Part shown: positions 1 to 32,258 of the stretch, in pieces
How the letters are laid out: each line of letters begins with the position of its first letter
Position numbering within the stretch: the stretch's first letter is position 1
Assembly: GCA_017887095.1 (NCBI GenBank)
Contig: JAGHIT010000096.1
Coordinates: 1 to 32,258 of the forward strand
From: Clostridia bacterium
GTDB lineage: Bacteria > Bacillota > Clostridia > Christensenellales > Borkfalkiaceae
DNA length: 32,258 nucleotides
Direction of reading: 5' to 3'
The notes under the pieces: model-generated
What the model was told of the DNA's origin: nothing
Seen by the model: only the letters and a program-made list of their open reading frames with translations
The model's database searches: none
Made by a program: the position numbers and the translations under genes

Positions 1-282
1 GCGCCCGCGGGCGAGCCGTGCGAGGAGGAGTTTGCGCTGTTAAAGGCGCTCGCCGACTTCCCCGATACCGTGCGCGAGGCGGCGGAGAAGTACGAGCCCT
101 CCTTCATCGCGCGCTATGCGGTGGACTGCGCAAAGTTGTTCAACAAGTTCTACTTTGACTGCAAGATCATGCAGACGGAGCCTGCCGTGCGCGAATTCCG
201 CCTTGCGCTCACGCGGGCGACGCTTACCACGCTCACCAATGCGCTCATGCTGCTCGGCATCGGCGTCCCGGAGAAAATGTAA
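1..282 (+). CDS. argS: Arginyl-tRNA synthetase, C-terminal end (partial)
   Basis: Only the last 93 codons are in the window; the frame is open from base 1. The visible part is the alpha-helical anticodon-binding (DALR) domain of class I arginyl-tRNA synthetase, which charges tRNA-Arg in the cytoplasm. Recognisable pieces are YEPSFIARYAVDCAKLFNKF, the family's helix that contacts the tRNA, and the terminal LLGIGVPEKM, which closely matches the usual ArgS C-terminus ending in 'PEKM' or 'PERM'. The TAA stop at 280-282 overlaps the ATG of the next gene by one base, so the two are translationally coupled. The assignment rests on the C-terminal domain alone; the catalytic HIGH and KMSK regions lie upstream of the window. 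Confidence 0.9.
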   Translation, partial: APAGEPCEEEFALLKALADFPDTVREAAEKYEPSFIARYAVDCAKLFNKFYFDCKIMQTEPAVREFRLALTRATLTTLTNALMLLGIGVPEKM

Positions 283-932
283 TGCTCAAGGCCGTTTTAT
301 TTGATCTGGACGGCACCCTTTTGGACACCGTCCCCGATATTCAGAAATGCGTCAACGACATGCTCGTTTCGCGCGGCTATCCGACCATCGACTACGCGCA
401 GACCTGCGCCTATATCGGCGACGGCGCCATCAAACTCATCGAACGCGCCCTGCCTGCAGGCGCCGGAGACGTAGAGGAATGCTATCGGCAGTTCCGCACG
501 GCGTTTGCCACAAGCAGCAACGCCCTGACCCGCCTCTTTCCGGACGAACTTGAAACGCTTTCCGCCTTCAAGGCGCGCGGGCTCAAGCTCGGCATCGTCA
601 CCAACAAGCCGCAGGACGCGACCGAGCGCATTGTCGCCCAGTTCTTCCCCGAAGGCCTCTTTGACTTCGTGGGCGGGGATTCTGGAATGTTTCCCTGCAA
701 ACCCGATCCCTCGCTCGCACGGTACGCGGCGCTCTCCATGCGGGTAAGCCCCGCCGACTGTGCCTTTGTCGGCGACGGCGAGACGGATGCGCGTGTCGCG
801 CAGAATGCGGGGATGCAGGGCGTTTCCGTCCTGTGGGGGTACCGCACGCGCGAACAGTTGGAGGCGGCGGGTGCGAAGGTGTTTGTCAAGGATTTCCCGG
901 AGCTCCAAAAATTTCTTGAAAAAATTTTCTAA
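282..932 (+). CDS. HAD-family phosphatase, phosphoglycolate phosphatase-like
   Basis: The 216-residue protein is a HAD-superfamily hydrolase of the Gph/PGMB type, expected to remove phosphate from small cytoplasmic phosphometabolites. Motif I is FDLDGT with nucleophile Asp8 and acid/base Asp10. Motif II is the Thr107 of GIVTNKP, motif III is Lys140 in the KPDP context, and motif IV is GDGETD at 164-169. The region between about residues 16 and 85 is the helical C1 cap. Length and motif spacing match phosphoglycolate phosphatases, but this fold covers many substrates (pyrophosphatase PpaX and beta-phosphoglucomutase are alternatives), so no gene symbol is given. The start overlaps the argS stop (TAATG) and has no separate promoter, so it is probably read with argS. 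Confidence 0.85.
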   Translation: MLKAVLFDLDGTLLDTVPDIQKCVNDMLVSRGYPTIDYAQTCAYIGDGAIKLIERALPAGAGDVEECYRQFRTAFATSSNALTRLFPDELETLSAFKARGLKLGIVTNKPQDATERIVAQFFPEGLFDFVGGDSGMFPCKPDPSLARYAALSMRVSPADCAFVGDGETDARVAQNAGMQGVSVLWGYRTREQLEAAGAKVFVKDFPELQKFLEKIF

Positions 933-937
933 AAACT

Positions 938-967
938 ATTGATATTCAATCTCATTTATGATATAAT
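938..967 (+). promoter_or_regulatory. Sigma-A promoter for rubrerythrin with palindrome over the -35
   Basis: The -35 box TTGATA (939-944) and the -10 box TATAAT (962-967) are 17 bp apart. The inverted repeat ATTGA-TAT-TCAAT (938-950) covers the -35 box and is a plausible operator, for example for a peroxide- or redox-responsive repressor. The identity of the regulator is inference. Confidence 0.75.
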
Positions 968-1000
968 ACAGCCAAGATCAAAAAAGGAGATGTAAGATTT

Positions 1001-1528
1001 ATGAAGAGATGTACTGTTTGCGGCGAGATCGTCGCCGATGATGTGATGGAATGCCCTGTCTGCCACGCAAAGACGTTTGCGCCCGTTGCGGACAAGCCCA
1101 CCTATGCCTGCGAGCACCACGTCGGTGACGGCGTCGTCGAGGACAAGGAAGTCATGGAGGGTCTGCGCGCACACTTCACGGGCGAGTGCACCGAGGTCGG
1201 TATGTACCTTGCAATGGCGCGTGTCGCTGAGCGCGAGGGCTATCCCGAGGTCGCAGAGGCTTACAAGCGCTATGCTTACGAGGAAGCGGAGCACGCAGCA
1301 AAGTTTGCGGAACTTCTGGGCGAAGTCGTGACCGACTCCACCAAAAAGAACCTCGAGATGCGCGCAGCGGCTGAAGCGGGCGCATGCGAGGGCAAGCTCG
1401 CGATCGCAAAGCGTGCGAAGGAGCTCGGCTATGACGCGATCCACGATACCGTCCACGAGATGGCGAAGGACGAGGCTCGTCACGGTGCAGGTTTTGCGGG
1501 CCTTCTCAAGAGATATTTCAATAACTAA
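1001..1528 (+). CDS. Rubrerythrin with N-terminal rubredoxin domain (reverse rubrerythrin type)
   Basis: The 175-residue protein has a rubredoxin-like Fe(Cys)4 knuckle first (Cys4, Cys7, Cys18, Cys21) and then a ferritin-like four-helix domain. Candidate di-iron ligands are Glu62 ([10 protein letters not shown]), Glu95xxHis98 (YEEAEH) and Glu148xxHis151 (DEARH), with further Glu residues between about 115 and 120. Classical rubrerythrin carries rubredoxin at the C-terminus. This order is that of the reverse rubrerythrins of Clostridium, which reduce hydrogen peroxide (and oxygen) with electrons passed from NAD(P)H through rubredoxin. It is a single-gene unit with a strong promoter and a strong terminator, consistent with stress-inducible high expression. 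The ribosome binding site AAAGGAGATG lies about 8 nt before the ATG. A probable physiological partner is the rubredoxin encoded at 11050-11211. Confidence 0.93.
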
Positions 1529-1545
1529 GGGGAGTTCATCCCTGC

Positions 1546-1578
1546 AAAGAGCGCCCGGGCATCGCCCGGGCGCTCTTT
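1546..1578 (+). terminator. Intrinsic terminator after rubrerythrin
   Basis: A perfect 15-bp stem (1546-1560 with 1564-1578) has a 3-nt loop ATC. It ends in TTT and is followed by GCGTCTTTT, so the U-tract is split but present. Confidence 0.88.
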
Positions 1579-1609
1579 GCGTCTTTTCGGCTGGCGCAAA
1601 GTTTGGTCA

Positions 1610-1638
1610 TTGACAGCGCAATTTTCCCATGCTATAAT
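1610..1638 (+). promoter_or_regulatory. Consensus sigma-A promoter
   Basis: Perfect TTGACA (1610-1615) and TATAAT (1633-1638) with a 17-bp spacer predict a transcript start near 1645. This rules out the in-frame start at 1603 for the next gene and supports ATG 1669. Confidence 0.88.
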
Positions 1639-1668
1639 GAGTATGACAAAGCGATTGATGAGGCGACA

Positions 1669-2214
1669 ATGAATCGAAAATATTATCAGTTCGGAAATCC
1701 TTTCAAGGTGCGCTTCGGGGAGCATCGCTGTCTCCGATGCGGACAGAAGCTGACGACCCTCACCGACAGAAGGATCGTGGATCCGCATAGCGAGGAGGCG
1801 AAATACTTCGATTTTTCTGCCGGGAGCGACGGCGGGGAGATGGTCGGCGCGTGTGAGTTTTTCCACAAGGTATTTTTTTGCCCGCGGTGTGCCGAGCGCA
1901 CGGAATTTGTCACGCAGTTGAGCTTGGAAAAACTGATGCGAGCGCTGCGACGCATCGAAAAGCGCCTGCACAGACAGGGGCAGGCGGTACATTTGCAGCT
2001 TCTCTTTCGCGATCGGGAGGGCGGGGAAACTTCCTATTGTCCGCTCGGGGAGGCAGACGGCGTTGATGTCGTGTTTACGTTTGGCGGTCAATCGAGCAGA
2101 TGCGCCGTGCCCGTCATGCGCAAAAATTGTTGGGAGCGACCCTATTATGTAAAAGTTGACCGGCGGGCGCTGCTGTCTGCCCTCTCGCTCGCGGCGGCGC
2201 TCGACGGTCGGTGA
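1669..2214 (+). CDS. Uncharacterised protein with paired CxxC motifs
   Basis: I do not recognise this 181-residue protein. It contains two CxxC pairs, Cys21/Cys24 (HRCLRCGQK) and Cys71/Cys74 (FFCPRCAER), spaced as in a treble-clef or zinc-ribbon fold, so it probably binds one zinc ion. The middle is basic and likely helical (LEKLMRALRRIEKRLHRQ). The C-terminal half looks like beta strands. There is no signal peptide or membrane segment, so it is cytoplasmic. The start at 1669 is chosen because the consensus promoter ends at 1638, downstream of the alternative start at 1603, and because a weak Shine-Dalgarno (GATGAGG) precedes 1669. It is a monocistronic gene between two terminators. A role in nucleic-acid or protein binding is possible but not shown. 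Confidence 0.75.
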   Translation: MNRKYYQFGNPFKVRFGEHRCLRCGQKLTTLTDRRIVDPHSEEAKYFDFSAGSDGGEMVGACEFFHKVFFCPRCAERTEFVTQLSLEKLMRALRRIEKRLHRQGQAVHLQLLFRDREGGETSYCPLGEADGVDVVFTFGGQSSRCAVPVMRKNCWERPYYVKVDRRALLSALSLAAALDGR

Positions 2215-2232
2215 CGGAGAGAAACGATGATG

Positions 2233-2257
2233 GCGGCGCGTCCTCAGGACGCGCCGC
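2233..2257 (+). other. GC-rich hairpin without U-tract
   Basis: An 11-bp perfect stem (2233-2243 with 2247-2257) has a TCA loop, 18 nt after the stop of the CxxC-protein gene. It lacks a following T-run, so it may protect the 3' end or act together with the terminator at 2280-2309. Confidence 0.5.
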
Positions 2258-2279
2258 GCGGCATATCATGTGATCATAG

Positions 2280-2309
2280 AAAAACGGAGCGCAACAGCGC
2301 TCCGTTTTT
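2280..2309. terminator. Bidirectional terminator between convergent genes
   Basis: A 13-bp stem (2280-2292 with 2297-2309) has an AACA loop, five A residues on the left and five T residues on the right. It therefore works on both strands and serves the genes ending at 2214 (+) and 2314 (-). Confidence 0.9.
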
Positions 2310-2313
2310 CCAA

Positions 2314-3687
2314 TCAGTTGTTTTTAGGCTTGCAGATGATGCGGTAGGGGATCCACAGCACGATGAGTGCTGCTGCAGCAATCGCCGCGTATATTGCCGA
2401 AGAGAAGAATGTCGTACCGGCAATCATGGCGAAGATGTTCAGGATGTCTGCAGGCAGGGTGTTCGTAAGCATGCCGGGAAGCACATTCAGCGCAAGATTG
2501 GGCAACAGCATCAAAAAGAGGAACAGGAACCACCCGAAGATAACCGGCGCCTTGATCTTGACGTAGCAATTCTTCATGAATGTCTTACATATGATCTTGA
2601 GGAGCAGATAAACCCAACTCAGCAGTGAAATGGCAAGCAGAATACCGATGCCGAGAAAGCTGAATGTCAGGATGGTTTCGGTCATTGCCGAATCCTCTCC
2701 GTAAACCATATCCATGAGGAATTGCTTGGTCTCTGCGCGCAGTTCTTCATCTGAAACAGAGTCTGTGGGATTGCTGTCCGCCGCAGCACAGACATAATTT
2801 TTTGCCGCAGCAGCATCCGGAATCACGGTCGGTTCTTCGGACGGGGCGGTTTGTTCGGAGTCAGAAGGCGTGTCCCCGGGCGAACCCTGTGAATCGGCAT
2901 TTTCCCGTAAAGAGTTCAAACTGTTCAGAAGAAAAGCGTTGATTGCATCATTCGGATCGATGTTGCCGTTTTCGTCGGCATAGTCGGAAATGGCAGACGA
3001 GACTGATTCACGGATAGCGGTCTCAATTTCTTCCGTCAGTTCCAGATCGGAGAACTGTTCCGGATCGTTTTCTTTCAGCTGTGCGATCACGTCCTCAGCT
3101 ATGGCAACGGATTCATCGCAGACAGCGTCGATCGTGGAGCCGTTTTCAAAAACGCTATCAACAAGTCTGCTCGCCTGCTGATCGATGTATTCATCGGTAA
3201 CACCGGCGTTGCTCAGGATCGAGTTGATTTCCTCGTCCGTCTTATCTTCACCGGAAGAAGCGAAAAATTCCCTGAGCTGGTTGTTGACCTGAGATTTGAC
3301 CGTCTCTTTGGTATTGTTGCGCGTCATTGCCTTAGCAATGGCGTTGATGTCTCCCGAAAGCTGTTCCAGTACGGAATCTACGTTCTTGTCTGCGATCTTT
3401 TCTATCATGGGATAAGTATCCCATTGAATGACCGCCGCCGCAAGATCGGCAGAGTTGATGGAAAGCTCCAGCGTGACTTCAACTTCATCCTTCCCAAGCG
3501 TCTCGCGAATATCAAGGTCTTCCGCACTGTCTCCCAGAGCTTTTTGCAGCGTTTCAGTCGGGATCTTCGCTTTCAGTTCCAGTTCCCAAACGGGAGAGAT
3601 GAAGTACATAACGATCGCCGCCGCGCAAATTAATGCAAAGAGAACATTGAAGATGAGCGTTGGGACTCTGCGTTTACTCTCATTCAT
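2314..3687 (-). CDS. Membrane protein with large acidic extracytoplasmic domain, unknown function
   Basis: The 457-residue protein is not recognised. It has an N-terminal membrane anchor (about residues 12-30, IFNVLFALICAAAIVMYFIS). A long acidic, mostly helical region of about 300 residues follows, rich in Asp, Glu, Ser and Asn, with a Ser/Pro/Glu-rich linker (SPGDTPSDSEQTAPSEEPT). Three hydrophobic segments lie near the C-terminus (the ILTFSFLGIGILLAISLLSWVYLL stretch, FGWFLFLFLMLLPNLALNVL, and FFSSAIYAAIAAAALIVLWI). The layout suggests a domain displayed outside the cytoplasm between membrane anchors. GTG at 3699 is in frame, but ATG 3687 has GTGAGGG about 5 nt upstream and is preferred. 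Base composition is more AT-rich than its neighbours, which could mean recent acquisition or relaxed constraint. It is monocistronic. Confidence 0.75.
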   Translation of the reverse strand: MNESKRRVPTLIFNVLFALICAAAIVMYFISPVWELELKAKIPTETLQKALGDSAEDLDIRETLGKDEVEVTLELSINSADLAAAVIQWDTYPMIEKIADKNVDSVLEQLSGDINAIAKAMTRNNTKETVKSQVNNQLREFFASSGEDKTDEEINSILSNAGVTDEYIDQQASRLVDSVFENGSTIDAVCDESVAIAEDVIAQLKENDPEQFSDLELTEEIETAIRESVSSAISDYADENGNIDPNDAINAFLLNSLNSLRENADSQGSPGDTPSDSEQTAPSEEPTVIPDAAAAKNYVCAAADSNPTDSVSDEELRAETKQFLMDMVYGEDSAMTETILTFSFLGIGILLAISLLSWVYLLLKIICKTFMKNCYVKIKAPVIFGWFLFLFLMLLPNLALNVLPGMLTNTLPADILNIFAMIAGTTFFSSAIYAAIAAAALIVLWIPYRIICKPKNN

Positions 3688-3716
3688 AATTACCCTCACA
3701 TGTTCATTTTTATTCT

Positions 3717-3744
3717 ATTATACACGCCATTTGAATTTTGTCAA
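3717..3744 (-). promoter_or_regulatory. Sigma-A promoter for the minus-strand membrane protein gene
   Basis: Read on the minus strand, TTGACA (3739-3744) and TATAAT (3717-3722) are 16 bp apart, about 30 bp before the chosen start. Confidence 0.8.
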
Positions 3745-3835
3745 TCAAAAGGACAAGTTCGGATCAGAATTGCTCTTACACGGCGGCAACAAGAAAAATA
3801 AATTGTATTTTTTTTCTTTTTTCGGAAAAATCCGG

Positions 3836-3863
3836 TTGACATTTTATTGTTTTTCTGTATAAT
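3836..3863 (+). promoter_or_regulatory. Sigma-A promoter of the DUF3793-flavodoxin operon
   Basis: TTGACA (3836-3841) and TATAAT (3858-3863) have a 16-bp spacer, so transcription should start near 3870, just before the first palindrome. Confidence 0.85.
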
Positions 3864-3872
3864 ATGTTATAG

Positions 3873-3925
3873 GTTCGCATATGCGAACTAAAATTAATTC
3901 CAAATGTTCGCATATGCGAACATTT
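3873..3925 (+). promoter_or_regulatory. Twin palindromic operators GTTCGCATATGCGAAC
   Basis: The 16-bp perfect palindrome GTTCGCATATGCGAAC occurs twice, at 3873-3888 and 3906-3921. The second copy is extended to a perfect 24-bp palindrome at 3902-3925. The centres are 33 bp apart, about three helical turns, so two protein dimers would sit on the same face of the DNA. Both copies lie at or just after the predicted transcript start and before the ATG, the classic place for a repressor. The two copies could instead pair as RNA hairpins in the leader. The cognate regulator is not in the window and I cannot name it. Confidence 0.85.
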
Positions 3926-3937
3926 AAAAGGGACATC

Positions 3938-4477
3938 ATGGACGAAGCAGAATATGTAATCGGAAAGCACTGCGGCGTGACATTTGCGGGGATCAAACCT
4001 GCCAGTCTTGTCTCATTGCACAGGGAGGGAAAAGATGTAATGCGATTTCTTGCACATAAATTTCGCCGCCGCGGATTTTCCTTTGTCGTCATGCGTGAAA
4101 GAAGGGAAAGGATCGCGGTGTATGTCTACCATGGGGAACAGCTGAGAGGGGTGCTCTTTTCGAAGGAAGTGCGTGAATTTCTTTTCTCATTGGGGTATCG
4201 CTATGGGAGCGCAGAAGAAGCGGTGTCGCAGTTGCGGGCGCGCATGCAGGGAGATGTCTTTCCGCATGAAGTGGGAGTATTTTTGGGATATCCTCTGGCA
4301 GATGTACGGGGATTTATGGCAGATCCGCATGGCGGGAGATTGTGCGGCTGCTGGAAGGCTTACGGAGACGAAACGAGGGCTGCAAAAACGTTTGAGCGCT
4401 ATCGACGCTGTTCGTCATCCATATGTCGCATGATGCAAAGCGGAAAATCGCTCGCGCAGATCTTTGGCGTGGGCTGA
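3938..4477 (+). CDS. DUF3793 family protein
   Basis: The 179-residue cytoplasmic protein carries the hallmarks I associate with DUF3793. These are the FPHEVGVFLGYPLADVRGF segment (about 108-126) followed by CGCWKAYGD (136-144) with Cys136 and Cys138. The biochemical role of this family is not established. Members are known mainly from anaerobic Bacillota and Fusobacteria and are often near iron or flavodoxin genes. Here it is the first gene of a two-gene unit with a flavodoxin, 22 nt upstream of it. The in-frame ATG at 3881 is rejected because it lies inside the first operator palindrome. ATG 3938 has AAAAGGGA about 4 nt upstream. The context suggests a part in iron-limitation or redox response, which is inference. 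Confidence 0.83.
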   Translation: MDEAEYVIGKHCGVTFAGIKPASLVSLHREGKDVMRFLAHKFRRRGFSFVVMRERRERIAVYVYHGEQLRGVLFSKEVREFLFSLGYRYGSAEEAVSQLRARMQGDVFPHEVGVFLGYPLADVRGFMADPHGGRLCGCWKAYGDETRAAKTFERYRRCSSSICRMMQSGKSLAQIFGVG

Positions 4478-4499
4478 AATCAAATATCGGAGGGATGTT

Positions 4500-4919
4500 A
4501 TGAAAGTTTCTGTTGTATATTGGTCCGGTACGGGGAATACGGAGGCCATGGCGGCGGCGGTTGCCGAAGGCGCAAAAGGTATGGGCGCGCAGGTCGATAT
4601 TTATCCTGTGAGCGCAGCGAGCGCGGACGTGCTTCGGAGCGATGTATTGTTTTTCGGTTGTCCGGCGATGGGATCGGAGGAGTTGGAGGAAAACGAGTTT
4701 GAACCTTTCTTCTCCGGCATTGAAAGCGGACTTTCGGGCAAAAAGGTCGGTTTGTTCGGGTCTTATGACTGGGGAGACGGCGAGTGGATGCGCATATGGC
4801 AGGCTCGCGTTACTGCGGCCGGCGGTGAGATGATCGCCGACGGGCTGATCTGCAACAATACGCCTGATGACGCGGCGCTTGAACAGTGCCGTGCATTGGG
4901 GGAACGGGCGGCAGAATAG
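4500..4919 (+). CDS. Short-chain flavodoxin
   Basis: The 139-residue protein is a complete short-chain flavodoxin, a soluble one-electron carrier with FMN that replaces ferredoxin when iron is scarce. The phosphate-binding loop is WSGTGNTE (8-15) after the first beta strand MKVSVVY. The region FFGCPAMGSEELEE (about 52-65) provides the first isoalloxazine-contact loop, and FGSYDWGDGEWM (about 86-97) the second, with its aromatic Tyr and Trp. The ORF opens upstream at 4464, but ATG 4500 follows TCGGAGGGATGTT (a Shine-Dalgarno GGAGGG) and gives the normal flavodoxin N-terminus. It ends at a strong terminator. Co-transcription with DUF3793 under the twin palindromes implies shared control. Confidence 0.93.
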   Translation: MKVSVVYWSGTGNTEAMAAAVAEGAKGMGAQVDIYPVSAASADVLRSDVLFFGCPAMGSEELEENEFEPFFSGIESGLSGKKVGLFGSYDWGDGEWMRIWQARVTAAGGEMIADGLICNNTPDDAALEQCRALGERAAE

Positions 4920-4930
4920 GCGCAGATAGG

Positions 4931-4972
4931 TGCGCCCCGCAGCATCTTTCCGATGCTGCGGGGCGCATTTTT
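4931..4972 (+). terminator. Intrinsic terminator after flavodoxin
   Basis: A perfect 16-bp stem (4931-4946 with 4952-4967), loop TTTCC, is followed by TTTTT. Confidence 0.93.
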
Positions 4973-4982
4973 CGTTCGGCGC

Positions 4983-5011
4983 TTGCAAGATCGACAAAGA
5001 TCTGTTATAAT
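4983..5011 (+). promoter_or_regulatory. Sigma-A promoter of the sigma/anti-sigma operon
   Basis: TTGCAA (4983-4988) and TATAAT (5006-5011) have a 17-bp spacer. The transcript would carry a leader of about 75 nt before ATG 5093. I do not see an ECF-type -35/-10 pair that would indicate autoregulation. Confidence 0.78.
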
Positions 5012-5092
5012 ATCTGATACAGACAAGTTTTCGCTGATGCGGGAGTTGTCAGGAGCGAAGCATTCTTACGGAACTGACGGGCGAAAGATAAA

Positions 5093-5593
5093 ATGGATGC
5101 GAAAAAGTTTAATCGACAACTCAAAAAAATGGCGACCGATAAACGTGCGCTCGAGAGTATCTACGAGGAGTACTATCTTCCGATGAAAGCGCATGTCCGG
5201 CGGCGGTTCGGTTCGCTCGTCAGCGACGAGGACATTGCGCAGGATGTTTTTTTGAAGCTGCTCTCCTGCGGCGATCAGCCCTATATCGAGTACCCCGCTT
5301 CGTGGTTGTATAAGCTGGCGGACAACCGTGCCAAGGATGTCCTGCGGGCCTCGCATCCTGAAGCGGAGCTGTCTGACCGGCTCGCCGCGCCTTTCGATCT
5401 GGACAAAACTATCGTCAATGCGGAGATGCGCCGTGCGCTTCAAACGCTGGAGGAGGATGCGCGATACATTTTATATCTCTACTATTGGGAGGGGTATTCT
5501 CTCAAGGAGATCGCGGAGGAAACGGGCATCGGGTATGCCAATGTGCGCGCAAAGGTCAGCAGGGCATATCAGAAACTCAAAAAAATTTTGTAA
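5093..5593 (+). CDS. ECF-type RNA polymerase sigma factor
   Basis: The 166-residue protein has the two-domain layout of extracytoplasmic-function (group 4) sigma factors. Region 2 spans about residues 22-92 and includes SDEDIAQDVFLKLL and the DNA-melting segment PASWLYKLADNRAKDVLR. Region 4 spans about residues 110-165 and ends in a helix-turn-helix (YSLKEIAEETGIGYANVRAKVSRAYQKLKKIL). It should direct RNA polymerase to a stress or envelope regulon. The next gene, 77 bp downstream on the same strand, encodes a single-pass membrane protein with a short cytoplasmic N-terminus, as expected for its anti-sigma partner. The start is the first ATG after a GGGCGAAAGATAAA leader, a weak ribosome binding site. 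Confidence 0.9.
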   Translation: MDAKKFNRQLKKMATDKRALESIYEEYYLPMKAHVRRRFGSLVSDEDIAQDVFLKLLSCGDQPYIEYPASWLYKLADNRAKDVLRASHPEAELSDRLAAPFDLDKTIVNAEMRRALQTLEEDARYILYLYYWEGYSLKEIAEETGIGYANVRAKVSRAYQKLKKIL

Positions 5594-5670
5594 CAGTTTG
5601 CCTGTATGCTGCGTCTATATGAATGAGATCGAAAAAGTAGGGTCCGGAAGGGTATCGGAAGAGTAGTGGT

Positions 5671-6375
5671 ATGGGAATTCGGAAGAAATTAAAAAAATCG
5701 GCGCATGCGGATATCAGTGCGATGCAGACGGAGGGCGACCGTGCGTTTTTGCGGCAGCTTGAGGGAAATATGCAGCTCACCGCGGCGCGCAACAAACGGC
5801 GCCGCCTGCGTATTCTTGCCTCGGTCGGCTCGCTTGCCGCCATTTGCCTGATCACGGTTGCGGCGGTCCTGCCGCAATGGATCGGGACGGGCGGCGATCG
5901 GGAGGATCTGCTTTCGGTCCCGATGGACGACGGGGCGGATGCGCCTGCCGCGCCGGGGGAAGCGGGAGACGCCTTGACGGATGCTTGGCAGGAGGCGATC
6001 GGCTTCCCGCTCGTGCTGGACGGCTGGAGTTATGCGGTGGAGGAGCAAAAAAAGGGGCTCACAGACGGCTATTATGCTTTTTCCCTGATGCGCGTTACGT
6101 CGGATGGTTCCGTTACGGTGCGTATGGATGTTCCGTTTGGCGGATACTCGTACGATTCGTTTGAGCTTGACAGTGCCGTGACCGTAACGAGGGGCGACTT
6201 TACGCTCAAGTATGAGGAGACGCGCTCGCCCTCGGTTGCGGGAGAGGAACTCCGGGCACGCGGGGTCGTAGAACGAGGGGGCGAGCCGTGCATCTATGTG
6301 ACCGGATTCGACGGCTTCAATGTCCGCTTTGACGAGACGATGTTTGCCTTGCTCGGCGTTCCGGAAGAGGAATGA
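5671..6375 (+). CDS. Probable anti-sigma factor, single-pass membrane protein
   Basis: The 234-residue protein has a basic cytoplasmic N-terminus (about 1-45), one membrane helix (about 46-68, RILASVGSLAAICLITVAAVL), an acidic Pro/Ala/Asp-rich linker (about 76-100) and an extracytoplasmic beta-rich domain of about 130 residues. That topology, and its position directly after an ECF sigma gene, indicate a membrane anti-sigma factor. The cytoplasmic part would hold the sigma factor and the outer part would sense a signal. I see no zinc-binding HxxxCxxC (ZAS) motif, so it is not the ZAS class. The N-terminal segment is short for a complete sigma-binding domain, so other roles in the same pathway remain possible. 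ATG 5671 is preceded by GGAAGAG. Confidence 0.68.
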   Translation: MGIRKKLKKSAHADISAMQTEGDRAFLRQLEGNMQLTAARNKRRRLRILASVGSLAAICLITVAAVLPQWIGTGGDREDLLSVPMDDGADAPAAPGEAGDALTDAWQEAIGFPLVLDGWSYAVEEQKKGLTDGYYAFSLMRVTSDGSVTVRMDVPFGGYSYDSFELDSAVTVTRGDFTLKYEETRSPSVAGEELRARGVVERGGEPCIYVTGFDGFNVRFDETMFALLGVPEEE

Positions 6376-6400
6376 ACGTTGCAAAAATATTTGGGTGATG

Positions 6401-6430
6401 AAAAAGGGGGCTTTGAAGCCCTCTTTTTTT
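6401..6430 (+). terminator. Intrinsic terminator after the anti-sigma gene
   Basis: Bases AAAAAGGGGGCT (6401-6412) pair with AGCCCTCTTTTT (6417-6428) around a TTGA loop, with one G-U pair. The stem runs into a run of eight T residues. Confidence 0.85.
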
Positions 6431-6436
6431 TGCGTC

Positions 6437-6465
6437 TTGACAAACGGCGCTCCCTGTCTTATAAT
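6437..6465 (+). promoter_or_regulatory. Consensus sigma-A promoter
   Basis: Perfect TTGACA (6437-6442) and TATAAT (6460-6465) with a 17-bp spacer, directly after the terminator at 6401-6430. Confidence 0.87.
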
Positions 6466-6517
6466 AGACTAGAAAAGTGGCGCGGGCAGGGCTTGTCCTG
6501 CCTCAAAGGAGAGGGGG

Positions 6518-7369
6518 ATGTATATCGCATACTATGCCGTCATGGCGGTCATCTGGGTCGTCATCATTGCCCTGTGTGTGCGCCGGCTTGCGGATATTGC
6601 GCGCGATCCGGCGCGCTACGAGGGCGCCGACGCGGAGACGGAAGCGGACACCGCGCCGAAGGGGCGCGGCGGGTTCCGTGCCGTAGCGTTTCTCGTGTGT
6701 GCGTTTGCGGTCGGCGCGGCACTGGGCGGCGCCGGGTACGGCATCTTGCTGCTGTTCACGCGCGGACGGACGCTGCTCTTCTTCGGCTCCTTCTATTGCG
6801 GGGTATTCGCCGTCTTTCTGGTGGCGCTCGTCCTGGTCGGGATCGTTCTTCCGCTGCATCTTTTTCCGCGGATCTCGCTGCAGGCGCTTCGCCGCGAGCT
6901 GGGCGCGTCGTCGCGGCGCGACGGCTGGAAACGCGGCATTCTGATGTTCCTCATCATTTTTGCGGTCGGGTTTCCCTTCTTCGCGCTGGGGAACGAAACT
7001 TATGCCTGTTTCGACGAGAACGGCATCAGCCGCTCCGGTTTTTTTGAGATCGGCGAGACGCATACCGCATATGAGGACGTCGAAGGCGTGCATATCTATA
7101 TCAGCCATAACAGCCGGGGCGAGGTGAACGTATTTTGCTATGAGGTGACGTTTTCGGACGGAAAGCGCGTGAACGTCAACTATCCCAATACGGGACGCGG
7201 CTATTTTGACGGGAAGATCCTGCAGCTGCACCGCTATCTCGAGGAAAGATCGACATGCGAAGCTGTCGTCGACGCGCTGAGCGAGACCGATCTTGCCTAT
7301 CTGGAGGGACTGCCCGCCGAGCGTCGGGAGATCGCCCGCGAGATATTTGCGGGGTTTGATGACCAATAA
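6518..7369 (+). CDS. Multi-pass membrane protein of unknown function
   Basis: I do not recognise this 283-residue protein. Four hydrophobic segments are visible: the N-terminal helix YYAVMAVIWVVIIALCV, then FRAVAFLVCAFAVGAALGGAGYGILLLF, FFGSFYCGVFAVFLVALVLVGIVLPL, and GILMFLIIFAVGFPFFALG near residue 150. The C-terminal 120 residues are soluble and beta-rich, and look like a bacterial PH-type or similar small beta domain (FFEIGETHTAYEDVEGVHIY, VTFSDGKRVNVNY). The last 40 residues are helical. ATG 6518 follows a strong GGAGAGGGGG ribosome binding site. It is followed 50 bp later by the tautomerase gene with no terminator between, so the two may be co-transcribed. Confidence 0.72.
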   Translation: MYIAYYAVMAVIWVVIIALCVRRLADIARDPARYEGADAETEADTAPKGRGGFRAVAFLVCAFAVGAALGGAGYGILLLFTRGRTLLFFGSFYCGVFAVFLVALVLVGIVLPLHLFPRISLQALRRELGASSRRDGWKRGILMFLIIFAVGFPFFALGNETYACFDENGISRSGFFEIGETHTAYEDVEGVHIYISHNSRGEVNVFCYEVTFSDGKRVNVNYPNTGRGYFDGKILQLHRYLEERSTCEAVVDALSETDLAYLEGLPAERREIAREIFAGFDDQ

Positions 7370-7419
7370 AAAAGAAAATTGAAAAATGCCGCGGGAAGGC
7401 CGCGGAAGGAGTACATGAT

Positions 7420-7758
7420 ATGCCATTTATCGATTGCAGAACAACGGAACGGCTGACGGACGCGCAAATGGACGCCGTCAAGGCAAAACTGGGCAGGGCG
7501 ATCGCCGTGCTGCACAAGCCCGAGAGCTACCTCATGGTCGGTTTTTCCGCTGAGACGCTGTATTTTGCGGGCAGGAAGCTGGAAAAGGGTGCATATGTCT
7601 CGGTCAGTCTGTTCGGGGCGGCGTCCTCCAAGGACTACGAGCGCATGACGGGCGAGATCTGCGACATCCTCGCAGCCGAAGCCGGGATTCCCGCGGACCG
7701 TGTGTATGTTACCTATCATCCCGTTTCCGATTGGGGATGGAACGGCACGAATTTTTAA
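7420..7758 (+). CDS. MIF-family tautomerase
   Basis: The 112-residue protein belongs to the macrophage migration inhibitory factor / D-dopachrome tautomerase group of the tautomerase superfamily. The catalytic base in this family is Pro at position 2, exposed after Met removal, and the sequence starts MPFIDCRTT. The C-terminus DWGWNGTNF is very close to the family's WGWNGSTF ending, and SYLMVGFS lies where the second conserved strand is expected. Expected activity is keto-enol tautomerisation of phenylpyruvate-like substrates by a trimer in the cytoplasm; the true substrate is unknown. ATG 7420 has GGAAGGA 9 nt upstream. The upstream stretch contains CCGCGG twice (7389-7394, 7400-7405), which can pair next to the ribosome binding site. 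Confidence 0.88.
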   Translation: MPFIDCRTTERLTDAQMDAVKAKLGRAIAVLHKPESYLMVGFSAETLYFAGRKLEKGAYVSVSLFGAASSKDYERMTGEICDILAAEAGIPADRVYVTYHPVSDWGWNGTNF

Positions 7759-7790
7759 AACGAGTGCAGCAGACCTGTGAATGGGCGAAA

Positions 7791-7828
7791 GCAAAGGCGT
7801 CGGCGCGTTTGTGCGCAGACGCCTTTGC
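7791..7828. terminator. Hairpin between convergent genes (probable bidirectional terminator)
   Basis: An 11-bp outer stem GCAAAGGCGTC (7791-7801) pairs with 7818-7828. An inner GCGC pair (7803-7806 with 7813-7816) lies inside it. There is no long T-run on either side, so termination strength is uncertain. Confidence 0.6.
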
Positions 7829-7837
7829 TGAATCCGG

Positions 7838-8884
7838 CTAAGCGTGTACTTTTTTCCGTGAGCGGCGCATCCCGGTTCTTTTTTCCTTGATCTCGCCTGT
7901 TTCTTTCAGCCAATCAACAGTGTCGGAGAGAGTTTCTTCCAAACTGCGCGGGTTATACCCGAGTTCTTGCGTCGCTTTTTCATGCGAATAGTTTCCGTTT
8001 TCCAAGATGACCTTCAGCGCATATGGCGAAAACAGCGGTTTTTGTTTTTTGCGTTTGGCAAGGGCAACTGCAAAAGGCGATGCCGCCATGGCCAGAAAAT
8101 GGGGTACGGTAATGACTCTTTTGCCGTGGGTGACGGAACGCAGTGTGTCGAGCATTTCCTTCAGGGAATGATATCCGCCCGATAGGATGTAACTTTCGCC
8201 GATCTTTCCGTGTTCGGCGGCGGCAAGGATGCCGTCCGCGACGTCGCGCACGTCGACGAAGTCATAGCCGCCTTTCACGCAGGCGGGGAGCTTTCCGTTT
8301 GCGTAGTTTTTGACAAATTGTACGAGGTGGTTGCCTTTTCCGCTGTAAGGACCTATGATGCCCGACGGCAGCACAACGACGGCGGGAAGACCTTCTTTGG
8401 CCAGGGCAAGGACTTCCTTTGCCGCCTGTGCCTTGCTTTTGGCGTATCCGCCTTCCACACGCCCGGGATCATAATCGTCGATCTCCGTCTTGATCATATT
8501 TTTGGGGAGATCGGGCATGGAATGGACGGAGCAGACATATACGATCCTGCTCACGCCGTACTCCTTTGCGAGCGCCATAACGTTGCGTGTGCCTTCCACG
8601 TTGACCTTCTCGGCAAGCGGAGAATGTTTGTCGGCGATCTCAACAACGCCCGCGCAATGCAGAAGTATTCCTTCGCAATCTTCGGGCAGGGTGAAGAAAT
8701 CGCGCATCGTCTCGGGCTGCGTCACGTCGCCGAAGAATACTTCCGCGCCCAGCTGCCGCACGAGAGTGGTGTCCTCGCCCCGCATGCACAGCGCGCGCAT
8801 CGCCTCGCCACGCTCCTTCAGCCGCATGCACAGCGCGCTGCCGACGTGTCCCGCCGCGCCTGTAATGAGATATACTTTTTTCAT
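7838..8884 (-). CDS. NAD(P)-dependent epimerase/dehydratase (extended SDR)
   Basis: The 348-residue protein is an extended short-chain dehydrogenase. The N-terminal Rossmann motif is TGAAGHVG (about 8-15). The catalytic YxxxK appears as YAKSK near residue 147, preceded by the active-site Ser/Thr region VYVCSVHS. Sequence style resembles the dihydroflavonol-4-reductase-like and 3-beta-HSD-like bacterial proteins (LPSGIIGPY, FVDVRDVADGIL). The C-terminus is unusually basic (EKRTGMRRSRKKVHA). The substrate cannot be told. Upstream GGGAGGTG is a strong ribosome binding site 8 nt before the ATG. The gene is divergent from a TetR-type regulator with overlapping promoters, so it is a likely target of that regulator. 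Confidence 0.85.
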   Translation of the reverse strand: MKKVYLITGAAGHVGSALCMRLKERGEAMRALCMRGEDTTLVRQLGAEVFFGDVTQPETMRDFFTLPEDCEGILLHCAGVVEIADKHSPLAEKVNVEGTRNVMALAKEYGVSRIVYVCSVHSMPDLPKNMIKTEIDDYDPGRVEGGYAKSKAQAAKEVLALAKEGLPAVVVLPSGIIGPYSGKGNHLVQFVKNYANGKLPACVKGGYDFVDVRDVADGILAAAEHGKIGESYILSGGYHSLKEMLDTLRSVTHGKRVITVPHFLAMAASPFAVALAKRKKQKPLFSPYALKVILENGNYSHEKATQELGYNPRSLEETLSDTVDWLKETGEIKEKRTGMRRSRKKVHA

Positions 8885-8901
8885 TGTTTTGCACCTCCCT
8901 G

Positions 8902-8957
8902 TTGCAAACGGAAGAGATCGGTGGTATAATTATGGCGTAAGGCCGAAGGCCGCGCAA
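8902..8957. promoter_or_regulatory. Overlapping divergent promoters (SDR gene / TetR gene)
   Basis: Plus strand: TTGCAA (8902-8907) and TATAAT (8925-8930), 17-bp spacer. Minus strand: TTGCGC (8952-8957) and CATAAT (8929-8934), 17-bp spacer. The two -10 boxes overlap in a near-symmetric TATAATTATG. Only one polymerase could bind at a time, so the two transcripts would compete. Confidence 0.6.
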
Positions 8958-9014
8958 CATCTCTTTTCGCATACACCGACCCATTCTTTTCATCTATAGT
9001 ATATCACAAAAGGG

Positions 9015-9029
9015 ACGGACGGTGTCCGT
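9015..9029. promoter_or_regulatory. Candidate operator of the TetR-type regulator
   Basis: The inverted repeat ACGGAC-GGT-GTCCGT lies between the divergent promoters and the regulator start. A further TGTCCG/CGGACA pair flanks 9025-9062 and TTCAA-TT-TTGAA lies at 9029-9040. A short palindrome beside a TetR gene is the usual arrangement, but binding is inferred. Confidence 0.45.
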
Positions 9030-9095
9030 TCAATTTTGAAACGCATGTCTGTTACCGGACACATTGTGTGAAATCGTTCCGAAGGAGACAATTCC

Positions 9096-9689
9096 ATGAA
9101 GATTGAAGACGGAGATTTTCGCGTCAGGCTGACCAGGAAGATGCTGATCGAGGCATTTTTACAGCTGCGCAGGCAAAAACCGCTCCGAAAGATCACGGTA
9201 AGCGAGCTGTGCTCCCTTGCGGGCGTGGGCAGGGGCACCTTCTATGCGCATTTTACCGACATCTACGACCTCAACGAAAAGCTGGAGGATAAGTTCCTTG
9301 CCGATTTCTCCGCCGCCTTGCGCGGCGCGCTGGAGGAAAAAGCGGGGCTGCAGTCCACGCGGCGCATCTGCCGCACCGTCTTTGCCCTGCTGGAGGAGAA
9401 CGAGCAGCTCTGTCAGCTCCTCCTTGCCGCGGACAACGCGGGCGGCGCGGCGCGCTTCGTCGAACTGGGCGGGCAGCTCTGCGCGGAGTACTATCGGACG
9501 GCGGTCGGGGACGTCCCGCCCAAGAAGCTCGCCGATTTTTACCTGTTTGTCTCTTCGGGGTGCATCTCATGCCTCAGGGCGCGGCTGCGCGCCGAGGAAC
9601 GCCCGCCCGTCGAGCAGTTCGCCGACGAGATGAGTGAGTTCATCAACAAGGGCGTACGCGCGCTGCTGCCTTCCCGTCCGTCTGTCTGA
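9096..9689 (+). CDS. TetR/AcrR-family transcriptional regulator
   Basis: The 197-residue protein has the TetR N-terminal DNA-binding domain. A helix MLIEAFLQLRRQKPLRKITV leads into the helix-turn-helix SELCSLAGVGRGTFYAHF (about 36-53), with the conserved Thr-Phe-Tyr-x-His-Phe motif at the end of the recognition helix. The remaining 140 residues are the helical ligand and dimerisation domain, C-terminal TetR_C_7-like in style (members with RRxxKPLxKITV N-termini are common in Clostridia). It contains three Cys between about 125 and 167, but no obvious metal site. ATG 9096 follows CGAAGGAGAC. It probably regulates the divergent SDR gene and itself; the inducer is unknown. Confidence 0.88.
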   Translation: MKIEDGDFRVRLTRKMLIEAFLQLRRQKPLRKITVSELCSLAGVGRGTFYAHFTDIYDLNEKLEDKFLADFSAALRGALEEKAGLQSTRRICRTVFALLEENEQLCQLLLAADNAGGAARFVELGGQLCAEYYRTAVGDVPPKKLADFYLFVSSGCISCLRARLRAEERPPVEQFADEMSEFINKGVRALLPSRPSV

Positions 9690-9758
9690 AGGGGGATTGC
9701 GTCCGTCGGGGGAGGGTAGGCTTTGTGGCGCTCTGCCGGAAAAGGCGTTGCGATTGAC

Positions 9759-9787
9759 TTGCTTTTTTCGGAAAAATATGGTATACT
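9759..9787 (+). promoter_or_regulatory. Sigma-A promoter for the flavodiiron-rubredoxin operon
   Basis: TTGCTT (9759-9764) and TATACT (9782-9787) have a 17-bp spacer. The predicted transcript start near 9794 excludes the upstream in-frame start at 9723. Confidence 0.65.
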
Positions 9788-9818
9788 GTCCGCGAAAATG
9801 CATTCGGAGTCTTTTTTC

Positions 9819-11018
9819 ATGCAAAATTGTATTTCCATTACCGAAGATCTCGTCTATCTCGGCGGCAACGACAGGAGGATCGCTCTGTTTGAGAGCGCTT
9901 TCCCCGTCCCCCGCGGCGTTTCATATAATTCTTATCTCTTAAGGGACGAAAAGACTGTTCTTTTTGATACCGTGGATGAGGCGGTCGGAGATCTCTTCTT
10001 TGAAAACCTTTCCCATGCGTTAGGCGGCAGGGCGCTCGACTACGTCGTCGTCCATCACATGGAACCCGACCATTCGGCGACGCTGCAGCGAGTGCTGGAG
10101 CGTTATCCCGCCGTCATCGTCGTCACGACGCAGAAGGCCGCGGCGATGATGAAGAACTACTTCGGCTTTTCGGGTAACGTCAGGCTCGTCAAGGAGGGGG
10201 ACACGCTCCCCGTCGGCGCGCATACGCTGCAATTTGTCCTCGCGCCTATGGTGCATTGGCCCGAAGTCATGATGACGTATGTCAAAGAGGGCGGGATTTT
10301 GTTCTCCGCCGACGCATTCGGCACCTTCGGGGCGCTGCACGGGAGCATCTTCGCGGATGAATGCGATTTTGAGCACGATTATCTGGACGATGCGCGCAGG
10401 TATTACGTCAACATCGTCGGCAAGTACGGCGTGCAGGTGCAGAACGTCTTAAAGAAGGCGGCGGGACTGGAGATCTCCCTTGTCTGTCCGCTGCACGGTC
10501 CCGTCTGGCGCAGGGATTTTGGGTGGTACCTCGGAAAATACCTGACCTGGAGCAGCTATCAGCCCGAGGAAAAGGGCGTCGCCGTGTTCTATGCGTCGGT
10601 GTACGGCCACACGCAGAATGCCGCGGAGATCGTCGCCTCCGCCATCGCGCAGGAGGGCGTCAAGGTCAGAACGTACGACGTCTCCGTCACCCATATCAGC
10701 GAGCTCGTGAGCGAGGCGTTCCGCTTCTCGCACGCGGTGTTCGCTTCGACGACGTACAACAACGGTATATTTATCAGCATGGAGCAGCTGCTTGCCGATC
10801 TCAAAGAACACGCCTGGCAGAACCGTGCGTACGCGATCGTCGAGAACGGGTCGTGGGCGCCGCAGGCGGGCGCGCTGATGGAAGCGGAACTTTCCGCAAT
10901 GAAAAACATGCGCCGCATCGGCGAAAAGGCGACGGTGCTCTCCGCCGTCAATGAACAAAGCCGCGAGGCGCTTGTCTCCCTCGGTAAACTGGTTGCCGGG
11001 GACGTAAAACAAAACTGA
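9819..11018 (+). CDS. fprA: Flavodiiron protein (A-type flavoprotein)
   Basis: The 399-residue protein reduces oxygen to water (and in some members nitric oxide to nitrous oxide) with electrons from rubredoxin. The N-terminal metallo-beta-lactamase-like domain (about 1-250) carries the di-iron ligands His80-x-Glu82-x-Asp84-His85 (HHMEPDH), His146 (MVHWPE), Asp165 (SADAFGTFG) and His226 (LHGPVW). The C-terminal flavodoxin domain (about 253-399) starts with [16 protein letters not shown] and contains STTYNNGIF and NGSWAPQAG loops that hold FMN. The N-terminal [14 protein letters not shown] and [13 protein letters not shown] are typical of clostridial FprA. ATG 9819 has CGGAG 9 nt upstream and gives the family N-terminus. 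ATG 9798 has no ribosome binding site. The rubredoxin gene follows 31 bp downstream. Confidence 0.95.
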
Positions 11019-11049
11019 CGCCGTCAAGGCGAAAAACGGAGGTTATTGT

Positions 11050-11211
11050 ATGGCAAAGTATGTATGTACCGTCTGCGGTTACGAGTACGACGAAGCGGCG
11101 GGCGATCCCGATAACGGCATCGCACCCGGCACCAAGTGGGAGGACGTCCCCGATGATTTCACCTGCCCGCTCTGCGGCGTAGGCAAGGAAGATTTCGAGA
11201 AACAGGACTGA
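11050..11211 (+). CDS. Rubredoxin (53 aa)
   Basis: This small gene encodes a complete rubredoxin, a cytoplasmic one-electron carrier with a single Fe(Cys)4 centre. Ligands are Cys6-x-x-Cys9-Gly (VCTVCGYEY) and Cys39-x-x-Cys42-Gly (TCPLCGVGK). The conserved middle [19 protein letters not shown] is present, and the length is exactly that of clostridial rubredoxins. It starts with ATG 11050 after a CGGAGG ribosome binding site (11037-11042, 7 nt spacing) and stops at TGA 11209-11211. It shares the transcript of the flavodiiron protein, its direct electron acceptor, and can also feed the rubrerythrin at 1001-1528. Confidence 0.96.
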
Positions 11212-11217
11212 ACTTGT

Positions 11218-11258
11218 GCAAGACCTCCGCGTATTTTGCGGAGGTCTTGCGTTTGTTT
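11218..11258 (+). terminator. Intrinsic terminator after rubredoxin
   Basis: A 13-bp stem GCAAGACCTCCGC (11218-11230) pairs with 11238-11250 around a 7-nt loop and is followed by GTTTGTTT. Confidence 0.88.
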
Positions 11259-11384
11259 GGCGATCAACGCGTAAAATTTTGTGCGCGGGTGATTGAATGC
11301 GCCCGCTTTGTGTGATAAATAGATACAGTGGCAGGTTTGTCCCTTCGGAGAGACCGTCAAACACCCCCTATGGAGGTAATACTT

Positions 11385-13706
11385 ATGGAAAAACGAGTTA
11401 AAATCTTGTCCGTTATCCCCATGCGGACTCAGGTCGTCTTCCCCGATACGACAGTCGCGTTCGATGTGGGACGCGGCGTCTCGCTTGCTGCCGTTGAGCG
11501 TGCAAGCGCTAATGATAAATATGTCTTTGTCACCCGCCAGGCCGATCCCGATAAAGAGTTCCCGGAAGGTGAGGATCTCGCGCTTGTCGGCACGGTGTGC
11601 GTCATTCGTCAGGCAACAAAACTCCCCGGGGACAGGATGCGCGTATTTGTGGCGGGCGAGTACCGCGCCGCTGCGCGTACTTTCCGCATGGAGGACGGCT
11701 ACATTTACGCCGTCACAGAGGAACTGTTCTCTATCCACGGCGATCCGTCGCTCGAAGAGGCGTATTTCCGTACGGCAAAGGAAATGGTGAAGGATATCGT
11801 TTCCGGCGAAGCGCGCAATGCCAAGGAACTGGACAGCGCCTTGACCGGCGTCACCGATCCCGATGCCTATGTCAATATCTGCACGCACTATCTGCGTCTG
11901 AAGGATACTGTTAAGCAGGAGATCCTCGAGGAGACGACGCTTACAAGACGACTCAGATTGTTCGAGCAGTGTCTGAACACTGAGCTGGAGATCGGGCGCC
12001 TGGAGCGTAAGATCGCGCAGGACGTCCGCCGCAATATCGATAAATCGCAGAAGGAGTATTATTTGCGCGAGCAGATCAAGGCGATCCATGCGGAACTCGG
12101 TGACGACGTCGAGGAAAATGCTCGTCTGCGCGAAAAGATCCTTGCAAAGCACCTGCCCAAGGCCGTGGAAGAAAAAGCGCTCGTCGAGCTTGCCCGCATG
12201 GACAAGATGCCGCCTTCCTCGCCCGAATACACCGTGCTCCGCAACTATGCCGACTGGCTGATCGATCTTCCCTGGACGGAGGAGACCAAAGACACGGAAA
12301 AGCTATCCGACGTCGAGAAGGTGCTCAATGCCGATCATTTCGGACTGGAAAAGATCAAGGAGCGCGTTGTTGAGTACCTTGCCGTTCTCAAGCTGACGGG
12401 GGAGTTAAAGGCGCCCATCCTGTGCCTTGTCGGTCCTCCCGGCGTTGGCAAGACGAGCGTTGCGCAGTCCATTGCGCGGGCACTGGGCAGAAAGTTCGTC
12501 CGCATGAGTCTGGGCGGTCTGAAGGACGAGGCGGAGATCCGCGGTCATCGGCGCACCTATATCGGCGCGATCCCCGGACGCATCATTTACGAGATGAAAA
12601 ATGCAGGTTCGATCAACCCTGTCTTCCTTCTCGATGAGGTGGACAAGATCTCCTCCGATCTGAGAGGAGATCCCTCGAGCGCTCTTTTGGAGGTGCTCGA
12701 TCCCGAGCAAAATTCCACCTTCCGCGATCGCTATCTTGAGGTAGAGTACGATCTCTCCAAGGTCATGTTTATTGCCACGGCGAACACGCTGGACACCATT
12801 CCCGGTCCTCTGCGTGACCGAATGGAGATCATCGAACTTTCCGGCTACACGCCCGAGGAAAAGGAGGAGATCGCCAAGCGTTACCTCGTTCCCAAAAAGT
12901 GCAAAGAGAACGGGCTGACCGAGGAGAACCTGCGTTTCACGGACGGCGCGCTCGCGGCGATCATTGACGGATACACGATGGAGGCGGGCGTGCGAACGCT
13001 GGAGCGCACCATCGGCACGGTCTGCCGCAAGGCAGCGGTGCGTATCGCCAAGGGCGAGGAGAGCAGGATTATCGTCAACAAGCACAATCTGGAGAGTTTT
13101 TTGGGAGGCAAGCGCTTCTTCCGTGACGAGGACATGCGCGAAAAGGATGAAGTCGGCGCGGCGACGGGGCTTGCCTGGACGGCGGTCGGCGGCATGCCGC
13201 TCACGATCGAGGTTTCCGCGATGCAGGGCAAGGGGGATATCCTCCTCACGGGCAAGCTGGGCGACGTCATGAAAGAATCCGCCCGCGCCGCGATCAGCTA
13301 TATCCGCGCCCATGCAGACAAGTACGGTATCTCTGACGAGGCATTTGAACATCGCGACATTCACATTCATGTACCCGAGGGCGCAACGCCTAAGGACGGA
13401 CCTTCTGCGGGCATCACGATGGCGACGGCGATCCTGTCCGCGTTCACCGGGCAGCCCGTCCGCCGCGACGTCGCGATGACGGGAGAGATTACGCTGCGCG
13501 GTAAGGTGCTGCCCATCGGCGGGCTCAAGGAAAAGGCGATGGCAGCAAGCCGCATCGGCATCCGCGACGTCATCATTCCCGAGGACAACAAAAAGGATGT
13601 GGAGGAAATCCCCGAAAACGTCCGCAAGAATATCAACTTTATCTGCGTGAGCGACGTCGATCAGGTGTTCCGCACCGCAGTTACGGGGCTTACCTATGCA
13701 AGTTAA
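11385..13706 (+). CDS. lon: ATP-dependent Lon protease (LonA type)
   Basis: The 773-residue protein is a full LonA. It has an N-terminal substrate-recognition (LAN) domain with [20 protein letters not shown] and the coiled region around residues 190-250. The AAA+ module follows with Walker A GPPGVGKT (350-357) and Walker [11 protein letters not shown]. The C-terminal Ser-Lys protease domain has catalytic Ser674 in DGPSAG and Lys717 in GGLKEK; the 43-residue spacing equals that of E. coli Ser679/Lys722. It degrades misfolded and regulatory proteins in the cytoplasm. ATG 11385 has TGGAGG 8 nt upstream; the in-frame start at 11328 has none. A weak promoter (TTGAAT 11293-11298, ATAAAT 11315-11320) is possible. 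I see no CIRCE or CtsR-like site. The stop overlaps the engB start by 11 bp. Confidence 0.96.
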
Positions 13707-14313
13707 AAATGCGACATTTCTGACGAGTGCCGCGCGGGAAGATCAGTTCCTGCGCCCTCAAAAACCGATGATCGCGGTGTGCGGCAAGTCCAACGCGGGC
13801 AAGAGCACGCTCATCAACATGCTTGCGGGGCGCAAACAGCTCGCCAAGACGAGCGCATCCCCCGGGCGCACCCGTCTCGTCAACTACTTCGATTTCGGCG
13901 AGTTCTGGCTTGCCGACCTCCCCGGCTACGGCTATGCCGCCGTCTCCAAGGCAGAACAGGCAAAGTGGGCAAAGACGCTGGACGCCTTCTTTGCAAGAAA
14001 GGAGGATGTCGCGCATGTCTTTCTTTTATCGGATATCCGCCGCGATCCCTCGGTGGACGATATGCAGATGGTCTCTTTTCTTGTCTACCACGCCGTGCCG
14101 TTTACGATTGTTGCGACCAAGAGCGACAAGCTCTCTCGTATGAAGGTCAGAGAGCGCACGCGCGCCGTAGCGAACGCCTTCGGATTGGGCGCGGACAACG
14201 TCATCGCCGTCTCGGGCGTCTCGGGCGACGGGAAGGACGCGCTTCTTGCGAAAATTGCGCAGGTCGTCTCGGTGCGCCGTGACGGTTCCGCGGAGAGTGC
14301 GGATGCGGAATAA
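13696..14313 (+). CDS. engB: Ribosome-biogenesis GTPase EngB (YsxC/YihA)
   Basis: The 205-residue protein is a TRAFAC-class GTPase needed for assembly of the 50S subunit. G-motifs are visible: G1 GKSNAGKST (30-38), G2 around SASPGRTRLVNYF, G3 DLPGYG (74-79), G4 TKSD (141-144; usually TKAD in the family, a conservative change) and G5 near VSGVSGDG. The opening [14 protein letters not shown] matches the family. It overlaps the lon stop (ATG 13696 lies within the lon reading frame; lon ends at 13706), so translation is coupled. The lon-engB order is common in Bacillota, which supports the call. The C-terminal tail past residue 195 (DGSAESADAE) is acidic and probably disordered. Confidence 0.95.
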   Translation: MQVKNATFLTSAAREDQFLRPQKPMIAVCGKSNAGKSTLINMLAGRKQLAKTSASPGRTRLVNYFDFGEFWLADLPGYGYAAVSKAEQAKWAKTLDAFFARKEDVAHVFLLSDIRRDPSVDDMQMVSFLVYHAVPFTIVATKSDKLSRMKVRERTRAVANAFGLGADNVIAVSGVSGDGKDALLAKIAQVVSVRRDGSAESADAE

Positions 14314-14341
14314 GAGGAGGAGCGGAAGAAACAGCAGTATT

Positions 14342-14375
14342 TACGGCGGCGCGTAATCGCCGCCGTATAATATTT
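14342..14375 (+). terminator. Probable terminator after engB
   Basis: A 10-bp stem (14342-14351 with 14358-14367) has a CGTAAT loop, followed by TAATATTT. The T-run is weak. Confidence 0.6.
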
Positions 14376-14377
14376 GC

Positions 14378-14407
14378 TTGACACCCGCGCCGCGCTTGCG
14401 GTATAAT
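14378..14407 (+). promoter_or_regulatory. Sigma-A promoter for the Ig-like/thioredoxin lipoprotein
   Basis: Perfect TTGACA (14378-14383) and TATAAT (14402-14407) with an 18-bp spacer. The longest reading frame would begin inside this -35 box, so it cannot be the true start. Confidence 0.82.
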
Positions 14408-14464
14408 CAATGTATTCACAATGAGGACGATGACGTCGCGTTGTGCGCTGCGGAGGATACGATA

Positions 14465-15478
14465 ATGAGAAAACGACAGATTTTTCCGGCGCTGTTTCTT
14501 GCCGGAGTATTGGCGCTTGCGTCTCTTACGGCGTGCGCACCGTCGGATGAGACGGCGGTAAGCGTTTCGCTCGATCGCAATTATGCGGAACTGACAGTCG
14601 GCGAGGGCGTGCAGCTGCAGGCGACCGTTACGCCTGAAGGCGCCGCACCAACGGAGTGGAGTTCGTCTGATGATTCCGTGGCGCAGGTGGATGAAAACGG
14701 TTACGTTTTGGCTGTGAGTGAAGGTACCGCATCTGTCACCGTTACAGCCGGCAACAGTTCTGCAAACTGCTTTATACTTATCGGAACGCCGCCCGAAGCG
14801 AACAGTCTGACGGTTGAGCCTGAGCGACTTACGATGGAGATCGGCGATCATGCCGCGCTTACCGCAAGAGTGGAACCGCTGATGCAGCTCTATTGGTTGA
14901 GTTCGGACAGTGATGTTGTTTCCGTTTCAACGACAGGGACGCTCATTGCAAAAAGTGCTGGAACAGCAGTGATCACGGTCACGACGGGGGGGACGAGTGC
15001 GACCTGCACGGTCACGGTTAACCCCGGCGTGGGCAGCGTCAGTCCCGATTTTACGGTAGACGTCAAGGACGGCGGTACGTTTACGCTCTCTGAGATGCGC
15101 GGGAAGGTGACAGTCGTCAACTTCTGGGGAACGGCATGCGTGCCGTGTAAGATGGAAATGCCCTATTATGCCGCGCTTGCGGAAAAGTATAACGAGGAAG
15201 TGGCAGTTGTTGCCATAGGCGCATCTTACGACACGGCGTTTTCTTACGAACTGTTCTTCGGGGAAGGCGGAGAAGGCGAGGCGTGGAATGACTACAAAAT
15301 TACGTTCGCGCTCGACTGTCCCCAGGAAGGAGCCGGCTCGGCTTATGAATTGATGGGCGGCGGTACAGCGATCCCCGTGACGTATATCGTGGATGCGGAA
15401 GGCGTGATCACGTTTGAGAAGCAGGGGAGTATGACCGAGGCGGAACTGGAAGAACAGATCCTTGCGGCTTTGAGTTAA
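14465..15478 (+). CDS. Lipoprotein with two bacterial Ig-like (BIG2) domains and a TlpA-type thioredoxin domain
   Basis: The 337-residue protein begins with a lipoprotein signal (MRKRQIFPALFLAGVLALAS, then LTAC with lipidated Cys24), so it is anchored on the outer face of the membrane. Residues about 32-110 and 115-190 are two BIG2-like repeats with the typical WSSSDDSVAQVDENGYVLAV and GTASVTVT pattern and its second-copy match (LSSDSDVVSVSTTGTLIAKS, GTAVITVT). Residues about 195-337 form a TlpA/ResA-like thioredoxin domain. The redox pair is Cys225-Val-Pro-Cys228 in NFWGTACVPCKMEMP, and the cis-Pro loop is TAIPVTYIVD. The Trp that normally precedes the first active-site Cys is Ala here. It probably reduces or exchanges disulfides of surface proteins. 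GGAGG lies before ATG 14465. It is monocistronic. Confidence 0.88.
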   Translation: MRKRQIFPALFLAGVLALASLTACAPSDETAVSVSLDRNYAELTVGEGVQLQATVTPEGAAPTEWSSSDDSVAQVDENGYVLAVSEGTASVTVTAGNSSANCFILIGTPPEANSLTVEPERLTMEIGDHAALTARVEPLMQLYWLSSDSDVVSVSTTGTLIAKSAGTAVITVTTGGTSATCTVTVNPGVGSVSPDFTVDVKDGGTFTLSEMRGKVTVVNFWGTACVPCKMEMPYYAALAEKYNEEVAVVAIGASYDTAFSYELFFGEGGEGEAWNDYKITFALDCPQEGAGSAYELMGGGTAIPVTYIVDAEGVITFEKQGSMTEAELEEQILAALS

Positions 15479-15487
15479 ACGATGAGG

Positions 15488-15520
15488 AATGCGGCGCACG
15501 GAATGTGCGCCGCATTTTCT
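15488..15520 (+). terminator. Intrinsic terminator after the lipoprotein gene
   Basis: A 12-bp stem AATGCGGCGCAC (15488-15499) pairs with 15505-15516 around GGAAT and is followed by TTCT. Confidence 0.87.
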
Positions 15521-15550
15521 CATATTTTTGTAAAAGTGCGCAAAAAGTAA

Positions 15551-15601
15551 TTGCCAAAAATGCTGTGGTATGGTATAATACCAACGCTTGTGCGTACAAG
15601 C
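15551..15601 (+). promoter_or_regulatory. rpsB-tsf promoter and leader hairpin
   Basis: TTGCCA (15551-15556) and TATAAT (15574-15579) have a 17-bp spacer. The leader of about 120 nt opens with a 6-bp hairpin GCTTGT-GCGT-ACAAGC (15586-15601). A leader of this length before rpsB is a usual place for autoregulation by S2, but I cannot recognise a specific S2-binding structure. Nothing else is seen between 15602 and the ribosome binding site GGAGG just before 15709. Confidence 0.72.
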
Positions 15602-15708
15602 GAACAAAATCACACCCGCAAATGCGCCGCTCTCCGTGTCCGTAAATACCATGTTCATGCGGATCTGGGGCGGAAACAACGCCGCGCGGGGAGGTTAACG
15701 GAGGAATT

Positions 15709-16452
15709 ATGGCAGTTATTACCATGAAGCAGCTTCTCGAAGCAGGTGTTCATTTCGGACATCAGACGAGAAAGTGGAATCCCAAGATGAAGAAGTACAT
15801 CTTCGCCGCACGTCACGATATTCATATCATCGACCTTGAAATGACGGCGAAGCTCATCGAGGAAGCATATGCGTTTGTTGTCGAGCAGGTCAAGGCGGGC
15901 AAGTCCGTACTGTTCGTCGGCACCAAGCGCCAGGCGCAGGACGCGATCAAGGAGGAGGCGGAGCGCTGCGGTCAGTTCTATGTTAACTCCCGCTGGCTGG
16001 GCGGCACGCTCACCAACTTCAAGACCATCCGCTCCCGTATCGATTACCTCGAAAAGCTGGAGAAGATGGAGGAATCCGGTGAGTTCGACCTGCTTCCCAA
16101 GAAGGAAGTGCTCGGACTTAAGAAGGAGATGGGAAAACTTCAGGAGAATTTGGGCGGCATCAAAAAGATGCGCGGTATGCCCGGCGTTATGTTCATCGTC
16201 GATCCTCATAATGAGGATATCGCCGTTGCAGAAGCGCGTAAGCTGCACATCCCGATCGTCGCGATCACCGATACCAACTGCGATCCCGACCTCATCGACT
16301 ATGTCATTCCCGGCAATGACGACGCGATCCGTGCAATCAAACTCATCTCTTCCGTCATTGCAAATGCGGTCATCGAGGCAAATCAGGGCGAGACGCCCGT
16401 CCCCGAGCAGGCGGAGGAATCCGCTCCCGCGGCAGAGGAAGTCGCAGAGTAA
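15709..16452 (+). CDS. rpsB: 30S ribosomal protein S2
   Basis: The 247-residue protein is ribosomal protein uS2, which sits on the back of the 30S subunit and is needed for S1/initiation functions. The start [20 protein letters not shown] is nearly invariant in the family. Also present are [39 protein letters not shown] and the C-terminal [20 protein letters not shown] and IPGNDDA. The tail after about residue 222 ([20 protein letters not shown]) is an acidic, Pro/Ala-rich extension. It is followed 21 bp later by tsf, the universal bacterial pairing. Confidence 0.98.
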
Positions 16453-16473
16453 CTTGACAAGGAGAACAGAAGT

Positions 16474-17373
16474 ATGGCAGAATTTACCGCAAAGGACGTA
16501 ATGAAGCTGCGCGAACAGACGGGCGCAGGTATGATGGATTGCAAGCGCGCCCTCGTGGACGCGGACGGCGATATGGAAAAGGCGGCAGACCTTCTTCGCG
16601 AGCGCGGCATCGCAAAGGCTGCCAAGCGCGCATCCAAGATCGCGGCGGAGGGCATCGTCTATGCGCTCGTTGAGGGCAAGACGGGCGTTTTGGTTGAAGT
16701 CAACTGTGAATCCGACTTCGTCGCGAAGGGTGATAAGTTTAAGGAACTTGTGGACGCGGTCGCAAAGCAGATCGCGGCGGTCAAGCCTGCAGACGTCGAA
16801 GCGCTCCTCGCAAGCGACATGGGCGGCAAGACGGTGGAAACCTACATCCAGGAGCAGATCGCCGTCATCGGGGAAAAGATCTCCGTTCGCCGCTTTACCG
16901 TGTATCAGTCTGAGGGCTTCGTGGAAACCTATATCCACATGGGCGGCACGATGGGTGTCATGCTCGACTTCGCGGGCGAACCCACCGAGAAGGCAAAGGC
17001 GGTTGCGCACGACGTTGCGCTCCACGTCGCATTCGCAAAGCCCCAGTACATGACCGAGGCAGAGGTTTCCGCGGAGACGCTTGAAAAAGAGAAGAACATT
17101 CTCATGCAGGAGGTCCTCAATGAGGGCAAGCCCGCAAACATCGCCGAGAAGATCGTTATGGGCAAGATCAAGAAGTTCTATGAGGAAAACTGCCTCATGG
17201 ATCAGAAGTTTGTCAAGGACGACAAGATCACGATCGCACAGCTTCTTGCGCAGGCAGGAGCCGGCGTTTCCGTCAAGAAGTTCTGCTTCTTCGTCCGCGG
17301 CGAGGGTCTCGAAAAGAAGAACGAGGATCTCTCCGAGGAAGTTGCGAAGCAGGTAGAGGCAATGAAGAAGTAA
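16474..17373 (+). CDS. tsf: Elongation factor Ts
   Basis: The 299-residue protein recycles EF-Tu by exchanging GDP for GTP. The N-terminal UBA-like domain VMKLREQTGAGMMDCKRAL and the EF-Tu-contacting core, with VEVNCESDFVAKGDKF (the family's TDFV motif appears as SDFV), are clear. The dimerisation and C-terminal modules follow (VALHVAFAKPQYM, AGAGVSVKKFCFFVRGEG). It shares the rpsB transcript and has an AAGGAGAA ribosome binding site. Length is normal. It ends the rpsB-tsf operon at the terminator 17389-17421; pyrH, often directly next, is instead about 1.4 kb away behind another gene. Confidence 0.97.
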   Translation: MAEFTAKDVMKLREQTGAGMMDCKRALVDADGDMEKAADLLRERGIAKAAKRASKIAAEGIVYALVEGKTGVLVEVNCESDFVAKGDKFKELVDAVAKQIAAVKPADVEALLASDMGGKTVETYIQEQIAVIGEKISVRRFTVYQSEGFVETYIHMGGTMGVMLDFAGEPTEKAKAVAHDVALHVAFAKPQYMTEAEVSAETLEKEKNILMQEVLNEGKPANIAEKIVMGKIKKFYEENCLMDQKFVKDDKITIAQLLAQAGAGVSVKKFCFFVRGEGLEKKNEDLSEEVAKQVEAMKK

Positions 17374-17388
17374 TTCCACAAATCAATG

Positions 17389-17421
17389 AAAATTCCCGGG
17401 CATCGTCTCGGGAATTTTTTT
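17389..17421 (+). terminator. Intrinsic terminator after tsf
   Basis: AAAATTCCCG (17389-17398) pairs with CGGGAATTTT (17409-17418) and continues into a run of T residues to 17421. Confidence 0.9.
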
Positions 17422-17645
17422 GTCAATGAGGAGCGTGTGATTCCGTGACACCGCACGAGCGGTTCGCTCCAATACAGTCGTTTCGGTTGACTGAATCCGG
17501 CCGTTGGACCAACATGACAGCGCGCCGCCGTGTAAAAATGCATGGCGGCTCTGTTATGATTTTGCGATTTACATCGTAAGACGTACAAATGATCCGAACT
17601 TCAAAATGGAGATCGCGACGACTTCGGGAAACGTTGATTGAGTGC
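17422..17645. other. Gene-free structured intergenic segment
   Basis: No plausible coding frame is seen. The segment is rich in inverted repeats. GGAGCG (17430-17435) can pair with CGCTCC (17465-17470), with a competing GAGCG-GTT-CGCTC at 17457-17469. CAGTC/GACTG (17475-17479, 17489-17493) forms a second hairpin. A long hairpin spans 17513-17558: CATGACAG with CTGTTATG including one G-U pair, then GCCGCC with GGCGGC. It could be a small RNA, a degenerate repeat, or part of an upstream regulatory region. I find no good promoter inside it. Confidence 0.45.
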
Positions 17646-17674
17646 TTGACATTATCAGACCGAGATGTTATACT
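17646..17674 (+). promoter_or_regulatory. Sigma-A promoter for the PF06541 gene
   Basis: Perfect TTGACA (17646-17651) and TATACT (17669-17674) with a 17-bp spacer; start of transcription near 17681. Confidence 0.83.
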
Positions 17675-17703
17675 CTTAACACAGTATGCCTAAGGAGTGC
17701 ATT

Positions 17704-18672
17704 ATGTATCACATCTATCTGCATACGCTGACGCTGTACGAGGTATTTGCATACTTTTTCATCTATTCTTTTCTCGGTTGGGTGTGCGAAGTTGCCTTTC
17801 ACGCCATCAAGACAGGCAAATTTGTCAACCGCGGATTTTTGAACGGTCCCGTCTGTCCCATCTATGGCGCCGGCGTTGTCGTGATCCTTCTTATCCTCGG
17901 CGAATACGCCGAAGAAATGTGGGCTGTGTTCCTGGTCGGCATCGCCGTGCCCACTCTTCTGGAACTTGTCACAGGCTGGCTGTTGGAGACCTTTTTTCAC
18001 GATAAATGGTGGGATTATTCGGAGCGCAGATTCAACTTCAAGGGGTACATCTGCCTGGAATTTTCCCTGCTCTGGGGGATCGCGGCAGTATGCGTCATCA
18101 GCATCCTGCATCCGCTCATCCGAAAGTTTGCCATGCTCTTTACAGAAGTTGCCGGGACCGTGCTCGTCTGCATCGGCGCGGCGATCCTGCTTGCCGACGT
18201 CATCCTCACCGTCCTGCAGGTCTTAAAACTCAATCAGAAACTCGCCGAGATCGACAAACTTGCCAAGGCGATGCGCGTGGGATCCGATCTGATCGGCAAA
18301 GAGGTCGCCGCCGTGACGCTTGCAGCTCGGAAGGGCGTAGAGCAGGTCAAAGACAGTGCCCAAAAGAAGACGTCGCAGGTCAGGGAAACGCTGGAGGAGA
18401 AAAAAGAGGCATGGGACGAGAAGACAGCGGCGCGCAGGGCGGAGGCAAAGGCGCGCATCGACGAGATCGTCAAGAAGATGCCCAAGCGCCTGTTGAAAGC
18501 ATTCCCGTCCCTCTCCTCGCGCAGGAATCCGGATTCCGTCCCGCTCGTCCGAGAGAGCATGGAAAAAGAGGAGGACAAAACAATGCGGGATGCGACGAAA
18601 GAACATCCCGTGCAGCAGGAATGCGAAGAGCAAACCTGCACTCCGCAGGACAATACGCCTGATAAGGAATGA
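17704..18672 (+). CDS. Putative ABC-transporter type IV / CmpB-like membrane protein (PF06541)
   Basis: The 322-residue protein matches the PF06541 family through FFIYSFLGWVCEVAFHAIKTG and FVNRGFLNGPVCPIYGAGVV near the N-terminus and DKWWDYSERRFNFKGYICLEFSLLWG in the middle. About five hydrophobic segments fill residues 1-180. The remainder (about 180-270) is a charged, probably coiled-coil cytoplasmic region (KTSQVRETLEEKKEAWDEKTAARRAEAKARIDEIVKK), followed by an acidic tail. Transport function in this family is only predicted, and no ABC ATPase is adjacent. ATG 17704 has AAGGAGTG 4 nt upstream; the earlier ATG 17686 begins about at the transcript start and lacks a ribosome binding site. The gene lies between tsf and pyrH, an unusual place. 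Confidence 0.82.
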   Translation: MYHIYLHTLTLYEVFAYFFIYSFLGWVCEVAFHAIKTGKFVNRGFLNGPVCPIYGAGVVVILLILGEYAEEMWAVFLVGIAVPTLLELVTGWLLETFFHDKWWDYSERRFNFKGYICLEFSLLWGIAAVCVISILHPLIRKFAMLFTEVAGTVLVCIGAAILLADVILTVLQVLKLNQKLAEIDKLAKAMRVGSDLIGKEVAAVTLAARKGVEQVKDSAQKKTSQVRETLEEKKEAWDEKTAARRAEAKARIDEIVKKMPKRLLKAFPSLSSRRNPDSVPLVRESMEKEEDKTMRDATKEHPVQQECEEQTCTPQDNTPDKE

Positions 18673-18704
18673 GGATATTGGCGTAAAGTATTTTTGATTT
18701 CGTC

Positions 18705-18733
18705 TTGCTTTTTTTGCGTCATTATGCTATACT
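18705..18733 (+). promoter_or_regulatory. Sigma-A promoter of the pyrH operon
   Basis: TTGCTT (18705-18710) and TATACT (18728-18733), 17-bp spacer, about 39 bp before the pyrH start. Confidence 0.72.
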
Positions 18734-18771
18734 TGTAAAAACGGCGTAAGCCGACGAATGAGGAGAAAGGG

Positions 18772-19482
18772 ATGACGCCGAAGTATAAAAGAATTTTGTT
18801 AAAACTTTCGGGAGAGGCGCTTGCCGGAAGTCAGAGGTTCGGGCTCAACGAAGATGTGGTCTCCATGGTCGTCGATCAGCTCGTTAAGGTACATGAGATG
18901 GGCGTGCAGATCGGATTGGTCATCGGCGGCGGGAACTTTTGGCGCGGACGGCAGGGGACCAACATGGACCGTACGACCGCCGATCATATGGGCATGCTCG
19001 CTACAGTCATGAACTCTCTCGCGATGATGGATGCCATCGAGCAGCGCGGGATCCCTACGCGTGTTCAGACGGCTCTTATCATGACTTCGGTCGCGGAACC
19101 CTACATTCTCAGAAAGACGCTGCATCATTTTGAAAAGGGACGCATCGTTATTATGGCTTGCGGCACCGGAAATCCATATTGCTCGACGGACACGGCAGCC
19201 GCGCAGCGTGCGTGCGAGATCGATGCTGACGTTCTGCTGATGGCAAAAAACGTAGACGGCATCTATGACAGCGATCCTGCCGTCAATCCCGCTGCGAAAA
19301 AGTATGATCATCTTACTTTCGGAGATATCATCAACAAAGGGTTGAAGGCGATGGATACGACGGCGGCGACCATGTGTATGGAAAACAATATCCCTGTGCT
19401 TGCTTTCGCACTTTTTGAAAAGGATTCTATCGTCCGTGCGGTTTGCGGTGAAACATTGGGGACGCTTATTTCCAACGAATAA
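18772..19482 (+). CDS. pyrH: Uridylate kinase (UMP kinase)
   Basis: The 236-residue protein phosphorylates UMP to UDP, feeding pyrimidine nucleotide synthesis; it forms hexamers in bacteria. Clear amino-acid-kinase-fold motifs are RILLKLSGEALAG (ATP/UMP site), VIGGGNFWRGR, MDRTTADHMGMLATVMN, GTGNPYCSTDTAAAQRA (the family's GTGNPYFTTDTAA), and LLMAKNVDGIYDSDP. The start ATG follows GAGGAGAAAGGG. It is the first gene of a co-directional block that includes frr, uppS, cdsA, dxr and rseP. The order is conserved widely in bacteria, so the symbol is secure. Confidence 0.97.
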   Translation: MTPKYKRILLKLSGEALAGSQRFGLNEDVVSMVVDQLVKVHEMGVQIGLVIGGGNFWRGRQGTNMDRTTADHMGMLATVMNSLAMMDAIEQRGIPTRVQTALIMTSVAEPYILRKTLHHFEKGRIVIMACGTGNPYCSTDTAAAQRACEIDADVLLMAKNVDGIYDSDPAVNPAAKKYDHLTFGDIINKGLKAMDTTAATMCMENNIPVLAFALFEKDSIVRAVCGETLGTLISNE

Positions 19483-19506
19483 GAAATAACTATCTAGGAG
19501 CATAAT

Positions 19507-20079
19507 ATGATCGAAAACGAACAGGTTGAAGAGATCTTTCTCATTCTTGAGGACAAATTAGAAAAGACGGTGAGCGTCCTTAAGGACGAGTTTGCCGCTG
19601 TGCGCGCAGGACGCGCCAATCCGCACATTCTCGATAAGATCCAGGTCGAGGCATACGGCGGTATGAGTCCTTTGAATCAGCTGGGCAACATTGCCGCGGT
19701 GGACGCAAGATGTCTCGTCGTCAGTCCTTGGGATAAATCGCTCCTGAAGGCGATCGAAAAGGCGATCCTCGCTTCCAATATCGGCATTAATCCCACCAAC
19801 GACGGCAATGTGATTCGCCTTGTATTCCCCGAACTCACCGAAGAGCGTAGAAAAGATCTCGTAAAACAGATCAAGCGCTTGGGAGAAGAAGCTAAGATCG
19901 CGGTTCGCAATGTTCGCCGCGAGGCAATGGAGTCTCTCAAAAAGATGAAGACCGGGAAGGAACTTTCCGAGGACGAGAGTAAGGCTTGCGAGCAGGATGT
20001 GGAAAAGAAGATTGCCGCATCCATCGAAGAGATCGACAAAGCAGTGTCTGCAAAAGAGAAGGAGCTTCTCACCATCTGA
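19507..20079 (+). CDS. frr: Ribosome recycling factor
   Basis: The 190-residue protein splits post-termination ribosomes together with EF-G. Length and the hallmark EFAAVRAGRANPHILDKIQVEAYGG and IASNIGINPTNDGNVIRL-like segments (here ILASNIGINPTNDGNVI) and PELTEERRKDLVKQIKR are all typical. Domain I is the two-part three-helix bundle and domain II the middle beta insert near residues 30-105. The gene begins 24 bp after pyrH with a TAGGAGC ribosome binding site, and its TGA stop overlaps the uppS ATG (TGATG), so uppS is translationally coupled to it. Confidence 0.97.
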   Translation: MIENEQVEEIFLILEDKLEKTVSVLKDEFAAVRAGRANPHILDKIQVEAYGGMSPLNQLGNIAAVDARCLVVSPWDKSLLKAIEKAILASNIGINPTNDGNVIRLVFPELTEERRKDLVKQIKRLGEEAKIAVRNVRREAMESLKKMKTGKELSEDESKACEQDVEKKIAASIEEIDKAVSAKEKELLTI

Positions 20080-20765
20080 TGGGCGAGATGCATCTTCCCG
20101 CGCACATAGCCATTATCATGGACGGCAACGGGCGCTGGGCAAAAAAGCGGCTCATGCCGCGCAGTGCGGGACACCGCGCGGGCATGAAGCGTATGATCGG
20201 CCTTTCCGAGCATATCTTCGACCGCGGCGTGCGCTGCTGCACGCTGTTTGCGCTGTCTACGGAAAACCTGTCTCGCTCCAAGGAGGAGCTGGACGGGCTT
20301 TTTGCGCTCCTTCGAGAATATTTTCCGGAAAATGCGGAAATTCTTCGCAAAAAAAATATAAAGCTTCGGGTTATCGGAGACAGGTCTCTTCTCCCGTCAG
20401 ATATCGTGGATGTTATCGAGGCAGGGGAAAGAAGGACGGCAGGCGGAACGCGAGGCACGCTCGTGCTCGCAATCGGTTATGGCGGAAGGCAGGATATTCT
20501 CGCTGCGGTCAATGCCGCCGTGCGCGCGGGAAAGGAAGTGACGATGGAGGAGTTTTCCTCGATGCTCTCGGAAGGAGATCTCCCCGAGCCGGATCTGCTA
20601 ATCCGCACCGGGAAAGAACTTCGCATTTCCAATTTTTTGCTGTGGCAGTCGGCGTACAGTGAATTATATTTTACCGACGTTCTTTTTCCTGATTTCAGCG
20701 ATAAGGAACTGGACAAGGCGATCGAAGCATATTCCCGGCGTGAGCGCAGGTTTGGGAAGGCATAG
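20079..20765 (+). CDS. uppS: Isoprenyl transferase (undecaprenyl diphosphate synthase)
   Basis: The 228-residue protein is a cis-prenyltransferase that elongates farnesyl diphosphate to the C55 carrier used for peptidoglycan and wall polymers. The signature HIAIIMDGNGRWAKKR with catalytic Asp15 and the following SAGHRAGMKRM are near-perfect. Further motifs are LFALSTENLSRSKEEL and the C-terminal PEPDLLIRTGKELRISNFLLWQ and YSELYF. It is slightly shorter than typical (about 240-260 residues). ATG 20079 overlaps the frr stop; ATG 20088 is an alternative with the motif still intact. The longer upstream frame (19986) runs through frr and is rejected. Confidence 0.96.
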   Translation: MGEMHLPAHIAIIMDGNGRWAKKRLMPRSAGHRAGMKRMIGLSEHIFDRGVRCCTLFALSTENLSRSKEELDGLFALLREYFPENAEILRKKNIKLRVIGDRSLLPSDIVDVIEAGERRTAGGTRGTLVLAIGYGGRQDILAAVNAAVRAGKEVTMEEFSSMLSEGDLPEPDLLIRTGKELRISNFLLWQSAYSELYFTDVLFPDFSDKELDKAIEAYSRRERRFGKA

Positions 20766-20813
20766 CCCTTTGTCTGAGAAAGGGAATTTGTCGGGGTATC
20801 GGGTAGACAACTT

Positions 20814-21845
20814 ATGGAAGAAAAGCAACCTACGCCCTCTGCGGCGTCCGTGCCGGAAAAAAAGGCTCGGCTCGGAAATTCGCAACTGAGGATCATCACG
20901 GGTGCGGTTTATGCCCTTGTATTGCTTGCATTTTTTGTGGGCAAAATACTTGTGCATAAACTGGTGTTCGATGTCCTGATTCTGATTTTTTCCGTTTGCG
21001 GAACTTATGAAATGATCCGCGCATTCGGGGATAAACTGCACAAATCGCAAAAAATTGCCGCAGTCGTATTTTCGCAGCTGTGTGTGATCGTCTATCTTGT
21101 GGCGGACGTTATTTTTACCGATTATCTCGGGGTCGGATTTCCGCAGGATCCGTTGCAGGCAGTGGGTCGCAATTATGCTCCGCATGCCGCGCTTGTCGTT
21201 TTTATCCTCGGTATCGCAGTTATTTTCGGCATCCTCGTCTACGGGCATGAGCGCATGAGCCTGGAATCGGTGGGATACACGCTTATCGCTTACCTCTATC
21301 CCTCGGTATTTCTCGTTATTATGTCCGTCTGCAATCATCTGGCTTACTATTCGGATGCGGCGATCGCACTTGTCTTTGTCGTCGCGCCCATGGCGGATGT
21401 GCTTGCTTATACTTTCGGCAGGACGTTTGGCAGGCGTTTCCCTGCAAAACTCGCGCCGCATGTCAGTCCCAACAAGACGCTCATCGGCGGTTTCGGCGGG
21501 CTAATCGGTGGTGCGCTGGGCGGGCTTGCCGTATTCTTTATTTATTATGGTCTCACCCATTGTGTAGAACTGACGGGCTTTGCGCAGTTTACGCTGCATG
21601 CACCGGAATTTCCGTGGTATGAATTACCTTTCTTTATCGGGATCGGCATTGTCATTGCGGCTTTTTCGCAGTTTGGCGATCTTGTCGAGAGTGCATTCAA
21701 GAGGAAGCTCGGTATCAAAGATATGGGGAATATCCTTCCGGGACACGGCGGCGTCCTTGACAGGATCGATTCTTCGCTCTATGCTAGTCTGATTGTGGCT
21801 TTCATTTTTGTTATCCGCATCATGATCACGGGGATTCCCGCATAA
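20814..21845 (+). CDS. cdsA: Phosphatidate cytidylyltransferase
   Basis: The 343-residue integral membrane enzyme makes CDP-diacylglycerol from phosphatidate and CTP, the branch point of phospholipid synthesis. The C-terminal family signature is SAFKRKLGIKDMGNILPGHGGVLDRIDS-like, split here as KRKLGIKDMGNILPGHGG and VLDRIDS. PMADVLAYTFGRTFGR, HVSPNKTLIGGFGGLIGG and SQFGDLVESAFKR are also typical. About eight hydrophobic segments are present. The N-terminal 25 residues are polar (MEEKQPTPSAASVPEKKARL) and extend beyond most homologues. The ribosome binding site is weak (GGGTAGACAACTT). A hairpin CCCTTT/AAAGGG (20766-20784) lies in the uppS-cdsA gap. Confidence 0.95.
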   Translation: MEEKQPTPSAASVPEKKARLGNSQLRIITGAVYALVLLAFFVGKILVHKLVFDVLILIFSVCGTYEMIRAFGDKLHKSQKIAAVVFSQLCVIVYLVADVIFTDYLGVGFPQDPLQAVGRNYAPHAALVVFILGIAVIFGILVYGHERMSLESVGYTLIAYLYPSVFLVIMSVCNHLAYYSDAAIALVFVVAPMADVLAYTFGRTFGRRFPAKLAPHVSPNKTLIGGFGGLIGGALGGLAVFFIYYGLTHCVELTGFAQFTLHAPEFPWYELPFFIGIGIVIAAFSQFGDLVESAFKRKLGIKDMGNILPGHGGVLDRIDSSLYASLIVAFIFVIRIMITGIPA

Positions 21846-21858
21846 AATACAGTGATTG

Positions 21859-21886
21859 CGCCCGCCGCATGGCGGGCGTCATTTTA
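21859..21886 (+). terminator. GC-rich hairpin with short T-run between cdsA and dxr
   Basis: A perfect 8-bp stem CGCCCGCC (21859-21866) pairs with GGCGGGCG (21871-21878) around GCAT, followed by TCATTTT. It may partly terminate or attenuate read-through inside the operon. It also holds an in-frame ATG (21869) in its loop, which argues against that start. Confidence 0.5.
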
Positions 21887-21892
21887 AAAATT

Positions 21893-23014
21893 ATGACAAA
21901 CATTGCACTTATAGGCTGTACGGGCAGCATCGGGCGGCAGGCGGCGGACGTTGTGCGCCGCTATCCCGATCGTTTTCGTTTTACCGCGCTCGCATGCGGA
22001 AAACGTGCAGGGGAGCTGATTGCGCTGTGTCGGGAGTTTCGTCCTTTGCTTGCATATTGCGAAGCTCCGTTTGACCCGCCCGCGGGTGTGAAAGCGGTGA
22101 AGGATAAGACGGAGTTGTTTGCCGGCTGCGACGTCGCGTTGATCGCGGCGGGCGGGTTTACCGGGCTTGCATATACGCTTGCGGCGATCGAGGCGGGTAA
22201 AAAAATCGCGCTCGCCAATAAGGAATCCCTTGTCTGCGGCGGGGAACTTGTCATGCGCGCCGCAAAGGAAAAAGGCGTGGAGATCGTTCCCGTGGACAGT
22301 GAACATTCCGCCATCTTTCAATGTCTTTCCTATCGCTGTGACGCTGCGTTTGAAAAGCTTGTTCTCACGGCGAGCGGCGGACCCTTCCTGCATAAGTCAA
22401 AAGAGGAACTTGCCCATGTCACCGTGCGTGATGCGTTGCATCATCCTACATGGAAGATGGGACCTAAAATCACGGTGGACAGCGCGACGTTGCTCAATAA
22501 GGGGTTTGAAGTCATTGAAGCAAAATGGTTATACGGGGCACCCCTGGAAAAGATAGGGACCGTTGTGCATCCCGAGAGCATTGTGCATTCGCTCGTGTAT
22601 TTTTCGGATGGCGCGGCGCTTGCGCAGCTTGGTTATCCCGATATGCGTGTGCCTATCCAGCTCGCGCTGACCTACCCGGAACGTCTGCCGTGTGCGCCCA
22701 TGCTTGATTTGACGCAGATCGGAACGTTGTCCTTTCTTCCTTTTCCCGAAGATAAATTTCCCTGTTTCACGCTTGCAATCGATGCGGCACGTGCAGGCGG
22801 AACAATGCCTGCCGTACTTAATGCGGCAGGTGAAATCGCAGTACAGGCATTTCTTGCGGGATGCATAACCTTTTCGGCGATTGCGGACACTATTCAGGAT
22901 GCGCTCGGAGCGTTTGCGCGTGAGAACGCGGAAAGTTACGATCAGCTTGCCGAAACGGATGCCCGCGCCCGTGCGCATGCGAAAGCTTTCATTTATGGAT
23001 CATCTGCTTCTTAA
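21893..23014 (+). CDS. dxr: 1-deoxy-D-xylulose 5-phosphate reductoisomerase
   Basis: The 373-residue protein catalyses the committed step of the MEP isoprenoid pathway, with NADPH and a divalent metal. The N-terminal NADPH site is IALIGCTGSIGRQAADVV. The substrate and metal region reads LANKESLVCGGE, VPVDSEHSAIFQCL and LTASGGPF. The flexible-loop region is HPTWKMGPKITVDSATLLNKG, and KWLYG and HPESIVHSLVYFSDGA follow. Length is normal. ATG 21893 gives the family N-terminus but lacks a ribosome binding site (ATTTTAAAAATT precedes it); ATG 21869 lies in the hairpin loop. Its last 20 bases overlap the rseP start. It works with uppS in the same operon by supplying isoprenoid units. Confidence 0.95.
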   Translation: MTNIALIGCTGSIGRQAADVVRRYPDRFRFTALACGKRAGELIALCREFRPLLAYCEAPFDPPAGVKAVKDKTELFAGCDVALIAAGGFTGLAYTLAAIEAGKKIALANKESLVCGGELVMRAAKEKGVEIVPVDSEHSAIFQCLSYRCDAAFEKLVLTASGGPFLHKSKEELAHVTVRDALHHPTWKMGPKITVDSATLLNKGFEVIEAKWLYGAPLEKIGTVVHPESIVHSLVYFSDGAALAQLGYPDMRVPIQLALTYPERLPCAPMLDLTQIGTLSFLPFPEDKFPCFTLAIDAARAGGTMPAVLNAAGEIAVQAFLAGCITFSAIADTIQDALGAFARENAESYDQLAETDARARAHAKAFIYGSSAS

Positions 23015-24227
23015 CGTATGGAGCACGATCGGTTCGATCGCGCTCGCCATTCTTATTCTTCTCGTCATGATCACCGTGCATGAGCTCGGGCATTATATCG
23101 CGGGAAAAATCTTTAAGTTCAAGATCGACGAGTTTTCCATCGGTTTCGGACCTGCTCTGTTTAAGCGTAAATCCAAAAAGACGGGGCAGGTCTTTGCGCT
23201 GCGCCTTATTCCTTTGGGCGGATACTGCGCCTTTGCAGGAGAGGACGGACTGGAGGAGGAAACGCAGGAGGAGCCGTTCTCCGGTGAACCTTTTCCGGAA
23301 CTGGTGCAAGAAACAGAGGACGTATCCCAAAAAATTCAACCTAAGGCAACAGAAAAGACGGTTGATAAGAGCGGTTTTTTTACAAAAAAACCGTGCTGGC
23401 AGCGTATCATCGTGCTTGTTTCGGGCGCACTGATGAATTATCTTTTGGCAGTGTTGTTTATAATCGTCTGTTTTTTTGCCTACGGGCAGACCATGGTCGC
23501 CGTATATAAAGCGGAACCGACTGCAGAGATTTCCGCAGAGTACTGCCTGCAGGACTATGATGTATTGCTCGCCGCAGACGGACAGGAGCTGTATCTTACC
23601 ACCGATCTTGCGACCATTCTCAATGGCAGGAAGGCGGGGGATCGGGTACAGATGCGTATTTCTCGTGTCGTCGGGCAGAACGCGGATGGAAGCAGTGTGC
23701 GCGAGGAGATGGATATAACCGTTGTTCTGCGCACGGATGTCAATGTGAAAAACAGCAGCGATTTGGACAGCGTCTGGTCTGCGCTCGGTTTTCAGAATGA
23801 TGCGGAGTCAGGGTATCAGATCGCGGGCGCTCTCTATCGCTTCGGCTTCTGGGAGACGCTGGGCAGGTCGTTTATGTACTCCTTCAAGATCGCGGGTTCG
23901 ATTTTCCGCGTCATCGGCGAATTGTTCACGGGCAGACTCGGACTTTCAGCACTGGGTGGTCCGGTGACGACCATCTCCATGACTTCGCAGATCGCATCCT
24001 CGGGCGGGCGCGGCTTTTTGGAAATTTCGGGCTTTATCGGAGTCAACCTTGCGGTGTTTAATTTGCTGCCCATTCCCGCGCTTGATGGCAGCAAGGTAAT
24101 TTTTACCGCCATCGAATGGATTCGCGGCAAGCCTGTTAACCGAAAGGTGGAGGCAATCATTCACGCCGTCGGATTTCTGCTGCTTTTAGGATTCGCGATT
24201 TTGGTAGACGTGCTGCAGTTTTTATAA
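22995..24227 (+). CDS. rseP: Site-2 membrane metalloprotease RseP/RasP
   Basis: The 410-residue protein cuts membrane-anchored regulators such as anti-sigma factors within the bilayer. The zinc motif HELGH (29-33) lies in the first membrane helix (ALAILILLVMITVHELGHYIAG). The C-terminal NLLPIPALDGSKVIF supplies the third zinc ligand (Asp) and the LDG motif. A PDZ-like domain spans about residues 175-270. Between the first helix and the PDZ region is an acidic, Glu-rich insertion of about 50 residues (around 100-150), longer than I expect for the family. ATG 22995 overlaps dxr; ATG 22977 is an alternative. There is no clear ribosome binding site, so translation is probably coupled. The sigma/anti-sigma pair at 5093-6375 is a possible but unproven substrate system. 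Confidence 0.94.
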   Translation: MDHLLLNVWSTIGSIALAILILLVMITVHELGHYIAGKIFKFKIDEFSIGFGPALFKRKSKKTGQVFALRLIPLGGYCAFAGEDGLEEETQEEPFSGEPFPELVQETEDVSQKIQPKATEKTVDKSGFFTKKPCWQRIIVLVSGALMNYLLAVLFIIVCFFAYGQTMVAVYKAEPTAEISAEYCLQDYDVLLAADGQELYLTTDLATILNGRKAGDRVQMRISRVVGQNADGSSVREEMDITVVLRTDVNVKNSSDLDSVWSALGFQNDAESGYQIAGALYRFGFWETLGRSFMYSFKIAGSIFRVIGELFTGRLGLSALGGPVTTISMTSQIASSGGRGFLEISGFIGVNLAVFNLLPIPALDGSKVIFTAIEWIRGKPVNRKVEAIIHAVGFLLLLGFAILVDVLQFL

Positions 24228-24230
24228 CGG

Positions 24231-24270
24231 AAAAACAGATGCGGACGCTCAGCGTCCGCATCTGTTTTTT
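24231..24270. terminator. Bidirectional terminator after rseP
   Basis: An 18-bp stem (24231-24248 with 24252-24269), loop TCA, starts with five A residues and ends with six T residues. It also ends the minus-strand gene at 24293. Confidence 0.95.
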
Positions 24271-24292
24271 GATATGATAATTTGCAAATCAA

Positions 24293-25435
24293 TCAAACTT
24301 CTTCGATCTTGCCGATGCCGTATGTGATCTGCATGAGTCGTTTGTTGATGGGGGTGGGCGCAAGCTGGATAAGGTACTGCCCGTCCATTATGGTTGTCAT
24401 GCCCATGCTCCAGCCTGCCTGCAGGGTATCGGTGTTGTATGTGATGAGCATGGGAATGCGCTCCCAATCCCCCTCGCCGTAATTGTAGTTAACATGGTAC
24501 CATCCGGGATCGCGCATGCCGATATGTTCGCCCTCGCGCTTGGCGGTGACGATGACCGTGCCGTTCTTGCCGCCCTGCGGTACCCAGATAACGTAGGGCA
24601 TGCTTCCTAAAAACAGCCCGTCCTTCGTTTCGACGCGCTTGCCTTGCGAGAGAGGATCGCCCCAATCGATGCCGTCGTCCGAAAGCTTACAGTAGATATC
24701 GCAGCTCGGGTATCCGACGATCTCATAGACCATGATGTATTTGCCGTTTCCCATCCGCGTGACGACGGGCATACCGGGACGAAGCGTCCTGTCGGGAACG
24801 GTGACGGTGTACTTGACATCTCCCCATGTTTTGCCGCCGTCTTCAGAAATAATAAGCGCAAGCGTTTGGTTGAATCTGGGATCGGTATGCGGACGCTCGT
24901 CAGTAAACGCGACGACGATCCTGCCGTGGGCATCCAGGTAGATATTCGGCTCCCACACGGGTCCGAGCGCATCGAAATTCTGCTCAATGGGCGGACCGCC
25001 CTGCACGACAGAGGAGCGAAATTCCCATGTTTTTCCGTGGTCGCGGCTGACGTAGAAGGATAATTCGGTTGAAGCAAAGCTTAAAGGTACGGAGTTTCCG
25101 CACATGACGATGGTTCCCGCAGGCAAATCGCCGCAGGCTTGCGGCAGTTCGTAGATGTGCGGCTGGAAACGGATGCCGTAGCCATTCTGCGTGTCCTCGA
25201 TCTGGCTGTATTTTTCCCATGTCTCGCCGTGATCCTTGGAGCACATAACGGGCACAACGGGCGGCTCTTTGATCGTCGAATGATCAAACGTCGCAAGCAG
25301 CATGCCGTTGAGTTCTCCCGCGTGATGCAGTTCTATGACGCGTGGATAGAGCACGCCCGACGTGTTGGAATATACTTCCTCGTCGCGTGGCGTAAATACC
25401 ACGCCCATGTTTTCACGTTTTACGTTGATTGCCAT
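24293..25435 (-). CDS. Asp-box (BNR) beta-propeller protein, sialidase/exo-glycosidase-like
   Basis: The 380-residue protein shows at least four Asp-box repeats of the S-x-D-x-G-x-T-W type: SKDHGETW (66-73), SRDHGKTW (130-137), SEDGGKTW (197-204) and SDDGIDW (252-258). These mark the six-bladed propeller of sialidases (GH33) and exo-arabinanases (GH93). YPRVIELH (30-37) and VWEPNIYLDAHGRIVVAFTDE (split here as VWEPNIYLDAHG and RIVVAFTDE, about 160-180) resemble the GH93-like group more than classical sialidases. I do not see the FRIP motif of GH33. No signal peptide is present, so it acts inside the cell, probably on imported oligosaccharides. A strong promoter and an unusual leader precede it. 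No sugar transporter is adjacent. Confidence 0.82.
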   Translation of the reverse strand: MAINVKRENMGVVFTPRDEEVYSNTSGVLYPRVIELHHAGELNGMLLATFDHSTIKEPPVVPVMCSKDHGETWEKYSQIEDTQNGYGIRFQPHIYELPQACGDLPAGTIVMCGNSVPLSFASTELSFYVSRDHGKTWEFRSSVVQGGPPIEQNFDALGPVWEPNIYLDAHGRIVVAFTDERPHTDPRFNQTLALIISEDGGKTWGDVKYTVTVPDRTLRPGMPVVTRMGNGKYIMVYEIVGYPSCDIYCKLSDDGIDWGDPLSQGKRVETKDGLFLGSMPYVIWVPQGGKNGTVIVTAKREGEHIGMRDPGWYHVNYNYGEGDWERIPMLITYNTDTLQAGWSMGMTTIMDGQYLIQLAPTPINKRLMQITYGIGKIEEV

Positions 25436-25461
25436 AAAGATTTCCCCCTGAAAATTCTATC

Positions 25462-25493
25462 AAAAAATGCACTCCGCCGGGGATGCATTTTTT
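25462..25493 (-). terminator. Terminator-like hairpin in the leader of the Asp-box gene (possible attenuator)
   Basis: AAAAAATGCA (25462-25471) pairs with TGCATTTTTT (25484-25493), with an inner TCC/GGA pair. On the minus strand the stem ends in six U residues, 27 nt before the start codon and downstream of the promoter at 25533-25561. It would stop most transcripts unless something prevents it. Confidence 0.65.
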
Positions 25494-25532
25494 CCCGAAG
25501 CTGCCTGTTTGCCAAGCGTCCTCAATAAATCA

Positions 25533-25561
25533 ATTGTATCATACCCGTGCGGAAAATTCAA
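25533..25561 (-). promoter_or_regulatory. Sigma-A promoter of the Asp-box gene
   Basis: Minus strand: TTGAAT (25556-25561) and TACAAT (25533-25538) with a 17-bp spacer. Transcript start near 25526 leaves a leader of about 90 nt. Confidence 0.78.
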
Positions 25562-25631
25562 TACTTTTGGAGAATTTTGTATATGACGACGTAAAAATTG
25601 TACAGATGCGCACATTGGCAAGGGAGAATGT

Positions 25632-25660
25632 TTGTCTTTTCCCGCCGTTTGTAGTATAAT
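25632..25660 (+). promoter_or_regulatory. Sigma-A promoter placing transcript start at the yfbR-like start codon
   Basis: TTGTCT (25632-25637) and TATAAT (25655-25660) with a 17-bp spacer. The predicted start (about 25667) is only about 3 nt before ATG 25670. Confidence 0.8.
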
Positions 25661-25669
25661 GAAGCAGTT

Positions 25670-26251
25670 ATGGAAAAGTTCTACGCATATCTTGACAGGA
25701 TGAAGTTTATCAAGCGCTGGCAGCTCATGCGTTCTACGCGCGAAGAAAATATCATGGAGCACTCTCACCAGGTCGCTGTTCTGACGCACGCTCTTGCCGT
25801 GATTGAAAATAAAGTGTACGGCGGAAACATCAATGTGGAGCGTGCGGTGCTTTATGCGCTCTATCATGAGGTCAGTGAAGTGATGACGGGGGATATGCCG
25901 ACGCCCGTCAAGTACTTCAACGGTCAATTGCACGGCGAGTATGCCAAAGTGGAGCAGCTTGCCGTTGACCGCATCGCCGCGACGCTGCCGGAACCTGTAA
26001 AAGGGGAGATCCATCCATATTTGCAGGCGGACAAAGACTGTGAAGAATATGCCTTCGTCAAGGCGGCGGACAAGCTTTCGGCGTATTTGAAATGTCTGGA
26101 AGAATTGCGTTCCGGGAATGCGGAATTTGTACAGGCAAAAAAGACGATAGAAAAAGCGCTGCATGAAAAGAAGATGCGCGCGGTTGAATATTTTTTCGAG
26201 CATTTTATTCCTGCATTTTCATTGACGCTGGATGAACTGGAAGGCCTTTGA
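25670..26251 (+). CDS. YfbR-like HD-domain 5'-deoxynucleotidase
   Basis: The 193-residue protein matches YfbR, a cytoplasmic phosphohydrolase that removes phosphate from deoxynucleoside 5'-monophosphates. RWQLMRSTREENIMEHS and EVMTGDMPTPVKYFN are diagnostic. By alignment with E. coli YfbR (metal ligands His33, His68, Asp69, Asp137) the ligands here are His31, His66, Glu67 and Asp134. The second residue of the His-Asp pair is thus Glu instead of Asp (YHEVSE), a rare change that might alter metal choice. The rest of the active site (EHS, TGDMPTPVK, AADKLSAY) is intact. There is no ribosome binding site and the -10 box is 9 nt from the ATG, so the mRNA is probably leaderless. A weak AAGGC/GCCTTTTTTT hairpin follows near 26241-26272. 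Confidence 0.88.
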   Translation: MEKFYAYLDRMKFIKRWQLMRSTREENIMEHSHQVAVLTHALAVIENKVYGGNINVERAVLYALYHEVSEVMTGDMPTPVKYFNGQLHGEYAKVEQLAVDRIAATLPEPVKGEIHPYLQADKDCEEYAFVKAADKLSAYLKCLEELRSGNAEFVQAKKTIEKALHEKKMRAVEYFFEHFIPAFSLTLDELEGL

Positions 26252-26324
26252 TATTTTGACTAGCCTTTTTTTAGCGATGCTTTGATACAGTGTTCCCGAA
26301 GAACTTGAGAGAACAGGTGAACCA

Positions 26325-27098
26325 ATGCGATTCAAATGGTACGGCACGGCGACGCTTCTGTTGCAAAGCGGAAATACGCGTCTGCTTATCGATCCCTATT
26401 TAAAGGAATACTCGTGCGTTGTGCCCGTTCCGCTCGCAGAGGCGCGCACGGCAGATGCGATATTCATCACACACCCGCATCTTGATCACTTTTCGGATGT
26501 GGACGCCTTCTCCGAGGGCATGCGCCCCGTCTATGTCTCGGCAACAGGCATCTCCCATGCCAAAAAGAACGGGCTGAATGCGGCGTGTATGTGCCGCATC
26601 AAGGCGGGGGACGAGGTCAGAGTCGGCCCGTTCACGGTACGCGTTTTTCCCGCACGCCACTGCGTTTTTGATGCCGCGACCATTCTCCGCGTCGTCTTTT
26701 CGTTGCGTACCTGGCTGCATGCACGGGATTGTATCTCGCTTCTGAAGGACGCCAAGCGCTATTGGATCAAAAAAAACGATGTGCTGGCGTTCGAGATTTC
26801 GGACGGAGAGAGGAAGGTCATGGTCTTCGGTTCTGCGGGCATGGATGGACGCGTCAGCTATCCGCAGGGCGTCGATCTTCTGTTCTTCCCCTATCAGGGC
26901 AGGGTGCGCATGGATCGAGAAATACTTCCTTTTTTGGATGCGATCAAACCAAAGGCCGTCACGATCGATCACTTCGATGACGCCTTTCCGCCCATCACTC
27001 ACCGTATCAACGCAGAGCGGTTTGTCCCGGCCGTCAAAAAGCGCCTGCCCGAGGCAAGCGCATTTGTTCCGGAGGAGAATGTCTGGTACGACGTTTAA
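26325..27098 (+). CDS. Metallo-beta-lactamase-fold hydrolase (UlaG/YcfH-like subgroup unclear)
   Basis: The 257-residue protein has an MBL fold: KWYGTATLLLQSGNTRLLID opens the first sheet, and the metal motif is HPHLDH (50-55, His50, His52, Asp54, His55). A further ligand region is FPARHCVFD (His near 111), and DHFDDAFPP appears near the C-terminus. FGSAGMDGR replaces the usual GD motif. The style resembles UlaG-like or cyclic-phosphate-type hydrolases, but the substrate is unknown. ATG 26325 has AGGTGA about 7 nt upstream. Its stop overlaps the stop of the convergent phosphopantetheinyl transferase gene (TTAA at 27095-27098), leaving no room for a terminator. Confidence 0.85.
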   Translation: MRFKWYGTATLLLQSGNTRLLIDPYLKEYSCVVPVPLAEARTADAIFITHPHLDHFSDVDAFSEGMRPVYVSATGISHAKKNGLNAACMCRIKAGDEVRVGPFTVRVFPARHCVFDAATILRVVFSLRTWLHARDCISLLKDAKRYWIKKNDVLAFEISDGERKVMVFGSAGMDGRVSYPQGVDLLFFPYQGRVRMDREILPFLDAIKPKAVTIDHFDDAFPPITHRINAERFVPAVKKRLPEASAFVPEENVWYDV

Positions 27099-27598
27099 CC
27101 CTGCGGCAATATTTCGTGAAAGAGGACTGGTTGTGCCTGTGCAGTACAGACGGCAACCGTGCAGCCTGCCTGTTCAAAAAAGGCGAGCGCCGCGTTGACG
27201 GGCGCATTGTTATGCAAGAGGGCGCCCCGTTCAAAGCGCAGGGCGGGTAAAAGCACTGCGAGCGAGCCGCCGAGGTATTTGACATACGCCTCCTTCGCCG
27301 TCCACAGACGGAAGAAGTCCTCATCCCGCTCCGCCTCGCTCAGGCGGCGCAGTACCGCCAGCGGAAGGGGACGCTTCCGCCATTCCGCGTCCAGCCCGAC
27401 GTCCGCGTCAGAGAAGGCGGCAAAGGTGCGCCCGCCCGTGTGCGAAAGACTGAAGTGCGGCGGCGTACTGCAAAGCGATGGCTTCCCGTGTGCGTTGCGC
27501 GTAAATTTTGGCGCAAAAATGCCGTACCGTTCCCGCAAAATGCGTGTCACAAATGTTTCGCTCGGGACGGGCACGCTCGTGTAGAATATGTCGATCAT
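27095..27598 (-). CDS. 4'-phosphopantetheinyl transferase (Sfp/AcpT type)
   Basis: The 167-residue protein transfers 4'-phosphopantetheine from CoA to a carrier protein. Magnesium/CoA motifs are FSLSHTGG (about 49-56), VGLDAE with Asp70 and Glu72, and LWTAKEAYVKYLGG with Trp99, Lys102 and Glu103. It is shorter than Sfp (about 220 residues) and no carrier-protein, fatty-acid or polyketide gene lies nearby, so the target is unknown. The reading frame opens at 27655, but the family N-terminus (MIDIFYTSVPVP) and the promoter at 27605-27633 point to ATG 27598. There is no ribosome binding site; TATACT ends 6 nt before the ATG, a leaderless arrangement. Confidence 0.86.
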   Translation of the reverse strand: MIDIFYTSVPVPSETFVTRILRERYGIFAPKFTRNAHGKPSLCSTPPHFSLSHTGGRTFAAFSDADVGLDAEWRKRPLPLAVLRRLSEAERDEDFFRLWTAKEAYVKYLGGSLAVLLPALRFERGALLHNNAPVNAALAFFEQAGCTVAVCTAQAQPVLFHEILPQG

Positions 27599-27604
27599 GG
27601 CAAC

Positions 27605-27633
27605 AGTATAACATATCGGAGGGAAAAAGTAAA
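27605..27633 (-). promoter_or_regulatory. Promoter adjoining the phosphopantetheinyl transferase start codon
   Basis: Minus strand: TTTACT (27628-27633), 17-bp spacer, and TGT-TATACT, an extended -10 (hexamer at 27605-27610). Six bases (27599-27604) separate the -10 from the ATG, so transcription should begin at the start codon. Confidence 0.68.
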
Positions 27634-28077
27634 ATGACGAGAGCACAGCAGGCAAAGGAGAATTTTTTACACGGACTTAATTGTTCGCAGGCGGTCGTGA
27701 TGGCGTTTGCAGACCTTCTGGACGTGCCCGAAGAGACGCTGAAAGCGGCGACGCTCCCGCTGGGCGGCGGTATGGGCAGGCTGCGCGAGACGTGCGGCAC
27801 GGTATCGGGTGCGGCGGTCACGCTGGGACTGCTGTTTCCCGGAATGACCAAGCCTGAGATGTATGCCTTGGTTCAGGAACTGGCGCGCCGCTTCCGCACA
27901 AAGCACGGAAGCATCAACTGCGGGCAGCTGCTCTCGGGCGCGGGGCTTCAGGTGGATACTGCACCCAACCCGGAGGCGCGTACGGAGGCATACTATAAAA
28001 AGCGCCCCTGTCCTGAGCTTGTGTACGATGCGGCGGAGATCGTTGAAGCTCTTTGCATCGAAAGGGGCAGGCTCTGA
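27634..28077 (+). CDS. C_GCAxxG_C_C family protein
   Basis: The 147-residue protein matches the family named for its cysteine pattern (PF09719). It has LNCSQAVVMAF, GGGMGRLRETCGTVSGAAVTLGLL (the CGAxxG core appears as CGTVSG), INCGQLL and the C-terminal KRPCPELVYDAAEIVE. These Cys residues are thought to bind a metal or redox centre; function is not established, though members often accompany redox or molybdenum-related genes in anaerobes. ATG 27634 has GGAGGG 10 nt upstream. The longer frame (27508) overlaps the divergent transferase gene and is rejected. The Ala-to-Thr change in the name motif is unusual and may be worth a family alignment. Confidence 0.88.
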   Translation: MTRAQQAKENFLHGLNCSQAVVMAFADLLDVPEETLKAATLPLGGGMGRLRETCGTVSGAAVTLGLLFPGMTKPEMYALVQELARRFRTKHGSINCGQLLSGAGLQVDTAPNPEARTEAYYKKRPCPELVYDAAEIVEALCIERGRL

Positions 28078-28102
28078 TCTCTGTTGTGAATCAGGTTATA
28101 CA

Positions 28103-28139
28103 ACGCGGCGGCGCGGGCAATTTGCCCGCGCCGCCGCGT
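28103..28139 (+). terminator. Long GC hairpin after the C_GCAxxG_C_C gene
   Basis: A perfect 16-bp stem (28103-28118 with 28124-28139) has an AATTT loop. The T-run after it is short (GTTAAAC). Confidence 0.75.
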
Positions 28140-28151
28140 GTTAAACAAGCG

Positions 28152-28180
28152 GCGCCCCCCGCAATCTTTGCGGGGGGCGC
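28152..28180 (-). terminator. Terminator of the glutamate-kinase-like gene
   Basis: A 13-bp stem (28152-28164 with 28168-28180), loop TCT, lies just after the minus-strand stop. On that strand it is followed by CGCTTGTTT. Confidence 0.75.
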
Positions 28181-28198
28181 ACCGTCTTAAGATACAAG

Positions 28199-29020
28199 TT
28201 ACAGCTCGACGCCGATTTTTGTGCAGGGGACGCTGTCCGAGAGCACCTCGGCAATGGAATATTTCGCGTTGGCAATGTAAATGGTCGTGCCCTGCGCGGC
28301 GGCGTCCTTGACGTACTCCAGCTTGGCGCGCGCGCCGTTTGCTCCCGCACGGGATGCGCCGATGCAATACTTCTTGTGCTCTTCGATATTTTCGGTGAGT
28401 TCGTAGGCGTCCTTTCCTCCGATCGTTTGTACGAGTGTGGTTTCATCGTCGGGGTTGAGGTAGATGCCGTCCACGCTCGTGAAGATGAGAAGCGTCCTTG
28501 CCCGCACGAGGCAGGCGATGCGGGACGCCGTCTCATCGTTGTCCACGCACTCAAAGACGCGCTTCCTGTCGTGAGAGAGGGCGAGCAGCTCTAAGCGCCT
28601 ATTCTCCTCCGAGGACACGGCGTCGTTGTAGTTGACGATGGGGATGGCGTTCTGCTTGCGGCAGCGCAGCAGCAGACCCTTTAAGTGCTCGCTCTTTTGC
28701 TCGTCGTTAAAGTGCTGGTGTTCGACGAGCACCTGCCGCACCGAGTACGCGGGGTCAACGAACTGGCGGTACGTCTGCATGAGGATGCCTTGTCCCTGTG
28801 CCGCATAGTCCGTCTTGGCATGTTCGCCCGCGATCTCTCTGCCGGTGCGCTGCATATAGTCCAGCCGTCCGATCTCGGTCGCGCCGCTCGAGACCCAGAT
28901 ATAACCCGGGCGCAGTTCGCGCGAGAGGCGCGCCACGCGCGTGTAGTCTATGATGCCTGCTTTGCGGTCGATGAGAGCCATCGAACCGATCTTACCTACC
29001 AGTTCAAAATCAAACGTCAT
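28199..29020 (-). CDS. Glutamate-5-kinase-like amino-acid kinase
   Basis: The 273-residue protein has the amino-acid-kinase fold with glutamate-5-kinase features. An N-terminal GKIGSMALI stands where VKIGSSVL-type sequence is usual. SSGATEIGR corresponds to SSGAI-AG, AAQGQGILMQTYRQF to AAVGQ-LM-Y, IPIVNYNDAVS to IPIINENDTVS, and DNDETASRIACLV and LLIFTSVDGIYLNPD to the nucleotide and DGLY regions. There is no PUA domain, as in short G5Ks. The protein is well diverged (no GTGGM glycine loop; GASRAGANGARAKLEY instead), and proA/proC are not adjacent, so proline synthesis is not assured. Ribosome binding site GTGGAGATAGAAT precedes the ATG. The call is to the fold and subfamily, not the substrate. 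Confidence 0.72.
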   Translation of the reverse strand: MTFDFELVGKIGSMALIDRKAGIIDYTRVARLSRELRPGYIWVSSGATEIGRLDYMQRTGREIAGEHAKTDYAAQGQGILMQTYRQFVDPAYSVRQVLVEHQHFNDEQKSEHLKGLLLRCRKQNAIPIVNYNDAVSSEENRRLELLALSHDRKRVFECVDNDETASRIACLVRARTLLIFTSVDGIYLNPDDETTLVQTIGGKDAYELTENIEEHKKYCIGASRAGANGARAKLEYVKDAAAQGTTIYIANAKYSIAEVLSDSVPCTKIGVEL

Positions 29021-29064
29021 ATTCTATCTCCACTCTTTTTCACATGAAGGGCGCATGTTTTACC

Positions 29065-29073
29065 TATACTATA
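29065..29073. promoter_or_regulatory. Symmetric -10 element shared by divergent genes
   Basis: The 13-bp palindrome CCTATACTATAGG (29062-29074) gives TATACT on the plus strand (29065-29070) and TATAGT on the minus strand (29068-29073). Six bases separate the plus -10 from ATG 29077. No clear -35 box is seen for either direction, so strength is uncertain. Confidence 0.5.
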
Positions 29074-29076
29074 GGC

Positions 29077-29472
29077 ATGAAGAGAATCTTACATGCCCTT
29101 TTTTTGTTTCTTTTTTTACCGCCTCTTCTTGTCGGATGTTCTGTATCGGATATGAGTTCGCTCACGGAACTTTCCCGTCCCTATGTGGGAGAGTATATCT
29201 GTGAAGAACTTCGTTTCGGAGAAGAGGATTTGCTCGGCGGGTTCGAATACGTTCGGCTGACGCTCGGTCCCGACGGAGACGCGCAGCTCACATGGCGTAG
29301 AGCGGAGGGCGGCGAGGGCGCCGTCGCGCTGCAATACGAGATGCGCGAGGAAAGTATCACTTTCTCCCAAGAGGGGCGGATGGGCGCATATACTTTTCCG
29401 GTCGAACAGGGCGCGATCGTCATCATGCACAATCTTGGCAGAAGAATGCTCTTCGCGCGGTTTTGTATGTGA
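29077..29472 (+). CDS. Small lipoprotein of unknown function
   Basis: The 131-residue protein starts with a lipoprotein signal peptide (MKRILHALFLFLFLPPLLVGC; lipobox LVGC, lipidated Cys21), so the mature part is anchored outside the cell membrane. The remaining 110 residues are beta-rich and acidic (YVGEYICEELRFGEEDLLGG, VRLTLGPDGDAQLTW, ESITFSQEGRMGAYTFPVEQGAIVI) and resemble the lipocalin-like or DUF4-type small barrels. I do not recognise a specific family. ATG 29044 is in frame but has no ribosome binding site and would disrupt the signal peptide. ATG 29077 is a likely leaderless start, 6 nt after a -10 box. The stop abuts the convergent asnA stop. Confidence 0.72.
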   Translation: MKRILHALFLFLFLPPLLVGCSVSDMSSLTELSRPYVGEYICEELRFGEEDLLGGFEYVRLTLGPDGDAQLTWRRAEGGEGAVALQYEMREESITFSQEGRMGAYTFPVEQGAIVIMHNLGRRMLFARFCM

Positions 29473-30456
29473 TCACATGAGCGGGATGTTTTTATTTTTG
29501 CAGAGCGTACGCGTTTTTTCGTCCCATACGGAGACCTGCACTTCGCCGATATGCACCTTGTTCAGCATGATCATGCATAGGCGCGACTGTCCGATGCCGC
29601 CGCCCATTGTCAGCGGCAGTTCGCCTGCGGCAAGCGCTCTGTGGAAGGGCAGGTTTAACCGATCTGTGCAGTTCTCTGCTTCCAGCTGGGAAAGCAAACT
29701 CTTCTCGTCCACACGGATGCCCATGCTGCTCAGTTCAAATGCGCAGTCAAGGGGCGGATAATAGATAAGGATGTCGCCGTTTAAGTTCCAGTCGTCGTAG
29801 TCCGGAGCTCTGCCGTCGTGTTTTCTGCCCGATCTGAGTCTCCCTCCGATGTTCTTTAAAAACACCGCGCCGTATTTTTTGGTTATCTCCCGTTCGCGCG
29901 CTTTCGGGGCAAGGAACGGATAGGAGTCTTCCAGTTCCTGTGTTGTGACGAAAACGATTTCTTCTGGAAAATAGTTTTCCAGCGCGGGGAAATCGATGCA
30001 GATGCCCTGCGCCGTCTGTTTCATGACGGCATAAATCGTGCGCACCGTCGCTTCCAGAAAGGCGGGAGTCCGGTCTTCACGCGCGATGATTTTCTCCCAG
30101 TCCCATTGATCGACATATATAGAGTGCAGTTCGTCCAGCTCTTCGTCGCGGCGGATGGCGTTCATGTCGCAGTATAAACCGCGGTGAACGGGAAATCCGT
30201 ATTTTTTCAGCGCATAGCGCTTCCACTTGGCGAGCGAATGCACGATCTCCACCGTGGAGCCCGTCGCCTTCACGTCAAAACTGACGGGGCGCTCCACGCC
30301 GTTCAGATCGTCGTTGATGCCGCTGCCCGCCGGCACAAAGAGGGGCGCGCTGACGCGCGTTAATTCGAGCGCCTGCGCAAGATTTTTCTCAAAGGAGTCT
30401 TTCACCTGCTTGATGGCAAGTTCGGTCTCGATGAGATCGAGTTTGGATCGATACAT
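29473..30456 (-). CDS. asnA: Aspartate-ammonia ligase (asparagine synthetase A)
   Basis: The 327-residue protein converts aspartate, ammonia and ATP to asparagine; it is a class II tRNA-synthetase-like fold. Clear family segments are GSGINDDLNGVERPVSFDVK, YVDQWDWEKII, RLRSGRKHDGRAPDYDDW with DWNLNGDI, and the C-terminal LTMGGGIGQSRLCMIMLNK. Length equals E. coli AsnA. The start ATG 30456 has AGGAGG 5 nt upstream; the much longer frame (462 codons) only adds an unrelated N-terminus. An extended -10 promoter lies upstream. Its stop codon directly abuts that of the convergent lipoprotein gene (29472/29473). Confidence 0.97.
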   Translation of the reverse strand: MYRSKLDLIETELAIKQVKDSFEKNLAQALELTRVSAPLFVPAGSGINDDLNGVERPVSFDVKATGSTVEIVHSLAKWKRYALKKYGFPVHRGLYCDMNAIRRDEELDELHSIYVDQWDWEKIIAREDRTPAFLEATVRTIYAVMKQTAQGICIDFPALENYFPEEIVFVTTQELEDSYPFLAPKAREREITKKYGAVFLKNIGGRLRSGRKHDGRAPDYDDWNLNGDILIYYPPLDCAFELSSMGIRVDEKSLLSQLEAENCTDRLNLPFHRALAAGELPLTMGGGIGQSRLCMIMLNKVHIGEVQVSVWDEKTRTLCKNKNIPLM

Positions 30457-30485
30457 AATGGCCTCCTGACGAGACGTTTTCGGAT

Positions 30486-30494
30486 AGTATAGCA
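30486..30494 (-). promoter_or_regulatory. Extended -10 promoter of asnA
   Basis: On the minus strand TGC-TATACT (hexamer 30486-30491) forms an extended -10; no good -35 is seen. A transcript start near 30479 leaves about 23 nt of leader, enough for the AGGAGG ribosome binding site. Confidence 0.55.
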
Positions 30495-30574
30495 CATTTT
30501 TTTTAAAAAGGCGAACGATTGCGTGAAGATATTTAAAAGATGCGTGATTTGTCCGTAAAGTTTTGAACGAATGT

Positions 30575-30603
30575 TTGCAATTTAATGCGAGGTGTGCTAT
30601 ACT
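30575..30603 (+). promoter_or_regulatory. Sigma-A promoter placing transcript start at the helicase ATG
   Basis: TTGCAA (30575-30580) and TGC-TATACT (hexamer 30598-30603) have a 17-bp spacer and an extended -10. Six bases later is ATG 30610. Confidence 0.76.
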
Positions 30604-30609
30604 TGTCAC

Positions 30610-31863
30610 ATGAACACATCGGCACCTGTGCTCACCGCCGATCAGGCGGAGGCGGCAGCGCTCATCGAGGAGTGGTTTTATCATCTGAATACGCAGATCT
30701 TTGTGCTGTGCGGCTACGCGGGGACGGGTAAGACCTTCCTCGTGGACTACGTCGTGCGGGACATGGGACTTGTGCCGGGCGAGAGCGCCGTGTTCGTCGC
30801 ACCCACGGGCAAGGCGGCGTCCGTTCTTATCCGCGCGGGCGTGCCCGCAGGCACGGTGCACAGTCTCATCTATACGCGCGAAGAGGACATCGAGGTGGAT
30901 GAGAACGGCGAGGTCATCTCCGAGCGCTTTCTGCGCTTTGTCAAAAAGGAGAAGGTCGACAGCGGCATCCGCCTCATCGTGTTGGATGAGACGAGCATGG
31001 TTTCGGACGACGTTCTGCGCGATCTTCTCTCCTTCGGCGTTAAGTGCCTGTGCTGCGGCGATCCTGCCCAGCTGCCGCCCGTGGGCGGGAGCAACACGCT
31101 GCTCACGATGCCCGTCGTCACTTTAAAAGAGATCGTGCGGCAGGAAAAGGATAATCCTATCGTGCGGCTCGCGGAGCGGGTGCGCGCGGGCGGACTTCCC
31201 CGCTATGGCACGGACGGCTGCGTGGAAGTAGTCCCGCGCTGCGAATGCGACAGGGCGCTGCGCGAGGAGCTGTTCGCGAAAGCCGATCAGATCATCGTCG
31301 GAACCAATCGCACGCGCGCCGCCGTCAACCGCGAAGTGCGCGCGATGCGCGGTATTCCGCCCGAGCAGCTGCTTCCCACAGACGGCGAGAAGCTTGTCTG
31401 CACGCTCAACGACTGGAGCAAGACGCTGGACGAAAAGGGGGACTTCCACCTCGTCAACGGCATCATCGGGACGTGCAATAGCGTCCGTGAGCAGTTGGAC
31501 GGGTTGGGACTCTTGGACTTTACCCCGGATTTCCTGCCCGATACGCTGGAAGCACTGCCCTTTGACACGGGCATCTTCACGCGCGGACAGTACTACCACG
31601 GCTACGGCAACAAGGCATGCATGCTCACGAACGGCATCCTGGTACATGAGGGGAACTATGAGATGCTGCGCCGCTTTAAGGTGCGGCGGGAGGACACCGT
31701 CTGCCGCTTTGAGTTTGCATATGCCGTCACCTGCCACAAGGCGCAGGGTTCGGAGTACGATAACGTCGTCGTCATCGACGAGTCGGGCTACTTCGATAAC
31801 GGCAGGGAGTGGTTGTACACCGCCGTGACGCGCGCAAAGAAAAAACTTACCATCATCAGGTAA
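30610..31863 (+). CDS. SF1 DNA helicase, Dda/RecD2-like
   Basis: The 417-residue protein is a superfamily 1B helicase similar to phage T4 Dda and bacterial RecD. Walker A is GYAGTGKT (35-42), with APTGKAA following as motif Ia. Walker B is LIVLDETSMV (Asp126, Glu127). Motif III is GDPAQLPPVG, motif IV lies near IIVGTNRTRAAVNR, motif V at AVTCHKAQGSEYD and motif VI at LYTAVTRAKKKL. It probably unwinds duplex DNA 5' to 3' in repair or replication restart. The N-terminal domains of RecD2 are absent, so it is a single-core helicase. The longer frame (30592) would start inside the promoter. ATG 30610 has no ribosome binding site and is a candidate leaderless start. An AAA ATPase gene follows 50 bp downstream. 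Confidence 0.88.
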   Translation: MNTSAPVLTADQAEAAALIEEWFYHLNTQIFVLCGYAGTGKTFLVDYVVRDMGLVPGESAVFVAPTGKAASVLIRAGVPAGTVHSLIYTREEDIEVDENGEVISERFLRFVKKEKVDSGIRLIVLDETSMVSDDVLRDLLSFGVKCLCCGDPAQLPPVGGSNTLLTMPVVTLKEIVRQEKDNPIVRLAERVRAGGLPRYGTDGCVEVVPRCECDRALREELFAKADQIIVGTNRTRAAVNREVRAMRGIPPEQLLPTDGEKLVCTLNDWSKTLDEKGDFHLVNGIIGTCNSVREQLDGLGLLDFTPDFLPDTLEALPFDTGIFTRGQYYHGYGNKACMLTNGILVHEGNYEMLRRFKVRREDTVCRFEFAYAVTCHKAQGSEYDNVVVIDESGYFDNGREWLYTAVTRAKKKLTIIR

Positions 31864-31913
31864 GGGCGCCGTCCTGCCGTCCATGCGGCATAGGGGCATA
31901 TCCGGAGGCAGGC

Positions 31914-32258
31914 ATGATCTACTTATCCCAATTCACCTTTCCTTCCTACGATGCAGAATACGCCTTTCGGCTCGATCGGGTCAAGCGGACGTGTTATAAT
32001 ACGATGTATCCGTTTTTTGTGCTGTCTTCTCACGGGCTGGAGCGGCTGGACTTTGCGCCGGTTACCGTTTTTTACGGCGGGAACGGCTCAGGCAAGACGA
32101 CGGCGCTCAATGTGATTGCCGAGTGCCTGAGCGTCAGGCGCGGCGCGCCCTTCAACAAATCAAGTTTTTTCGGCGACTATGTGAGCATGTGTACACATGC
32201 TCTTTCGAAGCCGCTGCCCCCGGAGAGCGCCATGATCGCCAGCGACGACGTGTTTGAA
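31914..32258 (+). CDS. AAA-family ATPase, N-terminal part (cut by the window end)
   Basis: The first 115 codons are visible and run open to the window end. The sequence starts MIYLSQFTFPSYDAEYAFRL and reaches a P-loop GGNGSGKTT (55-63) after LDFAPVTVFY. This is the RecF/SMC-like arrangement of ABC-type ATPases in which a short beta sheet precedes the Walker A. Many such proteins in Clostridia are uncharacterised; some act in DNA repair or phage defence. The signature motif and Walker B are outside the window, so the subfamily cannot be set. ATG 31914 has CGGAGG about 5 nt upstream. With the helicase it forms a co-directional pair with no terminator between them. Confidence 0.78.
   Translation, partial: MIYLSQFTFPSYDAEYAFRLDRVKRTCYNTMYPFFVLSSHGLERLDFAPVTVFYGGNGSGKTTALNVIAECLSVRRGAPFNKSSFFGDYVSMCTHALSKPLPPESAMIASDDVFE

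Follow-up and report, generated by a model that had tools for sequence, protein, structure and literature searches.

What reads the two identical palindromes that stand between the promoter and the start codon of a DUF3793-flavodoxin operon in a Clostridia bacterium? The window analysed here, which is the whole stretch of 32,258 nucleotides of contig JAGHIT010000096.1, raises this question at positions 3,873 to 3,925, where an earlier note had proposed an unnamed repressor. In our reading the palindromes are, with high probability, operators for an iron-responsive DtxR-family repressor, in a short form of ~ 120 aa that would lack the third domain of IdeR.

The twin palindromes and their promoter

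A scan of the window finds GTTCGCATATGCGAAC exactly at 3873-3888 and 3906-3921 with the centres 33 bp apart, and direct reading places the second copy inside a 24-bp perfect palindrome at 3902-3925; the earlier description of twin palindromes lying between promoter and ATG is exact at these coordinates. At up to three mismatches the window holds no further copies beyond these two. In 100 shuffles of the window, matches to GTTCGCATATGCGAAC counted at up to three mismatches averaged 0.25 and two such matches arose in 3/100, while both window copies are exact.

The promoter, which had been called strong, matches the consensus at 12 of 12 positions on the forward strand, with a -35 hexamer TTGACA (3836..3841), a 16-nt spacer and a -10 hexamer TATAAT (3858..3863). 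Operator 1 (3873..3888) begins 9 nt past the -10 box and lies over the expected transcription start, a position that was compared with relatives. Operator 2, the 16-mer within 3902..3925, follows 33 bp downstream, and 16 bp separate its end from the ATG at 3938. The gene that starts there (3938..4477, forward) encodes a DUF3793 protein of 179 aa (PF12672, E 5.8e-48) and is followed on the same strand by a short-chain flavodoxin of 139 aa (4500..4919; PF00258, Flavodoxin_1, E 3e-19; TIGR01753 above cut-off). Direct reading places a GC-rich hairpin followed by a T run at 4932..4973 (forward), the probable terminator of the two-gene operon, of which the computed listing gives only a shorter inner stem at 4948-4963. 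The operator spacing had been described as about three helical turns; this holds approximately, 33-34 bp being 3.1-3.2 turns at 10.5 bp per turn. The SOS box of Gram-positive LexA uses GAAC/GTTC half-sites in the order CGAAC...GTTCG, and the half-site order of the window palindromes is the reverse of this box, in agreement with the earlier note.

Recurrence of the palindromes and their place at promoters

The window's genome contains five exact GTTCGC-N4-GCGAAC sites and none of the reversed control, the figures at up to three mismatches being 19 and 12 places respectively. A second 33-bp pair in the same genome (C98:101594/101627) follows a TTGACA/TATAAT promoter and precedes feoA-feoA-feoB, where the identity of the first FeoA and of FeoB was checked by Pfam. 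Furthermore, a single exact copy (C89:15536) precedes an ABC transporter gene that is cut by the contig end and whose counterpart in genome G111 is PF00664. Ten stretches of this genome with sites of two or three mismatches (L005-L014) were scanned as well, and looser palindromes occur in L008 and L011.

Of the 201 family genomes, 19 have the pair pattern at up to two mismatches and 13 the reversed control. The 13 genomes used below are those with the pair at no more than one mismatch and were thus chosen for having a pair; this leaves out G084, G086, G122, G161 and G174, which carry two mismatches, and G078, excluded by eye since it shows two core-exact copies without the outer G/C. G078 nevertheless has two exact sites and a regulator of the Ser39 type described below. 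Among the 40 exact single sites of the 13 pair-selected genomes, 39 precede feo (27), DUF3793 (6), HMA-like-dtxR (3), ABC (2) or YgbA (1) genes and one (G180:C19) is unexplained, compared to three exact sites for the reversed control in the same genomes. It is very probable that GTTCGC-N4-GCGAAC serves an iron regulon as its operator. The iron link and the regulon proposed earlier are borne out by this target list, and the palindrome, rather than being confined to this locus or scattered inside genes, recurs in the same position downstream of the -10 box. In genus g10 a heme/iron-type ABC operon lies behind the operator, its IsdE and FecCD-like models scoring below their cut-offs. YgbA_NO (PF11756) genes stand behind the iron operator at L099 921-1289 and, by likeness, in L019 and L110, and another (L172 6191-6577) stands behind sites with one mismatch; in enterobacteria YgbA is associated with nitrosative stress.

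A scan of named genomes returned 97 stretches with two copies, including Candidatus Gallimonas and other Clostridia MAGs. In 80 of these stretches 92 distances between neighbouring copies were counted: 50 amount to 33 or 34 bp, and 22 of the remaining 42 fall at 44-49 bp, many of them from Inquilinus. The 97 loci hold 100 pair groups, of which 53 have no label, and 44 of these have other spacings, many in Inquilinus or unrelated taxa. Of the nine unlabelled groups at 32-34 bp, six were judged by contig and position to be copies or near copies of counted arrays, L042 precedes a FeoA gene, and L089 and L101 are unexplained. The Inquilinus limosus loci (L054, L055, L058, L063, L070 and others) carry many GTTCGC-N4-GCGAAC pairs 40-49 bp apart with the look of dispersed repeats. 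In an Oscillospiraceae locus (L041 3615-5378), GTTCGCTTTTGCGAAC recurs about every 68 bp, apparently with no iron link. Repeated frames (SIHAPREGCD/STHPVRGAT) with the look of a CRISPR array were seen in G028 at L213 5408-7473, ~ 1.6 kb from an operator-like site.

Promoter anatomy was examined in 67 arrays, for which a recognised downstream gene was required and only exact duplicates were removed (FeoA 32, DUF3793 23, ABC 6, YgbA 3, HMA 3). With transcription starts inferred from the position of the -10 box, the proximal operator begins 7-11 nt past that box in 59 of the 61 clear promoters (score at least 9), and successive operators are spaced by 32-34 bp in 73/97 cases. All 23 DUF3793 arrays have two copies. 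In 13 of the 32 feo arrays a further operator lies on the far side of the -35 box, 79-83 bp upstream of the proximal copy. Across the sites of the arrays, which were picked at no more than one mismatch, the hexamer arms hardly vary, the central four bases are free and the flanks AT-rich. That the palindromes are dispersed repeats without a regulatory role, as the Inquilinus pairs and the Oscillospiraceae tandem array might suggest, is contradicted by position and targets and is scarcely credible: in the window's family the genes behind them are the same few, their place past the -10 box is fixed, and the N4 and spacers vary.

The copies could also act in the 5' leader RNA, either as hairpins or through a long stem between the two. 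Indeed, both window copies are expected in the transcript, and the predicted fold of the leader has -27.1 kcal/mol (z -5.9), a stability reached by 0/200 shuffles. However, this stability was discounted because any two identical palindromes must fold in this way, and in the 13 feo arrays with a copy before the -35 box that copy lies outside the transcript. Moreover, the arms are unequal in 16 of 164 sites, breaking the RNA pair in 12 and leaving G-U in 4 (hand count), and the window has no Rfam match. A role in the leader is very unlikely on these grounds, and we retain the operator reading.

A short DtxR-family protein as candidate regulator

Genome-wide regulator searches were made with profiles of the DtxR and Fur families. 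A PF02742 protein is present in 12 of the 13 pair-selected genomes and is absent only from the window's assembly, which is 83.6% complete and in which the search gave no DtxR-family gene that has the C-terminal domain; a PF01325 match in this genome was rejected as a DtxR since it belongs to a MarR-like protein. Fur (PF01475) is found in 7/13 and is absent from 6 of the 12 near-complete pair genomes, and was rejected as the operator reader on presence. In the window's genome the search found a single Fur-family gene (L015 136-1147, minus strand), which is followed by a rubrerythrin gene, an order that suggests a PerR-type regulator.

The DtxR-type regulators are ~ 120 aa long and end before any third, SH3-like domain. 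The one in L135 scores 34.3 bits with PF01325 (cut-off 26) and 54 bits with PF02742 (cut-off 27). Numbered by alignment to DtxR, the equivalents of Met10, Cys102, Glu105 and His106 are invariant in a 16-row alignment. In a larger set of 91 Fe-type rows, Cys, Glu and His occur in 91/91 and Met in 90/91, with Thr in G026, two Asp-type rows (G060 L145, G164 L138) being set aside from this count. Parts of an IdeR review and of a second article describe the ligand roles and the Met/Cys-x-x-Glu-His set as favouring iron (PMC10317159, PMC4805248).

Could the sensor belong to the DtxR family and read manganese instead of iron? The best PDB match of the regulator is MntR (2h09, E 1e-17), its best NCBIfam model is an MntR, below cut-off, and the review reports in the part used here that several metals activate IdeR in vitro (PMC10317159). 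Against this, iron genes make up the main targets, and the Asp8 and Glu99 of MntR are not matched, Met and Cys standing at those places (ligands as given in portions of PMC10317159 and PMC4805248). We therefore consider a manganese sensor unlikely and keep iron as the probable signal.

Gene linkage points to the same protein. In the named-genome stretches a profile search found dtxR in 4/97, always as the third gene after DUF3793 and flavodoxin, two of these coming from one MAG. The order operator, HMA-like gene, dtxR occurs in 4 of the 12 genomes (G066, G123, G140 and, with one mismatch, G105), while the other 8/12 have no operator directly before dtxR. In the three of these genomes that were scanned, Pfam HMA just passes its cut-off in G123 (L136) and G105 (L139) and misses the gene in G066 (L135). 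The HMA-like gene between operator and dtxR (L136 960-1674, L135 900-1674, L134, L139) carries GMHCGMC, and its product is possibly a small metal-binding partner of the regulator. In genus g10 the gene directly behind an operator encodes a second HTH protein, which matches Fe_dep_repress weakly and lacks a PF02742 hit (L216 4621-4995, minus strand; similar in L209 and L210), and in L216 an IsdE-like and FecCD-like transport operon is close by. In G164 an operator pair and a YgbA-like gene are immediately preceded by a shortened dtxR-like frame, apparently a remnant (L183 2212-2364, minus strand).

Across the 201 family genomes, the regulator alignment has a match in 159, the exact operator is present in 69 and the reversed control in 50. 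Genomes that match at E 1e-50 or better have the operator more often than the rest (41/57 vs 28/144, p 4e-12). The threshold was set after viewing the match list, 1e-53 and 1e-40 agreeing in direction, and the result is favoured because the alignment was built from operator genomes. Outside the window's genus g1 the figures are 18/31 vs 25/141 (p 1e-5), compared to p 0.82 for the reversed-pattern control. Within genera the association gives p 0.002 in g10, 0.056 in g8 and 0.10 in g3; g9 has no sites, g2 has no high-scoring member, and g6 is opposite in direction (0/2 vs 2/3). The exact GTTCGC site is absent in 16 of the 57 genomes with a high-scoring regulator. Furthermore, G135 (95% complete) has two sites and no regulator match, and G117 has three sites and only a distant match (E 1.8e-17).

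Another transcription factor, such as a Fur/PerR, LexA, TetR or MarR protein, might read the palindromes. The window's own genome does have the Fur-family gene by rubrerythrin and the MarR-like gene with a weak DtxR score, and several loci have a TetR-like gene ahead of the ABC gene. However, in the loci that were read the TetR-like gene is seen only beside ABC genes, Fur is missing from half of the near-complete pair genomes, and the SOS box has the other half-site order. Such a factor would also leave the DtxR linkage and the association with the recognition helix presented below without explanation, and we regard it as quite unlikely. Co-occurrence, linkage and helix association together narrow the unnamed regulator of the earlier note to a DtxR-family candidate.

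A second operator type, the recognition helix and known systems

Genera g9 and g2 mostly carry GTTAGC-N4-GCTAAC instead (7/9 and 10/15 genomes, hand count), often paired 34-35 bp apart, and in G019 and G035 a GTTAGC pair lies between divergent dtxR and feoA genes. The recognition helix was compared in a set of 94 rows, made of hand-picked best matches per genome down to about E 1e-38, a part of all matching genomes, together with earlier ones; omission of the two Asp-type rows and of the second G060 copy left 91, one per genome. At residue 39 in DtxR numbering these 91 Fe-type regulators have Ser (56) or Pro (35). Residue 37 is Ala/Val in 53/56 of the Ser39 and Ser/Thr in 35/35 of the Pro39 regulators, and residue 43 is Arg in 82/91 (Asn 4, Lys 3, Val 1, Ala 1).

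The two kinds of helix go with different operators. At least one GTTCGC site is present in 45/56 Ser39 and 4/35 Pro39 genomes, at least one GTTAGC site in 11/56 and 26/35. With at least two sites required, GTTCGC occurs in 35/56 and 0/35 and GTTAGC in 0/56 and 18/35 respectively. By prevailing type, Ser39 genomes divide into 41 GTTCGC, 3 GTTAGC, 4 ties and 8 without sites, and Pro39 genomes into 1 GTTCGC, 23 GTTAGC, 3 ties and 8 without (Fisher p 7e-14, uncorrected for kinship). The rule is broken in G103, G047, G005 and G175, by one site each, and genera g3 and g8 contain both kinds. Moreover, within 600 bp upstream of the regulator gene an exact GTTAGC palindrome lies before 13/35 Pro39 genes and GTTCGC before none, 0.003 GTTAGC palindromes being expected across all 92 upstream regions at equal base frequencies; for the 57 Ser39 rows (G060 counted twice) the same distance holds GTTCGC in 3 and GTTAGC in none.

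A class-wide draw of 245 genomes, the window's own family included, gave some regulator-alignment match in 174. In the 30 loci returned, residue 39 is Pro in 25, Ser in 3 (L366, L369, L395) and Ala in 2, and the metal-site Met is replaced by Asn in 9. Exact GTTAGC palindromes occur in L370, L373, L381, L382 and L393, all with Pro39 and Met, i.e. in 5 of the 18 loci of that kind, and GTTCGC in none of the 30, including the three Ser39 ones. In a tree from which the helix columns had been left out, at least four changes fall on residue 39 and at least five on the operator. The tree offers three independent pairs, which on average are concordant in 1.8, opposite in 0 and without difference in 1.2, and with only three such pairs the covariation loses its significance when kinship is taken out.

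According to the IdeR review, Gln43 contacts the first base, the third is contacted by Ser37 and Pro39, recognition is not abolished when contact residues are mutated, and IdeR is reported to read mainly DNA shape (PMC10317159). We lean towards the view that a DtxR clade widespread in clostridia has undergone a natural switch of specificity. Exchange of Pro39 for Ser, with Ser37 mostly becoming Ala, would flip base 3 of the half-site from T to G (GTTAGC to GTTCGC), and Arg43 in place of the Gln43 of IdeR would go with G and not C as first base. Single dimers on half-sites spaced by 4 bp, with a 33-35 bp period, would replace the two-dimer IdeR box. Since the IdeR contact mutants keep recognition, an effect of DNA shape offers a fair alternative account of the switch's mechanism. 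The review itself asks, in the part drawn on here, whether single-dimer half-sites exist in other species and whether base contacts or DNA shape set specificity (PMC10317159), and the present operators touch both questions. Should the switch be true, base contacts help to set specificity in the DtxR family, and the Pro39/T3 and Ser39/G3 pairs are ready material for a test of contacts against shape.

The model for the locus has as its computed basis the sites, their positions and targets, the gene linkage, the metal-ligand residues and the helix-operator association, to which we add, by inference, binding, Fe2+ as signal, repression, cooperativity and the role of DUF3793. With ample Fe2+, the regulator would bind as one dimer per GTTCGC-N4-GCGAAC. 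The proximal copy, 7-11 nt past the -10 box, would cover the transcription start and block RNA polymerase, and the copies 33-34 bp downstream, as well as those ~ 80 bp upstream in 13/32 feo promoters, would add occupancy. When iron is scarce the block would be lifted, FeoAB and the other targets would be made, and flavodoxin would be made with DUF3793 and replace iron-sulphur electron carriers. For iron control in gut Clostridia, of which some have no Fur gene, the results provide an operator sequence together with a probable regulator and a list of targets, and they link DUF3793, a protein of obscure role, to iron limitation. A search of open-access literature, mostly at the level of titles, found no description of GTTCGC/GTTAGC operators, its matches for GTTAGC and DtxR being by title mostly actinomycete work, and for DUF3793 it returned no match beyond a fungal study.

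Among known systems, Fur controls feo, flavodoxin and heme and siderophore uptake. The target list here is similar, but Fur belongs to another protein family and is lacking in those six near-complete operator-pair genomes. The LexA/SOS box of Gram-positive bacteria shares the GAAC/GTTC half-sites, in reversed order, and the present sites are followed mainly by iron genes. MntR of Escherichia coli (PDB 2h09) is the best-scoring solved sequence and has the same two-domain length; it is, however, a manganese regulator with Asp/Asn and Glu in place of Met10 and Cys102, as given in part of the IdeR review (PMC10317159), in a comparison confined to the protein.

In domains, ligands and operator position there is a likeness to DtxR/IdeR of actinomycetes, which have the same Pfam domains and the equivalent Met10, Cys102, Glu105 and His106. 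From what parts of the review give, the operator lies over the transcription start, here the expected one, and the 4-bp spacing is that of the IdeR half-site (PMC10317159). The IdeR/DtxR box overlaps the -10 region or start of repressed genes, which is matched here in the 59/61 promoters with inferred starts. The sites found, GTTCGC-N4-GCGAAC or GTTAGC-N4-GCTAAC, differ in sequence from the 19-bp IdeR box TTAGGTTAGSCTAACCTAA, which TTCGC-N4-GCGAA replaces at these sites, and their GCGAA or GCTAA repeats have the same spacer. In contrast to IdeR and DtxR, the clostridial regulators are without the third (SH3-like) domain, their GTTCGC group differs at helix residues 39 and 40 and mostly also at 37 and 43, and each place holds one palindrome, repeated at 33-34 bp. 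We conclude that the window's palindromes most probably represent an iron operator of the DtxR family with a new type of sequence, set in phased arrays.
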